64,000 bases of DNA from Streptomyces sp. NBC_01463 (GTDB taxonomy: Bacteria; Actinomycetota; Actinomycetes; Streptomycetales; Streptomycetaceae). Within the stretch, counting starts at the first letter, position 1. Each line of letters opens with the position of its first letter. The notes under the pieces are model-generated. The model had not been told where the DNA came from. It saw only the letters and a program-made list of their open reading frames with translations, and searched no databases. Below are positions 1-64,000 of this stretch, in pieces. The position numbers and the translations under genes are program-made. Location of the stretch: contig CP109468.1 in NCBI GenBank assembly GCA_036227345.1, positions 2,914,001 to 2,978,000 on the forward strand, read 5' to 3'.

Positions 1-315
1 GACGCGCTGGTCCACGGACTGGGCGAAGCCGTCCAGCTTGCCGACCCAGTCGATGGCGCGCGAGGAGTCGGGCGCGGCGACCGAGACGCCGAGGCCCTCG
101 ATGCGCGGGGCCTGGGACTCCCAGAAGTTGAGCTGGTAGTCCCGCTCGTGCTGGAGCGCCGTGTGGAACATGCACTGCGTGGACATGACCCGGCCGGAGC
201 GGATCTCGTCCGCCGTGCGGTTGGACATGAGGGTGACTTCGTAGCCTCTGGACTGCAGTCCGAGGGCGAGCTGGAGACCGGACTGGCCGGCTCCGACTAT
301 GAGTATCTTCCGCAT
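1..315 (-). CDS. FAD-binding monooxygenase, styrene monooxygenase StyA-like (C-terminus outside window)
   Basis: The first 105 residues of a minus-strand gene are present. The protein opens with MRKILIVGAGQSGLQLALGL, a Rossmann FAD-binding fold with the GxGxxG signature at residues 8-13. It continues with RSGRV and STQCMFHTA segments that resemble the group E flavoprotein monooxygenases typified by styrene monooxygenase StyA. The start is an ATG 22 bp downstream of the cvnD stop, so it probably sits at the end of the conservon transcript. Substrate cannot be inferred. The partner reductase, if any, would lie outside the window. Confidence 0.75.
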   Translation of the reverse strand, partial: MRKILIVGAGQSGLQLALGLQSRGYEVTLMSNRTADEIRSGRVMSTQCMFHTALQHERDYQLNFWESQAPRIEGLGVSVAAPDSSRAIDWVGKLDGFAQSVDQRV

Positions 316-337
316 CGCGGTTCTCCGTTGTGTGTGG

Positions 338-988
338 CTATGCCGGGGTGGCGTCGAGTGCATGGCCCACCAGGGCCAGCAGCGACTCGACGACGGTGAT
401 CCTGTTACGCGCGTCCATGATCACAACAGGCACGTGCGGAGGGACCGTCAGGGCCTCCCGGACGTCATCGGCCTCGAACCCGGGCGTTCCCTCGAAGTGG
501 TTGACGGCCACGATGTACGGCAGGCCGCAGCTCTCGAAGTAGTCGAGGGCGGGGAAGCAGTCGGCGAGCCGGCGGGTGTCGGCCATCACGACCGCGCCGA
601 TCGCGCCGCGCACCAGGTCGTCCCACATGAACCAGAAGCGCTGCTGGCCGGGTGTGCCGAAGACGTACAGCACCAGGTCGTCGTCGAGGGTCAGCCGGCC
701 GAAGTCCATGGCTACGGTCGTGGTGACCTTGTCGGGCGTCGCGGTGAGGTCGTCGGTCTCCTCGCTCGCCTGGGTCATCATCGCTTCGGTCTTCAGCGGG
801 GTGATCTCGGAGACCGAGCCCACGAAGGTGGTCTTGCCCACGCCGAAGCCGCCCGCGACGACTATCTTCGTGGCGATCGGCGCCCGGGTGTGGTCGAGCT
901 GCCAGGCCTGCAGCGCTTCGTCGGCCTGGTCCTTGGGGCCCGGCTGGCGAGGGGCGAACAGCGCCGACTCAGAGACGACGGAGTCCAT
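338..988 (-). CDS. cvnD: CvnD-type small GTPase of a conservon
   Basis: A 216-residue Ras-like GTP-binding protein, the last member of the conservon. The P-loop GGFGVGKTT is at residues 46-54 and the switch II motif GTPGQ at 111-115. The position of the usual guanine-specificity motif NKxD reads NHFE (163-166), a variation I associate with this MglA-like family. It overlaps cvnC by 20 bp. In known conservons CvnD works with CvnA (sensor ATPase), CvnB (roadblock) and CvnC (DUF742) as a membrane-associated, G-protein-like signalling complex. The conservon number relative to S. coelicolor is not assigned. Confidence 0.93.
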   Translation of the reverse strand: MDSVVSESALFAPRQPGPKDQADEALQAWQLDHTRAPIATKIVVAGGFGVGKTTFVGSVSEITPLKTEAMMTQASEETDDLTATPDKVTTTVAMDFGRLTLDDDLVLYVFGTPGQQRFWFMWDDLVRGAIGAVVMADTRRLADCFPALDYFESCGLPYIVAVNHFEGTPGFEADDVREALTVPPHVPVVIMDARNRITVVESLLALVGHALDATPA

Positions 989-1385
989 TGAGCACCCTTT
1001 CGAGCAGCGCGCGGTCGGGCTGGCCGGTGCCGTGACCGGTTCCGTACACGCGGATCTTTCCCTGGTCGGCCAAGTCGCTGAGCAGCACCCTGACCACGCC
1101 GAGCGGCATCTTCAGGAGTGCGGAGATCTCCGCGACGGTACGCATCCGCCGGCAGAGCTCGACGATGGCCTGGAGCTCCGGCATCACACGCGAGGCCAGG
1201 TTTCCGTTGGTCAGTTCGCGTCGCTCGTCCGGGGCTTCGAGCGCGGCCACGAACGTCTCGACGAGCAGCACGTGCCCGAAGCGGGTGCGGCCGCCGGTGA
1301 GCGAGTACGGGCGGACGCGTGCGGGCCGTTTGTCGGCGCCGCGCACGGGGAGCCTGCGGGCGGGTTCGGCGGCGGCGTGGGTCAC
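969..1385 (-). CDS. cvnC: CvnC-type DUF742 protein
   Basis: A 138-residue protein of the DUF742 family. Characteristic segments are RVRPYSLTGGRT at residues 24-35 and the C-terminal winged-helix-like part (AEISALLKMPLGVVRVLLSDL, split at residues about 85-105), followed by a short basic tail. It sits between the roadblock and GTPase genes. The start overlaps the cvnB stop by 4 bp (ATGA), indicating translational coupling. In the conservon model this protein associates with the other Cvn proteins at the membrane; its biochemical role is not established. Confidence 0.92.
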   Translation of the reverse strand: MTHAAAEPARRLPVRGADKRPARVRPYSLTGGRTRFGHVLLVETFVAALEAPDERRELTNGNLASRVMPELQAIVELCRRMRTVAEISALLKMPLGVVRVLLSDLADQGKIRVYGTGHGTGQPDRALLERVLNGLRRL

Positions 1386-1861
1386 TGGGCGCTCTCCATC
1401 GATTTGCGCAGCTCACTGCGGAGTTCGGGGGTGAGTACGTGTCCGGCACGGCCGACGAAGAGCGCCATGTGGTAGGCGATGACGCTCATGTCGCAGTCGG
1501 GGGTGGCGTGCACCCCGAGCAGCGAGCCGTCGCTGATCGACATGACGAAGACGCTGCCCTCGTCCATGGCGACCATGGTCTGCTTGACGCCGCCGCCGTC
1601 CATCAGCTTCGCGGCGCCGACGGTGAGGCTGCCGATGCCGGAGACGATGGTCGCCAGGTCGGCGCTGGAGCCACGGGGGCCGTCCTGCCTGCCGGTCACC
1701 GGGGCGCTCTGGTGGCCGGGGTCGGAGGAGAGCAGCATGAGCCCGTCGGACGAGACGACGGTGACCGAGTGGACCCCTGGCACCTCCTCCACCAGATTGC
1801 TCAGCAACCAGTGAAGGTTCCGGGCCTCGGTACTCAGCCCGAATGTGCTGGGCGCAGTCAA
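1382..1861 (-). CDS. cvnB: CvnB-type roadblock/LC7 protein
   Basis: A 159-residue roadblock/LC7 domain protein. The fold is recognisable from NLVEEVPGVHSVTVVSSDGL at residues 22-41 and the terminal helix region. Such proteins act as regulators of the small GTPase encoded two genes downstream. The gene overlaps cvnA upstream and cvnC downstream by 4 bp each, so the whole set is tightly coupled. The central loop (residues 48-65, G/P/S-rich) is longer than in minimal roadblock domains. Confidence 0.93.
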   Translation of the reverse strand: MTAPSTFGLSTEARNLHWLLSNLVEEVPGVHSVTVVSSDGLMLLSSDPGHQSAPVTGRQDGPRGSSADLATIVSGIGSLTVGAAKLMDGGGVKQTMVAMDEGSVFVMSISDGSLLGVHATPDCDMSVIAYHMALFVGRAGHVLTPELRSELRKSMESAQ

Positions 1862-4845
1862 CTGCGTGCCTCCTCGACTGTGTCCCCCGTCTCCCCGGTA
1901 CGGCCATCGGTACGGCCGGCCGGCTCAGTGTGCTCGGTACGTGTGGTGCCGGTGGCCGGGGCGGTGGCCTCGGCGATCTCCGCCTCGACGTCCCTGCGGC
2001 CGTTCTTCGCGCCCTGGTGGAAGCCGCCGAGCCGGCGGCGCAGGGCCTCCTTGTCCACGCTGCCCTTGCGTTCGGCCGTGGGGGCGGCCGCGGGCTTGAC
2101 GACCCGGGGGGTGCGCTTGGGCAGTCCCTTGTCGGTGGTCCGCTCGGGCTCGGCGTGGCGCGGCCCGGGCAGGGCGTCGGCCACGGGGCTCGCGGGGGCG
2201 GCCGGCTCCGGGGCGGGCACGGGGGCCGGGGCGGCGGGCCGGCCGGTGCCCTCGTCCGCGGTGCGCTCGTGGCGGTCGGGACCGATGGCGTACGGCCCGT
2301 CGGCGGTGGCGGGCTCCGGGCCGTCCCCGAAGGCGGGGGCGTGCGTGAACTCGGGTACGTCGTCGAACTCGGGCACACGCGGGAGCCGGACCTGCATCGT
2401 GGTCTCGGCCTCGCTCTCGGCGGGCACGAAGGACGCGGGGTCCGGCGCGGACGCCTGCGCGGACCGTGTCTCCGGCTCCGGCTCCGGCGCGACCGGGGGC
2501 GCGTGGTCGGGCACCGGGACGGCCGGGGTGCGGACCTCGGCAGCGGCCGCGGGGACGGTTGCCGGGCCGGCCTCGGCGATGGTCTGCTCGGCCGCCGCGA
2601 TCAGCGGGTCGCCGGGCAGCGCGAGGGTGCGGCGCGGCAGGGCGTTGGAGTTGGCCTCGGCGACCGAACCGGGGAGGTTCAGCGTCGGCGCGTCGCCGGG
2701 GGCCGTGACCGGCGGCGGGGTGGCGGCCGGGGGCGCCTTCGGCAGCAGGGCCTGCGGCAGCACGACGACGGCGGTCACGCCGCTGCCCTTCTGCTCGCGC
2801 AGCTGGACCCGGACGCCGTGGCGCGCGGCCAGCAGCGAGGTCACCTGGAGGCCGAGACCGGCCCCGTCCGCGCTCTGCTCGCCCGCCTCGAAGAGCGACG
2901 GGTCACCGAGCCGGGTGTTGAGCTCGCCCATCCGCACGGACGACATGCCGATGCCCTCGTCCTGCACGGAGAGCATCACCTCACCGGTCTCCAGCAGCCA
3001 GCCGGAGAGCTGGACATGGGAGTCCGGCGGGGAGAACGAGGTGGCGTTCTCCAGGAGTTCGGCGACGAGGTGGCTGAGGTCGTCGGCGGCGAACCCGGCG
3101 ACCTGGGCGTGCGGCGGCAGGGACTGGATGGTGACCCGCTCGTACCGCTCGATCTCGCTGACCGCGGCGCGCAGGACGTCGACCAGCGGGATCGGTCCGG
3201 GGTGCCCGTGGCCGTGCTCGGCGCCCGCGAGGACCAGCATGTTCTCGCTGTGGCGGCGCATGACGGTGGCCATGTGGTCGAGCTTGAACAGCGTGCCGAG
3301 CCGCTCCGGGTCCTGCTCGCGCTCCTCCAGCGACTCGATGACGCCGAGCTGGCGCTCGACGAGACCGAGGGTGCGCAGCGAGAGGTTGACGAAGGTGTGG
3401 TGGACGGTGTTCTTCAGCTTCTCCAGCTGGGCCGCGAGATCGGCGGTGTGGACCTGGAGTTCCGCACGCTGGAGGGTGAGGGCCTCGCGGCCGGCGATCA
3501 GTTCGCCGCGCTCGCTCTCCAGCTTCTCGAACCGTCCGCCGAACTCGTGGAGCAGTCCGTGGAGCCGGCCGTGCAGGGCGTTGATGGAGCGGACGACCTG
3601 GGCGAACTCGTCGTTGCGGCCGGTGTAGCGGACCGGTTCGGCGGTCTCGGGTTCCGCGGCGAGGCGGCCGGCGCCGATGCGCAGGACGGCGAGCGGCTGG
3701 GTGAGGGTGCGGGCCACGGCGGTGGAGACGCCGACGGCGATGAGCAGGCAGCCGCCGAGGAGGGCGATCCGCAGTTCGAGCGCCGTGACGTCGTCGTCGC
3801 GCAGCTGGCCGAGGCGCTGCACCTGGGCGGTGCCGAGGGCGGACTCGACGCCGCGCATCCGGTCGATCCGGGCGGAGAGCGCCGCCTGGAGCTTCTTGCT
3901 GCTGGTCTTCTGGTCGGACTCGGAGAGCTCGGGGCGGTCGGTGAGCCCGGCGAGGTACTTCTCGGCGCTGTTGACCTCGGGTCCGGTGACGGTGGTGGCC
4001 AGCTTGTCGCGGGCGGTGGCGCCGGCGGACTGGTCGAAGGAGGCCAGTGCGGAGAGTTCGCCGACCCGGGCCTGCTGGGCGGCGCCGCTCAGCGCGTCAC
4101 GGGTGCGGTCCTCCTTGGTCTCGCCCTCGTCCTGGGGCTGGACGGGCAGGCCGGTGAACGGGTCGGTCTGCGGGGCGGCCGGCTCCTTGCGGGGGACGGC
4201 GAGGGCGGCGAGCAGCAGCCCGCGGGTGGCGGAGGCCTGTTCGGTGGCCCGGCCGAGCGCGAGCGGGGTGCGGGCCGCCTCGGCGGCGCGCGGCGGGGTC
4301 TTGTCCGCGAGTTCGTTGGCGAGGTCGTGGAGCTTGGAGATGACCTCGGTGTACGCCTGGTGGGCCTCCAGGGCCGTGCCCTTGCCGCCCACGGCGTCCC
4401 GCCGCAGCGAGGGGATGGTGGAGAGGTCGCGGCGCAGGTCGGCGGGGGCCGTGTCCCGGATCTCGTCCACCTGCTGGTCGACGCGGGCGCTGCGGCTCCC
4501 CGCGGCGGAACTCGTCCCGCCGGGCTTGCCCTCCCGGCCGGCGGCGATGAACGCGGTGACCTCGTCGCGCTCGTCGGCGAGGGAGTGCGCGAGCGCGATG
4601 GCCTGCTGGTTCAGCTCCGCGAGGGTGACCAGCCGCTGCGACTCGGTCAGGTCGGACGAGGCGCTCAGAGCCGCGGGCGCCCCTGCGGCTATGACGGTGA
4701 TCCCGACGACCGCGACGCCCGCGACGAGCCGGCTGCGGACGCGCACGGTGCGCCCGCTCTCAGCCGGCGCCGAAGGCGCCACCCCGGAACCGTTCTGCTT
4801 GCTGCCCTTGCTCCGAGGCCGCTTCTTCTGCACCGGTGCTCGCAA
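1858..4845 (-). CDS. cvnA: CvnA-type membrane sensor with nitrate/nitrite-sensing, HAMP and HATPase domains
   Basis: A 995-residue sensor that begins the conservon. After a basic N-terminus comes a transmembrane helix at about 40-62. A long extracytoplasmic helical NIT-type domain spans about 63-355, with a second membrane helix at 358-380, then HAMP, a coiled coil (425-480) and a histidine-kinase-like ATPase. The ATPase has LLENATSF (N box) at 597-604, DEGIGM at 629-634 and GAGLGL at 661-666. The dimerisation segment LDHMATVMRRH replaces a classical H box, so autophosphorylation is not assured. Residues 700-995 are a P/A/E-rich, probably disordered tail. The start chosen is the ATG at 4845, preceded by a candidate BldD-type palindrome. 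Confidence 0.9.
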   Translation of the reverse strand: MRAPVQKKRPRSKGSKQNGSGVAPSAPAESGRTVRVRSRLVAGVAVVGITVIAAGAPAALSASSDLTESQRLVTLAELNQQAIALAHSLADERDEVTAFIAAGREGKPGGTSSAAGSRSARVDQQVDEIRDTAPADLRRDLSTIPSLRRDAVGGKGTALEAHQAYTEVISKLHDLANELADKTPPRAAEAARTPLALGRATEQASATRGLLLAALAVPRKEPAAPQTDPFTGLPVQPQDEGETKEDRTRDALSGAAQQARVGELSALASFDQSAGATARDKLATTVTGPEVNSAEKYLAGLTDRPELSESDQKTSSKKLQAALSARIDRMRGVESALGTAQVQRLGQLRDDDVTALELRIALLGGCLLIAVGVSTAVARTLTQPLAVLRIGAGRLAAEPETAEPVRYTGRNDEFAQVVRSINALHGRLHGLLHEFGGRFEKLESERGELIAGREALTLQRAELQVHTADLAAQLEKLKNTVHHTFVNLSLRTLGLVERQLGVIESLEEREQDPERLGTLFKLDHMATVMRRHSENMLVLAGAEHGHGHPGPIPLVDVLRAAVSEIERYERVTIQSLPPHAQVAGFAADDLSHLVAELLENATSFSPPDSHVQLSGWLLETGEVMLSVQDEGIGMSSVRMGELNTRLGDPSLFEAGEQSADGAGLGLQVTSLLAARHGVRVQLREQKGSGVTAVVVLPQALLPKAPPAATPPPVTAPGDAPTLNLPGSVAEANSNALPRRTLALPGDPLIAAAEQTIAEAGPATVPAAAAEVRTPAVPVPDHAPPVAPEPEPETRSAQASAPDPASFVPAESEAETTMQVRLPRVPEFDDVPEFTHAPAFGDGPEPATADGPYAIGPDRHERTADEGTGRPAAPAPVPAPEPAAPASPVADALPGPRHAEPERTTDKGLPKRTPRVVKPAAAPTAERKGSVDKEALRRRLGGFHQGAKNGRRDVEAEIAEATAPATGTTRTEHTEPAGRTDGRTGETGDTVEEARS

Positions 4846-4873
4846 TCTTGACTCGTCCGCCCTTGAAGCAGAG

Positions 4874-4888
4874 GTGACGCACGGTCAC
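4874..4888. promoter_or_regulatory. candidate BldD operator upstream of cvnA
   Basis: The 15-mer GTGACGCACGGTCAC is an inverted repeat (GTGAC, 5 nt, GTCAC). It matches every fixed position but one of the published BldD consensus (T.AC.C[A/T]G.GT.A). It lies about 29-43 bp upstream of the cvnA start codon, where a repressor could overlap the promoter. The match is seen in sequence; binding is inference. Confidence 0.4.
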
Positions 4889-4969
4889 GTGAACGAGCGC
4901 CCCGACCCCTGGTACGGCTTCTGACCATTCCAGTGCTTTTGAGAGGGGGGCGCGCATCAACCGCTCCGC

Positions 4970-4983
4970 CACTCGAACGAGTG
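4970..4983. repeat. short palindrome in the cvnA leader region
   Basis: CACTCGAACGAGTG has two 6-bp arms around AA. It could be a regulator half-site pair or an RNA hairpin. No regulator is suggested. Confidence 0.3.
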
Positions 4984-5197
4984 AACATCACTCCGGAGTT
5001 GGCGAACAAGTCTCCCCCCGGGCCCCGGACGGCACACCCGGGCGCCCGGCTGGAACTTCGGGGCAGGCTTTGGCAGGATGCCCGCCCGCACACTCCCCGG
5101 AGTGATTCCTTCCGCTCCAGCCGCCCGCCTGACCTGCTGGTACGGGCCAATCCCCGGTCCGTGCAGGCTCCGTGAAGGCGTCGTGCAGACTGACCGC

Positions 5198-5983
5198 ATG
5201 CGCATCGAACTCGCCACCGCCCCCGGCACTCCCGGGCGACCGAACGAGGACTGGGCCGCCACCGTCCTGCCCGCCTCCGGCCAGGGTGGGGGGCTCGTAC
5301 TGCTCGACGGCGTGACCCCGCCACAGGGGGACGACGGTTGTGTGCACTCGGTCCCGTGGTTCACCGCCCGGCTGGGCGGCGCCCTGGTCGAACTGTCGGG
5401 TTCGCGGCGGGATCTGACCCTGCGGGAGGTCCTCGCGGAGTCCATCCGGCGCACCGCCGACACGCATCGTTCCCTGTGTGACCTTTCTCACGTGCGTACG
5501 CCACAGGCAACTGCCGTCGTGGTGCGTTGGGACGAGGAGGAGATCGAGTACCTGGTGCTGTCCGACTCGGTCCTGCTGTTCGAGTCGCCCGTCGGCACGG
5601 TCGGCGCCCTGCTGGACGACCGGCTCGACCGGCTGCCGCCGGGCTCCCTGGCCTCCGAGGCGATCGCCGACGCGCGGGTGCGGAACAAGGAGGGCGGCTT
5701 CTTCACCGCCGCCGCCGACCCGGCCGTGGCGGACCGCGCGGTCACGGGGCGGACGCCGCGCGCCGAGGTGCGTGCGGTGGCCGCGCTGACGGACGGGGCG
5801 AGCCGCTGGACGGAGATGTTCGGCGAGGGCGACTGGACGGCCTGCTTCCGGGTGCTCCACAAGGAGGGGCCGCAGGGGCTGATCGACCGGGTCCGGGCCC
5901 TGGAGGACGCGGACACGGAGCGTAGGCACCTGCGGCGGAGCAAGACCCATGACGACGCGACGGCGGTCTTCGCCCAGCTGTGA
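5198..5983 (+). CDS. PP2C-like protein phosphatase domain protein
   Basis: A 261-residue protein with the layout of PP2C/SpoIIE-type metal-dependent phosphatases: PNEDWA near residue 15, LLDGVTP near 32 (the DG metal-binding element) and LTDGASR near 193. A C-terminal SKTHDDATAV segment is typical of the last metal-binding Asp. The start is the ATG giving MRIELATAPG. An in-frame ATG 120 bp upstream would add 40 Cys/Pro-rich residues unlike the family. It is divergent from the conservon. Substrate is unknown; some members of this group in actinobacteria have partial metal sites, so activity should not be assumed. Confidence 0.75.
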   Translation: MRIELATAPGTPGRPNEDWAATVLPASGQGGGLVLLDGVTPPQGDDGCVHSVPWFTARLGGALVELSGSRRDLTLREVLAESIRRTADTHRSLCDLSHVRTPQATAVVVRWDEEEIEYLVLSDSVLLFESPVGTVGALLDDRLDRLPPGSLASEAIADARVRNKEGGFFTAAADPAVADRAVTGRTPRAEVRAVAALTDGASRWTEMFGEGDWTACFRVLHKEGPQGLIDRVRALEDADTERRHLRRSKTHDDATAVFAQL

Positions 5984-6044
5984 GCCGCCGGGCGGGCGCC
6001 CTGCCGCCCCGCGGGCCGGCCGCCCCCGCCTCCCCCGCCCGTGA

Positions 6045-6476
6045 TCAGTCCTCGGCGCGGGCGTTCAGCTGGTGCAGCAGCCGGGCCAGATCCGCCACTT
6101 CGGCGCGGTCCCAGTCTGCGAGCTTGCGCACGTAGCGGTCGCGGCGGGCGTCGCGGACGCTGCGGAAGCGGGCGAGGCCCTCGTCGGTGAGGTGGACGAG
6201 GAAGGCCCGGCCGTCGGCCGGGTCGGGCTCGCGCGCCACCAGTCCGAGCGTTTCCAGAGCACGCAGTTGACGGCTCATGGTGGCCTTGCCGACACCGAAG
6301 TAGGAGGCGAGGTCGGTGGCCCGCTGCCGGCCGGCCGATTCGAGCCGCACGAACAGCCCGTAGGCCGCGGCCTCCAGTTCGGGGTGGACCTCGCGCGCCA
6401 TCTCGCCGGAGTTCGCCCGGGCACGGCGCAGGAAAACCGCCAACTCCAGCTCCAGGGCCAGAAATTCGTGGTCCAC
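6045..6476 (-). CDS. MarR family transcriptional regulator
   Basis: A winged-helix MarR regulator of 143 residues from the GTG at 6476, which has a well-spaced GGAGGA. An in-frame ATG at 6542 would give 165 residues. The DNA-binding helix region is RATDLASYFGVGKATMSRQL, followed by the wing REPDPADGRAFLVHLTDEG. It is transcribed divergently from the GH25 muramidase gene, whose promoter region carries CATGGCATG repeats. It may regulate itself and that neighbour, but no ligand is evident. Confidence 0.85.
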   Translation of the reverse strand: MDHEFLALELELAVFLRRARANSGEMAREVHPELEAAAYGLFVRLESAGRQRATDLASYFGVGKATMSRQLRALETLGLVAREPDPADGRAFLVHLTDEGLARFRSVRDARRDRYVRKLADWDRAEVADLARLLHQLNARAED

Positions 6477-6674
6477 ACCACTTCCTCCGCTTGCGCCGGG
6501 TTCACTCCCGCTTTCGCTCCCGTGCACGTCAACACCCCTCATGAGCTTTCCCGCCGCTGAAAGTTTCTTTCACCGCTGGTCATCGCCGCAGCTCCGCCAG
6601 TATTTCGCAGGAGTAGACCAACGGCACCGTCCTGGCCCTCTTCCGCGACCCGGGTCTACGTGCGTAGCGTCATG

Positions 6675-6699
6675 CATGGCATGTTCACACCATGGCATG
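6675..6699. repeat. CATGGCATG direct repeats between marR and muramidase genes
   Basis: The 9-mer CATGGCATG occurs at 6675-6683 and 6691-6699, 16 bp apart, within a stretch rich in overlapping CATG palindromes. It lies 68-92 bp before the muramidase start. It is a candidate regulator-binding region; no assignment is made. Confidence 0.3.
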
Positions 6700-6766
6700 C
6701 CGCCAGGGGTGCGCCCGGCGCCCCCTGGGTCAGCAGGTCCCCCCACCGAGGCCTCGGAGGCACGCA

Positions 6767-7606
6767 ATGCCCGTGCACAGATCCGGCTCCAAGACAGCTC
6801 GCCGCTCGCGCTTCGCCGCAGCGGGAACTCTGCTCGCAGCTCTCTCCCTCCTCGTCGCCCTGCCCGGCGCCGCGGGCGCGGCCACCGGAGACCCCACGCA
6901 CCCCGCCCGGGGCACGGCCACGATGGGCATGGGCGTCATCGCCCACGACGGCCAGGGCGGACTGCCCACCAGCCGTGCGGTCCAGACCGAGGGCGTGGAC
7001 GTCAGCGGTCACCAGAACGCCGTGAACTGGTCGGCGCTCTGGAGCAGCGGCGTCAAGTGGGCCTACGTCAAGGCCTCGGAGGGCACGTACTACACGAACG
7101 AGGACTTCACCCAGCAGTACAACGGCTCGTACAACGTCGGGATGATCCGCGGCTCGTACCACTTCGCCACCCCGGACACCACGAGCGGCGCCGTCCAGGC
7201 CAACTACTTCGTGGACCACGGCGGCGGCTGGTCCAAGGACGGCAGGACGCTGCCGGGCGTCCTCGACATCGAGTGGAATCCGTACGGGGCGCAGTGCTAC
7301 GGCAAGACCGCGGCCGGGATGGTCTCCTGGATCCGCGACTTCGTGAACACCTACAAGGCGCGCACCGGACGCGACGCGGTCATCTACACCGCGACCAGCT
7401 GGTGGCAGTCCTGCACGGGCAACAGCGCGAGCTTCGGCACCACCAACCCGCTCTGGGTGGCCCGTTACAACACCACGGTCGGCACGCTCCCGGCCGGCTG
7501 GGGCTTCTACACGATCTGGCAGTACACCTCGACCGGCCCCACGGTCGGCGACCACAACCACTTCAACGGCGCCCTCGACCGCGTACAGGCGCTGGCCAAC
7601 GGCTGA
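6767..7606 (+). CDS. secreted GH25 muramidase (lysozyme)
   Basis: A 279-residue secreted glycoside hydrolase of family 25, hydrolysing the MurNAc-GlcNAc bond of peptidoglycan. The signal peptide runs to about residue 38 (basic N-region, hydrophobic core, AGA cleavage region). Catalytic-site segments are GVDVSGHQ (D78) and LDIEW (D167, E169), matching the DxE arrangement of Streptomyces cellosyl-type lysozymes. The start is the ATG preceded by GGAGG at 6756-6760; the longer upstream frame is not needed. The single catalytic domain has no cell-wall-binding module. Confidence 0.92.
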   Translation: MPVHRSGSKTARRSRFAAAGTLLAALSLLVALPGAAGAATGDPTHPARGTATMGMGVIAHDGQGGLPTSRAVQTEGVDVSGHQNAVNWSALWSSGVKWAYVKASEGTYYTNEDFTQQYNGSYNVGMIRGSYHFATPDTTSGAVQANYFVDHGGGWSKDGRTLPGVLDIEWNPYGAQCYGKTAAGMVSWIRDFVNTYKARTGRDAVIYTATSWWQSCTGNSASFGTTNPLWVARYNTTVGTLPAGWGFYTIWQYTSTGPTVGDHNHFNGALDRVQALANG

Positions 7607-7649
7607 CCGCCCCCCGCCGGCAGCCGCCCGGCCCTTCCGTCCTTCCCCG

Positions 7650-7684
7650 CAGAGCCCGGTGACGCACCCAGTCGCCGGGCTCTG
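7650..7684 (+). terminator. stem-loop terminator after muramidase gene
   Basis: The inverted repeat CAGAGCCCGG...CCGGGCTCTG has 10-bp arms plus an inner GAC/GTC pairing. It lies 44 bp after the muramidase stop and has no U tract, as is usual in Streptomyces. Confidence 0.7.
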
Positions 7685-7715
7685 TCCCGTACGCCCCACC
7701 AGCACGGACACCCCC

Positions 7716-7747
7716 CTATACATCGCGTGTATACGCACTATGTATAG
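7716..7747. promoter_or_regulatory. nested TGTATA-type operator upstream of the deacetylase-like lipoprotein
   Basis: CTATACAT (7716-7723) and ATGTATAG (7740-7747) form a perfect inverted repeat with a 16-nt spacer. Nested inside, TATACA (7717-7722) and TGTATA (7728-7733) form a second repeat with a 5-nt spacer. The A/T richness stands out in this genome. It lies 53-84 bp upstream of the next gene's start and probably overlaps the promoter. TATAC-rich palindromes are typical of GntR-type regulators, but no specific regulator can be named. Confidence 0.5.
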
Positions 7748-7799
7748 TCCTTGCAGTTCGCACATAAGTGCGGTGTAAGCCATGAGGGAGTGACCTGCC

Positions 7800-8564
7800 G
7801 TGCCCAGTAGGACGAAGTCGATCGGTACGGGGTTGGCCGTCGCTCTTGTGACGGCGCTCACGCTGACGCTGAGCGGCTGCTCGATGGAGACCACGGCCCC
7901 CGGATCCGCCCGCGGCGACGCCGGCTCCGACGCCAAGGGCTCGTTCGGCCCGGTGGACTGCCGCGAGGCCAAGTGCATCGCCCTGACCTTCGACGCGGGC
8001 CCGGCCGAGGACACCCCCCATCTGCTGGACATCCTCAAGAAGGAGAAGGTCCACGCGACCTTCTTCCTGCTGGGCAAGAACCATGTGAAGAAGCACCCCG
8101 AGACCGTCCGCCGCATCGAGGCCGAAGGGCACGAGGTGGCCAACCACACCTGGTCGCACGAGATCCTGACGGACAAGAAGCCCGCCGAGATACGCGCCGA
8201 GCTGGAGAAGACGCAGGACGCGATCGAGGCGATCACCGGCAAGAAGCCGCGGCTGATGCGCCCGCCGCAGGGCCGGACCGACGACACCGTCTCCGGGATC
8301 AGCAAGGACCTCGGCCTGTCGCAGATCCTGTGGAGCGCCACCGCCAAGGACTACTCGACGACCGACTCCGCGCTGATCAAGAAGCGGATACTCGACCAGG
8401 CGAGCAGGGACGGCATCATCCTGCTGCACGACATCTACAAGGGCTCGGTCCCCGCCGTGCCGGGCATCATCCACGAGCTGAAGAAGCGCGGCTACACCTT
8501 CGTGACCGTGCCCCAGCTGATGGCCCCCGCCGAGCCGGTCCCCGGGACCATCTACCGCCCCTGA
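7800..8564 (+). CDS. polysaccharide deacetylase family lipoprotein
   Basis: A 254-residue NodB-homology (CE4) protein, starting at a GTG. The lipobox LSGC places the lipidated cysteine at residue 27, so the mature protein is membrane-anchored outside the cell. Motif 1 reads TFDAGP (63-68) rather than TFDDGP, so the metal-binding second Asp is Ala66. Motif 2 HTWSH (116-120) is intact, RPPQG is present and LHD occurs near the C-terminus. It probably acts on cell-wall or capsular N-acetyl groups, but the substitution leaves activity uncertain. It is preceded by an operator-like palindrome. Confidence 0.85.
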   Translation: MPSRTKSIGTGLAVALVTALTLTLSGCSMETTAPGSARGDAGSDAKGSFGPVDCREAKCIALTFDAGPAEDTPHLLDILKKEKVHATFFLLGKNHVKKHPETVRRIEAEGHEVANHTWSHEILTDKKPAEIRAELEKTQDAIEAITGKKPRLMRPPQGRTDDTVSGISKDLGLSQILWSATAKDYSTTDSALIKKRILDQASRDGIILLHDIYKGSVPAVPGIIHELKKRGYTFVTVPQLMAPAEPVPGTIYRP

Positions 8565-8582
8565 GCCCGCCGGACACGCGGA

Positions 8583-8616
8583 ACGGCCCGCCTCCCCGCG
8601 AGGGGGGACGGGCCGT
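8583..8616. terminator. bidirectional terminator between convergent genes
   Basis: ACGGCCCG (8583-8590) and CGGGCCGT (8609-8616) form a stem with further CCTCCCC/GGGGGG pairing inside. It lies between the convergent deacetylase-like gene and lon, and can serve both. Confidence 0.7.
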
Positions 8617-8662
8617 CCGTACCGGCCGTGTCCGCAGTGCCGCGTCCGTCACGCCGTGACAG

Positions 8663-11089
8663 CTACGCCGCGGCCGGGATCCTTCGCTCCGCCGGTGCCG
8701 AGGCCGGCGCCAGGGCGATCTCCAGCACCTGGCGGACGTCCGTGACCGGGTGGACCTCCAGCGTGTCCAGCACCTCGGCGGGGACGTCGTCCAGATCGGC
8801 CTCGTTGCGCTGGGGGATCACCACGGTGGTGATGCCCGCGCGGTGCGCGGCCAGCAGCTTCTGCTTCAGGCCGCCGATCGGCAGCACCCGGCCGGTCAGC
8901 GACACCTCGCCGGTCATCGCCACATCCGTGCGGACCAGCCGCCCGGAGAGCAGCGAGGCCAGCGCGGTCGTCAGGGTGATGCCCGCGCTCGGGCCGTCCT
9001 TGGGGACCGCGCCCGCCGGGAAGTGGATGTGCACGCCCCGGTCCTTGAGGTCGGCGACCGGCAGTTCGAGCTCCGCGCCGTGCGAGCGCAGGAAGCTCAG
9101 CGCGATCTGCGCGGACTCCTTCATGACGTCGCCGAGCTGACCGGTGAGGGTCAGTCCGGACGCCCCGGTCTCCGGATCGGCGAGCGACGCCTCCACGAAG
9201 AGGACGTCACCGCCCGCCCCGGTGACCGCGAGCCCGGTGGCCACGCCCGGCACCGCGGTGCGGCGCTCGGCCGGGTCCTGGGCGGACTCGGGGACGTGGT
9301 GCGGCCGGCCGATGAGCCCGCGCAGGTCCTCGTCGGTCACCGTGAACGGCAGTTCCCGGTCACCGAGCTCGTGCTGGGCCGCGACCTTGCGCAGCAGCCG
9401 GGCGACGGCCCGCTCCAGGTTCCGGACCCCGGCCTCCCTCGTGTACTCGCCGGCCAGCTTCCGCAGCGCCGACTCGTCGAGAGCGACCTCGTCCTTCTCC
9501 AGGCCGGCCCGCTCCAGCTGGCGCGGGAGCAGGTGGTCGCGGGCGATGACGACCTTCTCGTCCTCGGTGTAGCCGTCGAGCCTGACCAGTTCCATCCGGT
9601 CGAGCAGCGCCTCCGGGATGGCTTCGAGCACATTCGCGGTGGCCAGGAAGACGACGTCGCTGAGGTCGAGTTCGACCTCCAGGTAGTGGTCGCGGAAGGT
9701 GTGGTTCTGCGCCGGGTCGAGCACTTCGAGCAGCGCCGCCGCCGGGTCGCCCCGGAAGTCGGAGCCGACCTTGTCGATCTCGTCGAGGAGGACGACCGGG
9801 TTCATCGAACCGGCCTCCTTGATGGCGCGGACGATGCGTCCGGGGAGCGCGCCGACGTACGTGCGCCGGTGGCCGCGGATCTCCGCCTCGTCCCGGACAC
9901 CGCCGAGCGCGACGCGGACGAACTTGCGCCCCATGGCGTGCGCCACGGATTCACCGAGCGAGGTCTTGCCGACCCCGGGCGGGCCGACGAGGGCCAGCAC
10001 GGCTCCCCCGCGACGCCCGCCGACCACTCCCAGTCCGCGGTCGGCACGCCGCTTGCGCACCGCGAGGTACTCGGTGATGCGCTCCTTCACGTCCTGCAGG
10101 CCGGCGTGTTCGGCGTCGAGGATCTCCTGGGCGCCCCTGATGTCGTAGGCGTCCTCGGTCCGCTCGGTCCACGGGAGTTCGAGGACGGTGTCCAGCCAGG
10201 TCCTGATCCAGGAGCCCTCGGGGCTCTGGTCGGAGGACCGTTCCAGCTTGTCGACCTCCTTGAGCGCGGCCTCGCGGACGTGCTCGGGGAGGTCGGCGGC
10301 CTCGACGCGCGCCCGGTAGTCGTCGGACTCGTCGCCGGCACCGGGTTCACCGTTGAGCTCGGAGAGCTCCTTGCGCACGGCGTCGAGCTGGCGCCGCAGC
10401 AGGAACTCGCGCTGCTGCTTGTCGACGCCCTCCTGGACGTCCTTGGCGATCGACTCGGCGACGTCCTGTTCGGCGAGGTGCTCGCCGAGCCACTGGACGG
10501 CGAGCTTCAGCCGGGCGACCGGTTCCGCGGTCTCCAGCAGCTGCACCTTCTGGGCGATGCTGAGGAAGGGGGAGTATCCGGAGTTGTCGGCGAGCGCGGA
10601 GACGTCCTCGATCTGCTGGACCCGGTCCACGACCTGCCAGGCGCCGCGCTTCTTCAGCCAGCTGGTGGCGAGCGCCTTGTACTCCTTGACTAGCTCGGCG
10701 ACGGCTCCGGGGAGGGGCTCGGGGACGGAGACGTCGACCCGGGTCCCTTCCACCCAGAGCGCGGCACCGGGACCACTGGTCCCGGCCCCGATCCGCACCC
10801 GTCCGCGGCCGCGGATGAGGGCGCCGGGATCGCCGTCGGACAGCCGGCCGACCTGCTCGACCGTGCCGATGACACCGATCCCGGTGTACGAGCCGTCGAC
10901 GCGCGGAACGAGCAGCACCTCGGGCTTGCCACCGCCCTCGCCCGCCGCGGCCTGGGCGGCCTCGACGGCGGCACGGACCTCGGCGTCGGACAGATCGAGC
11001 GGAACCACCATTCCGGGCAGCACGACCTCGTCATCGAGCGGCAGCACAGGCAGGGTCAGCGGTGTGACGACGTTGGACTCAGTAGCCAT
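8663..11089 (-). CDS. lon: ATP-dependent protease Lon
   Basis: A full-length bacterial Lon of 808 residues. The N-terminal substrate-binding domain (1-300) is followed by an AAA+ module with GPPGVGKTS at 369-377 and LLDEIDK near 434-440. The C-terminal serine protease domain has catalytic Ser701 in KDGPSAG and Lys744 in GGLKQK. It degrades damaged and regulatory proteins in the cytoplasm. The ATG start at 11089 has GGGGAG upstream; a TTG 21 bp earlier is less likely. The leader contains an HspR-associated inverted repeat. In S. lividans lon is a documented member of the HspR regulon. Confidence 0.97.
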   Translation of the reverse strand: MATESNVVTPLTLPVLPLDDEVVLPGMVVPLDLSDAEVRAAVEAAQAAAGEGGGKPEVLLVPRVDGSYTGIGVIGTVEQVGRLSDGDPGALIRGRGRVRIGAGTSGPGAALWVEGTRVDVSVPEPLPGAVAELVKEYKALATSWLKKRGAWQVVDRVQQIEDVSALADNSGYSPFLSIAQKVQLLETAEPVARLKLAVQWLGEHLAEQDVAESIAKDVQEGVDKQQREFLLRRQLDAVRKELSELNGEPGAGDESDDYRARVEAADLPEHVREAALKEVDKLERSSDQSPEGSWIRTWLDTVLELPWTERTEDAYDIRGAQEILDAEHAGLQDVKERITEYLAVRKRRADRGLGVVGGRRGGAVLALVGPPGVGKTSLGESVAHAMGRKFVRVALGGVRDEAEIRGHRRTYVGALPGRIVRAIKEAGSMNPVVLLDEIDKVGSDFRGDPAAALLEVLDPAQNHTFRDHYLEVELDLSDVVFLATANVLEAIPEALLDRMELVRLDGYTEDEKVVIARDHLLPRQLERAGLEKDEVALDESALRKLAGEYTREAGVRNLERAVARLLRKVAAQHELGDRELPFTVTDEDLRGLIGRPHHVPESAQDPAERRTAVPGVATGLAVTGAGGDVLFVEASLADPETGASGLTLTGQLGDVMKESAQIALSFLRSHGAELELPVADLKDRGVHIHFPAGAVPKDGPSAGITLTTALASLLSGRLVRTDVAMTGEVSLTGRVLPIGGLKQKLLAAHRAGITTVVIPQRNEADLDDVPAEVLDTLEVHPVTDVRQVLEIALAPASAPAERRIPAAA

Positions 11090-11110
11090 GATCTCCCCTT
11101 CAGCACTCAA

Positions 11111-11131
11111 GTTGAGCTATGAAGACTCAAT
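11111..11131. promoter_or_regulatory. HAIR element (HspR operator) upstream of lon
   Basis: GTTGAGC-N7-ACTCAAT matches the HAIR consensus CTTGAGT-N7-ACTCAAG at all core TTGAG and ACTCAA positions, with exact 7-nt spacing. An additional ACTCAAG lies at 11105-11111. It is 22-42 bp upstream of the lon start. HspR repression of lon through such a site is established in Streptomyces. Confidence 0.8.
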
Positions 11132-11290
11132 GCTCGTGAGCCGCTCAATGTTCCCCGGGGTGCGTTCGCTGTGAGCGATCGCGGTACGGGCGAGGCTGTC
11201 GCCGTGTGCCCCGTGCAACGCCGGCGACGGCTGGCATAGTCCCGCCGAAATTCCGTGGAGGACGGCGGCGGGGCCGGAGAGGATGACCCC

Positions 11291-11875
11291 ATGACCGATG
11301 CCGCGCCCCCTTCGCACGCCCTGCTCGTCGTGGACGTCCAGAAGGCCGGGGTGACCGGCGGCCGGGCGGTTCCCGGCGCGGCCGGGCTGCTCGACCGGAC
11401 GGCTGACCTGATCGCGCGGGCGCGCCGGGCCGGCGCCCTGGTCGTGCACCTCCAGAACGACGGTGCGCCCGGCTCGGACGACGAGCCGCACACCCCGGGC
11501 TGGGCGCTCCACCTCCCCGTCGAGGCCGGCCCGACGGAGTTCGTGATCCGCAAGACCAGGGACGACGGCTTCGCGCAGACGTCGCTGGGCTCCCTGCTGA
11601 GCGGGGCCGGCGTCGAGGCGGTCACTGTGTGCGGCGTGATGTCGGAGATGTGCGTCCAGGCGACGGCCCGCACGGCCCTGGCCCTCGGCTACCGGGTCGT
11701 CCTGCCCCACGACGCCCATGCGACGCAGGACATCCCGGCCGCGCCGGGGATCAGTGCGGCGGTCCCGGCCGCGGTGGTGTCACGGGTCGCCGCCTGGGCC
11801 ATCAGCGGGGACGCCGAGGTCACCGTCCCGGCGGCGGACGTGAGGTTCGCGGCGCCGCGGACCGGGGCGCGCTGA
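11291..11875 (+). CDS. isochorismatase-family cysteine hydrolase
   Basis: A 194-residue cysteine hydrolase of the isochorismatase superfamily. The catalytic triad is visible: Asp in LLVVDVQKAG near residue 15, Lys in VIRKTRDD, and Cys in GVMSEMCV near residue 121. Substrates in this family include isochorismate, nicotinamide and N-carbamoyl compounds, and cannot be chosen here. The ATG start has GAGAGGA upstream. It is divergent from lon across the HAIR region, so it could share heat-shock input. Confidence 0.87.
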   Translation: MTDAAPPSHALLVVDVQKAGVTGGRAVPGAAGLLDRTADLIARARRAGALVVHLQNDGAPGSDDEPHTPGWALHLPVEAGPTEFVIRKTRDDGFAQTSLGSLLSGAGVEAVTVCGVMSEMCVQATARTALALGYRVVLPHDAHATQDIPAAPGISAAVPAAVVSRVAAWAISGDAEVTVPAADVRFAAPRTGAR

Positions 11876-11935
11876 GACCGTCACGAGCCGCCCGGAGCCC
11901 GGAAAGCGCTTGCGCCGCCTCGTACGCTCTCTGCT

Positions 11936-12781
11936 GTGACCAAAGCGACCGAAACCCCGTTGTCCGAAGCCTCGTCGACCGATGCATCCTCGTCCGGCCC
12001 CGCCGGCCTGCTCCAGGCCTACGACGAGAACATGCGCGGTGCGCCCCCGAATCCGCCCGAGGGCGTCCACTACGAGTGGGACGGCGAACTGCTGCGCGTC
12101 GTGGGCCAGTTCCGCGGCTTCGTGACCACGCCCCGGGACGTGGGGGTGCGCGGGGCCGAGCTCGACGAGCTGATCGCCCGGCAGCGCGACCACTTCGCCG
12201 CACGCGGCGAGGCCGTGGAGTGGAAGACCCGCGGCCACGACCTGCCGGCCGACCTGACCGACCGTCTGCGCGCCGCGGGCTTCGTCCCCGAGGAGCGGGA
12301 GGCGGTCCTCATCGGCCGCGCGGAGGAGATGGCCGCCGACCCGGTGCTGCCGGACGGTGTGACGATCCGGCAGGTCACCGCCGAAGCCGATCTGCGGCGC
12401 ATCGCCGTCGTGGAGTCGGAGATCTGGGGCGAGGACTGGAGCTGGCTGGGCGACGACCTGATGGCCCGGGTCGCCACCGCCCCCGACGAGATCGCCGTCT
12501 TCGTCGCCGAGGCCGGCGACGAGGTCGTCTCCGCGGCCTGGCTGGTCTTCCGTACGGGTACGGAGTTCGCCGGACTGTGGGGCGGCTCGACCCTGGCCGC
12601 GTGGCGGGGCCGCGGGATCTACCGCGCCCTGGTCGCCACCCGCGCGAGGCTGGCCGTCGCCCGCGGAAGCCGCTACCTCCAGGTCGACGCCTCCGACGAC
12701 AGCGCCCCGATCCTGCGCCGGCTCGGCTTCCACGCCGTGACCACGACGACGCCGTACGTCTGGACCCCGCCGCAGTCCTGA
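11936..12781 (+). CDS. GNAT family N-acetyltransferase
   Basis: A 281-residue protein with an N-terminal region of unknown role and a C-terminal GNAT domain. The acetyl-CoA-binding motif A appears as STLAAWRGRGIYRALV near residues 219-234, and RYLQVDASDDSAPILRRLGF follows as the motif B-type segment. It starts at GTG 11936. The acceptor substrate is unknown. It lies 60 bp after the cysteine hydrolase and may be co-transcribed. Confidence 0.85.
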   Translation: MTKATETPLSEASSTDASSSGPAGLLQAYDENMRGAPPNPPEGVHYEWDGELLRVVGQFRGFVTTPRDVGVRGAELDELIARQRDHFAARGEAVEWKTRGHDLPADLTDRLRAAGFVPEEREAVLIGRAEEMAADPVLPDGVTIRQVTAEADLRRIAVVESEIWGEDWSWLGDDLMARVATAPDEIAVFVAEAGDEVVSAAWLVFRTGTEFAGLWGGSTLAAWRGRGIYRALVATRARLAVARGSRYLQVDASDDSAPILRRLGFHAVTTTTPYVWTPPQS

Positions 12782-12822
12782 ACGGCCGGGGCCGCCCGGG
12801 CGGCGCCTTCTCGCGCCGTGCG

Positions 12823-12850
12823 TGAACCGAGTGGCGTCCGGCCTCCGATA
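12823..12850 (+). promoter_or_regulatory. candidate ECF-type autoregulated promoter of the sigma operon
   Basis: TGAACC (12823-12828), a 16-nt spacer and CCGATA (12845-12850) resemble an ECF sigma promoter (-35 GAAC type). Predicted initiation is at about 12857-12859, on or next to the GTG start codon of the sigma gene, so the transcript would be leaderless. This is inference from spacing and the -35 match. Confidence 0.4.
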
Positions 12851-12858
12851 GAGAGGGT

Positions 12859-13461
12859 GTGAGCCACTTGCGCCCCTCGGGGGACGACCGGAACGACGAG
12901 GCGCTGCTGCGTGCCGTCGCCCAGGGGGACACGACGGCCCTGGCCGCCCTGTACGACCGGCATGCCGGCTGGCTGCTGGCCCGGCTGAACCGCCGCTGTG
13001 CGGACGCCGAGACCGTACGGGAGGTGCTCCAGGACACCTTCGTCACGGCCTGGCGCTCCGCCGGTGCGCACCGGGGTGCCGAGGCCGGCGGCTGGCTCTG
13101 GGTGATCGCCGCGCGCCGGCTGGTCGACGCGCGGCGGAGCCGGGCCAGGACGGAGCGGGTGGCGCAGGCCGAGCACGCGGGCGGGGCGGAGTGGGCGGCC
13201 GACGTGCCGTCCGCCGAGGACCGGGTGCTGGCGGGCCTGGAGTACGGCGACGTGGGTGCCGCGCTCGACCGGATCTCGCCGGAACTCCGGGAGGTCCTGC
13301 GGGCGACGGTCATCGACGGGCTGACGACCCGGGAGGCCGCCGGGCTGCTCGGCATACCGGAGGGCACGGTCAAGACCCGTGCCCTGCGGGCCCGGCGCGA
13401 ACTGCGGGCCGCGCTGGACCGGCTGGTCGTGGAGAGCGGACCGCTGGGAGGCATCGCATGA
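12859..13461 (+). CDS. ECF-type RNA polymerase sigma factor
   Basis: A 200-residue sigma-70 family protein with region 2 (LYDRHAGWLLARL...LQDTFVTAWRSA, residues 32-71) and region 4 (LDRISPELREVLRATVIDGLT...GTVKTRALRARRELR). There is no region 3, as expected for ECF factors. It starts at GTG 12859. Its stop overlaps the anti-sigma start by 4 bp (ATGA). It heads a five-gene operon ending in an ABC export system, suggesting that it controls the response to a surface stress or compound handled by that system. Confidence 0.9.
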   Translation: MSHLRPSGDDRNDEALLRAVAQGDTTALAALYDRHAGWLLARLNRRCADAETVREVLQDTFVTAWRSAGAHRGAEAGGWLWVIAARRLVDARRSRARTERVAQAEHAGGAEWAADVPSAEDRVLAGLEYGDVGAALDRISPELREVLRATVIDGLTTREAAGLLGIPEGTVKTRALRARRELRAALDRLVVESGPLGGIA

Positions 13462-14375
13462 CGGCCTGGCACGTGGCAGACGAACTGGCCCTGCGGTACG
13501 CGGCGGGCACCGCCGCCGAGACCGAGGCCTGGTCCCTGGAGAAGCACGTCGAGTCCTGTGCACGCTGCGCGGACCGGGTGTCGGGGGCGGTGTGCGGCCG
13601 GGGGGACGCGCTGCCGCTGCTGGAGGGGGTCAGGGCGGCGGTGCTCGCCGCCGCGGCCGCGGAACCGGTGCGCTCGCGGGGGCGCGCGCCGGGGTGGGGG
13701 GCCCTGCGCACGTGGGGGCGTGCGCGGGGGCGGGGGGCCGCCACCCGGATCGGGCGGGTGCTGTGGGCCGCCGGGCCCGCCCTGCGGGGGGCGTGGGCGG
13801 CGGCACTGGTGCTGGTGGCGCTCGGTGCCGTCGCCCTCGCGTACGGGGGCGGGCTCGGCGGCTCGGTGCGGCCGCTGCTCCTCGTCGTCGCCCCGGTGCT
13901 GCCGCTCGCCGGGGTCGGTCTCTCTTACGGCCGCTCCGCCGACCCGATGCACGAGATCACCGCGACGACTCCGGGCGGCGGGCTGCGGCTGCTGCTGATC
14001 AGGACGGCCGCGGTGCTCGCGGTGACCGTCCCGGTGCTGACGCTCGCCTGGGCCGTACTGCCCGCATCGGCCGGGGGGCCGGGGGCCGTGGCGTGGCTGC
14101 TGCCCGGGCTGGCCATGACGCTGGGCGCGCTGGCGCTCGGCTCGTACGTCGGCTGCCGCACCGGGGCCTCCTCCGTCGCCGCGTGCTGGGCCGCCGCCGT
14201 CGCCGTACCGGCCTTCGGGATGTCGCCCGCGCCGGCCGCCGAGACGGCGCGGCTGGCCGCCCGGTACTTCGCGGGGCCCGCCGCACAGGGCGGCTGGGCG
14301 TTGGCGGCCGTGTGCTGCGCCGGGCTGCTGGCCCTGCGCCGCCGATCCTTCGACCACCTGGAGACGACGTCGTGA
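13458..14375 (+). CDS. zinc-finger (zf-HC2) transmembrane anti-sigma factor
   Basis: A 305-residue protein. The N-terminal ZAS-type motif reads HVESCARC (HxxxCxxC) at about residues 31-38. The rest carries about six hydrophobic membrane helices, more than the single helix of typical anti-sigma factors. The start ATG overlaps the sigma stop by 4 bp. It is very likely the cognate anti-sigma factor. The multi-spanning part resembles ABC-2 export accessory proteins and may sense through the membrane. Confidence 0.85.
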   Translation: MTAWHVADELALRYAAGTAAETEAWSLEKHVESCARCADRVSGAVCGRGDALPLLEGVRAAVLAAAAAEPVRSRGRAPGWGALRTWGRARGRGAATRIGRVLWAAGPALRGAWAAALVLVALGAVALAYGGGLGGSVRPLLLVVAPVLPLAGVGLSYGRSADPMHEITATTPGGGLRLLLIRTAAVLAVTVPVLTLAWAVLPASAGGPGAVAWLLPGLAMTLGALALGSYVGCRTGASSVAACWAAAVAVPAFGMSPAPAAETARLAARYFAGPAAQGGWALAAVCCAGLLALRRRSFDHLETTS

Positions 14376-14385
14376 GCGTGAGCGT

Positions 14386-15162
14386 ATGAACAGCACCGTC
14401 AGGGTCTCGGGGCTGACGGTCCGGCATCGCCGTACGACCGCCCTGGACGGGATCGATCTCGGCTTCGGCCCCGGGGTGCACGGGCTGCTCGGGCCGAACG
14501 GGGCGGGCAAGACGTCGCTGATCAGGGTGGTGTCCACGGCCACCGCTCCCACCTCCGGCCGGATCGAGCTGCTGGGCGACGAGGTGGGAGCGTCGGCGGA
14601 TCACCGCCGTCGTGCGGCGGTCCGGCGCAGGCTGGGCTATCTGCCGCAGGAGTTCGGCTACTACCCGGGCTTCACCGTCCGCGAGTTCGTCGCCTATGTG
14701 GCGTGGCTGAAGGAGATGGACGGCTCCGTGATCGCGGGCGCGGTGGAGCGTGCGGTGGACCGGGTGGGTCTGACGGACCGGATCGACGTCCGGATGAAGA
14801 CCCTGTCCGGCGGCATGGTGCGGCGCGTGGGCATCGCGCAGGCGATCGTCAACGAACCGGAGCTGCTGCTGCTCGACGAGCCGACCGCGGGTCTGGACCC
14901 GGAGCAGCGGGTGGAGTTCCGTGCGCTGATGCGGGAACTCGGCGAGCGCGCCACGGTCATCCTCTCCACGCACCTCGTCGAGGACGTGGTCACGGCCTGC
15001 GCGGACGTGACGCTCGTCGAGGCGGGCCGCATCGCGTACCGGGGGACGACGGCCGAGCTGGCGGCCCTCGGGGGCGAGGGGGACCGGCTCGACGGCAGCC
15101 CCGCCGAGCGGGGCTACACCGCAGCTCTGCACAGCCACCGGGCGACGGCGGCCGCCCGATGA
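14386..15162 (+). CDS. ABC transporter ATP-binding protein
   Basis: A 258-residue ABC ATPase with Walker A GPNGAGKT, signature LSGGMVRR, Walker B LLLLDEPTAGLDP and the H-loop STH. It is the exporter-type domain of the ABC-2 family. It lies 10 bp after the anti-sigma gene and overlaps the following membrane gene by 4 bp. It powers export or membrane remodelling with the two downstream membrane proteins. Confidence 0.93.
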   Translation: MNSTVRVSGLTVRHRRTTALDGIDLGFGPGVHGLLGPNGAGKTSLIRVVSTATAPTSGRIELLGDEVGASADHRRRAAVRRRLGYLPQEFGYYPGFTVREFVAYVAWLKEMDGSVIAGAVERAVDRVGLTDRIDVRMKTLSGGMVRRVGIAQAIVNEPELLLLDEPTAGLDPEQRVEFRALMRELGERATVILSTHLVEDVVTACADVTLVEAGRIAYRGTTAELAALGGEGDRLDGSPAERGYTAALHSHRATAAAR

Positions 15163-16493
15163 CGACGACCGGCACCCTGGCCGCCGAACAGGAGAACTCC
15201 CCCGGTCCCCGCCGCACCCGCCCGCCCGCCGCGTACCGCCCGACGCTCCTCGCGCTGCGGACCGAACTGCGCCGCGGCATCGCGCCGTGGACCGGTGGCT
15301 GCGTGGTACTCATGCTCGGCGTCACCATGGCGGCCAAGGCCGATACCTGGCAGGGCGGCTGGGGCGAGGCCCAGGGCTACCTGCACTCCGCCGCCACCCT
15401 GCTCACCGGTCCGCTGGTGGCGGCCGCCTCCTGCCGGCAGGGCGCCCGCGACCACCGGCGCTCGACGGCCGGACTCTGGAGCACCACCCCGCGCGCCCGG
15501 TCGACGCGGGTCGTGGTGGCCGCGCTGCCGATCGCGCTGTGGGCGGTCGCCGGGTATCTGGTCGTGTTCGCCGGCTCGCTGGTGGCCACCTGGCCGTACG
15601 CCGGGGGCGGCAGCCCCTTTCCCTCCGTGGCCGTCGCGGACTGCGCCTTCCTGCTGGCCGTCGGGCCGGTGGGTTTCGTCGTCGGCCAGCGGTGCCGGTG
15701 GCGGCTGGCCGCGCCCGCCCTCGCCGTCGTGCTGTACCTCGTCCTCGGTGTGCCTGACTACTACGACTCCTCGGCGCAGTACCTCGATCCGGCCATGCAG
15801 TACGCGCTGGAGAGGACTCTGCCGGTGTGGTGGTTCGCCCCGGCGATGGCGGCGTGGACCTGCGGCCTCGCCCTGGCCGCGCTGATCGCCCATGCGGCCA
15901 GGCGCAGGTTCCTCGCCGTCGTGCCGCTCGCCGTGGCGGCCGCGGTCGCCCCGCTGATCACGCACGCCGGCACCGACCTGCTGCGGGAGGACCCGGCCGC
16001 CTCCCGGCCCGTCTGCGCGGACGGCACCCCGCGGCTCTGCCTGACCGAGTACGACGAGTCGCTGCTGCCGCAGGTCTCACGGGCGCTGTCCGGACTGTTC
16101 GGGCGGCTGGACGGGGTGCCGGGCGCTCCGGCCCGCTATGTGGACCAGGAACCCCTGGACGGTTCCACCGAGGTCCGGGTGCCGACGCCGTACGTCGGCG
16201 GGTACCTCCTGCGCGGGCGGCTTCAGCACCCGGAGGACTTCGTCTGGCAGGTGACCTACGGGGTGGTGAACCGGGAGTGCCCCGACGCCCTCCACACCGA
16301 CCGCGTCATGGCGACCGACGAAGCCGTCAGGGGCTGGCTCGCCGGTCCCGACGCCGCCCGGTACTTCGGCACCGAGCGGACCCCTCAGCTCCGCCGGCTC
16401 GAAGCCATGCCCGCCTCCGAGCGCCGCGTCTGGCTCGGCCGCTTTCTGGCCACGCGCACGAGCTGCACCCCGTCGGAGGTGCCCGTCCTGTGA
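15159..16493 (+). CDS. ABC-2-like membrane protein with extracytoplasmic domain
   Basis: A 444-residue protein with about six hydrophobic helices in the first 280 residues. A large, probably extracytoplasmic C-terminal domain (from about 285, with CADGTPRLCLTEYDE giving a potential disulfide) follows. The ATG overlaps the ATPase stop. It is not closely recognisable beyond the ABC-2 permease layout. The soluble domain may bind the exported or sensed molecule. Confidence 0.75.
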   Translation: MTTTGTLAAEQENSPGPRRTRPPAAYRPTLLALRTELRRGIAPWTGGCVVLMLGVTMAAKADTWQGGWGEAQGYLHSAATLLTGPLVAAASCRQGARDHRRSTAGLWSTTPRARSTRVVVAALPIALWAVAGYLVVFAGSLVATWPYAGGGSPFPSVAVADCAFLLAVGPVGFVVGQRCRWRLAAPALAVVLYLVLGVPDYYDSSAQYLDPAMQYALERTLPVWWFAPAMAAWTCGLALAALIAHAARRRFLAVVPLAVAAAVAPLITHAGTDLLREDPAASRPVCADGTPRLCLTEYDESLLPQVSRALSGLFGRLDGVPGAPARYVDQEPLDGSTEVRVPTPYVGGYLLRGRLQHPEDFVWQVTYGVVNRECPDALHTDRVMATDEAVRGWLAGPDAARYFGTERTPQLRRLEAMPASERRVWLGRFLATRTSCTPSEVPVL

Positions 16494-17122
16494 GCCCCGC
16501 CGCCACGCCGCGTTCCGCGCTCCGGCCCGGGCTGCCGGTCCTCTATGTCCGGTCCCGCGGCCTCCCCCGCACCGCCGCCGCCCTGGCCGGCGTCGTGCTC
16601 CTCGCCGCCTGGGCCGCGGCCCGGCTGGAGGACCGTTTCGGCCACACGGGACGCGTCCCGGTCCTCGTGCTGGCCCCGCTGCTGGTGTCGGCCGCGATCG
16701 GCACCAGCCTGTACGCCGCTGCCGACGAGCTCGACCGGACCGCGGTGCGCCGCTGGTGGCCTCGGCGGCTGCTGCATCTGCTCGCCCTCACCGGGCCGGC
16801 CGCGGCGGCGCTCGCCCTGGCCGTCCCCGGACATCCCGAGGCTTTCGGCGCCCCGGGCATGATCCGCAACGTGCTCGGCGCGACCGGGGTGGCGGCCGCC
16901 TCCGCCGCGCTGATCGGCGCCCGGCTGAGCTGGCTGCCGATGACGGTCTACGGCGGCGCCGTGTACCTGGCCGCGCCGCGCACCCCCGGCGGCGCGGCCT
17001 CCGTCTGGGCCTGGCCGATGCAGCCGGGGCCGCAGACCGGGGCGTGGCTGGTGGCGTCGGCGGCGTACGCGGCGGGGGCCGTGCTGTTCGCCGTACGCGG
17101 TCCGCGTCCCGAACGCGGCTGA
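16490..17122 (+). CDS. membrane protein, second ABC permease-like subunit
   Basis: A 210-residue, largely hydrophobic protein with about five predicted membrane helices. GTG 16490 overlaps the preceding stop by 4 bp (GTGA). It is the last gene of the sigma/anti-sigma/ABC operon and probably forms the transporter with the two genes upstream. It has no domain recognised with confidence. Confidence 0.7.
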   Translation: MSPAATPRSALRPGLPVLYVRSRGLPRTAAALAGVVLLAAWAAARLEDRFGHTGRVPVLVLAPLLVSAAIGTSLYAAADELDRTAVRRWWPRRLLHLLALTGPAAAALALAVPGHPEAFGAPGMIRNVLGATGVAAASAALIGARLSWLPMTVYGGAVYLAAPRTPGGAASVWAWPMQPGPQTGAWLVASAAYAAGAVLFAVRGPRPERG

Positions 17123-17224
17123 CCCCGTCCGATCAGGGGCGGATCGGCCAAACCGCTGGCCCGGCCGCCACCGGCGGGCCAGGATGACGGTGACACCGAC
17201 CCACCTGCACCGGAGACCAGCGCC

Positions 17225-17917
17225 ATGTCCCACACCTTCGGCCCCGACGCCCTCGCCCCCGTCACCCTGGACCGCCGTGAGGGACCGTACGGGGAGGTCG
17301 TCCTGCGCAGGCGTGGTGACGACTTCGAGATCATCGCCAACGGGTGCTTCCTGATGGACACGTCGGACGGGCGCTCCGAGCGGCTGCTGATCGATGCCGC
17401 GCTCGCCGCACTGCCCGCCGGCCGGCGGGAGCCCGCGGTGCTGATCGGCGGGCTCGGTGTCGGGTTCTCGCTCGTCCGGGCCGCCGCCGAACCGCGCTGG
17501 GGGCGGATCGTGGTCGCCGAGCGGGAGCAGGCCATCGTCGACTGGCACCGGGGCGGGCCGCTGGCCGGGCTCTCGGCGGCGGCGCTCGCCGATCCGCGGA
17601 CCGCGGTCCTGACGACGGACCTCGTCGCGTACCTCGGTTCGACTACGGACCGTTACGACGCACTGTGTCTGGACATCGACAACGGACCGGACTGGACCGT
17701 CACCGAGGACAACGGGAATCTGTACTCCCCCGCCGGTCTCGCCGACTGCCGGGCCCGGCTGACGCCGGGCGGAGTGCTCGCGGTGTGGTCCGCACAGCCG
17801 TCCGCCGAGTTCGAACAAGCTCTGCGGAATGCCGGATTCCGGGGGGTTCGGACCGAAGAAGTAGGTGTTGCCCGAGGTGTGCCGGACGTGGTCCATCTCG
17901 CAATTCGAGCGGACTGA
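17225..17917 (+). CDS. spermidine synthase-like methyltransferase-fold protein
   Basis: A 230-residue Rossmann-fold protein related to spermidine/spermine synthases. GGLGVGFSL (residues 75-83) is the nucleotide-binding glycine loop and ALCLDIDNGPDW includes the catalytic-type acidic residues. It lacks the N-terminal beta-strand domain of true spermidine synthases. Whether it is an aminopropyltransferase or a methyltransferase is undecided. The ATG follows GGAGACCAGCGCC. Confidence 0.75.
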   Translation: MSHTFGPDALAPVTLDRREGPYGEVVLRRRGDDFEIIANGCFLMDTSDGRSERLLIDAALAALPAGRREPAVLIGGLGVGFSLVRAAAEPRWGRIVVAEREQAIVDWHRGGPLAGLSAAALADPRTAVLTTDLVAYLGSTTDRYDALCLDIDNGPDWTVTEDNGNLYSPAGLADCRARLTPGGVLAVWSAQPSAEFEQALRNAGFRGVRTEEVGVARGVPDVVHLAIRAD

Positions 17918-18151
17918 GATTCCCCCGCCGGGTATGCGAGCCCCGGGACGCCCGGGGGCCAAGTGCCACAAGAGCGACACTCCGCCACTTCCGTTCGCCC
18001 GTCCCGCCCCCGCACCCTTGCACCCTGCGTAGCCGGAAGCCGTCCGCTGCCTTTACGCTGCTGACCGATAGCGGGATCACCCACGAAATTCACGAGCGAA
18101 AACCGTACGTCCGGGGGAATGTCCTCCGTGAGAACGGGCAGGGGCGGGGCG

Positions 18152-18889
18152 ATGGAACAGACACACACCACCCACACAGGTGTCGCGGCCACCCCGGGCG
18201 CGCAGCGCCGCGTGCTGGTGGTCGAGGACGATGCCACGATCGTCGATGCCATTTCCGCCCGCTTGCGGGCCGAGGGCTTCCTGGTGCAGACCGCGCTCGA
18301 CGGCCCCGCGGCCGTGGACGCGGCCGAGGCCTGGCAGCCGGATCTGATGGTGCTCGACATCATGCTTCCCGGCTTCGACGGCCTGGAGGTCTGCCGGCGT
18401 GTGCAGGCCCAGCGCCCGGTGCCGGTGCTGATGCTGACCGCCCGGGACGACGAGACGGACATGCTGGTCGGACTCGGCGTCGGCGCCGACGACTACATGA
18501 CCAAGCCGTTCTCGATGCGTGAGCTGGCGGCCCGGGTCCATGTCCTGCTGCGCCGGGTGGAGCGGGCCGCGCTGGCCGCGGTGACGCCCCGCAGCGGCAT
18601 ACTGCGCCTCGGTGAGCTGGAGATCGATCACGCGCAGCGCCGGGTGCGGGTCCGTGCGGACGACGTCCATCTGACGCCGACCGAGTTCGACCTGCTGGTC
18701 TGCCTGGCCAACACGCCGCGCGCGGTGCTCTCCCGTGAGCAGCTGCTGGCGGAGGTCTGGGACTGGGCGGACGCCTCGGGCACCCGTACCGTCGACAGCC
18801 ACATCAAGGCCCTGCGCCGCAAGATCGGCGCGGAGCGGATCCGTACCGTGCACGGCGTCGGCTACGCCCTGGAGACCCCCGCGCCATGA
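18152..18889 (+). CDS. OmpR/PhoB-family response regulator
   Basis: A 245-residue response regulator. The receiver domain contains VVEDD, LMVLDIMLPGFDG with the phospho-acceptor Asp, LTARDDE and TKPFSM. The C-terminal winged helix contains LTPTEFDLL and a terminal hairpin ending RTVHGVGYAL. I chose the ATG giving MEQTHT; another in-frame ATG 33 bp upstream directly abuts a G-run. Its stop overlaps the kinase start by 4 bp. It lies upstream of the 2-oxoglutarate dehydrogenase gene, as in S. coelicolor, where the pair is uncharacterised to my knowledge. Confidence 0.9.
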   Translation: MEQTHTTHTGVAATPGAQRRVLVVEDDATIVDAISARLRAEGFLVQTALDGPAAVDAAEAWQPDLMVLDIMLPGFDGLEVCRRVQAQRPVPVLMLTARDDETDMLVGLGVGADDYMTKPFSMRELAARVHVLLRRVERAALAAVTPRSGILRLGELEIDHAQRRVRVRADDVHLTPTEFDLLVCLANTPRAVLSREQLLAEVWDWADASGTRTVDSHIKALRRKIGAERIRTVHGVGYALETPAP

Positions 18890-19962
18890 CCGGTCCCGTG
18901 CGGGGGCTGCGGCCGTTCTCCATCAAGGCCAAGCTGGGCACGCTCGTGGTCGTCTCGGTGTTCATCACGACCGGGCTGCTCATGGTGGCCCTGCGGACGC
19001 GCACCGAGCTGAGGTTCATCACGGTCTTCTCGGTGATCGCGACCCTGCTGATCACCCAGTTCGTGGCCCACGGTCTGACCGCGCCGCTGGACGAGATGCG
19101 GGCGGTGGCCCGGTCGATCTCGCACGGCGACTACACCAGACGGGTGAGCGGCGCCGACCGGCGCGACGAGCTCGGCGACCTGGCGCAGACGATCAACCTG
19201 ATGGCGGACGACCTGGCCGCCGTGGACCGGCACCGCAAGGAGCTGGTGGCGAATGTCTCACATGAGCTGCGCACGCCCATCGCGGCGCTGAGAGCCGTGC
19301 TGGAGAACGTCGTGGACGGGGTGTCCTCGGCCGATCCCGAGACGATGCGCACGGCCCTCAAACAGACGGAGCGGCTCGGCCGGCTGGTCGAGACGCTGCT
19401 GGACCTGTCCCGGCTGGACAACGGCGTGGTCACGCTGAAGGCCAGGCGCTTCGAGGTGTGGCCCTATCTGTCGGGGGTGCTGAAGGAGGCGAACCTCGCC
19501 GCCGCGCACCGCCGGCTCTCCTCGGGCTCCGGCAACCACGCCCGCAACGACGTCCATCTGCACCTGGACGTGTCCCCGCCGGAGCTGACGGCGCACGCCG
19601 ACGCGGAGCGGCTGCACCAGGTGGTGGCCAACCTCATCGACAACGCGGTGAAGCACAGCCCGCCGCACGGCCGGGTCACGGTGCGCGCCCGGCGCGGGGC
19701 GCAGCCGGAGTCACTGCACCTGGAGGTCCGGGACGAGGGCCCCGGTATCCCGGAGTCCGAGCGGCACCGGGTCTTCGAGCGTTTCAACCGGGGCGAGGTG
19801 CCGTCCCCGCACGGTCCGGGCAGCGACGGCGGTACGGGTCTGGGGCTGGCGATCGCCCGCTGGGCGGTGGATCTGCACGGCGGCCGGATCGGTGTGGCCG
19901 AATCGGCTCGCGGCTGCCGCATCCGCGTCACCCTTCCGGGGACTCATCAGCCGCGCGGTTGA
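18886..19962 (+). CDS. sensor histidine kinase
   Basis: A 358-residue membrane kinase. Two closely spaced hydrophobic helices in residues 15-65 leave almost no extracellular loop, so it probably senses within the membrane or through a partner. A HAMP domain is followed by VSHELRTP (phospho-accepting His), then LIDNAVKHSP, DEGPGIPE and GTGLGLAI of the ATPase. It is coupled to the response regulator by an ATGA overlap. Confidence 0.92.
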   Translation: MTGPVRGLRPFSIKAKLGTLVVVSVFITTGLLMVALRTRTELRFITVFSVIATLLITQFVAHGLTAPLDEMRAVARSISHGDYTRRVSGADRRDELGDLAQTINLMADDLAAVDRHRKELVANVSHELRTPIAALRAVLENVVDGVSSADPETMRTALKQTERLGRLVETLLDLSRLDNGVVTLKARRFEVWPYLSGVLKEANLAAAHRRLSSGSGNHARNDVHLHLDVSPPELTAHADAERLHQVVANLIDNAVKHSPPHGRVTVRARRGAQPESLHLEVRDEGPGIPESERHRVFERFNRGEVPSPHGPGSDGGTGLGLAIARWAVDLHGGRIGVAESARGCRIRVTLPGTHQPRG

Positions 19963-20219
19963 CATAGGGTTCGAACCGGAAGGGCACGTTCTACGTGTTC
20001 TGAACAAGGGGTACGGTCCAAGGGGCCGTTACGGCGGTCTCGCGTACCCGGAGCGAAGCGGAACCAAGCTTGTTTCCCGCCATTTCCTGCCCCGAAACCC
20101 GACTTTCGATGTGACTTGCACGACGAAGGCCGGCCCGGCCTGCAGAGAACGGCCGGGGAGGCGTAGCCTTGATTTCCGCTGTCCATCACCTTGTGAAGCG
20201 GAAGAGGGCGGTTGCCGCC

Positions 20220-23200
20220 GTGTCGTCTCAGTCCCCCAGTAACTCGAGCATCTCGACCGACCAAGCCAGCCCGGGTACGAACCCGGCTGCTGCTTTCGGC
20301 CCCAATGAGTGGCTCGTCGACGAGATCTACCAGCAGTACCTCCAGGATCCCAATTCGGTCGATCGCGCCTGGTGGGACTTCTTCGCCGACTACAAGCCGG
20401 GTACGTCCGGCACGGCGGACAAGCCCGTTCCCGGCGCCGCAGCCGCGGGGGCTGCGGTGCCCGCGGCACCTGCCGCCACCGCACCGGCCCCCACCACCGC
20501 GCCTGCCGCACCCGCGCAGCCCGCGGCTCAGGCTCCGGCCGCACCCGCTGCCCCGGCGCCCGCACCTGCCGCCCCGGCGGCTCCGGTGAAGGCCGCCCCG
20601 GCGAAGCCCGCACCGGCTCCGGCCGCGAAGGCCCCCGCCGCCCCGGCCACCGAGGCCCCGGCCGGCCCCGAGTACGTGACGCTGCGCGGCCCGTCGGCCG
20701 CGGTCGCGAAGAACATGAACGCCTCGCTGGAGCTGCCGACGGCCACGTCCGTCCGAGCCGTCCCGGTGAAGCTGCTCTTCGACAACCGCATCGTCATCAA
20801 CAACCACCTCAAGCGCGCCCGCGGCGGGAAGATCTCCTTCACGCACCTCATCGGGTACGCGATGGTGCAGGCCCTCAAGGCCATGCCGGCGATGAACTAC
20901 TCCTTCGCGCAGAAGGACGGCAAGCCGACCCTGGTGAAGCCGGAGCACGTCAACCTCGGCCTCGCCATCGACCTGGTGAAGCCGAACGGCGACCGCCAAC
21001 TGGTCGTCGCGGCCATCAAGAAGGCCGAGACGCTCAACTTCTTCGAGTTCTGGCAGGCCTACGAGGACATCGTCCGCCGGGCCCGCAACGGCAAGCTCGG
21101 CATGGACGACTTCTCCGGAGTCACCGCCTCGCTGACCAACCCCGGCGGCATCGGCACCGTCCACTCGGTGCCCCGCCTGATGCCCGGACAGGGCCTCATC
21201 ATGGGCGTCGGCGCGATGGACTACCCGGCGGAGTTCCAGGGCACGTCCCAGGACACCCTGAACAAGCTGGGCATCTCGAAGGTCATGACGCTGACCTCGA
21301 CGTACGACCACCGGGTCATCCAGGGCGCCGCCTCCGGCGAGTTCCTGCGGATCCTCTCCCAGCTGCTGCTCGGCGAGAACGAGTTCTACGACGAGATCTT
21401 CAAGGCGCTCCGCATCCCCTACGAGCCGGTCCGCTGGCTCAAGGACATCGACGCCTCGCACGACGACGACGTCACCAAGGCCGCACGGGTCTTCGAGCTG
21501 ATCCACTCCTACCGGGTCCGCGGCCACGTCATGGCCGACACCGACCCGCTGGAGTACCACCAGCGCAAGCACCCCGACCTGGACATCACCGAGCACGGCC
21601 TCACCCTGTGGGACCTGGAGCGGGACTTCGCGGTCGGCGGTTTCGCCGGCAAGACGATGATGAAGCTCCGCGACATCCTCGGTGTGCTGCGTGAGTCGTA
21701 CTGCCGCACCACCGGCATCGAGTTCATGCACATCCAGGACCCGAAGCAGCGCAAGTGGCTCCAGGACCGGGTGGAGCGTCCGCGCCCCAAGCCCGAGCGC
21801 GAGGAGCAGCTGCGCATCCTGCGCCGGCTGAACGCCGCGGAGGCGTTCGAGACCTTCCTGCAGACGAAGTACGTCGGCCAGAAGCGGTTCTCGCTGGAGG
21901 GCGGCGAGTCCGTCATCCCGCTGCTCGACGCGGTCATCGACTCCGCCGCCGAGGCCCGCCTCGACGAGGTCGTCATCGGCATGGCCCACCGCGGCCGGCT
22001 GAACGTGCTGGCGAACATCGTCGGCAAGTCGTACGCGCAGATCTTCCGGGAGTTCGAGGGCAACCTCGACCCGAAGTCGATGCACGGCTCCGGCGACGTC
22101 AAGTACCACCTGGGCGCCGAGGGCACCTTCACCGGTCTGGACGGCGAGCAGATCAAGGTCTCGCTGGCCGCCAACCCCTCGCACCTGGAGGCGGTCGACC
22201 CGGTCCTGGAGGGCATCGCCCGCGCCAAGCAGGACATCATCAACAAGGGCGGCACGGACTTCACCGTCCTGCCCGTCGCGCTCCACGGCGACGCGGCCTT
22301 CGCGGGCCAGGGCGTCGTCGCCGAGACGCTGAACATGTCGCAGCTGCGCGGCTACCGCACCGGCGGCACCGTGCACGTGGTGATCAACAACCAGGTCGGC
22401 TTCACCGCCGCCCCGGAGTCCTCGCGCTCCTCGATGTACGCCACCGACGTGGCGCGCATGATCGAGGCGCCGATCATCCACGTCAACGGTGACGACCCCG
22501 AGGCCGTCGTCCGCGTCGCGCGGCTCGCCTTCGAGTTCCGTCAGGCGTTCAACAAGGACGTCGTGATCGACCTCATCTGCTACCGCCGCCGCGGTCACAA
22601 CGAGGGCGACAACCCGCAGTTCACCAACCCGCAGATGTACACCCTGATCGACAAGAAGCGCTCGGTGCGCAAGCTCTACACCGAGTCCCTCATCGGTCGC
22701 GGCGACATCACGCTGGAAGAGGCGGAGCAGGCGCTCCAGGACTTCCAGGGCCAGCTGGAGAAGGTGTTCGCGGAGGTCCGCGAGGCCACCTCGCACCCGG
22801 CGCAGCCGCATGTGTCCGAACCCCGGGCCGAGTTCCCGGTGGCGGTGACCACCGCGGTCTCCCAGGAGGTCGTGAAGCGGATCGCCGAGTCGCAGGTCAA
22901 CATCCCCGACCACATCACCGTCCACCCGCGCCTGATGCCGCAGATGCAGCGTCGTGCGGCCTCCGTGGAGGACGGCACGATCGACTGGGGCATGGGCGAG
23001 ACCCTGGCCATCGGTTCGCTGCTGATGGAGGGCACCCCGGTCCGGCTCGCCGGCCAGGACACCCGCCGCGGCACGTTCGGCCAGCGCCACGCGGTCCTCG
23101 TCGACCAGGAGACCGGCGAGGACTACACCCCGCTGCTCTACCTCTCCGACGAGCAGGCCCGTTACAACGTCTACGACTCGCTGCTCAGCGAGTACGCGGC

Positions 23201-24029
23201 GATGGGCTTCGAGTACGGCTACTCGCTGGCCCGCCCGGAGTCGCTGGTCATCTGGGAGGCCCAGTTCGGTGACTTCGTCAACGGCGCGCAGACCGTCGTC
23301 GACGAGTTCATCTCCTCGGCCGAGCAGAAGTGGGGCCAGACCTCCGGCGTCACGCTGCTGCTGCCGCACGGCTACGAGGGCCAGGGCCCGGACCACTCGT
23401 CCGCCCGCCCGGAGCGCTTCCTCCAGATGTGCGCGCAGGACAACATGACGGTCGCGATGCCGACCCTGCCGTCGAACTACTTCCACCTTCTGCGGTGGCA
23501 GGTGCACAACCCGCACCACAAGCCGCTGATCGTCTTCACCCCGAAGTCGATGCTCCGCCTCAAGGCGGCGGCGTCGAAGGCGGAGGAGTTCACCACCGGC
23601 GGCTTCCGTCCGGTGATCGGCGACGACTCGGTCGAGGCGAGCGCGGTCCGCAAGGTCGTGTTCTGCACCGGCAAGGTCTACTACGACCTGGACGCCGAGC
23701 GTCAGAAGCGTGGCGACACGGAGACGGCGATCATCCGGCTGGAGCGCCTGTACCCGCTGCCGGGTGCGGAGATCCAGGCCGAGATCGCCAAGTACCCGAA
23801 CGCGGCGAAGTACCTGTGGGCCCAGGAGGAGCCGGCCAACCAGGGTGCCTGGCCGTTCATCGCCCTGAACCTGATCGACCACCTGGACCTGGCCGTCGGC
23901 GCCGACGTGCCGCACGGTGAGCGCCTGCGCCGCATCTCGCGCGCGCACGGCTCGTCCCCGGCGGTCGGCTCGGCCAAGCGCCACCAGGCCGAGCAGGCAC
24001 AGCTGGTCGCGGAGGTCTTCGAGGCCTGA
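20220..24029 (+). CDS. kgd: 2-oxoglutarate dehydrogenase, E2-like/E1 fusion (OdhA/Kgd type)
   Basis: About 1269 residues from GTG 20220. A TTG at 20169 with GGGGAGG 7 nt upstream would add 17 residues and cannot be excluded. Order: [13 protein letters not shown]-terminal segment, long Ala/Pro linker (about residues 55-140), succinyltransferase-like E2 domain with [10 protein letters not shown], then the thiamine-diphosphate E1 domain ([29 protein letters not shown]). There is no lipoyl domain, matching the actinobacterial OdhA/Kgd architecture that works inside a mixed PDH/ODH complex. In related organisms it is inhibited by the FHA protein OdhI/GarA. It catalyses entry of 2-oxoglutarate to succinyl-CoA in the TCA cycle. 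Confidence 0.95.
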
Positions 24030-24046
24030 CCGGTCGCGTACGCAAC

Positions 24047-24087
24047 GAGGGGCCCGGCCCGCGAGTCGATCGCGGACCGGGCCCCTC
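24047..24087 (+). terminator. strong stem-loop terminator after the 2-oxoglutarate dehydrogenase gene
   Basis: GAGGGGCCCGG (24047-24057) pairs with CCGGGCCCCTC (24077-24087). An inner CCGCGA/TCGCGG stem extends it to about 17 bp with a 5-nt loop. Confidence 0.8.
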
Positions 24088-24148
24088 GGCGTGGGCGCCT
24101 CGACCAGGCCACTGATGTGCGCCTTTCGTCCTTCACTAGAATTGCGGC

Positions 24149-24334
24149 ATGTACTTCACGGACCGCGGTATCGAGGAGCTGGAGAAGCGGCGAGGCGAGG
24201 AAGAGGTCACGTTCGAGTGGCTCGCCGAGCAGCTGCGCACCTTCGTCGATCTGAACCCCGACTTCGAGGTGCCCGTCGAGCGCCTCGCCACCTGGCTGGC
24301 CCGGCTGGACGACGAGGACGACGACGAGGACTGA
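24149..24334 (+). CDS. small acidic DUF6104-family protein
   Basis: 61 residues beginning MYFTDRGIEELEKRRG and ending in an acidic DDEDDDED tail. It is highly conserved next to the dehydrogenase gene in streptomycetes and matches what I recall as DUF6104. It has no membrane segment or catalytic motif. Function is unknown. It has its own short upstream region after a strong terminator, so it is probably transcribed separately. Confidence 0.8.
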   Translation: MYFTDRGIEELEKRRGEEEVTFEWLAEQLRTFVDLNPDFEVPVERLATWLARLDDEDDDED

Positions 24335-24368
24335 CCGGCCGGAACGCGGGGCTGTTCGACGGGACCGC

Positions 24369-25217
24369 TCAGGGACCGTCCGGCGCGTCGCCGTCCCTGA
24401 TCCGGTCGTAGGCGAGACCCAGCGCGCCGTGGACCATCAGCAGCGCCCCGGCGAAGATCCATCCGCCGCTGCGCCGCCCGGCTCCCCAGAGGGCGAGCGG
24501 GAGTCCGGCCGCCAGCTGGGCGCCGGCCAGGGCGCGGGCCCGGGGCCCGCGCATCCAGGGACCCAGGCGGCTGTTCTCGACCGCTTCGAGTTCCACCTTC
24601 ACCGCGTCGCGCCAGCCGGTCCACTCGATCCGTTCGCTCTCCGGCCAGGCGGCAGCCCCCTCGGCCAGCCGGCCGGAGGGCTCGCCGGGGTCGAGGCCGG
24701 GCGGGAGTGCGAGCCCGGTGCGGGTGAGCACGGCGAGCAGCCCGCGCAGCCGGGTCCGGGCGTCCGTCCCCGGATCGGGCCGGGTCAGGGCTTCGAGGGC
24801 CTGGACGTCCAGGACGGGGTCGAGGCCGAGCCGTTCGGCGAACGTACGCGTCGCCTCGTCCTCACCGGCCGGGGTCCCGTCCGCGAGCCAGACGTAGCCG
24901 ACCGGGCGGCGGAATCCCGCGGCGAGCGTGTATCCGGCCCGGTCGCCGTCCCACCACAGGGCCAGGACCGGCCAGGTGGAGCCGACCGCGAGTGCGGTGG
25001 CCCAGCCGCCGAGCACCCGGTCGACGGGCTCGGCCGGCTCCCCGTCATGCCCGTCGCGCCCGCCCCGCCAGGGCTCTCCCCCGGGTACGAGGACGCTCCA
25101 GCCGTCCCCGGCGGGCGCGAGCAGCATCGGCTCGCGCAGCAGTTGGGCGACCGGCCGCACGGTCTCGGGCTCGGCCCGGCACAGCAGGAGTGCCCCCACA
25201 GGTGATGTCGCGTCCAT
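24369..25217 (-). CDS. hypothetical protein with C-terminal hydrophobic segment
   Basis: A 282-residue protein from ATG 25217; an alternative ATG at 25238 would add 7 residues. The first 170 residues are soluble, W/G-rich and without a recognised family. Near the C-terminus, LAGAQLAAGLPLALWGAG and GGWIFAGALLMVHGALGL suggest two membrane helices. It is convergent with the small DUF6104 gene and divergent from the DUF4097-PadR operon. No function is proposed. Confidence 0.7.
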   Translation of the reverse strand: MDATSPVGALLLCRAEPETVRPVAQLLREPMLLAPAGDGWSVLVPGGEPWRGGRDGHDGEPAEPVDRVLGGWATALAVGSTWPVLALWWDGDRAGYTLAAGFRRPVGYVWLADGTPAGEDEATRTFAERLGLDPVLDVQALEALTRPDPGTDARTRLRGLLAVLTRTGLALPPGLDPGEPSGRLAEGAAAWPESERIEWTGWRDAVKVELEAVENSRLGPWMRGPRARALAGAQLAAGLPLALWGAGRRSGGWIFAGALLMVHGALGLAYDRIRDGDAPDGP

Positions 25218-25312
25218 GCCCCACACCGTAGGACACATTGCACCCTTTTGATCCTTTTTGCCCCCAATGGCCATCTCGCCTCCTCTCCTTGCGCGCCTTG
25301 ACTTCCCGTACC

Positions 25313-25346
25313 CGCGATATATCGTGTTCACCAAGAGACGCGATAT
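25313..25346. promoter_or_regulatory. CGCGATAT repeats upstream of DUF4097-padR operon
   Basis: CGCGATAT occurs at 25313-25320 and 25339-25346. The first copy is part of the perfect palindrome CGATATATCG (25315-25324). It lies 36-69 bp upstream of the DUF4097 start and is a plausible autoregulatory site for the PadR protein encoded second in the operon. This assignment is inference. Confidence 0.4.
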
Positions 25347-25381
25347 GTTGCGTCGTCCGCGCTCCCCAGGAGGTCAGATCC

Positions 25382-26239
25382 ATGCCTGTGTCGACGTGGG
25401 CCATTGACGAGCCTCGCAAGCTCACCTTCGACGAGCCCGTCACCGCGCTGAACGTGCGCATCGTCAACGGCACGGTCAACGTCGTCGGCACCGACGAGCC
25501 GACCGCCCGCCTGGAGGTCTCCGACATCGAGGGACCCCCGCTGATCGTCACGCAGCAGGACGGCGTCCTGACCGTCGCGTACGAGGACCTGGCCTGGCAG
25601 GGCCTGCTCAAGTGGCTCGACCGCAAGGGCTGGCACCGCCGCGCGGTGGTCTCCCTCGCGGTCCCGGCCGGCTCGGCCGTGGAGGTCGGCGTGGTCGGTG
25701 CGGGCGCCTTCGTCTCCGGGGTCCGCGGCCGTACGGACGTACGCGGCGTCACCGGCGACACCACGCTCGTCGGGCTCGCCGGCCCGGTCGGCGCGGAGAC
25801 CGTCTCCGGCAACGTGGAGGCACAGGCCGTCACCGGCGGGCTGCGCTTCCACTCGGTCTCCGGCGATCTGACGATCATCGAGGGCGCCGGCACCTCCGTG
25901 AAGGCCGATTCGGTCAGCGGCGACATGGTGCTCGACCTGGACCCGACCGGGCAGCCCACCGACGTCCGGCTGGCCACGGTCTCCGGCGAGATCGCCATCC
26001 GCCTGCCGCACCCGGCCGACGCGACCGTCGAGGCGAACACCGCCAGCGGCTCCGTCTCCAACGGTTTCGAGGACCTGCGGGTCAGCGGCCAGTGGGGGGC
26101 GAAGAAGATCACCGGCACGCTGGGCTCCGGAGCCGGGACACTCAAGGCGTCGACGATCTCGGGATCGATCGCGCTGCTGCGCCGCCCACCGGCCGATGAC
26201 GACGCGCACGACGCCGAGCCGACCGGAAAGGTGCTCTGA
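25382..26239 (+). CDS. DUF4097 family beta-repeat protein
   Basis: A 285-residue protein with recurring VSGDL/VSGEI/ASGSV units typical of the DUF4097 (adhesin-like, right-handed beta-strand) family. It has no signal peptide and no membrane helix. The ATG follows AGGAGG at 25369-25374. It is coupled to the PadR gene, with one base between stop and start. This DUF4097-PadR pairing is common in actinobacteria and suggests an envelope-stress role, unproven here. Confidence 0.85.
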   Translation: MPVSTWAIDEPRKLTFDEPVTALNVRIVNGTVNVVGTDEPTARLEVSDIEGPPLIVTQQDGVLTVAYEDLAWQGLLKWLDRKGWHRRAVVSLAVPAGSAVEVGVVGAGAFVSGVRGRTDVRGVTGDTTLVGLAGPVGAETVSGNVEAQAVTGGLRFHSVSGDLTIIEGAGTSVKADSVSGDMVLDLDPTGQPTDVRLATVSGEIAIRLPHPADATVEANTASGSVSNGFEDLRVSGQWGAKKITGTLGSGAGTLKASTISGSIALLRRPPADDDAHDAEPTGKVL

Positions 26240-26240
26240 C

Positions 26241-27248
26241 ATGCCCCCCGTATTCGCCCACGGCCGCCTGCGCCTCTACCTGCTGAAGCTGCTCGACGAG
26301 GCCCCCCGGCACGGCTACGAGGTGATCCGCCTCCTGGAGGAGCGCTTCCAGGGCCTGTACGCGCCCTCGGCCGGCACGGTCTACCCGCGGCTGGCCAAGC
26401 TGGAGGCCGAGGGCCTGGTCACGCATGCCACCGAGGGCGGACGCAAGGTCTACTCGATCACCGACGCCGGCCGGGCCGAACTGGCGGGCCGCACCGGTGA
26501 GCTCGCGGACCTGGAGCTGGAGATCAGGGAGTCGGTCTCCGAACTGGCCGCCGAGATGCGCGACGACGTCCGGGGCGCGGCGGGCAAGCTGCGCAGCGAG
26601 ATGCGGGCCGCCGCCGACGAATCCCGGCACACCGGCTCCGCCCGGCCGGGCGGCGGCAGGGCGGGCACCGGCAAGGAGCCCCCGTTCAGAGGCTTCGGTG
26701 ACTTCGGCGACCTCGGTGACAACGAGGCCTGGCGCACCGCGAAGGAAGAACTGCGCAAGGCCAAGCAGGAGTGGAAGGAGCAGGCCCGCCGGGCGAAGGA
26801 CGAGTCCCGCCGCGCCCGCGAGGAGGCCCAGCAGGCCCGCCGCCAGGCCAAGGAGGCCCAGGACAGGGCGCGCGAGCAGATGCAGAACGCCGCCCGCCAG
26901 GTCCAGGAGCACTTCGCCCGGGGCGACTGGCCGGCGGGCGTACGGGAGGGGCTGGCGGAACTCACCGGCACCCTGGGCGGCTTCGCCCGCACCGGGACCT
27001 GGCCTCCGTACGTCAAGCCGGAACCCGCCGACGCCGACCCCGACTGGGGCAAGGACGCGGGCGGCACCGGGGACCCGGCCCGCGATCTGGACCGCCTGCT
27101 CGACCGGTTCCGTGACGACATCCGCGACGCGGCCAGGGACCGGGGGGTGACGGAGGACCAGCTCACCGAGGCCCGCCGCCACCTGTCGACGGCGGCGGCC
27201 CACATCGGGGCGCTGCTGCGGGGGAACACCGACGGCGGCACGAAGTGA
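26241..27248 (+). CDS. PadR family regulator with long charged coiled-coil extension
   Basis: 335 residues. The N-terminal winged helix (about 1-85) has the PadR pattern LYLLKLLDEAPRHGYEVIRL and SAGTVYPRLAKLEAEGLV. The rest is unusual: an Arg/Ala/Glu/Lys-rich region of about residues 165-230 (repeated RRAKDES, RRAREEA, QQARRQA units) predicted as a long coiled coil, then a C-terminal helical segment. The extension is several times longer than normal PadR dimerisation helices. It probably autoregulates the operon through the upstream CGCGATAT repeats. Confidence 0.88.
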   Translation: MPPVFAHGRLRLYLLKLLDEAPRHGYEVIRLLEERFQGLYAPSAGTVYPRLAKLEAEGLVTHATEGGRKVYSITDAGRAELAGRTGELADLELEIRESVSELAAEMRDDVRGAAGKLRSEMRAAADESRHTGSARPGGGRAGTGKEPPFRGFGDFGDLGDNEAWRTAKEELRKAKQEWKEQARRAKDESRRAREEAQQARRQAKEAQDRAREQMQNAARQVQEHFARGDWPAGVREGLAELTGTLGGFARTGTWPPYVKPEPADADPDWGKDAGGTGDPARDLDRLLDRFRDDIRDAARDRGVTEDQLTEARRHLSTAAAHIGALLRGNTDGGTK

Positions 27249-27269
27249 GGTAGCGGCGGCAGCACCGAA

Positions 27270-27313
27270 GGCGGCGGGCGGCCCGGGGAGTGGTCCCCGG
27301 GCCGCCCGCCGCC
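27270..27313. terminator. bidirectional 19-bp perfect stem terminator
   Basis: A perfect inverted repeat of 19 bp (arms 27270-27288 and 27295-27313, loop AGTGGT) lies between the convergent padR and Clp-N genes. It abuts the stop codon of the Clp-N gene at 27315. Confidence 0.85.
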
Positions 27314-27314
27314 A

Positions 27315-27893
27315 TCAGCTCGCCTTGCGGCTGTCCTGCTCCTCGCCGCCCTCCCCGTACAGCGCGCGGCTGACCGTCCCGTACGTGGCTCCGTGGTCGG
27401 CGAGCACGTCGGCGACGACTCCCGGGGATGCGGTGAGGGCCAGCAGCAGGTGCTCCTCGCCGATGAAGCGGTCGCCGCGGCCGAGTGCGATCCGCAGCGA
27501 CTTCTCCAGGATCTTCTTGCCCTCCTGGGCGAACGGGCGACGCCCGGTGCGCCGGCGGCGGGTCCTGCCGCCGCCCGCCAGGACCCCCTCGCCGTGCGCC
27601 TCCTCGATGCGGGAGACGATCGCGGTGAGATCGATGCCGATGCCCGCGAGGGCGTCCGCGTCGGCCTTCGTCATTCCGCCGCGCCTGCGCGCGTCGGCGA
27701 GTGCCGCCTCCACCAACGCCCTGCGGTCCGTGAGGCCCAGTGCGGCGACGGCGAACGAGGCCCGGCCGCCGTCCTGGTCCAGCAGGGCGAGCAGCAGATG
27801 TTCCCCGGTGATCGAACCGGCGTCGGCCCGCTCGGCATGAGCCACGGCGCCGGTCACCGTGGCGCGGGCTCCCTTGGTGAATCGCTCGAACAT
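27315..27893 (-). CDS. Clp N-terminal (double Clp-N) domain protein
   Basis: 192 residues with two copies of the Clp N-domain repeat: FERFTKGARATVTGAVAHAE...ITGEHLLLALL and a second copy around ILEKSLRIALGRGDRFIGEEHLLLALT. It lacks any AAA+ ATPase module, so it is a stand-alone adaptor-like protein rather than a ClpC unfoldase. The start (ATG 27893) shares a base with the stop of the upstream HTH gene (TGATG). It possibly binds Clp substrates or adaptors, or serves as the sensor for the HTH regulator. Confidence 0.88.
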   Translation of the reverse strand: MFERFTKGARATVTGAVAHAERADAGSITGEHLLLALLDQDGGRASFAVAALGLTDRRALVEAALADARRRGGMTKADADALAGIGIDLTAIVSRIEEAHGEGVLAGGGRTRRRRTGRRPFAQEGKKILEKSLRIALGRGDRFIGEEHLLLALTASPGVVADVLADHGATYGTVSRALYGEGGEEQDSRKAS

Positions 27894-28102
27894 CAATGCC
27901 TCCCGTACTTCTTGTGCACGGCCTGCCGGCTGACACCCAGTTCGGCCGCGATCTCCTGCCACGACCAGCCCTGCACCCGGGCGCTTCTGACTTGTACGGC
28001 TTCGAGCTGCTCCAGCAGCCGCCGCAGCGCGGCGACCGACCGCAGCCCCACCCGGGGGTCGCGGTCGCCGGCACGCTCGGCGAGATCCGTTGCTTCGGTC
28101 AT
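27893..28102 (-). CDS. small helix-turn-helix regulator paired with the Clp-N protein
   Basis: 69 residues. The C-terminal half is a clear helix-turn-helix, GWSWQEIAAELGVSRQAVHKKYG, and the N-terminal half is helical (LRRLLEQLEAVQ), probably for dimerisation. It heads a two-gene unit with the Clp-N protein. Its promoter region carries two TTGAC/GTCAA palindromes, one overlapping its own start codon, so autorepression is likely. No named family beyond HTH is assigned. Confidence 0.85.
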   Translation of the reverse strand: MTEATDLAERAGDRDPRVGLRSVAALRRLLEQLEAVQVRSARVQGWSWQEIAAELGVSRQAVHKKYGRH

Positions 28103-28126
28103 GGTGTCAACCTACATTGACACCAT
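28101..28126. promoter_or_regulatory. operator 1 of the HTH/Clp-N unit
   Basis: ATGGTGTCAA (28101-28110), 6-nt spacer, TTGACACCAT (28117-28126): a perfect inverted repeat with 10-bp arms. It covers the start codon of the HTH gene and the predicted -10 element, an ideal position for autorepression. Confidence 0.65.
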
Positions 28127-28138
28127 GACGCGCGTCAA
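28109..28138 (-). promoter_or_regulatory. candidate promoter of the HTH/Clp-N unit, probably leaderless
   Basis: On the minus strand, -35 TTGACG (28138-28133), 18-nt spacer, -10 TAGGTT (28114-28109). Predicted initiation is at about 28102, the A of the start codon, and there is no Shine-Dalgarno sequence, so the mRNA is probably leaderless. Confidence 0.5.
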
Positions 28139-28149
28139 CCTTAGTTGAC
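28134..28149. promoter_or_regulatory. operator 2 of the HTH/Clp-N unit
   Basis: GTCAA (28134-28138), 6-nt spacer, TTGAC (28145-28149): same half-sites and spacing as operator 1, centred 28 bp away. It overlaps the predicted -35 and the stop codon of the neighbouring reductase gene. Confidence 0.55.
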
Positions 28150-29106
28150 AGTCAGCGCGATCTTCCCGAACTGGTCGCCCGCCGCGAGCCGCTCGAAGCC
28201 CTCGCGGGCCCGGTCCAGCGGCAGTTCCTGGTCGATCACCGGCCGCACCCCGGTGTTCTCGCAGAACGCCAGCAGGTCCTCCAGCTCGTCCCTGGAGCCC
28301 ATGGTCGAGCCGACCACCTTCAGTTCCAGGAAGAAGATCCGGGTCAGCTCGGCGTGCGCGGGTCGGTCGCCGCTGGTGGCGCCGGAGATGACCAGCGAGC
28401 CGCCGGGACGCAGGGACTTGACGGAGTGCGACCAGGTGGCGGCGCCGACGGTCTCGATGACGGCGTCGACCCGGTGGGGCAGCCGCGCGCCCGGCTCGAA
28501 CGCCTCGGCCGCGCCGAGTTCCACGGCCCGCCTGCGCTTGGCCTCGTCCCGGCTGGTGGCGTAGATCCGCAGCCCGGCCGCCCGGCCGAGCATGATCGCG
28601 GCGGTCGCGACACCGCCGCCGGCGCCCTGGACGAGCACGGAGTCGCCGGGCCGCACCCCGGCGTTGGTGAAGAGCATGCGGTAAGCGGTCAGCCAGGCCG
28701 TGGGCAGGCAGGCGGCCTGCGCGAAGGTGAGCCCCTTCGGCTTGGGCAGCACGTTCCAGCTGGGGACGGTGACCTGCTCGGCGAACGTGCCCTGGTAGCG
28801 CTCGGTGAGGATGGAGCGGGGCTCGTCCGGACCGACACCGTGCCCGGTCTGGCCGATGACGGAGTGCAGGACGACCTCGTTGCCGTCCTGGTCGACGCCC
28901 GCGGCGTCACAGCCGAGGATCATCGGCAGCCTGTCCTCGGCGAGGCCGACGCCGCGCAGGGACCAGAGGTCGTGGTGGTTGAGGGAGGCGGCCCGGACGT
29001 TGACGGTGGTCCACCCGGGACGCGCCTCGGGAGCGGGGCGTTCGCCCAGCTCAAGGCCGTTGAGGGGGTGGTCGCGGTCGAGGCGGGATGCGTAGGCGGC
29101 GAACAT
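28141..29106 (-). CDS. zinc-type alcohol dehydrogenase-like (MDR) oxidoreductase
   Basis: A 321-residue medium-chain dehydrogenase/reductase. N-terminal GroES-like domain (AASLNHHDLWSLRG near residues 39-52, GCDAAGV), then the NAD(P)-binding domain with VQGAGGGVATAAI. The Cys cluster of zinc enzymes is absent, pointing to a quinone-reductase-like, zinc-free enzyme. Its TAA stop (rare in this genome) lies within the operator region of the adjacent HTH gene. Substrate unknown. Confidence 0.88.
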   Translation of the reverse strand: MFAAYASRLDRDHPLNGLELGERPAPEARPGWTTVNVRAASLNHHDLWSLRGVGLAEDRLPMILGCDAAGVDQDGNEVVLHSVIGQTGHGVGPDEPRSILTERYQGTFAEQVTVPSWNVLPKPKGLTFAQAACLPTAWLTAYRMLFTNAGVRPGDSVLVQGAGGGVATAAIMLGRAAGLRIYATSRDEAKRRRAVELGAAEAFEPGARLPHRVDAVIETVGAATWSHSVKSLRPGGSLVISGATSGDRPAHAELTRIFFLELKVVGSTMGSRDELEDLLAFCENTGVRPVIDQELPLDRAREGFERLAAGDQFGKIALTVN

Positions 29107-29205
29107 GGGGCCGACGATAGGCGGGCCGCCGGGCCGGCGTAACCGGCTGCGGGTGTGACACGCACCGCGCGTGACGGCTGCTCAAGCACCTCCGGCGATC
29201 GAGCA

Positions 29206-29256
29206 GCGGGGGTCCGGGGCGGCGCCCCCGGAAAGGCGCCGGCCCCGGACCCCCGC
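29206..29256 (-). terminator. terminator after the malic enzyme gene
   Basis: GCGGGGGTCCGGGGC (29206-29220) pairs perfectly with GCCCCGGACCCCCGC (29242-29256) over 15 bp. It sits 10 bp downstream of the malic enzyme stop. Confidence 0.8.
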
Positions 29257-29265
29257 TTCAGAGCC

Positions 29266-30477
29266 TCAGCGCCGGGCCACGCCCTCGGCCCGCGCGGCCG
29301 CGGCCACCGCGGCCGTGACGGCCGGGGCGACGCGCTCGTCGAACGGCGACGGGATCACGTAGTCGGCGGCCAGCTCGTCGCCCACCACGTCCGCCAGCGC
29401 GTTCGCCGCGGCGATCTTCATGCCCTCGGTGATCCGCGAGGCCCGCACCTGCAGCGCACCCGCGAAGATGCCGGGGAACGCCAGCACGTTGTTGATCTGG
29501 TTCGGGAAGTCCGACCGCCCGGTCGCCACGACGGCCGCGTACTTGTGCGCGATGTCGGGGTGCACCTCGGGCGTCGGGTTCGCCATGGCGAAGACGAACG
29601 CGCCGGGCGCCATCGAGGCGACCGCCGGCTCGGGGACCGTACCGCCGGAGACGCCGATGTAGACGTCCGCACCGGCCAGCGCGGACTCCAGGGTTCCGGT
29701 GAGGCCGGCCTTGTTCGTCAGCTCGGCCAGCTCCCGCTTGACGTCCGTGAGGTCCTCGCGGTCCCGGCTGACGATGCCCTTGCGGTCGGTGACGGCGACG
29801 TCACCGAGCCCTGCCTCCAGCAGGAACTTCGCGATGGCCACCCCGGCCGCACCCGCGCCCGAGATGACGGCGCGCAGCTCGCCGAGGCCCCGCCCGGACA
29901 GCTTCGCGGCGTTGCGCAGAGCGGCGAGCGTGACCACGGCGGTGCCGTGCTGGTCGTCGTGGAAGACCGGGATGTCGAGCCGCTCCTGGAGCCTGCGCTC
30001 GATCTCGAAGCACCGCGGTGCCGAGATGTCCTCCAGGTTCACACCGCCGAAGGACGGGGCGAGCCGGACGACGGTCTCGATGATCTCGTCCGTGTCGGTG
30101 GTCGCGAGCGCGATCGGCACCGCGTCGACGCCGCCGAACTGCTTGAACAGGATCGCCTTGCCCTCCATCACTGGAAGGGAGGCCTCCGGTCCGATGTCGC
30201 CGAGCCCGAGCACCGAGGTGCCGTCCGTCACGACGGCGACCACCTGTGACTTCCACGTGTAGTCGTGGACCAGCTCGGGATTCTCCGCGATGGCGCTGCA
30301 CACCTTCGCGACGCCGGGGGTGTACGCGAGGGACAGGTCGTCCTTGTCCCGGATCGGGACGGTGGCCCGCACGGCCATCTTCCCGCCCCGGTGAAGCGCG
30401 AAGGCCGGATCGAACGGCTCGTCGGTCGCGCTGCCCGTGTTGCTGTCGCTGCGAGGATTGACGATCTCCGCTGCCAT
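29266..30477 (-). CDS. malic enzyme (decarboxylating malate dehydrogenase)
   Basis: 403 residues, the short bacterial form without a phosphotransacetylase domain. It contains SLAYTPGVA with the catalytic Tyr, FGGVNLEDISAPRCFEIE with metal-binding acids, DDQHGTAVV, and a Rossmann motif GAGAAGVAI. It converts malate to pyruvate and CO2, producing NAD(P)H for lipid and polyketide synthesis. By gene order it matches S. coelicolor SCO5261, reported as an NADP-dependent enzyme; cofactor preference is not visible here. The ATG has AAGGGG upstream. Confidence 0.92.
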   Translation of the reverse strand: MAAEIVNPRSDSNTGSATDEPFDPAFALHRGGKMAVRATVPIRDKDDLSLAYTPGVAKVCSAIAENPELVHDYTWKSQVVAVVTDGTSVLGLGDIGPEASLPVMEGKAILFKQFGGVDAVPIALATTDTDEIIETVVRLAPSFGGVNLEDISAPRCFEIERRLQERLDIPVFHDDQHGTAVVTLAALRNAAKLSGRGLGELRAVISGAGAAGVAIAKFLLEAGLGDVAVTDRKGIVSRDREDLTDVKRELAELTNKAGLTGTLESALAGADVYIGVSGGTVPEPAVASMAPGAFVFAMANPTPEVHPDIAHKYAAVVATGRSDFPNQINNVLAFPGIFAGALQVRASRITEGMKIAAANALADVVGDELAADYVIPSPFDERVAPAVTAAVAAAARAEGVARR

Positions 30478-31000
30478 GGTGTTGACCCCTTAGGTATTCA
30501 TCGTTTGAGGGTGGCCACTCCTGGTTGAGGAGGGGTGGGCGGGCACCGCGTACGTTCCCTGCGCTGGGCGATTGGCCCGCCCCGGCAGGGGGAGGTACAT
30601 ACGCGCGGGCGCGCCGCACACGCGCCCTGAGCCCCGGATGAGGGGTGTAAACGTCCTTCTTACCGGACAGGCGGCATCGCGGACGAGTCGATATGCCCAC
30701 GGTGACGTGACTCATAGTGGGGCATACAGACAAGTCGGCCAGCCGACACGAAACCCGCCCAGAGCAGGTCCGGGGCAGGCGATCTTCCGGCAGGAAGAAG
30801 CGATTCCAGTGATAGGTCCGGCCTTGATGTGCCGGCCCGCTGGGTTCGGGGGTGTCCCGTTACCCGATTTTGACATGCGGTGCCCCCTGATTGGGCTAGT
30901 CCGAATGGCAAGATGCCGTAATCACACAAGGCGGCGACACCCGACGCCGTGTGCCATACCGCCTGGCGACACCACCCTCACCTGCCGGAGGAACCCGATC
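30478..31000. promoter_or_regulatory. divergent regulatory region between malic enzyme and amino acid transporter genes
   Basis: 523 bp without a supportable gene; an 89-codon minus-strand frame here lacks family resemblance. It holds a bulged inverted repeat TATGCCCAC (30692-30700) / GTGGGGCATA (30717-30726) and a TTGACA at 30870-30875 that may be a -35 element for the transporter operon. The long leader suggests regulated expression of the importer. Confidence 0.45.
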
Positions 31001-31969
31001 ATGACCGCACGCACCACTCGTCGTACGACCGCGAAGTCCCGGATTGCCGCGGTCGGCGCCATCGCGGTCGCCGGCACCATGCTGCTGACCGCCTGTGGCG
31101 ACCAGACGAAGAACGACTCCGGAGACTCCGCCTCGGCGAAGGCGAGCGACGGCGCTTCCGCCTCCTCCCCCGCCGACCTGCTCCCCGCGGACATCAAGTC
31201 CAAGGGCGTCATCAAGGTCGGTTCGGACATCGCGTACCCGCCGGTCGAGTTCAAGGACAAGTCCGGCAAGACGGTCGGCATCGACCCCGACCTCGCGGAC
31301 GCGCTGGGCAAGGAACTGGGTGTGGAGTTCCAGTTCGAGAACGGCACCTTCGACACCCTGGTCACCGGTCTGCGCGCCAAGCGCTACGACCTGGCGATGT
31401 CGGCGATGACCGACACCAAGGACCGCCAGGAGGGCATCGACCCCGAGACGAAGAAGAAGGTCGGCGAGGGCGTCGACTTCGTCGACTACTTCACCGCCGG
31501 TGTCTCGATCTACACCAAGAAGGGCGACGACCAGGGGATCAAGACCTGGGCCGACCTCTGCGGCAAGAAGATCGCCGTCCAGCGGAACACCGTCTCGCAC
31601 GACCTGGCCAAGGCCGAGTCCAAGAAGTGCACCGGCGGCAAGAAGATCGCCATCGAGCCGTACGACAACGACCTGCAGGCCCAGACCCGGCTGCGCTCCG
31701 GCGGGGCCGACGCCGGCTCCTCGGACTTCCCGGTCGCCGCGTACGCGGTGAAGACCTCGGGCGGCGGCAAGGACTTCCAGATCGTCGGCGACCAGGTCGA
31801 GGCGGCGCCGTACGGCATCGCCATCGCCAAGGGCAACGACCAGCTCACCAAGGCCGTCCAGGCGGCGCTGGAGGCGATCATCAAGAACGGCGAGTACGAG
31901 AAGATCATCGCCAAGTGGGGCGTGGAGGCCGGCGCGGTCACCGAGGCCAAGCTGAACGGCGGATCCTGA
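31001..31969 (+). CDS. polar amino acid ABC transporter substrate-binding lipoprotein
   Basis: A 322-residue type 2 periplasmic-binding-protein-like receptor. The signal peptide ends in lipobox LLTAC (Cys at about residue 30), giving a membrane-anchored lipoprotein. An S/A-rich linker is followed by the SBP_bac_3 domain (IKVGSDIAYPPVEFKDKSGK, KRYDLAMSAMTDTKDRQ, IAVQRNTVSHDLA). GGAGG lies 10 nt upstream. First gene of an importer operon; glutamate/arginine/polar amino acids are the usual ligands of this family but the specific one is not readable. Confidence 0.9.
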   Translation: MTARTTRRTTAKSRIAAVGAIAVAGTMLLTACGDQTKNDSGDSASAKASDGASASSPADLLPADIKSKGVIKVGSDIAYPPVEFKDKSGKTVGIDPDLADALGKELGVEFQFENGTFDTLVTGLRAKRYDLAMSAMTDTKDRQEGIDPETKKKVGEGVDFVDYFTAGVSIYTKKGDDQGIKTWADLCGKKIAVQRNTVSHDLAKAESKKCTGGKKIAIEPYDNDLQAQTRLRSGGADAGSSDFPVAAYAVKTSGGGKDFQIVGDQVEAAPYGIAIAKGNDQLTKAVQAALEAIIKNGEYEKIIAKWGVEAGAVTEAKLNGGS

Positions 31970-31997
31970 CCGGATCCGGCGCTGAAAGGCATCAGCC

Positions 31998-32948
31998 GTG
32001 ACTGACATCGAGAAGACGGGCCAGGCCGACCGGCTGCCCGCACCCCCCACACCGTCCGCGGGACCGGAGGCGATCAAGGCCATCCCGGTCCGGCACTACG
32101 GCCGGTACGTCTCGGCGGTCATCGCCATCGCCGCGCTCGTCGCGATCATCTACGCCTTCAGCCAGGGCAAGATCAACTGGGGCGCGGTCCCGGACTACTT
32201 CTTCGACGACCGCATCATCAAGGGGGTCGGCCAGACCCTGCTGCTGACCGTCCTGTCGATGGTGATCGGCGTGGTCGGCGGCATCCTGCTGGCCGTGATG
32301 CGCCTGTCGAAGAACCCGGTGACCTCGTCGATCGCGTGGTCCTACATCTGGTTCTTCCGCGGCACGCCGGTCCTGGTGCAGCTCTTCGTCTGGTTCAACC
32401 TGGGTCTGGTCTTCGAGTACATCAACCTCGGGCCGATCTACAAGGACTACTGGTCGAGCTTCATGACGCCGCTCCTGACGGCGCTGCTGGGCCTCGGCCT
32501 CAACGAGGCCGCGTACATGGCGGAGATCTGCCGCGCCGGTCTGCTCTCGGTCGACGAGGGCCAGACGGAGGCCTCGCACGCGCTCGGCATGAGCCACAGC
32601 AAGACGCTGCGCCGCGTCGTCATCCCCCAGGCGATGCGGGTGATCGTGCCCCCCACGGGCAACGAGGTCATCAACATGCTGAAGACCACGTCGCTGGTGG
32701 CGGCCGTGCAGTTCTACGAACTCTTCAAATACGCCCAGGACATCGGGCAGACATCCGGGGCCCCGGTGGAGATGTACTTCCTCGCCGCGGCCTGGTACCT
32801 GATCATGACCTCGGTGCTGAGCGTCGGGCAGTACTACCTGGAGCGGTACTACGCCCGCGGCTCCAGCCGGAGTCTGCCGGCCACCCCGATGCAGAAGATC
32901 AAGGCCAACATGCTGTCGCTGGGCCGCCCGAAGGGAGGCATGGCATGA
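31998..32948 (+). CDS. amino acid ABC transporter permease (HisM-type)
   Basis: A 316-residue inner-membrane permease with the HisM/GlnP signature [14 protein letters not shown], then the EAA-loop ATPase contact [23 protein letters not shown]. It has an N-terminal cytoplasmic extension of about 30 residues and five to six membrane helices. It starts at GTG 31998 and overlaps the ATPase gene by 4 bp. A single permease gene implies a homodimer. Confidence 0.92.
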
Positions 32949-33706
32949 CCGCCATGGTGAAGGCCGAGGGCGTCCACAAGTCCTTCGGCGCCGCACACAT
33001 CCTCAAGGGCATCGACCTGGAGGTCGCCCCGCGCGAGGTCTTCTGTCTGATCGGCCCGTCCGGCTCCGGCAAGTCGACGTTCCTGCGGTGCATCAACCAC
33101 CTGGAGCAGATCAGCGCCGGGCGGCTGTCCGTCGACGGAGAGCTGGTGGGCTACCGCCAGAAGGGCGACAAGCTCTACGAGCTCAAGGACAGCGAGGTCG
33201 CGCTGAAGCGCCGGGACATCGGCATGGTCTTCCAGCGCTTCAACCTGTTCCCGCACATGACGGCCATCGAGAACGTCATGGAGGCGCCGGTCCAGGTCAA
33301 GGGCGAGTCCAAGGCGGTCGCCCGGGCCCGCGCGGAACGTCTCCTGGACCGTGTCGGCCTGTCCGACAAGGCGAAGAACTACCCCTCGCAGCTCTCCGGC
33401 GGACAGCAGCAGCGGGTGGCCATCGCCCGGGCGCTGGCCATGGAGCCGAAGCTGATGCTCTTCGACGAGCCCACGTCGGCGCTCGACCCGGAGCTGGTCG
33501 GCGACGTCCTCGACGTCATGCGCGGTCTCGCCGAGGACGGCATGACGATGATCGTCGTCACCCATGAGATGGGCTTCGCCCGTGAGGTCGGCGACGCGCT
33601 GGTCTTCATGGACGACGGCGTGGTGGTCGAGTCGGGCCACCCGCGCGACGTCCTGACCAACCCGCAGCACGACCGGACGAAGTCGTTCCTGTCCAAGGTC
33701 CTGTAG
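32945..33706 (+). CDS. amino acid ABC transporter ATP-binding protein (GlnQ-type)
   Basis: A 253-residue ABC ATPase with Walker [11 protein letters not shown]-loop [10 protein letters not shown], signature [15 protein letters not shown], Walker [15 protein letters not shown] and H-loop VTHEMGF. It is nearly identical in layout to GlnQ/HisP. It has a small insert ([16 protein letters not shown]) after strand 2, common in actinobacterial members. It energises uptake with the permease and lipoprotein upstream. Confidence 0.95.
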
Positions 33707-33720
33707 CTGCCGCACCACGC

Positions 33721-33763
33721 CGCGAGGGCGGTACGGACCATGCCGGTCCGTACCGCCCTCGCG
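33721..33763. terminator. 19-bp perfect stem terminator after the amino acid ABC operon
   Basis: Arms 33721-33739 and 33745-33763 are perfectly complementary, with loop ATGCC. It separates the convergent transporter operon from the sigma-associated membrane gene that ends at 33774, and can act in both directions. Confidence 0.85.
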
Positions 33764-33773
33764 TGCGTGGGCC

Positions 33774-34550
33774 CTACTTCTCCGGCAGCAGCTCCGGACT
33801 GAGCATCAGCGTCCGCAGCTGCGCCCGCGTCAGCGGCGGCGTCTTCAGCAGCGGCCCGAGCGCGGTGCCCGCCTCGAAGCCGGTGCTGTCGCGTACGGCC
33901 AGCTGCCCGCCGCCCTTCAGCGTCAGCCGGCCCACCAGCTCCGGACCCCACTGGGGCGTGCCGTCCCCGTAGTCCATGGCGTCGCTCCACATGGTGAGCA
34001 CCCGCCCGTCGGGGAGTACCTCACGGACGCAGTCGGTACGGGCCGGCTCCCCCGCCCCCACCTTGCAGAGGTCGGTTTCCCGGGGGCGGTCCCCGGACTT
34101 CTTCGCCAGCGCCGCGGCGTTGCGGACATCGACGGTCAGATAGCCGACCCCGCCGTCGCGGCGGACCGCGTACTGCCCGTCCAGCGGCCCGTACGGATGC
34201 TCCGCGGCCTGTTCCGGTGTCGCGTGCTTGATGATGACGGCCAGCGACACCTGCTCCACCGAGCCGACGCCCCGGGGCAGCAGCTCGGTCAGTTGGCGGG
34301 CCCGCTCGCCGGTGGCGCCGGGCTTGGCCGGGGCCGCCACCGACGAGGTCCGCGGGCTCTGTTCCTGTCCCCCGGAGAGCCCCGGCACCACGAACGCACC
34401 GGCCGCCACCGCGCACACCGCCGTCGCCGACACCGCGGCCCGGCGGCGCCACCGCACCCGGGCCGCCCTGGCGTAGACCGCCTCCGTGCTGATGACCGGC
34501 GGCCCCGCGTCCTCCGCGGCCCGCCCCAGCAGCTCACGCACGTCGTTCAT
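33774..34550 (-). CDS. membrane protein encoded with SigE-family sigma factor (possible anti-sigma)
   Basis: 258 residues: a cytoplasmic N-terminus of about 35 residues, one membrane helix ([21 protein letters not shown]), and an extracytoplasmic domain that includes a Cys pair (DLCKVG and RTDCVRE). It overlaps the sigma gene by 4 bp. The layout matches the partners of SigE-type ECF factors, where the short N-terminal tail is thought to bind sigma. No zinc-binding motif is present, so an anti-sigma role is inference from context. Confidence 0.75.
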
Positions 34551-35035
34551 ACCAATTCCTCCGCCATCTCGGCGCGCAGCGCCGCCAACCCCCGAGCCGC
34601 GTGGCTCTTGACCGTGTTCTCCCGCATCCCGAGCAGTCCGGCCGTGGCCTCGACGCTCAGGTCCTCCCAGTAGCGCAGCACCAGGACGGCCCGCTGCCTG
34701 GGCGTGAGCCGGGCGAGCGCCGCCCGGACCGCGAGGCCGGTGTCCGTGTCGGGTGCGTGGGCCGCCCGTTCGGGCAGTTCGCCGTACGACTGCTCGCGCC
34801 GCCAGAAGCGCCGGCGGGCCGCGATGAAGGTGTTGACCAGGGTCTTGCGCGCGTACGCCTCGATGTTGTCGAGCCGCCCGTGCCGCCGTCCGCCGAGCAC
34901 CACCTTGACCAACGTCGCCTGGACCAGGTCCTCGGCCTCGTGCCGGTCGCCGCAGAGCAGGTACGCGCTGCGGAAGAGTGCGGTGCGTCTGCTCTCGACG
35001 AAGGCGTGCAGCGCGGCGTCGTCATCGCTCCGCAT
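34547..35035 (-). CDS. SigE-family ECF RNA polymerase sigma factor
   Basis: A 162-residue ECF sigma of the actinobacterial SigE family. Region 2 includes FRSAYLLCGDRHEAEDLVQATLVKV (split here at residues 20-44) and region 4 includes LTPRQRAVLVLRYWEDLSVEATAGLLG with NTVKSHAARGLAALR. It lies upstream of and overlaps a membrane protein gene, its likely modulator. It is distinct from the zinc-anti-sigma ECF set at 12.9 kb. Confidence 0.9.
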   Translation of the reverse strand: MRSDDDAALHAFVESRRTALFRSAYLLCGDRHEAEDLVQATLVKVVLGGRRHGRLDNIEAYARKTLVNTFIAARRRFWRREQSYGELPERAAHAPDTDTGLAVRAALARLTPRQRAVLVLRYWEDLSVEATAGLLGMRENTVKSHAARGLAALRAEMAEELV

Positions 35036-35182
35036 CGTCAGCGCCCCTCTCCGGGTCCGCGGGCGCGGACCGTCTCACCCTTCCAGTGCGGTGGGACCCG
35101 CGGCGGGTTGCGGCGAAGGGCGGACAAACGTGAAGGGGCGGCCCGGACCGTCGTCCGGGCCGCCCCTGGAGGCATGCTGGCG

Positions 35183-35983
35183 TCACTTCACCGCGAGCAC
35201 CAGGCTGTCGGACGGCGAGGACCAGACGGCGCGGGCCTCGGCGAACCCGGCGGCGCGCAGGGTGGCGGCGTGCCACGCGGGGGACGGCATGTCGCCGTCG
35301 GCGTGCTCGCCGTAGATCGCGAACCGCTCGGCGGTGGGCCCGGCGAGCACCGGGTCCTTCGCGGCCAGGGCCCACCAGTCCGCCCAGTCCAGGGCTCCGG
35401 CGGCCCTGGCCCGGTCCATGGCGGCGTGACGGTGGGCGCGCTCGGCGGCGTTGATCCGGGGGGTGTCCGTATCGATCATGTGGTCGGCGTTCATGAACAC
35501 CCCGCCGTCGCGGACGAGGCCGCCGAGCTGCTCGTAGAGCGTGGTGAGCGGTCCGCTGTGCAGCCAGTGCAGCGCGGTGGCGGTGAGGACGGCGTCGTAC
35601 GAGTCGTGGGGCAGTCGGTCCGTCCACCGCGGGTCCTTGAGGTCCGCGGTCACGAAGGTGACGCGCTCGTCGCCCGCGAAGGAGCCGCGGGCGATGGCGA
35701 GCAGCGCGGGGTCGAGGTCGACGCCGGTGCTGGTGGCGTTCGGGAACCGCCGCAGCAGCCTGTCCGTAATACTTCCCGTACCGCACGCGAGGTCGAGCAC
35801 CCGCGGTTCGGGGCCCGTGAGGGCCTCGACCATGTCGAGCATCACCCGGAAGCGTTCCTCGCGGTCGGGCATGTACCACTCCTGCTGCCGGTCCCAGCTC
35901 TCCTGCCAGGCCTGCCAGTCGGCACCCGTACCCGCACCCGCCCCTGTCTCCACCGTTCGCGCCGCCTTCGCCGTCTCCGTCAC
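35183..35983 (-). CDS. class I SAM-dependent methyltransferase
   Basis: 266 residues starting from the GTG that follows GGAGG with 7-nt spacing (35983). Motif I is VLDLACGTGSIT (residues 62-73) and motif post-I is STGVDLDPALLAIA. A D-rich segment follows at TATALHWL. It methylates an unknown small molecule. It is divergent from the CGNR regulator gene, with an ATGTAAT/ATTACAT inverted repeat between them. Confidence 0.9.
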   Translation of the reverse strand: MTETAKAARTVETGAGAGTGADWQAWQESWDRQQEWYMPDREERFRVMLDMVEALTGPEPRVLDLACGTGSITDRLLRRFPNATSTGVDLDPALLAIARGSFAGDERVTFVTADLKDPRWTDRLPHDSYDAVLTATALHWLHSGPLTTLYEQLGGLVRDGGVFMNADHMIDTDTPRINAAERAHRHAAMDRARAAGALDWADWWALAAKDPVLAGPTAERFAIYGEHADGDMPSPAWHAATLRAAGFAEARAVWSSPSDSLVLAVK

Positions 35984-36004
35984 CCGAAACCCTCCACGCC
36001 ACAC

Positions 36005-36039
36005 ATGTAATACCCTGGGGCCACAACAGCCCATTACAT
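36005..36039. promoter_or_regulatory. ATGTAAT inverted repeat between methyltransferase and CGNR genes
   Basis: ATGTAAT (36005-36011) and ATTACAT (36033-36039) are perfect arms separated by 21 nt, two helical turns. They lie between divergent genes, one of which encodes a probable DNA-binding CGNR protein. Candidate operator. Confidence 0.45.
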
Positions 36040-36081
36040 CACCGTCGCACCGACTCTAGACCGACGCCGTAAGGACTACAA

Positions 36082-36711
36082 GTGGAACTGGCCTATTACT
36101 CGGACTACGCCCTGCGCCTGGTCAACACCGAGGAGCCGGCCCGCAACAAGGACGCCCTCACCTCGGTCGACGCGGTGCGCGAGCTCTTCGGCGACAACGG
36201 ACAGGCCGCGCGGCGGGCCACCGACGCGGACGTGACCCGCTTCCGTTCCGTACGGGCCCGGCTGCGCGCGGTCTTCGAGGCGGCCGACGGCGGCGACGAG
36301 ACGCTCGCGGTCGACCTGCTCAACTCACTGCTGCTGGAGTTCCCGGTCAGCCCGCAGATCTCCGGCCACGACTTCCGGGACGCGGACGGGAAGCCGGACT
36401 GGCACATGCATCTCGCCGACCACCCGTCCAACGCCACGGCGGGCTACACCGCGATCGCCGCGATGGGCCTCGCCTTCCACCTGACGTCGTACGGCGTGGA
36501 CCGGCTCGGGCTGTGCGAGGCGGCGCCGTGCCGCAACGCCTACCTCGACACCTCGACCAACCGCTCCCGCCGCTACTGCTCGGACCGCTGCGCGACCCGC
36601 GCCAACGTCGCCGCCTACCGGGCCCGGAAGCGCCTGGAGACGGAGCGCGCCGCCGACACCGGCCGCAGCGCGGACACCGCCCAGCCCACGACGCCGCGCA
36701 CCGAGCGCTGA
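36082..36711 (+). CDS. ABATE/CGNR zinc-finger domain regulator
   Basis: 209 residues starting at GTG. N-terminal ABATE-like stress-response domain (residues 1-140), then the CGNR zinc finger LCEAAPCRNAYLDTS...RRYCSDRCATRANVAAYRAR, with Cys pairs C-x4-C and C-x3-C. A charged tail of about 28 residues follows. It probably binds DNA and regulates a neighbouring gene such as the divergent methyltransferase. Its 3' end overlaps the convergent sodX coding region by 97 bp. Confidence 0.88.
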   Translation: MELAYYSDYALRLVNTEEPARNKDALTSVDAVRELFGDNGQAARRATDADVTRFRSVRARLRAVFEAADGGDETLAVDLLNSLLLEFPVSPQISGHDFRDADGKPDWHMHLADHPSNATAGYTAIAAMGLAFHLTSYGVDRLGLCEAAPCRNAYLDTSTNRSRRYCSDRCATRANVAAYRARKRLETERAADTGRSADTAQPTTPRTER

Positions 36712-37073
36712 TCCTTCGTCAGCGGCCGGTAGCGGGCCCGGACCCTGGCCAGCACGAGCTCCTCGGGCACGGTCCCGTAGTCCGTGCTGTCCCCGCCCGC
36801 GAAGCTGTTGTCACCCAGCACCCACCAGCCGCCGGCCCGCCGCTCCACCGCCCGCTTGACCACCAGCAGGTCCTGCTGGAACGGATGCCGCAGGATCACC
36901 ACGTCACCGGGGCGCACCGGCGCCCCGTACTGCACGAGCAGCCAGTCCCCGTGGTGGAGCGTGGGCACCATGGAAGGACCCGTCACCTCCACCACCTGGA
37001 ACGGCAGCCGCGCCGCCGGCCCCCGTCCGGCCTGCTCATCGGTCAGCTCCGGCACCTCCGGCACCTCCCGCAT
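36615..37073 (-). CDS. sodX: nickel-type superoxide dismutase maturation protease (signal peptidase I family)
   Basis: About 152 residues from ATG 37073, preceded by GGGGAGG at a longish 10-nt spacing; the frame is open further upstream but without family resemblance. It is a short S24/S26 peptidase: VTGPSMVPTL carries the catalytic Ser (GPSM), and VVKRAV the general-base Lys, then LGDNS. It removes the N-terminal propeptide of SodN to expose the nickel-binding His. It is divergent from sodN, as known in S. coelicolor (SCO5255/SCO5254). Its 3' end overlaps the CGNR gene on the other strand. Confidence 0.93.
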   Translation of the reverse strand: MREVPEVPELTDEQAGRGPAARLPFQVVEVTGPSMVPTLHHGDWLLVQYGAPVRPGDVVILRHPFQQDLLVVKRAVERRAGGWWVLGDNSFAGGDSTDYGTVPEELVLARVRARYRPLTKDQRSVRGVVGWAVSALRPVSAARSVSRRFRAR

Positions 37074-37199
37074 CTCTCCGGCACCTCCCCGGTCCGTCCA
37101 GTACACCGTCCCCCAACAGGGTTCCGTACATTCGGCCACTGGTCCCATAGTCACCCTGGACTTTTGGCCTAAGCCCATGGGGGCACCCGCAAATTAGGG

Positions 37200-37230
37200 C
37201 TTCTCACGGAGTAATGTCCCACCTGAGAAG
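37200..37230 (+). promoter_or_regulatory. 5' UTR inverted repeat upstream of sodN
   Basis: CTTCTCA (37200-37206) and TGAGAAG (37224-37230) can pair around a 17-nt loop, ending 24 bp before the sodN start. The sodN 5' region is a known target of post-transcriptional control in S. coelicolor (the s-SodF RNA), so a structured leader is of interest. Confidence 0.4.
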
Positions 37231-37254
37231 ACGATCACGAGGAAGGACAGCCCC

Positions 37255-37650
37255 ATGCTTTCCCGCCTGTTTGCCCCCAAGGTGAAGGTCAGCGCCCACT
37301 GCGACCTCCCCTGCGGCGTGTACGACCCGGCCCAGGCCCGCATCGAGGCGGAGTCCGTCAAGGCCGTCCAGGAGAAGTACCAGGCCAACGAGGACCCGCA
37401 CTTCCGGGCTCGCGCGGTGGTCATCAAGGAGCAGCGCGCCGAGCTCGCCAAGCACCACGTCTCGGTGCTGTGGAGCGACTACTTCAAGCCCCCGCACTTC
37501 GAGAAGTACCCGGAGCTGCACCAGCTGGTCAACGACGCCCTCAAGGCGCTGTCGGCCGCGAAGGGCTCCACGGACCCGGCCACGGGCCAGAAGGCGCTCG
37601 ACCTGATCGCCGAGATCGACAAGATCTTCTGGGAGACCAAGAAGGCCTGA
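37255..37650 (+). CDS. sodN: nickel-dependent superoxide dismutase precursor
   Basis: 131 residues with the 14-residue leader MLSRLFAPKVKVSA followed by the nickel hook HCDLPCGVYDP; His15, Cys16 and Cys20 become His1, Cys2 and Cys6 of the mature enzyme after SodX processing. The rest is the four-helix bundle of the homohexameric cytoplasmic NiSOD, which dismutates superoxide. GAGGAAGGA lies upstream of the ATG. In Streptomyces its expression depends on nickel through Nur and the sodF transcript. Length matches the family exactly. Confidence 0.98.
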   Translation: MLSRLFAPKVKVSAHCDLPCGVYDPAQARIEAESVKAVQEKYQANEDPHFRARAVVIKEQRAELAKHHVSVLWSDYFKPPHFEKYPELHQLVNDALKALSAAKGSTDPATGQKALDLIAEIDKIFWETKKA

Positions 37651-37978
37651 TCCACGGTTGGGCCGTCTGACCTGCGTTTGCGCTGGTCATGTCGGCTACC
37701 TGTCCGCACCCGGTCTGCCGGACGCCGAGAACGGCGTCCATCGCGGACCGGGTGCGGTCTTTTTCGTCCGGCCACAGGTGCGCGTATGTGCAGCATCGCC
37801 ACCACCACGAGCGGCCTTCCCCGGGTGAGACGCCGCTCCGTCACCTCGTCGGCCACCGAGTCGGCACCGCACTGCGCAAGGCTGTCAGGGAACTCATCCA
37901 CGCCTCCAGCGAGCCGATGGCTCGCCATCGCCCTGCTCCTCCCCACCGTGCCTCTGCCTGCCCGACGAAGGGAAACTC
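37651..37978. other. intergenic region between sodN and the Nudix gene
   Basis: 328 bp without a supportable gene; open frames here are shadows without family likeness. The main feature is a nested hairpin with a U tract at 37704-37764. Confidence 0.5.
37704..37764 (+). terminator. nested hairpin with T-tract (rho-independent terminator or sRNA 3' end)
   Basis: Outer stem CCGCACCCGGTC (37704-37715) / GACCGGGTGCGG (37746-37757), inner stem GGACGCC/GGCGTCC (37720-37726, 37733-37739), followed by TCTTTTT. Among the terminators in this window it is the only one with a clear U tract. It lies 54 bp past the sodN stop. Confidence 0.8.
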
Positions 37979-38473
37979 GTGGCTCAGCAGACCGACGACC
38001 GCACCCCGGCCCTCAAGCCGGCACTCGACTCGATGACGCTGCTGGTCGCGGCCGTCATCGTCCACGACAAGACCACCAACCGCGTCGTCCTCCTCCAGCG
38101 CGGCGAGAACGCCAAGTTCGCCCGGGGGAGGTGGGACCTCCCCGTCGGCAAGAGCGAACCGGGCGAGCCCATCACCGAGACGGCCGTCCGCGAGCTCTAT
38201 GAAGAGACCGGCCTCACGGTGGACCCCGGGTCCCTCACATTCGCCCACATCATCCACGGAGCCTGGGGCGTTGAGTCCCCCAATGGCTTCCTCACGGTCG
38301 TCTTCGCCACCCACGAATGGACCGGCGAACCCGAGAACCGCGAACCTCACAAGCACTCCCAGGTCCGCTGGATCAACGTCGACTCCATCCCCGGGGACTT
38401 CGTGGACGCCACCTCAAACGCCCTGCACCGATACCTCGGGGGCGGCCCGGACGTCTCCCTCCACGGCTGGTGA
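37979..38473 (+). CDS. Nudix hydrolase
   Basis: 164 residues from GTG 37979 (AAGGGA upstream). The Nudix box GKSEPGEPITETAVRELYEE plus TGL fits Gx5Ex7REUxEExGU fully. It hydrolyses nucleoside diphosphate derivatives; substrate not assignable. An N-terminal tail of about 15 residues is polar. It is convergent with the following alpha/beta hydrolase. Confidence 0.9.
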   Translation: MAQQTDDRTPALKPALDSMTLLVAAVIVHDKTTNRVVLLQRGENAKFARGRWDLPVGKSEPGEPITETAVRELYEETGLTVDPGSLTFAHIIHGAWGVESPNGFLTVVFATHEWTGEPENREPHKHSQVRWINVDSIPGDFVDATSNALHRYLGGGPDVSLHGW

Positions 38474-38531
38474 CAGAGGCTCGCCGCTACTCGTCGGAAA
38501 GGTGTACGTGCCCGGGTGCGGTTTGCCCGGT

Positions 38532-39338
38532 TCAGCCGCGCAGCACGCGTTCCGCCGTCTCCCTGACGACGTCGGCCAGGGCGCCCGGAGCCGTGAGGTG
38601 GGCGATGTGTCCCTGGCCCGGGAGTGTGACGACGTGTGCGTCGGGCAGGGTCGCCGCCAGGTCGGAGACGCGTTCGCGCAGGTGGGCCGGGCTGAGGTCG
38701 CCCTCGATCAGGGTCGTCGGTGTACCGAGGGCCGCGAACCGGTCGATGCCGACGCCGAGCGCGTCGAGTGCCTCGTCCTCGGCGATCTGCGCCGGCGCGT
38801 AGGCCGCGAACGCCGCCTGCACGCGTACATCGGCGAACATCTCGTCCACCGTGCTCGCGGGCATCCGGACGATGTCGCGCATGTGGATCCGCATCGCCTC
38901 GACGGGGTCGCCCGCGTCCAGGGCGGCCCGGGCGCGTGCCCCGGCCTCCCCCGCGAGCAACTCGCGGGTGGGCATCGGGGGTTCGTAGAGGAGGAGGCCG
39001 GCGAAGGCGTCCGGAGCGATCAGTGCGGCCTCCAGCGCCGCTACGGCGCCCGAGGAGTGTCCGACGAGCAGCACCGGGGAGTCGAGGAGCTCCCGTACGG
39101 CGACGATGTCGGCCGCGTCGAGGGCCATCGAATGGGGCAGCACGACGTCCGCCCCGGGGGCGTAGATCCGCCGGTGGATCCTGACGACGCGGAAGTCGTC
39201 GGTCAGGCGGCCCGCGACGGCGGCCCATGTCGTGGCGTCGCTGCCGCCCGGGTGGACCACCAGCAGGGTGGGCCCGGTGCCCTCGTCCAGGGCGGTGACG
39301 GGGTGACCGTCACCGGATACTGCGAGAAGTTCAGTCAT
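38532..39338 (-). CDS. alpha/beta hydrolase
   Basis: 268 residues starting at MTELLAVSGDG. Nucleophile elbow GHSSG near residue 99, oxyanion HPGG near 29-32, and catalytic His in GQGHIAH near 243. Typical of esterase/lipase-like or haloperoxidase-like hydrolases. A longer upstream frame is Arg/Gly-rich and not credible. It has direct repeats just upstream of its start. Confidence 0.88.
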   Translation of the reverse strand: MTELLAVSGDGHPVTALDEGTGPTLLVVHPGGSDATTWAAVAGRLTDDFRVVRIHRRIYAPGADVVLPHSMALDAADIVAVRELLDSPVLLVGHSSGAVAALEAALIAPDAFAGLLLYEPPMPTRELLAGEAGARARAALDAGDPVEAMRIHMRDIVRMPASTVDEMFADVRVQAAFAAYAPAQIAEDEALDALGVGIDRFAALGTPTTLIEGDLSPAHLRERVSDLAATLPDAHVVTLPGQGHIAHLTAPGALADVVRETAERVLRG

Positions 39339-39360
39339 GGTGCGAGCCTGCCCCGGCCCT

Positions 39361-39407
39361 CCGACACCGCGCCGACCTCTCCGGCAGCCCCCCGACACGG
39401 CGCCGAC
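39361..39407. repeat. 16-bp direct repeats upstream of the alpha/beta hydrolase gene
   Basis: CCGACACCGCGCCGAC (39361-39376) and CCGACACGGCGCCGAC (39392-39407) match at 15 of 16 positions and are spaced 31 bp apart, three helical turns. They lie 23-69 bp upstream of the hydrolase start on the minus strand. Candidate activator or repressor sites. Confidence 0.4.
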
Positions 39408-39603
39408 AGAACGCCGATGAAGGGAAGACGGGCGGAGGGGCGAGGGTCGGGGTATCCCCCGTGTTCTTCCGGATGACCGCCCCATCGCACGGGGTCACGC
39501 CTCACCGACATCCTGGGCTGCGTGCACAGGCGTTCACCGCTTCCGCGATGGCCGCCCGGTGCGATTCCCGCCGCACACGCCCCTCACGATCCAGGAGGCA
39601 CAC

Positions 39604-40779
39604 ATGATCAAGCGCACCCGCGTACTGGCCGGCGCACTCACCCTGACGATGGCGGCCGTTGTCGCGGCGGCCGGGCCGGCCACCTCCGCGGTCGCCGCCG
39701 GCGCGCACGACGACGCTCGACTGCGTACGGTCATGGACCGGTTGACGACGGTCGACGGCGGACCCGGAGCGCTCGTCGACGTACGGAACCGGCGCGGCAG
39801 CACCGTACTGACCAGCGGTGTCTCGGACATCGTGAGCCGGGCTCCGGTCGACCCCCGGAGCAGATTCAGGATCGGCAGCATGACCAAGCCGTTCGTGGCG
39901 ACCGTCATGCTCCAACTGGCCGGAAAGCACCGCGTCGACCTCGACGCGCCGGTCGAGCGCTACCTGCCCGGTCTCGTCCGCGGCCACGGGGACGCCGTGG
40001 AGGGCGGCAGCGACGGGAGGGTGATCACCGTCCGTCAGCTGCTCCAGCACACCAGCGGGCTGCCCGACTACCTCGAACACCTCAACCCGCAGGAGATTTT
40101 GGAGGATCCGCTGGCCCACCGCGACACCCGCGAGCTGGTCGACGGCGCGCTCGCCCACCCCTCCGAGTTCGATCCGGGCAAGGAGTGGCGCTACTCCAAC
40201 ACGAACTACCTACTGGCCGGGATGATCATCGAGAAAGTGACCGGCCGTACGTACGGCGAGGAGATCCACCGGCGCATCATCGCCCCCCTCGGGCTGGCCG
40301 CGACCTCCGCGCCGGGTGACTCCCCCGCGATCCCCGGTCCGCATCCGCGCGGCTACGTCCGGCCGGGCGAGGACGCCCCGTTGGTGGACCTCACCGCGTT
40401 CAACCCGTCGGTCGCGGGTGCGGCGGGCGGGATGATCTCCAGCGGCGACGACGTGAACACGTTCCTGGACGCGCTCCTGGGCGGCAGGCTGCTGCGCCCG
40501 GCACAGCTCAGGGAGATGATGACGACCCGGCGGACCGGCGACCCGGGCCGGGCGTACGGCCTCGGCCTGGAGAGCAGGCGGCTGCCCTGCGGCGGCCTCG
40601 CCTGGGGACACACCGGCGACGTCTTCGGATTCGAGACGGCGAGCGGCGCCACGGTCGACGGCAGGCAGGCGACGGTCATGGTGAATCTCGACCCGGGTGG
40701 TTCGGACGCGCAGAGCGACGACATGCAGCGGGCCATCCGTACGGCGCTCTGCGCGAAGCCGTCCGCGCACTCCCGCTAG
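39604..40779 (+). CDS. secreted serine hydrolase, beta-lactamase class C/DD-peptidase family
   Basis: 391 residues. Signal peptide 1 to about 32 (KRTR, hydrophobic core, AVAAGA). The SxxK motif is SMTK near residue 82-85 with the nucleophile Ser, the YxN motif is YSN near 198-200, and the third motif reads HTG near 336-338. This is the class C beta-lactamase/D-alanyl-D-alanine carboxypeptidase fold (penicillin-binding protein-like). The ATG follows CCAGGAGG. Peptidoglycan or an esterase substrate is possible. Confidence 0.9.
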   Translation: MIKRTRVLAGALTLTMAAVVAAAGPATSAVAAGAHDDARLRTVMDRLTTVDGGPGALVDVRNRRGSTVLTSGVSDIVSRAPVDPRSRFRIGSMTKPFVATVMLQLAGKHRVDLDAPVERYLPGLVRGHGDAVEGGSDGRVITVRQLLQHTSGLPDYLEHLNPQEILEDPLAHRDTRELVDGALAHPSEFDPGKEWRYSNTNYLLAGMIIEKVTGRTYGEEIHRRIIAPLGLAATSAPGDSPAIPGPHPRGYVRPGEDAPLVDLTAFNPSVAGAAGGMISSGDDVNTFLDALLGGRLLRPAQLREMMTTRRTGDPGRAYGLGLESRRLPCGGLAWGHTGDVFGFETASGATVDGRQATVMVNLDPGGSDAQSDDMQRAIRTALCAKPSAHSR

Positions 40780-40811
40780 CCACAGGAGAGCCGCCGGTCC
40801 CGCCGAAACGC

Positions 40812-40848
40812 AGCGAAGCCCGGCCGCTCCTCGCGGCCGGGCTTCGCT
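40812..40848. terminator. 16-bp stem terminator between convergent genes
   Basis: AGCGAAGCCCGGCCGC (40812-40827) and GCGGCCGGGCTTCGCT (40833-40848) pair perfectly around TCCTC. It serves the serine hydrolase and the convergent MFS gene. Confidence 0.85.
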
Positions 40849-40856
40849 CCACCCCG

Positions 40857-42326
40857 TCACACCCGGGCGCCGCTCCTCGCGCGCCGCGGGGCCAGGAACG
40901 CTCCGGCGAGCAGCGCGCCGGCCAGGACCAGCGCGGAGTTGGCCAGGATCGCGACCGAGACCCCGGAGAGGACGCCCTCGGGTCCCGGGTCGCCGAGCGC
41001 GGACATCCGGGCCGTGGCGATCGCGCTCATGACCGGGATGCCGAGGGTGATGCCGACCTGCTGGGTCATCGTGGCGAGGCCGGTGGCCAGGCCCTGTTCG
41101 TCGTCGGGGAGGCCGGACGTCGCGGTGACCATGAAGCCGACGATCATCAGCATGTTGCCGACGCCCCCGACGAACGTGGCCGCCAGCAGGAGCCAGATCC
41201 AGGCTCCGGAGGTGCCGAGCGCCACCAGCGAGAGCGTGGCGACCGCCTGGACGACGCCGCCGGCGACGATGGTCGTCCGGTTGCCGAAGCGGCCCACGGC
41301 CCGGCCGCCGAGCGTGCCGCCGATCACGGTGCCGATGCCCAGGACACCGAACGCGAGACCGGTGGCCAGCGGCGAGTAGCCGAGGACCTCCTGGAGGTAG
41401 AGCGTCAGCAGGAAGACCAGCGAGGTCTCGGTGACGAAGGCGATCAGACCGGTGGCGTTGCCCCAGATGACGCTGCGGCGCTTGAGGATGCGTACGGGGA
41501 CGAGCGGGGCGGCCGCCTTCTTCTCGACGAACCAGAAGGCGATGAGCAGCGCGACGCCGGCGAGCAGCGCGACCAGGGTGGTGGGGGTGGTCCAGCCGGT
41601 CGCACCGGCCTGCGTCAGTCCGTAGACGAGGAGCAGCAGGCCGCCGGTGACGGTCGCGGCGCCGGGGACGTCGAGGCGGGGGCGGGCGGCGGGGCGCGAG
41701 TCGGTGATGACGGACGGGGCGAGGGCTACGACGAGGGCGGCGACGGGGACGTTGACGAAGAAGGCCCAGCGCCAGGAGAGCAGATCGGTGAGGAGGCCGC
41801 CGAGGATGGCGCCCGCGGTGAAGCCGGCGGACATCAGGGCCCCGTTGAGGCCGAGGGCGCGTTCGCGCAGCGGGCCCTCCTTGAACGCCGTGGTCAGCAG
41901 GGCGAGTCCGGCCGGGGTGACGGCCGCGGTGGCGAGACCCTGGAGGACCCGTGCGGTGAGCAGGACCTCGGGGGAGGTCGCGAGGCCGCCGAGCGCCGAG
42001 GAGAGGCCGAGGACGACCATGCCGCCCACGAAGAGGCGCTTGCGGCCGACGAGGTCGGCGATGCGGCCGAACAGGAGCGTGAAGCCGGCGGCGGCCAGGG
42101 CGAAGGAGGTGGCGATCCACTGGAGGTTCGGGAGGGAGAAGCCGAGGCCTTCGCCGACGACCGGCAGAGCGACGTTCAGGATCGAGAAGTCCACGGCGAT
42201 CATGAACTGGGCGCCGAGGAGGAGGGCGAGGACGAGCTTCTGCCGTCCGGTCATCCGGGGGGCGGCCGGCGGGGCCGCGGCCTTGGCTGTGGTGGTGCGT
42301 GACGGGGTCTGGCTGGGTGCGGACAT
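40857..42326 (-). CDS. MFS multidrug exporter (DHA2/EmrB-QacA type)
   Basis: 489 residues with about 14 hydrophobic helices. Motif A-like GRIADLVGRKRLFV near the loop between helices 2 and 3, and a proline-rich motif C segment (GFTAGAILGGLLTD) in helix 5. It exports drugs by proton exchange. It is divergently transcribed from a TetR gene across a perfect inverted repeat, the standard repressor/efflux arrangement. Confidence 0.9.
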   Translation of the reverse strand: MSAPSQTPSRTTTAKAAAPPAAPRMTGRQKLVLALLLGAQFMIAVDFSILNVALPVVGEGLGFSLPNLQWIATSFALAAAGFTLLFGRIADLVGRKRLFVGGMVVLGLSSALGGLATSPEVLLTARVLQGLATAAVTPAGLALLTTAFKEGPLRERALGLNGALMSAGFTAGAILGGLLTDLLSWRWAFFVNVPVAALVVALAPSVITDSRPAARPRLDVPGAATVTGGLLLLVYGLTQAGATGWTTPTTLVALLAGVALLIAFWFVEKKAAAPLVPVRILKRRSVIWGNATGLIAFVTETSLVFLLTLYLQEVLGYSPLATGLAFGVLGIGTVIGGTLGGRAVGRFGNRTTIVAGGVVQAVATLSLVALGTSGAWIWLLLAATFVGGVGNMLMIVGFMVTATSGLPDDEQGLATGLATMTQQVGITLGIPVMSAIATARMSALGDPGPEGVLSGVSVAILANSALVLAGALLAGAFLAPRRARSGARV

Positions 42327-42351
42327 GGTCGCCCTTCCTCGGACGGGAGTT

Positions 42352-42375
42352 TTAACGGTTCTGCGGTTCCGTTAA
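42352..42375. promoter_or_regulatory. candidate TetR operator between MFS and tetR genes
   Basis: TTAACGG (42352-42358) and CCGTTAA (42369-42375), perfect 7-bp arms with a 10-nt spacer. It lies 26 bp upstream of the MFS start and 53 bp before tetR. Presumably the site through which the TetR protein represses both genes. Confidence 0.6.
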
Positions 42376-42427
42376 GATGGGATGACCGTAGCAGAGGAAC
42401 TGCCATTAATGGAACTGGAGACCCGTT

Positions 42428-43048
42428 ATGACGTCGGAGAGCTCGGAGATCATGGAACCCGGCACGGTCCGGCCCGGCGGGCGCACCGCCCGGGTCCGCG
42501 AGTCCGTCCTGCGCGCGGCCGGTGACGCGCTGGCCGAGCAGGGCTTCGACCGGCTCGACCTCGCCGATGTCGCGCGCCGCGCGGAGGTCGGCAAGACGAC
42601 CGTCTACCGGCGCTGGTCCACCACCACCGGTCTGATCGCGGACCTGCTCGACGACATGGCCGAGCAGTCCTCGCCGCGCACCCGGACCGGCTCTCTGGCC
42701 GAGGACCTCAGGGCCAACGCCCGGCTCGTGCTCCGCACGCTGACCGATCCCCGCCAGGGCGCCCTGTTCCGGTCCGTGATCGCGGCGGCCACCTGCGACC
42801 CGCGCACGGCACAGGCCCTGCACCGGTTCTACGCGGTCCGCATCGAGGAGTGGTCGGGCTGTGTCACCGAGGCCGTCGAACGCGGCGAACTCCCCGCGGG
42901 CACCGATCCGGACGAGGTGATCCGCGCCGTCTCGGCCCCCCTCTACTACCGCCTGCTGGCCAGCGGCGACCCGCTCGACGAGGCGGCCGCCGACCGCGCG
43001 GCCGAGGCGGCGGTCGTGGCGGCGAAGGCCGGTACGTACGTGAGGTGA
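42428..43048 (+). CDS. TetR family transcriptional regulator
   Basis: 206 residues. The N-terminal HTH is typical: VRESVLRAAGDALAEQGFDRLDLADVA (residues 21-47) then KTTVYRRWSTTTGLIADLL. The C-terminal domain, with a TetR_C-type helical bundle, binds an unknown inducer. Divergent from the MFS exporter, its likely target. Confidence 0.92.
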   Translation: MTSESSEIMEPGTVRPGGRTARVRESVLRAAGDALAEQGFDRLDLADVARRAEVGKTTVYRRWSTTTGLIADLLDDMAEQSSPRTRTGSLAEDLRANARLVLRTLTDPRQGALFRSVIAAATCDPRTAQALHRFYAVRIEEWSGCVTEAVERGELPAGTDPDEVIRAVSAPLYYRLLASGDPLDEAAADRAAEAAVVAAKAGTYVR

Positions 43049-43106
43049 CCCGGGCGAAGTCTTCGGACCGCCGCGCGTACGCGATCCGCGGCCATGCCGC
43101 CCGCGG

Positions 43107-43721
43107 TCAGACCGCCCGCAGCCGGGCCGCCCACGGGTGGCCGGCGCCCTCGGCCAGCGTGATCGTCTCGGTCAGCCAGGCGCGCCGGTCGTCGCCGAGT
43201 ACGGGCAGTACGGCCTCGAAGTCCTGCTCGTCCTTGGGCCGCCGGGACCGCGACTTGTAGAGGAGCTGGACCTCGGGCGCGAGGTAGGGGACACCGTCGT
43301 CCGACACCCTGCCGAGCCGGTCCAGCGGGAGCCGGATCCGCGGGTCGCGGCGGAACACCCAGTCGCCGTCCTCCGTGTCGTCGAGCATGAACTGCACCCG
43401 CCACGGCTCGTCCGGACCCGGCCGGCACCAGATGTCGTGGACCTGCGGCGGCAGCGTCTCGCCCGGGAGCCAGGGCCGCAGCGTGCCCGGCGGGTCGGCG
43501 GCCCACCACTGCCAGTCCGGCAGGACGCGCTGGACGGCCGACTGGTCGCGGCGCAGCAGGAGTACGTCGACGTCGCCGTGGTCCCGGTAGGCGCGGCCCA
43601 CGGCCAGTTCGACCGCGTACCCGCCCGCGATCCACCACGGGGTGCGCAGCGGGGCGAGCAGCCGTACGGCGTCCGTGAGCGGCATCGGGTCCCAGGGCCC
43701 CCAGGGGGTTTCCGTGCGCAC
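43107..43721 (-). CDS. aminoglycoside adenylyltransferase-like nucleotidyltransferase
   Basis: 204 residues. The active-site pattern GGYAVELAVGRAYRDHGDVDVLLLR (33-57) has the GG and the DVD acidic pair of the nucleotidyltransferase fold, as in lincosamide/aminoglycoside nucleotidyltransferases. The C-terminal half is WxP-rich. Antibiotic substrate not demonstrated; many chromosomal homologues are housekeeping. It starts 6 bp after the NAD-binding protein stop and is probably co-transcribed. Confidence 0.8.
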   Translation of the reverse strand: MRTETPWGPWDPMPLTDAVRLLAPLRTPWWIAGGYAVELAVGRAYRDHGDVDVLLLRRDQSAVQRVLPDWQWWAADPPGTLRPWLPGETLPPQVHDIWCRPGPDEPWRVQFMLDDTEDGDWVFRRDPRIRLPLDRLGRVSDDGVPYLAPEVQLLYKSRSRRPKDEQDFEAVLPVLGDDRRAWLTETITLAEGAGHPWAARLRAV

Positions 43722-43727
43722 CGGCCG

Positions 43728-44660
43728 TCAGCCCGGGGTGAGGAGGTGGCGGTAGCTGTTCGGGTGTTCCCGCAGGTACGTGGCCAGGCTCGTCGCGGGC
43801 CTGCCGGTGAGCCTCGGCACGGCGTCCGAGACCGTGGCCATCTCCCCGGCCGCGATGGCCTCGTACGACGTCACCCAGCCGGCCAGCTCCCAGTCCGGAG
43901 CTCCGTAGCGGGACCGCGAGGCGTAGGCCTCCTCACGGGTCTCCGGGACATAGGTGACGGCCCGTCCGGTGACCCGGCTCAGCTCATCGGCCGCCTCGGC
44001 GAGGGTGAACGCCTCGGGACCTGTCAGGTCGTACGTCTCCCCGTCGTGGGACGGGCCGGCGGGGTCGGTGCCGGCCAGCAGGACCGCGGTCGCGGAGTCG
44101 GCGATGTCCTCGTGGGAGACCGCCGCGACCCTGCCCTCGCCGCCCGGTCCGCGCAGCACGCCGTCGGTGCCGGTCATCGCCGGGAGGCCGGCCAGGTACC
44201 AGCTGTCGCGCAGGAAGGTGTGCCGGACACCGGAGGCGCGGATGTGCGCCTCGGTGTCCCAGTGGTCCCGGGCGAAGGTGAACGTCGCGTCGGGCGCGGC
44301 GCCCAGAAAGGAGACGTACACGATCCGTTCGACACCCGCCGCGACGGCCGCGTCCACCGCCGTCATGTGCTCGCGCACCCGGTCCGGGCTCTCGTGCGCC
44401 GACACCAGGAACAGCGTGTGCGCCCCGGCCAGGGCCCGGCGCATGGCCTCCCCGTCCCCGTAGGGCGCGGGTGGCGCGGTGTCGGCGCCGGGCAGTTCGG
44501 GCAGCCGGGACGGGTCGCGGCCGAGGAGCCGTACGGGGACGCCGGCCCGGGTCAGCCGCTGCGCGACCCGGCCGCCGAGCGCTCCGCTCGCGCCGGTGAC
44601 GGCGGTGAGGGGACCGTGCGTGACAGCGCCGGAATCCTGTGTGCGGTCAGTGGGGTTCAT
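43728..44660 (-). CDS. NmrA/SDR-like NAD(P)-binding protein
   Basis: 310 residues. An atypical short-chain dehydrogenase/NmrA-like fold: AVTGASGALGGRVAQRL near residues 20-36 is the nucleotide-binding motif, followed by VSFLGAAPDATF and a C-terminal substrate domain. The catalytic Tyr-x-x-x-Lys is not apparent, so it may be a redox sensor or a quinone-type reductase (QOR2-like). Overlaps the DUF952 gene by 4 bp. Confidence 0.85.
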   Translation of the reverse strand: MNPTDRTQDSGAVTHGPLTAVTGASGALGGRVAQRLTRAGVPVRLLGRDPSRLPELPGADTAPPAPYGDGEAMRRALAGAHTLFLVSAHESPDRVREHMTAVDAAVAAGVERIVYVSFLGAAPDATFTFARDHWDTEAHIRASGVRHTFLRDSWYLAGLPAMTGTDGVLRGPGGEGRVAAVSHEDIADSATAVLLAGTDPAGPSHDGETYDLTGPEAFTLAEAADELSRVTGRAVTYVPETREEAYASRSRYGAPDWELAGWVTSYEAIAAGEMATVSDAVPRLTGRPATSLATYLREHPNSYRHLLTPG

Positions 44661-45013
44661 GCCGGGTTGCCTTCCTTGCGTGGCCAGGGGCGCACCTCCA
44701 CGACCGCCTCGACCGGCAGCGGTCCGTAGATGTGCGGGAACTCCTCGCCGCCGGGTGCGGCCGGCTCGTACCGCACGGGCGCCGGCAGCCGTTCGGTGTC
44801 GATGACGAGGACCACGAGGTCCTGGTCACCGGCTCCGGCCCGGCTTCCGGCGCCGTACAGCATCTCGGCCACAGCGGCGAGCTGGTGCGGCAGCGAGCAG
44901 TGGATGAAGCCCTCTTCGTGCAGGGTGCGGCCGCGGGTGGACATCTCGTACGTCCCGATCCCGCGGGCCGCCTCCCACAGAGGGCCTTCGGTGAGGTGCA
45001 GCAGTTCGGCCAT
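44657..45013 (-). CDS. DUF952 family protein
   Basis: 118 residues with the DUF952 hallmark LHEEGFIHCSLPHQL and GEEFPHIYGPLP. Members resemble small ADP-ribose-like-binding folds; biochemical role not known. The ATG is 9 bp after the stop of the surface protein gene on the same strand. It is followed by the NmrA-like gene with a 4-bp overlap, so these form one transcription unit. Confidence 0.88.
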   Translation of the reverse strand: MAELLHLTEGPLWEAARGIGTYEMSTRGRTLHEEGFIHCSLPHQLAAVAEMLYGAGSRAGAGDQDLVVLVIDTERLPAPVRYEPAAPGGEEFPHIYGPLPVEAVVEVRPWPRKEGNPA

Positions 45014-45022
45014 GGGCCAAAA

Positions 45023-46393
45023 CTAGCCGCGCCGGCGCGACCTCCGGGCCACCAGCGTGGCCGCCGATCCGGCGACCAGCAGGGCCGCGGCGATTCCGCC
45101 GATCACCCATTCACCGCCGCGCGCACCGGTGTCCGGGAGTTCTCCCCCGGGGTGGGGCGGCCGGTGGGACCAGCTGTGCGTCGGGGTCGGCTGCGGACCC
45201 GGCGTCGACTCCGAGGGGGACGGTCCCGGGGTGTCGGTCGGAGTGGGCGTGGGTGTGGGCGAGTCCGTCGGGGTCGGGGTCGGTGTGGGCGTCGGGGAGT
45301 CGGTCGGGGTCGGTGACGGCGACGGATCCTCTCCGCAGTCCGGCAGATCACCCTCGAACGGGTAGGCGTGCAGCTCCTGGCCGCCCGACTCCCCCTCCGA
45401 CGTGTGGGTCAGCGAACCGGCGCTGTAGAAGCGGCCGTTGGTGCCGCTGATCGCGACGGTCGCCAGACTGGACTGCTGGCCGATCAGCACGCTGCCCTGG
45501 AACTGTCCGGTGCCCTTCAGCCCGATCGCGGTCGCGTCCGGGAAGTTCCACAGCAGGTGCTCGCGGAGCCCCGACTGCGGGAGCGAGCCCATGTAGGTGC
45601 TGATGTTGCGGGTGGTGCCGTAGACGTTGACCAGCACGGTCGCGCCGTCCGGGATGTCACTGAAGGTGATGCCCCCCTGGCCGCCCGCCGCCGTGGTCAG
45701 ATCGGCGTCGACCGCGAAGACCTGGAGGGCGGAGGTGCCGTCGCCGGTGAAGGAGGTCTCCGAACCGTCCGTCCGCACCGTGCCGTTCGCCGGGCGCCTG
45801 TGGTCCTCGTTGTCGTCGTACGCGTAGCAGTGGCTGGCCGCCGTCAGCTCGTCGCGCAGCGCGCTGTACGGATCGGTGGCGTCGGGGTCGTGGACGGTGG
45901 TGGGGCTCACCGTGCCGCTGAGTCCCTGGGCGTAGCGCACCACGCCGTGGTTCGGCCCCTCCTCCGCGAGGAGGCGCTGCCCGCTGACGACGGTCAGGTC
46001 GCCGCCCACCGTCAGGTAGTCCGAGTCGTTGGGCGGCGGCACCCGGGATCCCCCGCCGGCGACACCGACGTTGTAGATCTGCGAGACCCCTGCCCGCTTG
46101 TTCATGTCGAACCGGCCGAGGCCGACGACCTTGCCCTCGGCCTCCGCCGCGGCTTCCCTGACCAGGAAGTCGCCGCCGACGAAGATGTTGATGTTGCTGT
46201 CGTGGTACACGACGGGGTCACTGTTCGGATCCGGCCAGACGGGAGGGCAGTCGTCCCCCAGGCAGGGACCGAGTCCGCCGGGCAGCGGGTCGGCGGCAGC
46301 GGTGGGAGCGAACGCCCCCACCATGACTGCCGCTGCTGCCACCGTCACCGCCACGCGGTGGTTTCTGCCGCTTCTGCGCTTTTTTGTTCCCAT
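45023..46393 (-). CDS. LPDTG-anchored choice-of-anchor A surface protein
   Basis: 456 residues from ATG 46393. Signal peptide to about residue 35 ([24 protein letters not shown]). The choice-of-anchor A domain spans about 60-345 and includes a [13 protein letters not shown] segment. A long Pro/Thr/Ser/Asp linker (about 355-400) precedes the sortase signal LPDTG (about 417-421), a membrane helix ([18 protein letters not shown]) and a basic tail ARRSRRRG. It is therefore covalently attached to the wall. No Shine-Dalgarno is clear. Possible function is adhesion or aerial surface structure. Confidence 0.88.
45233..45322. repeat. degenerate tandem repeat encoding the Pro/Thr linker
   Basis: The G/T-rich plus strand (GTCGGGGT-, GGCGTGGGTGTG-type units) encodes repeated PTPT and DSPT dipeptides on the minus strand. 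Such tracts vary in length between strains by slippage. Confidence 0.75.
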
Positions 46394-46470
46394 ACAGCGC
46401 AATATGAAGCTTTACTGCGGATTCATCGGGCATGCCACGCCGGGCGGCGGCCCACGTACGCCGAGTGCCG

Positions 46471-47484
46471 TCAGCCCGCCAGCAGCTTCGCCTCGGTCGC
46501 CGGGTCGAGGCCGGTCGGCGGACGGTCGGCGCGCTGCGGTGCCGTACCGCCGATGTCGCACAGCCACGCCCAGGTGTCCGCGACCGTCTCCTCGACCGGC
46601 CGGCAGCGCAGCCCCGCGGCATGGGCACGGCCGACATCGCCCTGGTGGAGGGTGTCGTACAGCTCCCCCGGCGGCAGCCAGACCGGCAGGTCGGTCCAGG
46701 GCTCGACGCCCGCCGCCAGGATCCGGCCGCTGTCGGTCCAGCGCAGCTCGGCATCGGAACCGGTGGCGCGCACGCACGCGTTCAGCAGCTCGCCCATCGT
46801 GGTGTGCCCGGGGCGGCTGACCAGGTTGTACGGGCCGTGCAGTCCCGCTTCCGCGGCGTCCAGCATCCATGCGGCGAGGTCGCGCGCGTCGATGTACTGC
46901 AGGGCGGCATCCGGCCTCCCGGGCGCGAGCACGGGGCCGCCGCGGGCGATCCGTGTCAGCCACCACGGCAGCCTGCCGACGTTCTCCCAGGGGCCGATGA
47001 CCAGCCCCGCGCGGGCCAGGACGGCCCGGTCGCCGAAGGCGTCCAGCACGGCCAGTTCGCCGCCGCGCTTGGCCAGGGCGTACGGGACGTCGTCACCGGC
47101 GTCCGGCGAGGCGCCCTCCACCAGCGGGCCGTCCTCGTCCAGGCCGGCCGGTGCCGGGTAGTCGTACACGGACCGGCTGGAGACGTACACATAACGTGCG
47201 GCCCGGCCCGACAGCAGCCGCGCCGCGTCCCGTACGGCCGAGGGCGCACCGCTCCAGGTGTCGACGACCACGTCCCACGTGTGCGTGCCGTCCCCGGGCG
47301 GTGCGACGGCGGCGAGCGCGGCCAGACCGCCCTCCTCGGTACGGTCGCCGAGCAGTTCGGCCACGCCCGGCGGGGGTGCGTGGCGGCCGCGGTGGAACAC
47401 CGTGACCTCCCAGCCGCGTGCGAGCGCGGACTCGGTAACGGCTCTGCCGACGAACTCCGTACCACCCAGTATCAGAAGCCTCAT
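46471..47484 (-). CDS. NAD-dependent epimerase/dehydratase family protein
   Basis: 337 residues. Rossmann motif GGTEFVGRAV (7-16), then YVYVSSRSVYDYP with the SSR/S serine and the Tyr-Lys pair in DVPYALAKRGGE (YxxxK). Extended SDR fold, similar to nucleotide-sugar epimerases/reductases. The C-terminal domain (VEETVADTWAWL) matches the family. Substrate is unknown. Confidence 0.88.
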   Translation of the reverse strand: MRLLILGGTEFVGRAVTESALARGWEVTVFHRGRHAPPPGVAELLGDRTEEGGLAALAAVAPPGDGTHTWDVVVDTWSGAPSAVRDAARLLSGRAARYVYVSSRSVYDYPAPAGLDEDGPLVEGASPDAGDDVPYALAKRGGELAVLDAFGDRAVLARAGLVIGPWENVGRLPWWLTRIARGGPVLAPGRPDAALQYIDARDLAAWMLDAAEAGLHGPYNLVSRPGHTTMGELLNACVRATGSDAELRWTDSGRILAAGVEPWTDLPVWLPPGELYDTLHQGDVGRAHAAGLRCRPVEETVADTWAWLCDIGGTAPQRADRPPTGLDPATEAKLLAG

Positions 47485-47574
47485 GTCCCCGACCCTGCCC
47501 GGCCGCGGCCCGCTCCGGACCGGACCTCGCTCTCGGCTGAATCACCCGCCGGGGCCCATGAGGTGCCGGAACGC

Positions 47575-48525
47575 TCAGGAGAGGGCGAGCGGGCTGCGGT
47601 TGCGCAGCAGCCACTGGTGATACCCGGCCGCCCGCCGGGCCGCTTTCCGGTAGGCGGTCTCCAGTTCGCCGTACACCGCCGTCATGTCGGCGCCCGGCCG
47701 GGAGACCAGCAGCAGGCGCACGGCGAGCGGGTCGTCGCGCAGCGGGCGGATCGCCATGTCGTCGCGCGGGCCCGAGGTGGGCTGGCACGGCGCCACCGCC
47801 TCACCGAGGACGACGAGCGAGGCGGCGGTGAGGTAGTCGCCGTGCAGCACGGTCGGCGCGACGCCGGCCGCACCGAACACCCGTCGCAGGCCGTCCCATT
47901 CGCCGTCCACCGTGGGGTCGACCATCCACCGGTCGGCGGCCAGGTCGGCGAGGTCGACGACGGACAGCGAGGCCGCCGGGTGGTCGCGGGCCATGGAGAT
48001 GAACTGCGGTTCGCGGTCCACCAGCACCCGCTGATCCAGGCCGTCCGGAACGGACAGCGGGCAGCCCTCCACCTCGTGGACGAAGGCCACGTCGAGCCGG
48101 CCCTCCCCGACCGCGCGCAGCAGCGCGTGGGCGGAGACGTCGACCCGCAGCGAGATGTCCGTGCCGGGCAGCCGGAGCCGCAGTCCGCGCAGCCAGTCGC
48201 CGATCACCCTGCTCGCGGTGCAGCCGATCCGCAGCCGCGGTCCGCCGGCCCGGGCGGCGTCCGCCTCCGCCCGTGCGTCGGTGACCAGTGCGCTCATGCC
48301 GTCGACGAGGGGACGGGCCCGGCTGAGGACGGCGCGGCCCAGCAGGGTGGGCCGGCAGCCGGTGCGTCCGCGGCTGAACAGTTCGGCGCCCAGCGCGTTC
48401 TCGATCCGGCGCAGCTGAGTGGTGAGCGAGGGCTGGCTGACGCCCAGTCTGCGGGCCGCCCGGTGCAGGCTCCCGGTGTCGGCGATGGCGCACAGCGCCC
48501 TGAGGTGCCTCACCTCAAGCTCCAT
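47575..48525 (-). CDS. LysR family transcriptional regulator, probable snpA activator
   Basis: 316 residues from ATG 48525. N-terminal HTH LRALCAIADTGSLHRAARRLGVSQPSLTTQLRRIE (in two parts: residues 8-24 and 25-42) followed by the LysR substrate-binding domain. It is transcribed divergently from the snapalysin gene. In S. lividans and S. coelicolor the snpA/mprA gene is activated by exactly such a divergent LysR regulator (SnpR/MprR), so that role is likely here. Confidence 0.9.
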   Translation of the reverse strand: MELEVRHLRALCAIADTGSLHRAARRLGVSQPSLTTQLRRIENALGAELFSRGRTGCRPTLLGRAVLSRARPLVDGMSALVTDARAEADAARAGGPRLRIGCTASRVIGDWLRGLRLRLPGTDISLRVDVSAHALLRAVGEGRLDVAFVHEVEGCPLSVPDGLDQRVLVDREPQFISMARDHPAASLSVVDLADLAADRWMVDPTVDGEWDGLRRVFGAAGVAPTVLHGDYLTAASLVVLGEAVAPCQPTSGPRDDMAIRPLRDDPLAVRLLLVSRPGADMTAVYGELETAYRKAARRAAGYHQWLLRNRSPLALS

Positions 48526-48783
48526 GCTGCCGAGGGTAGGGCGGCGCGGCCGTGCCGCACCAGACGCCGCAACCCCATCAAATCCCGTTAATTCCGCGAC
48601 TGTTGGTGTGTCCGACACCGGGTGTGCGACTGCGGGGTCCGGGCGGGCGATAGGGCGGCGTTATCACCGGTTGGCATCATCCGCACGGGCTCCGGCTCCC
48701 TGACACTCGCTGCGTACCGCCCCCGTCCATGTCCGATGACCGGACGGGTTCCTCTGACAGGTAACTGGTAGGAGACACCCCCC
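48526..48783. promoter_or_regulatory. divergent lysR-snpA promoter region
   Basis: 258 bp between the two divergent starts. LysR-type regulators usually bind T-N11-A palindromes in this position, but I do not see a strong symmetrical site. An AT-richer segment lies near 48575-48600, where the regulator's own promoter may be. No other gene. Confidence 0.4.
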
Positions 48784-49458
48784 ATGAGACACCCCAGGAC
48801 CGTCATGTCGGCCGTGCTCGGCCTCGGCTTCGGCCTCGCCGCCGCGCTGGGCACCGCCCCCGCGATCGCCTCCGCCTCCCCGGCTCCCGCCGCTCCCCCC
48901 ACCTCCACCGTCCAGTCCGCGTACACGTCCACCGCCGGATCGCACGAGAGCGCCGCCGCCAACAAGGCGTTCTTCGAAGCGGTGGCGAAGTCGGTGGCCG
49001 AGAAGCGGGCCGCCCAGCCGGGCGTCCAGGCCGTCACCATCGTCTACAGCACCGCCAACGCGCCCAGCTTCCGCACGCAGATAGCCAACAGCGCGCAGAT
49101 CTGGAACAGCTCGGTCTCCAACGTCCGGCTGCAGGAAGGCTCCAACGCCGACTTCACGTACTACGAGGGCAATGACCCGAGCGGCTCGTACGCGAGCACC
49201 GACGGTCACGGCAACGGCTACATCTTCCTCGACTACGCGCAGAACCAGCAGTACGACTCGACCCGGGTCACGACCCACGAGACCGGGCACGTCCTCGGCC
49301 TGCCGGACCACTACTCGGGCCCGTGCAGCGAGCTGATGTCGGGCGGGGGCCCCGGCCCGTCCTGCACCAACCCGTATCCGGACTCCAATGAGCGCAGCCA
49401 GGTGAACTACCTCTGGCAGAACGGCTTCGCGGCCGCTCTCGCCCGCGCCGGTTCCTGA
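48784..49458 (+). CDS. snpA: snapalysin-family secreted zinc metalloprotease
   Basis: 224 residues. Signal peptide 1 to about 30, a short propeptide ([16 protein letters not shown]...), then the catalytic domain with [12 protein letters not shown], the HExxHxxGxxD zinc site with Asp third ligand, plus a Cys pair. Snapalysin is the smallest known zinc metalloprotease and cleaves milk proteins. GGTAGGAGA precedes the ATG. A divergent LysR gene lies upstream. Confidence 0.95.
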
Positions 49459-49475
49459 TTCCCGACCGCGCCGAC

Positions 49476-49504
49476 GGGGCCACCTCGCAGGACGGGGTGG
49501 CCCC
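49476..49504. terminator. stem-loop terminator after snapalysin gene
   Basis: GGGGCCACC (49476-49484) pairs with GGTGGCCCC (49496-49504). It lies between snpA and the convergent GntR gene. Confidence 0.75.
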
Positions 49505-49537
49505 CTTCGCGTGACGGGGCGCCGGCCGCGCCGGGGG

Positions 49538-49897
49538 TCATCCGGCGGCGAGCTCGGTACGGACGAGGGCCAGCAGTTCGTCCTCCGTCATGCCGAGCTC
49601 GCGGGCCTCGCCGACCATCTCGCGCACCCGGTCCAGGAGTCTGGCGCGGTGCGGGGAGGCGTTCTGGGCGACGACGGCGCCGCGACCCCGCCGCAGTTCG
49701 ATCAGCCCTTCCTCGCGCAGCCGCTGGTAGCCGCGCAGGACGGTGTGCACATTCACGCCGAGCGATTCGGCGAGGACCCGGGCGGCGGGCAGCCGCTCGC
49801 CGGGAGCCACCGCCCCGTCGGCGACGGCACGGCGCACACAGGCCGCGATCTGGTCGCCGAGCGGCACGGTGGAGGTGGGGTCGACCCGGAAGAGCAT
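49538..49897 (-). CDS. GntR family regulator, YtrA subfamily
   Basis: 119 residues: a GntR winged helix with no large effector domain. Its hallmark is LGDQIAACVRRAVADGAVAPGERLPAARVLAESLGVNVHTVLRGYQRL (residues 14-58). This short type corresponds to the YtrA subfamily, often paired with ABC or membrane protein genes. It starts 2 bp after the DUF1648 gene stop and is co-transcribed with it; it probably represses the operon at the palindrome upstream. Confidence 0.9.
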   Translation of the reverse strand: MLFRVDPTSTVPLGDQIAACVRRAVADGAVAPGERLPAARVLAESLGVNVHTVLRGYQRLREEGLIELRRGRGAVVAQNASPHRARLLDRVREMVGEARELGMTEDELLALVRTELAAG

Positions 49898-49899
49898 GG

Positions 49900-50898
49900 T
49901 CAGTGGTCCGTTCGGCGCTGGTCGATCAGGGTGTTGAGGAGAGCAGCACCGGTGGCCGAGTCGTCGACGGTCACCGCGAAGTCCCGGCCGCCGGCCAGGC
50001 GTGCCACGATCCCCTCACCGGAGCGGATCATGACGCCGGTGCGTCCCGGCCGGATCCGGTACCCCCAGCCGCCGTACTCGGCCAGCGGGTTGATGTCCCG
50101 GCTGACCGCCGTCTCTATCCGGTCGAGCGGTACCCGGACGCGTGGCCACGGCAGCATCCCGGAAACGGTGATCCCCCGCCGGTCCACGGTCACGTACGGG
50201 CGGGCGAAGGCCGCCAGGAGCAGCCCGAAGAGCAGGGCCGGAATCGCGGCGGTCCAGCCCGCGGTGAAGAGCAGGGCGACGCCTGCGGCGCACGTCACGA
50301 ACGCGACGGGCGTCAGCCACCAGGCCCCGGCACTGCGCGCCCACCCCGCCACCTCCCCGGTCGCCAGCGTGATCCGCTCCCCGCCCCCGGCCCCGCCGTC
50401 CCCGTCCGGAACCTCTCCGGCCGGCTCTTCCGGTACGGGAAGGAGGGCGGCGAGCAGCAGCCCGAGACCGAAGGCGAGCGCGCCGGCTCCCAGCGCCGCG
50501 GCCAGGTGCCACAGGGGGAACGAGACGTCCTGGGCGCGGCCCCGCGCATCCACGGCGGCGTCCACGTTGATCAGCAGGACCACCGCCATCACGTAGCCCA
50601 GGAATCCGGCAACCGCCCAGCCGGAGGCGATCACCCCGCGGTGGGCCCGCCCCCGGAACTTCCCGCCGGCGGCCATCAGCGTCCACAGCGCCCCCATGCT
50701 GATGAGCAGCACCGTGGTGACGACCACGTACTCGGTCCGGCCGGCATGGTCGTCAGCCCTGCCGTTGCCCACGAAATGGCTGGCCAGCTGCGCGGGCAGC
50801 CGGTCTCGACGGGTCGCGAAGAGGATCAGGTCGACGGCGAGGGCGAGCAGGAACGGCAACGCTGCGAGGGCGGCGCGGCCTGCGTTCTTCCGGTTCAT
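49900..50898 (-). CDS. DUF1648 domain membrane protein
   Basis: 332 residues from the ATG at 50898 (GGAGG, 5-nt spacing); a start 21 bp upstream is less good. The N-terminal third is a DUF1648-type module (LDLILFATRRDRLPAQLASHF pattern) with four helices. A second set of hydrophobic segments and a C-terminal soluble part ending in VDDSATGAALLNTLID follow. Function is unknown. In Bacillus similar YtrA-linked membrane proteins respond to cell-wall stress. Confidence 0.8.
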   Translation of the reverse strand: MNRKNAGRAALAALPFLLALAVDLILFATRRDRLPAQLASHFVGNGRADDHAGRTEYVVVTTVLLISMGALWTLMAAGGKFRGRAHRGVIASGWAVAGFLGYVMAVVLLINVDAAVDARGRAQDVSFPLWHLAAALGAGALAFGLGLLLAALLPVPEEPAGEVPDGDGGAGGGERITLATGEVAGWARSAGAWWLTPVAFVTCAAGVALLFTAGWTAAIPALLFGLLLAAFARPYVTVDRRGITVSGMLPWPRVRVPLDRIETAVSRDINPLAEYGGWGYRIRPGRTGVMIRSGEGIVARLAGGRDFAVTVDDSATGAALLNTLIDQRRTDH

Positions 50899-50907
50899 CT
50901 TAACCTC

Positions 50908-50934
50908 CATTGTTCGCATACTAGTAGAACAATG
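50908..50934. promoter_or_regulatory. candidate GntR operator upstream of DUF1648-gntR operon
   Basis: CATTGTTC (50908-50915) and GAACAATG (50927-50934), perfect 8-bp arms around an 11-nt spacer that contains ACTAGT. It is 10-36 bp upstream of the operon's first start codon and overlaps the presumed promoter. Likely autoregulatory. Confidence 0.6.
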
Positions 50935-50989
50935 AGAGAGTGCAATGGCTGTGTGGATACGGCTGCTCGGTTATCCGCGCGGAAACGAC

Positions 50990-51026
50990 GGACCGGCCCG
51001 ACGGTGTCATGCCGTCGGGCCGGTCC
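50990..51026. terminator. 15-bp stem terminator
   Basis: GGACCGGCCCGACGG (50990-51004) and CCGTCGGGCCGGTCC (51012-51026) pair perfectly with loop TGTCATG. It lies 81 bp downstream of the minus-strand hypothetical gene and upstream of the DUF1648 operon, insulating them. Confidence 0.8.
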
Positions 51027-51107
51027 GGAGAAGCGAGGAGAGCGGAAGAGGTGGGGAGGAAGGGGTGCGTAAGAGGTGGGGAAAGCCGGAAGGGCGGAAG
51101 GGGGGGG

Positions 51108-51776
51108 TCAGGCCGTTTCGAGCGGGAACGCGCCCCGGTGGCCGGTGCCCGCGCCCGCGACCGGGCGCGGCTCGAACTCCCGGCAGCTCCAGACCTCCTG
51201 GACGAATCCGCTGCGCCGGTCCCACAGGTCGAGGACGTCGTCCTCACCGTCCGCCCCGCGGTAGGCCTCCTTCGCGCCCCGGAAGCAGGCGAGACCGCCG
51301 GACAGCCCGCGGCCGGGCGCCGGGAAGTAGTCCGAGAAGGCGCACGCGATACAGGTCCGGAGCCGGATCCCGGGCGGCAGCGCCCGCTGGATGGTGGCGA
51401 GCGCGGCCCCGAAGTCGCTCTCGGCCCGGTGCGACCGGAAGGCCGCTCCGCCGTACCGCAGCTCCAGATAGAGATACGGATCGGGCCTGCGCAGCGACAA
51501 CAGGCAGCTCAGCGTGGCCTGGTGGACCTCACCGTCCGCGGTGACCGGGAACGGCAGGTCCCATTCCAGGACGCAGTCGTTCAGCACACCGTCCGCGAGG
51601 GCGAACATCCCGCTCTCCGGCGGCATGCCCGCCACCGGGCACAGGGCGCCGAAGCTCTCGCCCTCGAAATCGACTCCCCGGACGCGGAGGCGGAGTTGCT
51701 GTCCGTCGGTGGTGAGGATGACGGCATCGGAGCCCTGTCGGTCCCGGTACCACCCTGCCCACGACTCATCTGTCAT
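51108..51776 (-). CDS. hypothetical protein (DUF6304-like)
   Basis: 222 residues of a soluble protein with no signal peptide. I recall a Streptomyces family of this size (DUF6304) with WAGWYRDRQG at its start and a conserved central region LSLRRPDPYLYLELRYGG. It has a Cys pair (TCIACAF) but no clear catalytic motif. Identification as DUF6304 is from memory and should be treated as tentative. It stands alone between terminators. Confidence 0.7.
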   Translation of the reverse strand: MTDESWAGWYRDRQGSDAVILTTDGQQLRLRVRGVDFEGESFGALCPVAGMPPESGMFALADGVLNDCVLEWDLPFPVTADGEVHQATLSCLLSLRRPDPYLYLELRYGGAAFRSHRAESDFGAALATIQRALPPGIRLRTCIACAFSDYFPAPGRGLSGGLACFRGAKEAYRGADGEDDVLDLWDRRSGFVQEVWSCREFEPRPVAGAGTGHRGAFPLETA

Positions 51777-52273
51777 GGGCAGGGACTGTAGCCCGTGCCG
51801 CGGACACTCCCCGTGCCGCCCTCCGCTTCCTCGCCCGGCCCCTGTGACCTCGGTTGATCCTCACGGCACCTCGCCCCGCTCCCTTCCCTTGATCCTCGAC
51901 GCCCGCACGCCCCGTTCTCGTCCCGCATTCGTCCGGCTCTCGTCCTGCTCTCCTTGCTCCCTTCCCAACCCCTTTCCCTCATCCGCTCCCCCGTTCCTTG
52001 CGCCCACCCCGGTCCGCCCGCAGGGCGTCCGCGGGGCATCCGCGGGGCCCCCGCGTCCGCCGTCCGCCCTCAACCGGCGTACTTCCTGGTGGTGTTGAGG
52101 GCGTACGGGTTCCGCAGGGGCCGCTCGCTCCCTCCTCGGCGCCCCCGCGCCGGGGCAGCCGTCGCGTCGGCCGTCAGCTCAGCTCTCCCTCGCCCCTCCC
52201 TTCGTCTCGCCGCGACCGCATGCGTGTACGGCCGGGCAGCCGGTGTGTCCGCCGCCTCCCCTCCGTACGCCGG
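51777..52273. other. low-complexity intergenic region
   Basis: 497 bp with C/T-rich, repetitive plus-strand composition. Open frames on either strand here are Arg/Ser/Gly-rich and not credible. It carries no promoter or repeat that I would defend. Confidence 0.5.
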
Positions 52274-53320
52274 TCAGTGCGTCCGGCGGGTGACGAACTC
52301 CGCCAGGGCCAGCAGATCGCCCGCCGCCGAAAGGTCGGGGACGGCCCGGGACAGGTGGTGCACCGCGCGGGCCATCCGGTCCGCGGCGCAGATCTGCGCC
52401 CAGTCACGGCCGCCCGCCCGGTCCACGGCGTCGGATGCGCGGCTCACCTCGGCGGCCGTGTTCATCGGGCCCCGGTAGAGCGCGGCGAGCTCCGCCGCCG
52501 CCGGGGTGCCCGAGGTCAGCGCGGCCACCACGGGCAGCGACTTCTTGTGGGCGGAGAGGTCCGCCCCGACCGGCTTCCCGGTCTGGGAGGGGTCGCCCCA
52601 GATGCCGATCAGGTCGTCGATGAGCTGGAACGCCAGTCCGGCCTCCCGGCCGAAGCCGTCCATCGCGCCGACGGCACGTTCCTCCACGCCCGCGTAGAGC
52701 GCGCCCAGCGCGCACGCACAGCCGAGCAGGGCTCCCGTCTTGGCCGTGGCCATGGTGAGGCACTCGTCCAGCGAGACCTCGTCAGGTCCGCGCTCCTCGA
52801 AGGCGCAGTCGGCCTGCTGGCCGGCGCAGAGCTCGATGACGCAGGTGGAGAGGCGGGCCGAGGCGCGGGCCGACACGGACCGGGCGTCCTCGGCGAGGAG
52901 CCGCTGGGCCAGGGCGAGCATGGCGTCGCCCGCGATGACGGCGTCCGGGATGCCGAAGACCGTCCAGGCCGTGGCCCGGTGGCGGCGGGTGCGGTCCTCG
53001 TCGATGACGTCGTCGTGCAGCAGGGTGAAGTTGTGGGCCAGTTCGACCGCGACGGCCGCCCGCACGGCTTCTCGCGGGTCACCGCCGAGCGCCCGGGTGG
53101 CGGCCAGGACGAGCGCGGGTCTGATCGCCTTGCCGGCGCCGCCCGCGGCCGGGCTGCCGTCGGCGTGCTCCCAGCCGAAGTGGTACATCGCGACGCGCCG
53201 GATCGAGCCCGGCAGTGAGGCGACCGCGGCCCGCAGGTGCGGATCGACGAGGGTCCGGGTGTACTCCAGGAGCGCCGCGGCATCGTTGCCCTCGGTGGCG
53301 GCGGCGTCGGTACGGGTCAT
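52274..53320 (-). CDS. polyprenyl diphosphate synthase, probable encapsulin cargo
   Basis: 348 residues from ATG 53320; an in-frame GTG at 53398 would add a Pro/Gly/Ala-rich N-terminus of 26 residues. First aspartate-rich motif HDDVIDED with DDVID at 103-107. The second motif reads DDLIG (235-239) rather than DDxxD, a variant frequent in actinobacterial members. It makes all-trans prenyl diphosphates from IPP and an allylic substrate. It directly follows a family 2B encapsulin gene, the arrangement in which polyprenyl transferases are known cargo. The N-terminal flexible segment is the likely targeting part. Confidence 0.92.
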   Translation of the reverse strand: MTRTDAAATEGNDAAALLEYTRTLVDPHLRAAVASLPGSIRRVAMYHFGWEHADGSPAAGGAGKAIRPALVLAATRALGGDPREAVRAAVAVELAHNFTLLHDDVIDEDRTRRHRATAWTVFGIPDAVIAGDAMLALAQRLLAEDARSVSARASARLSTCVIELCAGQQADCAFEERGPDEVSLDECLTMATAKTGALLGCACALGALYAGVEERAVGAMDGFGREAGLAFQLIDDLIGIWGDPSQTGKPVGADLSAHKKSLPVVAALTSGTPAAAELAALYRGPMNTAAEVSRASDAVDRAGGRDWAQICAADRMARAVHHLSRAVPDLSAAGDLLALAEFVTRRTH

Positions 53321-53422
53321 GGTCAATCGGTCACCCCGGTCGTTGCCGTCCCCGGCCCCGGTGGCTGTCGCCCCGGGGCCGGGGACGTGGGTGGTCACTG
53401 TGGTGCGCCGGCTGCGGCCGAC

Positions 53423-53451
53423 GGGGCCCGGACCCGGCAGGTCCGGGCCCC
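53423..53451 (-). terminator. intercistronic hairpin between shell and cargo genes
   Basis: GGGGCCCGGACC (53423-53434) and GGTCCGGGCCCC (53440-53451) pair perfectly over 12 bp, 7 bp downstream of the shell stop codon. It has no U tract. It could attenuate cargo transcription or protect the shell mRNA 3' end. Confidence 0.6.
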
Positions 53452-53457
53452 GTGGAC

Positions 53458-54864
53458 TCACCGCCAGCGGCTGACCTCGACGTTCTCCAGGACGCCGAGG
53501 GCGTCCGGGACCAGAACGGCCGCCGAGTAGTAGGCCGTCACGAGGTAGGAGATGATCGCCTGCTCGTCGATCCCCATGAAGCGGACCGAGAGGCTGGGTT
53601 CGATCTCGTCCGGGATGCCCGTCTGCTGGAGCCCGATGACGCCCTGTTCGGCCTCGCCGGTCCTCATACAGATGATCGACGTGGTGCGGGCGTCCGTGAC
53701 CGGGATCTTGTTGGACGGGAAGATCGGGACCCCGCGCCAGGCCGGCACGTGCTGGCCGCCGACGTCCACGCTCTCCGGCACCAGGCCGCGCTTGTTGCAC
53801 TCGCGGCCGAAGGCGGCGATGGCCCTCGGGTGGGCGAGGAACAGCTTGGATCCGCGGCGGCGCGAGAGCAGTTCGTCCATGTCGTCGGGGCTGGGGGCCC
53901 CGTCGTGCGGCTGGAGCCGCTGCCCGTAGTCGCAGTTGTTGAGCAGGCCGAACTCCCGGTTGTTGATGAGCTCGTGCTCCTGGCGCTCGCGCAGCGCCTC
54001 GACCGTGAGCCGCAACTGCTGCTCGGTCTGGTTCATCGGCTGGTTGTAGAGGTCGGCGACCCTGCTGTGGACCTTCAGAACGGTCTGCGCGACGCTCAGT
54101 TCGTACTCGCGGGGCGCCGACTCGTAGTCCACGTACGTGTGCGGGACGACGGCCTCGCCGACGTGGCCCGCGGAGAGGTCGATCTCCGCCTCGCCGTAGT
54201 TGTTGGTGCGCTGGTGCGGGATGGTGAGCAGCCCCGCGAGGTGCGTGCGCAACGGCTCGGACCGCTCGGCGAGGTTGAGCACGTCGGCCCGCCGCAGGGT
54301 GAGGACCGTGCACGCCGTGACGGCGCGGGCCGTGTACTCCCAGACGGCGTCGCCCTCGATGAGGGAGTGGTCGCCGAAGTAGGCCCCGTCCGCATGGACG
54401 CCGAGCACCGTCTCGTCCCCGTACTGCCCGGTGCCGATCTTCTCGACCTTGCCGTGCGCCAGCAGGAAGACCCGGTCCGCCGCCTCCCCGGCCGTGGCCA
54501 GGAGCTGTCCGGCGGAGATGTCGCGCTGCTCGCACCGCCTGGCGAGTTCGGCGAGGGCCTCCTCGTCCCCGAAGTCCCTCAAGGCCGGAAGCTCACCGAG
54601 CTCGGCGGGGATGACCGAGACCCGGTCCCCCGTCTGTACGAAGGTCACCCGGCCGTCCCCGACCGAGTAGCTCAGCCTGCGGTTCACCCGGTATGTGCCG
54701 CCCTGCACCTGGACCCACGGCAGCATCTTCAGCAGCCACCGTGAGGTGATCTCCTGCATCTGCGGAGCGGACTTGGTGGTCGTCGCGAGGTTCCGCGCGG
54801 CTGCCGTGCCCAGACTCTGCTGCGGCGGCACCTGCGCGTTCTGAACCTCTTCACCAACGGACAT
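53458..54864 (-). CDS. eshA: family 2B encapsulin shell protein with cyclic-nucleotide-binding domain (EshA-like)
   Basis: 468 residues from ATG 54864 (GAGAGGA upstream). An N-terminal arm of about 90 residues is followed by an inserted cNMP-binding domain (95-205) with the cassette [11 protein letters not shown] at 162-172, then an HK97-type shell domain to the C-terminus. This is the EshA architecture of streptomycetes (SCO5249/EshA of S. griseus), now classed as family 2B encapsulin nanocompartments. The shell assembles around cargo, here probably the prenyl synthase encoded 137 bp downstream. The ligand of the cNMP domain is not established; cyclic nucleotide binding has been reported for EshA. 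Confidence 0.93.
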
Positions 54865-55270
54865 CTGTCGTCCTCTCGATTCATCGGCTGACCTGCAGAA
54901 GAAGCCTTTCAGCATGGAGACTCGGCACGCCATTACACAAAAGAGTGTGACTAATCGGGCTTTGGGCTGGGCACAACGCTGCGCGATGCCCGCCTCTGCG
55001 GCCCGCTGCCCTTCATGCGGGCCGTGCGGACCCAGTTGCTCCCCAGGGGGTCCCGGTGCCCGGCATCCACCACGCGGTGTCCGGCCCCGCGCCGTGGCTC
55101 GCCCAGGGCTGAACCACCCTGCGGCGCGCCCGGAATTGACCGGATCGGCTCGCACAACGCCCGAACAGGGCCCCGCAATCTCCCCGTAACTGGTCCGGGA
55201 CCGCGTCAGTCGGGTACATCGGGTACAAGCCCTGTACGGACGCACTCCCCCACGCACGAAGGAGTCGGTC
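54865..55270. promoter_or_regulatory. divergent region between encapsulin and amidase genes
   Basis: 406 bp without a credible gene. An imperfect inverted repeat, ATTACACA (54932-54939) / TGTGACTAAT (54946-54955, two extra bases), lies about 70-90 bp upstream of the encapsulin start and overlaps a likely minus-strand -10 (TAATGG). The rest contains several GGGTACA-like words near 55215. Possible regulator sites for encapsulin expression. Confidence 0.45.
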
Positions 55271-55861
55271 ATGTCTTCTCCCATGTCCGCGAGCACCTTT
55301 CTCGCAGCCCTCAAGAACGAAGGCCTCACCGTCGTCCAGGTCGGTGACTGGCGCACCCACAACCGCAACCACAAGGGCGCCTGGGGCCCGGTCAACGGCG
55401 TGATGATCCATCACACCGTCACCAAGGGCACCGACGCCACCGTCCGGATCTGCCGCGACGGCTACGCCGCGCTGCCGGGGCCGCTGTGCCACGGCGTCAT
55501 CGCCAAGGACGGCCGGGTCCACCTGGTCGGCTACGGACGGGCCAACCACGCCGGGCTCGGCGACGACGACGTCCTGCGCGCCGTCATCGCCGAGAAGGGC
55601 CTGCCGGCGGACAACGAGGCCAACACCGACGGGAACCGGCACTTCTACGGTTTCGAGTGCGAGAACCTCGGCGACGGCAAGGACCCCTGGCCCGCCGTCC
55701 AGCTCGAAGCCATCGAGAAGGCCGCCGCCGCGGTCTGCCGCCACCACGACTGGACCTCCCGGTCGGTCATCGGTCACCGGGAGTGGCAGCCCGGGAAGGT
55801 CGACCCGCGCGGCTTCTCGATGACCGGCATGCGGGCCCGGATCCACGACCGGCTGAAGTAG
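55271..55861 (+). CDS. N-acetylmuramoyl-L-alanine amidase (Amidase_2/PGRP type)
   Basis: 196 residues. Zinc-dependent amidase: HHTVTKG near residue 47 (first His), NHAGLGDDD near 94, and [15 protein letters not shown] near 166-180 with second His and Lys. It cleaves the amide between MurNAc and L-Ala. No signal peptide is present, unlike a typical secreted autolysin, so it may act only after lysis, or be exported by another route. It is divergent from the encapsulin gene. Confidence 0.88.
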
Positions 55862-55903
55862 GCCGGACGCCCGTCGCGGCCGGGGCCCGGCCACAATGGA
55901 GGC

Positions 55904-56830
55904 ATGCCCTCCACGCCCGCCGGCCCGCCAGGCCTCTCCCGGCTGCAGCCGGTGCTCCCGTCACCCCTGCGGCCGGCCGAGGACGAGCGCTTCGCCCGGC
56001 ACGGCGTGACGCTGCTCCTCAAGCGCGACGATCTGATCCATCCGGACCTGCCGGGCAACAAGTGGCGCAAGCTGGCCCCCAACCTCCTCGCCGCCGCCGG
56101 CCGCCCCGTGCTCACGTTCGGCGGGGCGTACTCCAGCCATCTGCGCGCCACGGCCGCGGCGGGCCGGCTGCTGGGGTTCCGCACCGTCGGCGTCGTCCGG
56201 GGCGACGAGCTCGCCCACCGCCCGCTGAACCCCTCGCTGGCCCGGTGCGCGGCCGACGGCATGCAACTTCACTTCGTGGACCGCCGGACCTACCGCGAGA
56301 AGACCGATCCGCAGGTCCTGGCGGGGCTGCTGCGGGCCCACGGGGAGTGCGAGGTCATCCCGGAGGGCGGCAGCAACGCCCTGGCCGCACAGGGCTGCAC
56401 AGAGCTCGGCCGCGAGCTGCGCGGGGCGGCCGACGTGGCGGCGGTCGCCTGCGGCACCGGCGGCACCCTCGCCGGACTCGCGGCCGGACTCGCGCCGGGG
56501 CAGCGCGCCCTCGGCATCCCGGTCCTGCGCGGCGGCTTCCTGGCGGACGCGGTGCGGGACCTCCAGCGGGAGGCGTTCGGCGGTCCGGCCGGCACCTGGT
56601 CGCTCGACGACCGCTTCCACTTCGGCGGCTACGCCCGTACCACCCCCGAACTGCACGCCTTCGCGGACGACTTCGAGGACCGCCACGGGCTGCCGGTCGA
56701 GCGCCTCTATGTGGCCAAGGTCCTGTACGCGCTCACGGCACTGGCCGCGGAGGGCGCCTTCCCCGCGGGCAGCACGGTCGCGGCCGTGATCACCGGACGT
56801 CCGGACGATCAGTCCGCGTCCTCCCGGTAG
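55904..56830 (+). CDS. PLP-dependent ACC deaminase/D-cysteine desulfhydrase-like enzyme
   Basis: 308 residues of fold-type II PLP protein. The Schiff-base Lys lies in LPGNKWRKL (near residue 50) and FGGAYSSHLRATAAAG forms the phosphate/cofactor contact. Homologues include 1-aminocyclopropane-1-carboxylate deaminase and D-cysteine desulfhydrase; the exact substrate is not decided. Its last 22 bp overlap the end of the antiporter gene on the opposite strand. Confidence 0.88.
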   Translation: MPSTPAGPPGLSRLQPVLPSPLRPAEDERFARHGVTLLLKRDDLIHPDLPGNKWRKLAPNLLAAAGRPVLTFGGAYSSHLRATAAAGRLLGFRTVGVVRGDELAHRPLNPSLARCAADGMQLHFVDRRTYREKTDPQVLAGLLRAHGECEVIPEGGSNALAAQGCTELGRELRGAADVAAVACGTGGTLAGLAAGLAPGQRALGIPVLRGGFLADAVRDLQREAFGGPAGTWSLDDRFHFGGYARTTPELHAFADDFEDRHGLPVERLYVAKVLYALTALAAEGAFPAGSTVAAVITGRPDDQSASSR

Positions 56831-58407
56831 GCGGCGGCCTCCTCCAGGTCGAGGCGCCTGAGCAGGGTCCGCATCATCTCGTCGTCGATGCGGCGCTCGT
56901 CCCGCAGCCGGACGAAGACCTCGCGCTCGGCCTCGATCATCTCGCCGGCGAGACGCCGGTAGGTGTCGTCGGCCGACTCCCCCGTCACCGGATTGGCCGC
57001 ACCGAGCCGCTCCCAGACGGCGTTGCGGCGGCGCTCCAGGACCGTGCGCAGCCGGTCGGTGAGCGGCTGGGGCAGGCTGTTGCGCTCGTCGGTGAGCAGG
57101 TCCTCCAGCCGCGTCTCGGCGGCCGTGGACGCCTCGCTCTGGGCCTGCGCCTCGGCGAGGGTCTCGGCCTGCTGGTCGCGGCCCGGGAGCCTCAGGACCC
57201 GGACCAGGAGCGGCAGCGTGAGCCCCTGGATGACGAGGGTGCCGATGACCGTGGTGAACGTCAGGAAGAGCACCAGGTTGCGGGCAGGGAAGTCCTCCCC
57301 GTCCGAGGTGAGCATCGGGATGGAGAACGCGATGGCGAGCGAGACGACCCCGCGCATCCCGGCCCAGCCGACGATCAGCGGCGAGGTCCAGTTGGTCTCG
57401 GGTTCGCGTCGTCTGATGCGTTTCGACAGCAGGCGCGGCAGATAGGTCGCCGGATAGACCCAGATGAAGCGGACGACGACGACCGCCAGGAACACCGCCA
57501 CCGCGTACCAGAGGGCGTCGGCGACGGCGTACGTGCCGAGCCCCTTCAGCACGAACGGCAGCTGGAGGCCGATCAGCGCGAAGACGGCGGACTCCAGGAT
57601 GAACGCGACCATCTTCCAGACCGCGGCCTCCTGGAGCCGGGTGGCGAAGTCGACCTGCCAGGAGCGGTGGCCCAGATAGAGCGCGACGACGACCACGGCG
57701 AGCACCCCGGAGGCGTGCACGCGTTCGGCGGCGGCGTAGGCCACGAAGGGGATCAGGAGCGACAGGGTGTTCTGGAGCAGGGGCTCCTTCAGGTGCGTGC
57801 GGAGCCAGTGCAGCGGGACCATGAGCACCAGGCCGACGCCGACACCTCCGACCGAGGCCAGCAGGAACTCGCCGATCCCGGCGCCCCAGCTCATCCCCTC
57901 GCCCACTGCGGCGGCGAGCGCCACCTTGTAGGCGGTGATGGCCGTGGCGTCGTTCACCAGGGACTCGCCCTGCAGGATCGTGGTGACCCGGGCGGGCAGC
58001 CCGACCCGGCGCGCGATCGCGGCGGCGGTGACGGCGTCCGGCGGGGCGATCACGGCGCCGAGCACCAGGGCGGCGGTCAGCGGCAGATCGGGCACCAGCC
58101 GGTACGCCAGCCAGCCCACCGCGACGGTCGCGAACAGCACGTAGCCGACGGACAGCAGGGCGACGGGACGGAGATTGGCCCGCAGGTCCAGGTACGAACT
58201 GTCCACCGCGGCCGTGTAGAGCAGCGGCGGCAGCAGGAGCGGCAGCACGATGTGCGCGTCCAGGGTGTACGTCGGCACCCCGGGCACGTACGAGCCGATC
58301 AGCCCGAGGGCCACCAGCAGGAGGGGGGCCGGCACCGGCGTGCGGCGGGCGAGCCCCGCCATCGCCGCACTGGCCGCTACCAGTGCCACCAGTGGCAATG
58401 CGTCCAT
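56809..58407 (-). CDS. CPA1-family Na+/H+ antiporter
   Basis: 532 residues with about 12 membrane helices. Transport-site segments GAVIAPPDAVTAAAIARR and LQGESLVNDATAITAYK contain the conserved Asp/Asn residues of CPA1 antiporters (NhaP/NHE-like). A C-terminal cytoplasmic region of about 130 residues, rich in Glu/Arg, is typical of regulatory tails. Probably exports Na+ or K+ in exchange for protons. Divergent from the UBP zinc-finger gene with 35 bp between starts. Confidence 0.92.
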   Translation of the reverse strand: MDALPLVALVAASAAMAGLARRTPVPAPLLLVALGLIGSYVPGVPTYTLDAHIVLPLLLPPLLYTAAVDSSYLDLRANLRPVALLSVGYVLFATVAVGWLAYRLVPDLPLTAALVLGAVIAPPDAVTAAAIARRVGLPARVTTILQGESLVNDATAITAYKVALAAAVGEGMSWGAGIGEFLLASVGGVGVGLVLMVPLHWLRTHLKEPLLQNTLSLLIPFVAYAAAERVHASGVLAVVVVALYLGHRSWQVDFATRLQEAAVWKMVAFILESAVFALIGLQLPFVLKGLGTYAVADALWYAVAVFLAVVVVRFIWVYPATYLPRLLSKRIRRREPETNWTSPLIVGWAGMRGVVSLAIAFSIPMLTSDGEDFPARNLVLFLTFTTVIGTLVIQGLTLPLLVRVLRLPGRDQQAETLAEAQAQSEASTAAETRLEDLLTDERNSLPQPLTDRLRTVLERRRNAVWERLGAANPVTGESADDTYRRLAGEMIEAEREVFVRLRDERRIDDEMMRTLLRRLDLEEAAAYREDAD

Positions 58408-58442
58408 CTCACGGTCCTCGCATCCGTCGTAACCTGGCCATC

Positions 58443-58703
58443 ATGAGTGAGTGCCCGCATGTACTGGACCTGCCGCGCCCCGAGCCCGCACCCCTCTCCG
58501 AGACCTGTCTCGAATGCCGGGCAGCGGGTACCCACCCCGTGCAACTGCGACTGTGCCTGATCTGCGGCCATGTCGGCTGCTGCGATTCGTCGCCGCACCA
58601 GCACGCCACCGGACACTTCAAGGAGACGGGTCATCCGTTGATGCGGAGTTTCGAGGCCGGCGAGAGCTGGCGCTGGTGCTTCGAGGACGGTTCGATCGTC
58701 TGA
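58443..58703 (+). CDS. UBP-type zinc finger protein
   Basis: 86 residues with the zinc-finger UBP (ZnF_UBP) pattern: CPHVLDLPRP, CLECRA, LCLICGHVGCCDSS, HQHATGHF. Several Cys and His are placed to bind up to three zinc ions. Bacterial members lack a ubiquitin partner and their role is unclear. It is divergent from the antiporter gene and may be co-regulated with it. Confidence 0.9.
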   Translation: MSECPHVLDLPRPEPAPLSETCLECRAAGTHPVQLRLCLICGHVGCCDSSPHQHATGHFKETGHPLMRSFEAGESWRWCFEDGSIV

Positions 58704-58772
58704 CGTCTGGGTACGTCAAACCGGCGCCTGTTGTTCGTAATTGACCGCCGCAGACCTCTAGCCACTGTGTGT

Positions 58773-58793
58773 ACTCATGGGCTTACCATGAGT
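58773..58793. promoter_or_regulatory. 8-bp inverted repeat upstream of the anti-sigma/sigma operon
   Basis: ACTCATGG (58773-58780), 5-nt spacer GCTTA, CCATGAGT (58786-58793): perfect. It precedes the anti-sigma gene start by about 144 bp and contains the ATG of a possible small ORF. Either an operator or a leader hairpin. Confidence 0.55.
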
Positions 58794-58934
58794 GACAGTC
58801 ATGGGATGGGGTCCCGGCGACACGGCATCATGGATCGCGATAGCGTCGCCGGACCAAGAACCGAAGACGTACCGCACGGCTCCGGGGCATCCGTCCCCGG
58901 ATCCTCGAATGAGTTTGTGCCACCTTGGAGGTGA
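58788..58934 (+). CDS. possible small upstream ORF of the anti-sigma/sigH operon
   Basis: 48 codons from ATG 58788, ending TGA at 58932-58934, which overlaps the Shine-Dalgarno (GGAGGTGA) of the anti-sigma gene and lies 2 bp before its start. That positioning would couple translation. Against it, the Shine-Dalgarno upstream is weak, the third-position GC is below the local norm and no family is recognised. In S. coelicolor a short ORF (ushY) is described upstream of the anti-sigma gene. Confidence 0.3.
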   Translation: MSDSHGMGSRRHGIMDRDSVAGPRTEDVPHGSGASVPGSSNEFVPPWR

Positions 58935-58936
58935 GG

Positions 58937-59350
58937 GTGTCCCAGATCGCAGGCGAGCCCGGGAATCAGGACTTCGTAGAGGTCCGGCTGCCCGCTGCGG
59001 GTGCCTACCTGTCGGTGCTGCGTACGGCCACGGCCGGTCTCGCAGCGCGTTTGGACTTCACTCTCGACGAGATCGAGGATCTTCGCATCGCGGTCGACGA
59101 GGCCTGCGCGATCCTGCTTCAGCAGGCCGTGCCCGGCTCCGTCCTCAGCTGCGTGTTCCGTCTCGTCGACGATTCTCTCGAGGTGACGGTCTCGGCCCCG
59201 ACGACGGACGGCCGGGCGCCGGAGCGCGACACCTTCGCCTGGACGGTGCTCTCCGCACTGGCCGGAAAGGTCGACTCCTCGGTCGCCGATGACCGTACGG
59301 TCAGCATCAGCCTGTACAAACAGCGCGGCGCGGGACCCGGGCCGGCGTGA
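58937..59350 (+). CDS. anti-sigma factor (RsbW/UshX-like HATPase)
   Basis: 137 residues from GTG 58937 (GGAGG 5 nt upstream). It is a small GHKL-ATPase anti-sigma factor: residues 14-60 (VRLPAAGAYLSVLRTATAGLAARL) and VDEACAILLQQ form the N-box region. It overlaps the sigma gene by 4 bp. It matches UshX/PrsH, the known anti-sigma of SigH, which responds to osmotic and other stresses in S. coelicolor. It has no obvious paired anti-anti-sigma gene here. Confidence 0.92.
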   Translation: MSQIAGEPGNQDFVEVRLPAAGAYLSVLRTATAGLAARLDFTLDEIEDLRIAVDEACAILLQQAVPGSVLSCVFRLVDDSLEVTVSAPTTDGRAPERDTFAWTVLSALAGKVDSSVADDRTVSISLYKQRGAGPGPA

Positions 59351-60327
59351 GCAACGGGAACGGGGACGGTCCTGTGCGGGACGAGACGATCCGACCAGGG
59401 GTGGTGCGCACAGCAGGCATCCCGGAACAGCAGGCCCTGCCTCATCCGGTGGACGGGGCGGACCAGCCCCGTGCGGTGGACGGGACGGACGGGCCCGCCG
59501 GCATTACGGTCGCGGTGGAGCAGTCGCAGGCGGAGCGGGCAGGCCAGATGAGCGAGCACGGGCACCACGATCCACACGACCGCAGCGGGGCGCGGGCGTT
59601 GTTCATCGAGCTGGGCAAGCTCCCGGACGGCTCGCCCGAGAAGGCGGAGCTGCGCAACCGGCTGGTGCGGATGCACCTGCCGCTGGTGGAGCACCTGGCG
59701 CGGCGCTTCCGCAACCGCGGAGAGCCGCTCGACGATCTGACCCAGGTCGCCACGATCGGTCTGATCAAGTCGGTGGACCGGTTCGACCCCGAGCGCGGCG
59801 TCGAGTTCTCGACGTACGCGACACCCACGGTCGTCGGTGAGATCAAGCGGCACTTCCGCGACAAGGGCTGGGCGGTGCGGGTGCCGCGCCGGCTCCAGGA
59901 GCTGCGCCTCTCGCTGACCACGGCGACCGCGGAGCTGTCCCAGCAGCACGGCCGCTCGCCCACGGTGCACGAGCTGGCGGAGCGGCTCGGCATCTCCGAG
60001 GAAGAGGTCCTTGAGGGCCTGGAATCGGCCAATGCGTACAGCACGCTCTCGCTGGACGTGCCGGACACGGACGACGAGTCCCCGGCGGTCGCGGACACGC
60101 TCGGCTCGGAGGACGAGGCGCTGGAGGGCGTCGAGTACCGCGAGTCGCTCAAGCCGCTGCTGGAGGACCTGCCGCCGCGGGAGAAGCGGATCCTGCTGCT
60201 GCGGTTCTTCGGGAACATGACCCAGTCGCAGATCGCGCAGGAGGTCGGCATCTCGCAGATGCACGTCTCCCGGCTGCTGGCCCGCACCCTGGCCCAGCTG
60301 CGCGAGCGGCTGCTCGTCGAGGAGTGA
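59347..60327 (+). CDS. sigH: RNA polymerase sigma factor, SigB/SigF-type (SigH-like)
   Basis: 326 residues. A disordered N-terminal segment of about 80 residues precedes the regions 2-3-4 of a SigB/F/G-family sigma (RMHLPLVEHLARRF, DLTQVATIGLIKSVDRFDP, STYATPTVVGEIKRHFRDKGW, LPPREKRILLLRFFGNMTQSQIAQEVGISQMHVSRLL). The GTG start overlaps the anti-sigma stop by 4 bp. An in-frame ATG (MSEHGHHDPHD, residue 68) offers a shorter form, reminiscent of the several translation products described for S. coelicolor SigH. Controls osmotic stress and aerial development genes. Confidence 0.92.
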   Translation: MSNGNGDGPVRDETIRPGVVRTAGIPEQQALPHPVDGADQPRAVDGTDGPAGITVAVEQSQAERAGQMSEHGHHDPHDRSGARALFIELGKLPDGSPEKAELRNRLVRMHLPLVEHLARRFRNRGEPLDDLTQVATIGLIKSVDRFDPERGVEFSTYATPTVVGEIKRHFRDKGWAVRVPRRLQELRLSLTTATAELSQQHGRSPTVHELAERLGISEEEVLEGLESANAYSTLSLDVPDTDDESPAVADTLGSEDEALEGVEYRESLKPLLEDLPPREKRILLLRFFGNMTQSQIAQEVGISQMHVSRLLARTLAQLRERLLVEE

Positions 60328-60363
60328 GCGGGCGCCAGGAGGAGTAGTGAGGACCCGGCGGGC

Positions 60364-60828
60364 TCAGGCCTCGGTGTCCGCGTCGGGCGACGTCGTGCCC
60401 GGCCTGCGGATGCCGAGGGCCTCGATGGTCGCCGGCCTGGCCAGCTGGTAGAGCGCGGTCAGGGACACCACCGCGAGGACGATCCCGGCCGGGATCAGCG
60501 CACCGTGGGACCGCAGCAGCGTCCAGGCGACCGGCAGCGCGATGATCTGGGTGATGAGCGCCGGTCCGCGGCTCCAGCTGCGCCGCAGCAGCAGGCCGCG
60601 GGCGGCGAACAGCGGGATCAGGCCGAGCGCGATCACCGTCAGACCGCCCATCTCCGCCTGCGTCGGGCTGTCGGGGCGGCCGAGCAGCCCCATGACCAGC
60701 ATGTAGACACCACCGATGACGAGGGCCGCAGCTTCGAGGGCGTTGAGTCCGGCCACGAGCGTGATCCTGGCCGGCTTCGGCGGTTCGGCCGAGGGCATCG
60801 ACGAGGGCGCGTTCTGCTGAGTACTCAC
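60364..60828 (-). CDS. four-helix membrane protein
   Basis: 154 residues from GTG 60828; longer frames upstream are unlikely and the next in-frame ATG would be at 60798. Four hydrophobic segments (about 24-46, 60-80, 85-105, 110-130) and a polar C-terminus. No domain of known function. It is conserved beside sigH in streptomycetes. Convergent with the sigma gene and divergent from the lipid kinase gene. Confidence 0.75.
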   Translation of the reverse strand: MSTQQNAPSSMPSAEPPKPARITLVAGLNALEAAALVIGGVYMLVMGLLGRPDSPTQAEMGGLTVIALGLIPLFAARGLLLRRSWSRGPALITQIIALPVAWTLLRSHGALIPAGIVLAVVSLTALYQLARPATIEALGIRRPGTTSPDADTEA

Positions 60829-60990
60829 CCTTGCAGGTTGGCATCCCCGGCACCCGAAAGCGAAGCCGGGGTCGGAACACCGTCGGACCGCCCCCGCCGG
60901 GGCGCCGTATCGCGCCCGCCCCGTCACTCACCGTGAGGGTCACCGGGCAGGACTTCAGGCCGATACCTCGCGGTAGGTAGTCTGGCGGTC

Positions 60991-61959
60991 ATGCGCGCAC
61001 TTCTTGTGGTCAATCCAGCTGCCACCACCACCAGCGCGCGGACCCGTGACGTGCTCATTCACGCACTGGCCAGCGAGATGAAGATCGAGGCCGTCACCAC
61101 GGAGTACCGCGGACACGCCCGCGACCTGGGACGACGGGCGGCCGACAGCGACGACATCGATCTCGTGGTGGCGCTCGGCGGCGACGGCACGGTCAACGAG
61201 GTCGTGAACGGGCTGCTCCACCGCGGCCCCGACATCGACAACCTGCCGAAACTCGCCGTGGTGCCCGGCGGCTCCACCAACGTCTTCGCGCGCGCCCTCG
61301 GCCTGCCCAATGACGCGGTGGAGGCGACCGGCGCCATTCTGGACGCGCTGGCCAACCGCACGGAGCGCACCGTGGGCCTCGGCCTGGCGGCCGGCACCCC
61401 CGGCACGGAGGACGAATCCGTCCCGGAGCGCTGGTTCACCTTCTGTGCCGGACTGGGATTCGACGCCGGAGTGATCGGCCGGGTCGAACAGCGGCGCGAG
61501 CGCGGCAAGCGGTCGACCCATGCCCTGTACGTACGCCAGGTGCTCCGCCAGTTCCTGGAGGAACCGCACCGGCGGCACGGCACGATCACGCTGGAGGTGC
61601 CAGGCCAGGACCCGGTCACCGATCTCGCGCTGTCCATAATCTGCAACACCGCCCCCTGGACCTATCTGGGGAACCGTCCGATGTACGCCTCCCCGAAGGC
61701 GTCGTTCGACACCGCCCTGGACGTCCTCGGCCTGCAACGACTGTCGACCGCGGCCGTCACCCGGTATGCCACCCAGCTGCTCACTTCGAGCCCGGAAAAG
61801 GGTCCACACGGCAAGCACGCGGTTTCACTGCATGACCTCACGGACTTCACCTTGCATTCAAAGGCTCCACTGCCCTTCCAGATGGACGGTGACCACCTGG
61901 GGCTGCGTACGAGTGTGACGTTCACAGGCGTACGCCGTGCACTGCGTGTGATTGTGTGA
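60991..61959 (+). CDS. diacylglycerol kinase family lipid kinase
   Basis: 322 residues. Catalytic-domain marker GGDGTVNEVVNGL near residue 58-70, NPAATTTSA near 8-16, and PGGSTNVFARALG near 93-105. Transfers phosphate to a lipid alcohol (diacylglycerol, ceramide- or sphingosine-like lipids). Membrane-associated, without predicted helices. The substrate is not decided. Confidence 0.88.
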   Translation: MRALLVVNPAATTTSARTRDVLIHALASEMKIEAVTTEYRGHARDLGRRAADSDDIDLVVALGGDGTVNEVVNGLLHRGPDIDNLPKLAVVPGGSTNVFARALGLPNDAVEATGAILDALANRTERTVGLGLAAGTPGTEDESVPERWFTFCAGLGFDAGVIGRVEQRRERGKRSTHALYVRQVLRQFLEEPHRRHGTITLEVPGQDPVTDLALSIICNTAPWTYLGNRPMYASPKASFDTALDVLGLQRLSTAAVTRYATQLLTSSPEKGPHGKHAVSLHDLTDFTLHSKAPLPFQMDGDHLGLRTSVTFTGVRRALRVIV

Positions 61960-62279
61960 GCGGAAGGGACCAAAGTCCTTTAACTCGAACGTTTGGACTG
62001 GCTTCCACCCTCTAGAAGTACGGCTGTGACCTAGCCGACACCGAGGAATCAAAAAAAACTTTCCGGAAGGGGTTGTATCCGTCGCCGAGGTTTGCGAATC
62101 TCTACATGGCGATCGGGACGGCCCGCAACAACGGCCTCCACTGAAAGCCAGAACCCCTCCTCACCGCACAGGACCACAACCAGTTCATCTGGGCGTCGGC
62201 CCGACTCGTACGGGGGGATTCGTGAAAGCGTTCACATTCACAAGCAACAGGTACGTAATACCAAGGAGAGGTAGCAGCC
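61960..62279. promoter_or_regulatory. long upstream region of wblE
   Basis: 320 bp with no supportable gene. It includes a run of eight A at 62050-62057 (rare at this GC), the hairpin GTGAA/TTCAC (62222-62235) near the ribosome-binding site, and a CGGCT/AGCCG stem near 62022-62040. It probably contains several promoters and a long 5' UTR for wblE. Confidence 0.5.
62222..62235 (+). promoter_or_regulatory. short hairpin in the wblE leader
   Basis: GTGAA (62222-62226), loop AGCG, TTCAC (62231-62235), 45 bp before the wblE start codon and followed by a second TCAC. May be an RNA hairpin or a DNA half-site pair. Confidence 0.35.
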
Positions 62280-62537
62280 ATGGACTGGCGTCACAACGCC
62301 GTTTGTCGTGAGGAAGACCCGGAGCTGTTCTTCCCCATCGGCAACACCGGTCCTGCGCTGCTGCAGATCGAGGAAGCCAAGGCCGTCTGCCGTCGCTGCC
62401 CCGTCATGGAGCAGTGCCTGCAGTGGGCGCTCGAGTCCGGCCAGGACTCCGGCGTCTGGGGTGGCCTCAGCGAGGACGAGCGCCGCGCAATGAAGCGCCG
62501 CGCCGCTCGCAACCGGGCGCGTAACGCCAGCGCCTGA
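62280..62537 (+). CDS. wblE: WhiB-family [4Fe-4S] regulator WblE
   Basis: 85 residues. The four cluster-ligating Cys are at 9, 37, 40 and 46 (C-x27-C-x2-C-x5-C), followed by the GVWGG turn and a basic C-terminal KRRAARNRARN for DNA binding. It closely matches S. coelicolor WblE and M. tuberculosis WhiB1. It binds the vegetative sigma factor and acts as an NO-sensitive transcription regulator in mycobacteria. AGGAGAGG lies upstream. Confidence 0.96.
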   Translation: MDWRHNAVCREEDPELFFPIGNTGPALLQIEEAKAVCRRCPVMEQCLQWALESGQDSGVWGGLSEDERRAMKRRAARNRARNASA

Positions 62538-62643
62538 CCGACGCCACCGCTACGAACCTCAGCCAGGCGGCGCGTACAGAGCGTACGCATCACCCCGCCC
62601 CCCGAGTCGCAGCGCGCAGTACCCCCGAAGCGCATGCTTGACC

Positions 62644-62681
62644 AGAGAGCCCGGACCGTTCACCCACGGTCCGGGCTCTCT
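62644..62681. terminator. 16-bp stem terminator after wblE
   Basis: AGAGAGCCCGGACCGT (62644-62659) and ACGGTCCGGGCTCTCT (62666-62681) pair perfectly with loop TCACCC. It separates wblE from the convergent kinase gene. Confidence 0.85.
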
Positions 62682-62716
62682 GCTGTGCGCACGTGCTACT
62701 TGGCGGCGCCCTCGTT

Positions 62717-64000
62717 CTACTTGTCGGCGCTGACCGGGATGTCGAGGACGACCTGCGTACCGCGCTCGGGTGCGGGCACCATGCCGAACGTCCCGCTCAA
62801 CTCGCCCTCCACCAGCGTCCGCACGATCTGGAGCCCCAGATTGCCGGCGCGCTGCGGGTCGAATCCCTCGGGCAGACCGCAGCCGTCGTCCTGAACGGTG
62901 ATCAGCAGCCGGCCCTCGGTGGGCGAGCCGCCCCGCACCGCGGAGACCTCGACCGTGCCGGACTCGGCGACCGAGAAGGCGTGTTCCAGGGCGTTCTGCA
63001 GGACCTCGGTGAGGACCATCGCCAGCGGGGTGGCCACCTCGGCGTCGAGGATGCCGAAGCGCCCCGTCCGGCGGCAGGTGACCTTGCCCGGTGAGATCTC
63101 GGCGACCATCGCGATCACCCGGTCGGCGATCTCGTCGAACTCCACCCGCTCGTCCAGATTCTGGGACAGCGTCTCATGGACGATGGCGATCGAACCGACG
63201 CGCCGCACCGCCTCGTTGAGCGCCTCGCGGCCCTGCGGGGAGTCCATCCGGCGGGCCTGGAGGCGCAACAGGGCTGCCACCGTCTGAAGGTTGTTCTTCA
63301 CCCGGTGGTGGATCTCCCGGATGGTGGCGTCCTTGGTGATCAACTCGCGCTCCCGGCGGCGCAGTTCCGTGACGTCACGCAGCAGGACCAGCGAGCCGAT
63401 GCGGACGCCCTTGGGCTTCAGCGGGATCGCCCGGAGCTGGATCACCCCGCCCGCGCACTCCACCTCGAACTCACGGGGGGCGTAGCCGCTGGCGAGTTTG
63501 ACGAGTGCCTCGTCCACCGGGCCGCGGGAGGGCGCCAGTTCCGCGGTGATCCCGCCGAGGTGCTGTCCGACCAGGTCGGACGCGAGGCCGAGGCGGTGGT
63601 ACGCGGAGAGGCCGTTGGGGCTGGCGTACTGGACGACGCCGTCCGCGTCGAGCCGGACCAGCCCGTCGCCGACCCGGGGCGAGGCGTCCATGTCGACCTG
63701 CTGGCCGGGGAACGGGAAGGACCCGGCGGCGATCATCTGGGCCAGGTCGGAGGCCGACTGGAGGTAGGTCAGCTCCAGCCGGGACGGGGTGCGGACGGTG
63801 AGGAGGTTGGTGTTGCGGGCGATCACCCCCAGCACGCGGCCCTCCCTGCGTACGGGGATCGACTCGACCCGTACGGGCACCTCCTCGCGCCACTCCGGGT
63901 CGCCCTCGCGCACGATCCGGCCCTCGTCCAGCGCCGCGTCCAGCAGCGGCCGGCGGCCGCGCGGGACCAGGTGGCCGACCATGTCGTCCTGGTAGGAGGT
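62717..64000 (-). CDS. PdtaS-like cytoplasmic sensor histidine kinase (N-terminus outside window)
   Basis: At least 427 residues; the frame stays open to the window end. Order: part of a GAF-like domain, PAS domain, then HisKA_2 dimerisation with REIHHRVKNNLQTVAALLRLQARR in parts (residues 245-268), then HATPase with LQNALEHAF and DDGCGLPE and NLGLQIV. The HHRVKNN box is diagnostic of the HWE/HisKA_2 class. It is adjacent to wblE just as pdtaS lies beside whiB1 in M. tuberculosis (Rv3220c/Rv3219), whose partner PdtaR is an RNA-binding antiterminator. No membrane helix. Confidence 0.92.
   Translation of the reverse strand, partial: TSYQDDMVGHLVPRGRRPLLDAALDEGRIVREGDPEWREEVPVRVESIPVRREGRVLGVIARNTNLLTVRTPSRLELTYLQSASDLAQMIAAGSFPFPGQQVDMDASPRVGDGLVRLDADGVVQYASPNGLSAYHRLGLASDLVGQHLGGITAELAPSRGPVDEALVKLASGYAPREFEVECAGGVIQLRAIPLKPKGVRIGSLVLLRDVTELRRRERELITKDATIREIHHRVKNNLQTVAALLRLQARRMDSPQGREALNEAVRRVGSIAIVHETLSQNLDERVEFDEIADRVIAMVAEISPGKVTCRRTGRFGILDAEVATPLAMVLTEVLQNALEHAFSVAESGTVEVSAVRGGSPTEGRLLITVQDDGCGLPEGFDPQRAGNLGLQIVRTLVEGELSGTFGMVPAPERGTQVVLDIPVSADK

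Follow-up and report, generated by a model that had tools for sequence, protein, structure and literature searches.

Among the systems closest to the locus described here are the Family 2B polyprenyl-transferase operons, which consist of a shell gene and a transferase gene and of which 900 have been counted, 888 of them in Actinobacteria (PMC8346489); a polyprenyl diphosphate synthase gene is the commonest neighbour of Family 2b shell genes (PMC8049743). Encapsulin-linked transferases are described as having a disordered N-terminal domain of 50-100 residues without a conserved motif, 2-MIB-synthase-like cyclases as having a GPSGLGT-type motif in their N-terminal part, and the GPxGLGT motif has been proposed as a targeting sequence (PMC8346489). 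In S. venezuelae, eshA shares an operon with 2-MIB genes (PMC6428758), and in S. coelicolor SCO7699 adjoins SCO7700 and SCO7701 (PMC5839063). S. coelicolor has, besides EshA (SCO7699), its paralogue EshB (SCO5249), and the eshB promoter is up-regulated during development (PMC3878966). SCO5249 is listed in a table among the mycelium-dependent transcripts (PMC3610822), and AtrA may act on it directly and negatively (PMC13170358). Family 2B shells that were described recently are termed T=1, and in one S. lydicus shell the N-arm was seen either ordered or absent, which altered the two-fold pore (PMC12407261).

The window, by which we mean the whole stretch of 64,000 nucleotides of Streptomyces sp. 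NBC_01463 that was analysed, contains a shell and synthase pair of this already known kind, both families of which have been named by NCBI. The shell gene (53458..54864, minus strand) runs from ATG to TGA and encodes 468 residues, and the next gene on that strand (52274..53320) encodes a polyprenyl diphosphate synthase. The initial annotation had placed a Family 2B shell and a polyprenyl synthase within 52274..54864; this interval covers both genes, and both proteins score above the cut-offs of the corresponding NCBI models, the shell with 770 bits against NF041163 for family 2B shells (cut-off 400) and the synthase with 486 bits against NF041169 for family 2 cargo polyprenyl transferases (cut-off 450). 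In the shell, Pfam PF19307 (SrpI-like) matches residues 217-465 with 458 bits and PF00027 (cNMP_binding) matches residues 114-201 with 59 bits, the latter domain being inserted in the E-loop so that it splits the HK97-fold domain. The closest solved chains are S. griseus 9bhu, with a phmmer E-value of 1.3e-203 that excludes a chance match, and the two S. lydicus shells 9bje (E 5.3e-183) and 9bix (E 2.2e-179). The HK97-type fold that had been claimed is borne out by homology to the solved encapsulin shells 9bhu, 9bje, 9bix and 6x8m, and it is on this homology that we base the assignment. Structure prediction, which had been proposed as a check, helped in part: in the AlphaFold model (mean pLDDT 48) the inserted domain was mostly at 77-93, but the HK97 part was at about 30, too poor to assess the fold. 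Motif 1 of the shell, as read from the alignments with 9bix and 9bje, is RRRG and resembles the RRRK of Enc2, the self-assembling S. lydicus shell. Whereas the homologous S. lydicus system has two components, the locus at 53458..54864 has one shell gene; no second-component shell was found there and the other shell of the genome is 2.67 Mb away.

That other shell bears on the identity of the one in the window, which had been taken for EshA. Source genome NBC_01463 has two 2B shells and it is the distant one that scores 933 bits against 9bhu, while the shell at 53458..54864 scores 680 bits, and the identification with EshA was rejected. The cyclase adjoining the second shell scores 498 bits against the family 2 terpene-cyclase cargo model (cut-off 400) and has GPSGLGT in its N-terminal part. 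The second shell is taken as the EshA type because it combines the match to 9bhu with a 2-MIB-type cyclase neighbour, as is the case for the known eshA loci, and this combination, which marks an EshA orthologue, is not found for the shell in the window. The two shells are paralogues with different neighbour enzymes, although EshA, as represented by 9bhu, and our shell are alike in domain plan (HK97 with a CNB insert) and in the N-arm. S. griseus NCTC13033 also carries an EshB-type gene, the product of which is 89% identical to our shell. In the window the shell is six genes away from a SigB/F/G-type sigma factor, and its neighbours include, besides this sigma factor, a zf-UBP protein, an Na/H exchanger, a PLP enzyme and an amidase; an ATPase-like neighbour is an anti-sigma candidate that scores below its Pfam cut-off. 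SCO5243 is sigH, and SCO5249 is numbered six from it, which is the same spacing. Because the neighbourhood fits the numbering from SCO5243 to SCO5249 and because the EshA-type gene is elsewhere in the genome, the shell is taken as EshB type, its orthology to SCO5249 resting on synteny and numbering rather than on S. coelicolor sequence.

Pairs of this kind are widespread in Streptomyces. Among 150 genomes of the genus, one or more 2B shells at E 1e-150 occur in 146, and an NF041169 synthase above the cut-off occurs in 114. Among the 121 listed shells with at least 74% identity that were used for the adjacency count, an EshB-like shell was found with the synthase directly downstream on the same strand for 111 of the 114 synthases, that is, in 111 of the 150 genomes. 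The three synthases without a listed shell are in G076, G112 and G130, and in G130 the shell is adjacent but cut by the contig end. Ten of the 121 shells have no above-cut-off synthase next to them. Five of these were assigned to other contexts by reading translations: those of G010 and G051 adjoin geosmin-synthase-like genes, those of G052 and G053 are second shells with 2-MIB-type neighbours, and that of G114, where the contig ends, is a second shell by resemblance only. The other five are EshB type, and there the synthase is out of frame (G082), a remnant (G101), on another contig (G112) or missing (G006 and G141). The synthase is present at 73 of 80 named loci; three (L098, L137 and L145) do not have it, one (L108) has none before its contig end, and three (L082, L091 and L146) are cut too short. 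In a sample of 198 genomes from the phylum, 12 had a shell above the cut-off, eight of them Streptomyces including the source genome, and in one of the 12 (G296) no inserted domain was seen.

A 25-bp element, AGTCACACTCTTTTGTGTAATGGCG, at 54928..54952 (minus strand), 63 nt upstream of the ATG of the shell gene, is conserved in a comparison of the NBC_01463 locus with 78 of the 80 named loci and is perhaps a promoter or operator. When up to three mismatches were allowed, its 18-base core was found only once in the source genome, and the idea of a regulon was rejected on this single copy. Scans for sigma-70 promoters and for terminators found nothing. Downstream of the synthase, after a gap of about 500 bp, is a DUF6304 gene (51108..51776, minus strand), which is probably outside the shell-synthase transcript. 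Translations of L137 and L149 show a DUF6304-like gene near the shell there also.

The inserted domain was searched as residues 91-215 (54220..54594, minus strand). It is modelled with a CNB fold, and the top matches of the model are CNG channels and 9bhu. The internal cNMP-binding domain reported in the initial annotation stands as a CNB-fold insert but does not have the phosphate-binding Arg of a functional cyclic-nucleotide binder: in the alignment to known cyclic-nucleotide binders the column of this Arg is occupied by Trp175. Trp is at this position in 85 of 85 EshB-type shells, in 7 of 7 other 2B shells, in 5 of 5 further non-EshB 2B shells and in three encapsulin PDB chains. In the same column of 18 non-encapsulin CNB-like domains of the phylum there are 10 Arg, two Tyr, one Met and no Trp, and five domains are unaligned. 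The best non-encapsulin PDB match, 3co2, also has Trp in this column; its entry is titled a mutant, and we take it to be an Arg-to-Trp mutant at the phosphate-binding column. Because Trp replaces the phosphate-binding Arg, it is unlikely that the ligand of the inserted domain is a cyclic nucleotide. Since the mean identity to the inserted domain of our shell is only 71% among the shells compared and the Trp is nevertheless invariant, the sequences speak for a changed ligand and not for decay. Control by a cNMP is also at odds with a recent report, according to which the inserted domain was shown to bind no cyclic nucleotide and has divergent binding residues (PMC12407261, citing its ref. 35), whereas a review dissents and terms EshA a cAMP-binding protein (PMC6627660).

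The start codon of the synthase is best placed at the ATG at 53320, with GGTGA 10 nt upstream, which gives a protein of 348 residues. It matches PF00348 with 190 bits, has both the DDVID and the DDLIG motif that had been reported for it, and is of the geranylgeranyl type by motif. The best fold match of its model is 3nf2, a polyprenyl synthetase of S. coelicolor that is 45% identical to it and alike in fold and motifs, followed by archaeal GGPP synthases. At the first Asp motif the synthase has HNFTLLHDD and the GGPP synthase 5jfq has HNFTLVHDD, a difference of one residue. An aromatic residue five positions before the first Asp motif goes with short prenyl chains. Motifs and fold agree with the GGPP synthase IdsB, although the score against the equivalog model NF045549, 365.6 bits, is below its cut-off of 475. 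By motifs and fold GGPP (C20) is the likely product and our best guess; the source genome has six polyprenyl synthases.

The disordered loading domain reported for the synthases of Family 2B operons is absent from the prediction for this one. Its AlphaFold model has a mean pLDDT of 90.8, residues 1-10 are the only stretch below 50, the first helix of the fold starts at residue 6, and most of the 61 residues before the PF00348 match are part of the predicted enzyme fold. The prediction of the cargo N-terminus, which had been put forward as a check, hence gives about 10 disordered residues and not 50-100. N-extension lengths depend on start codons picked by script; among close relatives they are 12-13 or about 40 residues, and in the other large lineage they are 33-106 residues in 27 EshB-only genomes without the cargo tag described below and about 26 in G045. 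Letters resembling TEGHEAA recur beside helix 1 of the synthase in relatives. A motif, [EK]RxxPI[GAT], occurs in 9 of the 31 N-extensions from the other clade (in shuffled sequences the mean was 0.012 and the maximum 1), and it was set aside because it was selected from the same related sequences and is absent from the synthase at 52274..53320.

Prenyl transferases had been called known cargo of such shells. The literature, as far as its text was available, calls them putative cargo, and a search of it found no experiment that shows a Family 2B polyprenyl transferase loaded. Shells can also outlast the synthase: intact shells are found beside a missing or broken synthase in G006, G141, G101, G082, L098, L137 and L145, and omega for these seven shells is 0.10-0.24. 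The comparison set, 63 nearest-neighbour pairs drawn from the 77 remaining loci (at three of these the sequence ends before the synthase), has a median of 0.16 and a range of 0.04-0.37. Conversely, no shell was found within 5 kb of the synthase in G076. The adjacency of the two genes favours the synthase as cargo, and it is presumed to be so, but the absent loading domain and the constrained shells without a synthase urge caution.

The most likely explanation of these results, to which we give a probability of about 0.7, is that the two genes form an EshB-type, one-component Family 2B encapsulin operon and would be transcribed together. The shell protein alone would assemble into a T=1 shell of the HK97 fold, roughly 28 nm in size, with the CNB-fold domains outside, over the two-fold pores, which they would probably gate in response to a ligand that, given Trp for Arg, would not be a cyclic nucleotide. 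The synthase would condense IPP with an allylic diphosphate, with GGPP (C20) as the probable end product. As a candidate cargo it is the natural choice, yet in this lineage it appears to be without a loading domain, and any loading would have to go via the surface of the folded enzyme or via its short N-terminus.

There is a second candidate in the same genome. A geosmin-synthase-like gene (C1:8363566-8365776 of the source genome), which has no shell gene adjoining it, encodes a protein with GPTGLGTSAAR at its C-terminal end, followed only by a short tail; the protein scores 1183 bits against the NCBIfam model for the family 2 cargo terpene cyclase, under the cut-off of 1200. The DNA pattern for GPxGLGT has four matches in the source genome and four in a reversed control; two of the four are in terpene cyclases, the 2-MIB-type and the geosmin-synthase-like one, and two are apparently unrelated. 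The tag core GLGTSAAR is a near match to the N-arm of the shells, SLGT[A/S]AAR, which in our shell is SLGTAAAR at residues 17-24. When a scoring matrix built from 17 tag variants was run along our shell, the N-arm was the best window with 15.1 bits, the next window had -1.8, and 2 of 3000 shuffled shells reached 15.1. Of 92 shells, 86 have SLGT[A/S]AAR within the first 60 residues and six have a near variant, and the top tag-like window is at residues 5-45 in 90 of them. The likely coding frames around 80 loci, 215,688 residues in all, contain 79 matches that reach that score, and all of them are shells. No mention of this likeness was found in the available parts of PMC8346489 or PMC12407261, and it may be known from the 9bhu paper. 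It may be that cargo docks through mimicry of the N-arm and that the geosmin-synthase-like cyclase is taken up by EshB in trans.

How the shell is filled can be explained in several ways. One tentative proposal is that the synthase is loaded by way of the surface of its fold or of its short N-terminus (MTRTDAAATEGND). Xylulose kinases, in which disorder is not found consistently (PMC8346489), may be loaded in a like manner. Such loading would account for the tight adjacency in 111 of 150 genomes and would fit the recurrence of the TEGHEAA-like letters, but the N-terminus varies even among close relatives and has no motif in common with tagged cargos, the best window of the synthase reaching 2.4 bits. 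It is rather unlikely that the synthase is a soluble operon partner and that EshB is loaded in trans with the geosmin synthase, GPTGLGTSAAR docking at the N-arm site. In its favour are the presence in the source genome of two 2B shells and a tagged cyclase gene away from both, the score of this cyclase near the cargo cut-off, and the N-arm as the best match to the tag core. In 53 of 54 EshB-only genomes the geosmin-synthase tail could be read (the partial gene of G106 was left out, and G130, with its cut shell, is outside the set), and the tag is present in 24 of the 53; in 23 of these it was recognised with a pattern that had been fitted to the tails, and in one, G034, it is degenerate. In the 23 the tag is better conserved (0.88) than the sequence upstream (0.63) and downstream (0.41), with many close relatives among them. 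On the other side, the tag is absent in 29 of the 53 despite EshB, and G121 has the tag and no 2B shell at E 1e-150. Moreover, the EshA of the source genome could be the receptor instead, the tag may be a leftover of an arrangement like that in G010, G051 and G043, where a 2B shell adjoins the geosmin-synthase-like gene, and with the same matrix the 2-MIB-type tag of the genome, GLGTAGLR, reaches no more than 9.3 bits.

A reciprocal loss of geosmin tag and synthase N-extension, striking in the raw counts, was considered as evidence. The median extension is 12 residues in genomes with the tag (n=22, including one wrong start choice, G127, at 469 where 12 should be read) and 43 in those without (n=27), the counts leaving out G002, G021 and G045. 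It was rejected because of phylogenetic non-independence and because G002 and G021 have the tag with a long extension and G075 has it with 40 residues. On the shell tree there are only two changes of the tag and two of the extension length, and these yield no informative independent pair; since the split follows this tree it is not independent evidence. EshB could also be mainly an empty or regulatory particle, like the one proposed for EshA in the control of ppGpp, with the synthase incidental; EshA is a protein that a review calls essential for adequate (p)ppGpp synthesis (PMC6627660). The omega values of the seven shells without a synthase, which are inside the control range, agree with this; however, the conserved adjacency points to a functional link and the losses of the synthase may be so recent that unrelaxed omega reflects that alone, and we consider such a particle improbable. 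The several observations can also be joined in one proposal, in which the tag core copies the N-arm and competes for its groove, linking loading to pore closure, EshB serves the geosmin synthase in trans, the neighbouring GGPP-type synthase lost or never had a loading tail, and the Trp175 domain senses a non-nucleotide ligand, possibly a terpenoid; as a whole it is unlikely to hold. The preferred reading remains the one-component operon of the EshB type with the synthase as its presumed cargo.

What this locus adds to the known pair is the corrected identity of the shell as EshB type, the missing loading domain of the synthase, the invariant Trp and the likeness of N-arm and cargo tag. The two questions of the initial annotation, namely, which ligand controls the shell and which prenyl chain is made, have been sharpened and not solved. 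The locus bears on whether the neighbouring synthase is cargo, on what has replaced cAMP and on whether the tag is a copy of the N-arm. If the cargo tag occupies the place of the N-arm, then loading would be tied to the state of the pore, and if the tag is a copy of the N-arm, this would amount to a rule of loading that applies to Family 2B shells in general and would provide a simple tag for engineering.

Upstream of the shell gene, by 63 nt, lies a 25-bp element (window 54928-54952, minus strand) that is matched at 18 or more of its 25 positions in all 79 sequences compared, namely, the window and 78 other loci. Its 18-base core occurs as a single copy in the window's own genome when up to three mismatches are allowed, and no promoter of a known type was recognised in the element.

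Among the synthases of the other large Streptomyces lineage, 9 of 31 N-extensions share the motif [EK]RxxPI[GAT] (loci L023, L028, L029, L036, L270, L282, L288, L294, and L298); the window's synthase does not have it. At another locus, L137, the synthase is absent from the eshB locus, and two genes, one flavohaemoglobin-like and the other for an Rrf2-like regulator, both named by reading the translation, lie between eshB and the conserved amidase gene. In three genomes, all without the eshB pair, geosmin-synthase-like genes directly adjoin 2B shell genes (L153-L155).

The window's own genome encodes a geosmin-synthase-like cyclase (L197:5564-7777, minus strand) that has no shell gene near it, scores 1183 against the family 2 cargo terpene-cyclase model, slightly below the cut-off of 1200, and carries GPTGLGTSAAR close to its C-terminus. 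The N-arm of the window's shell protein, SLGTAAAR (residues 17-24; window 54793-54816, minus strand), is a near-copy of GLGTSAAR, the core of the presumed terpene-cyclase targeting tag.
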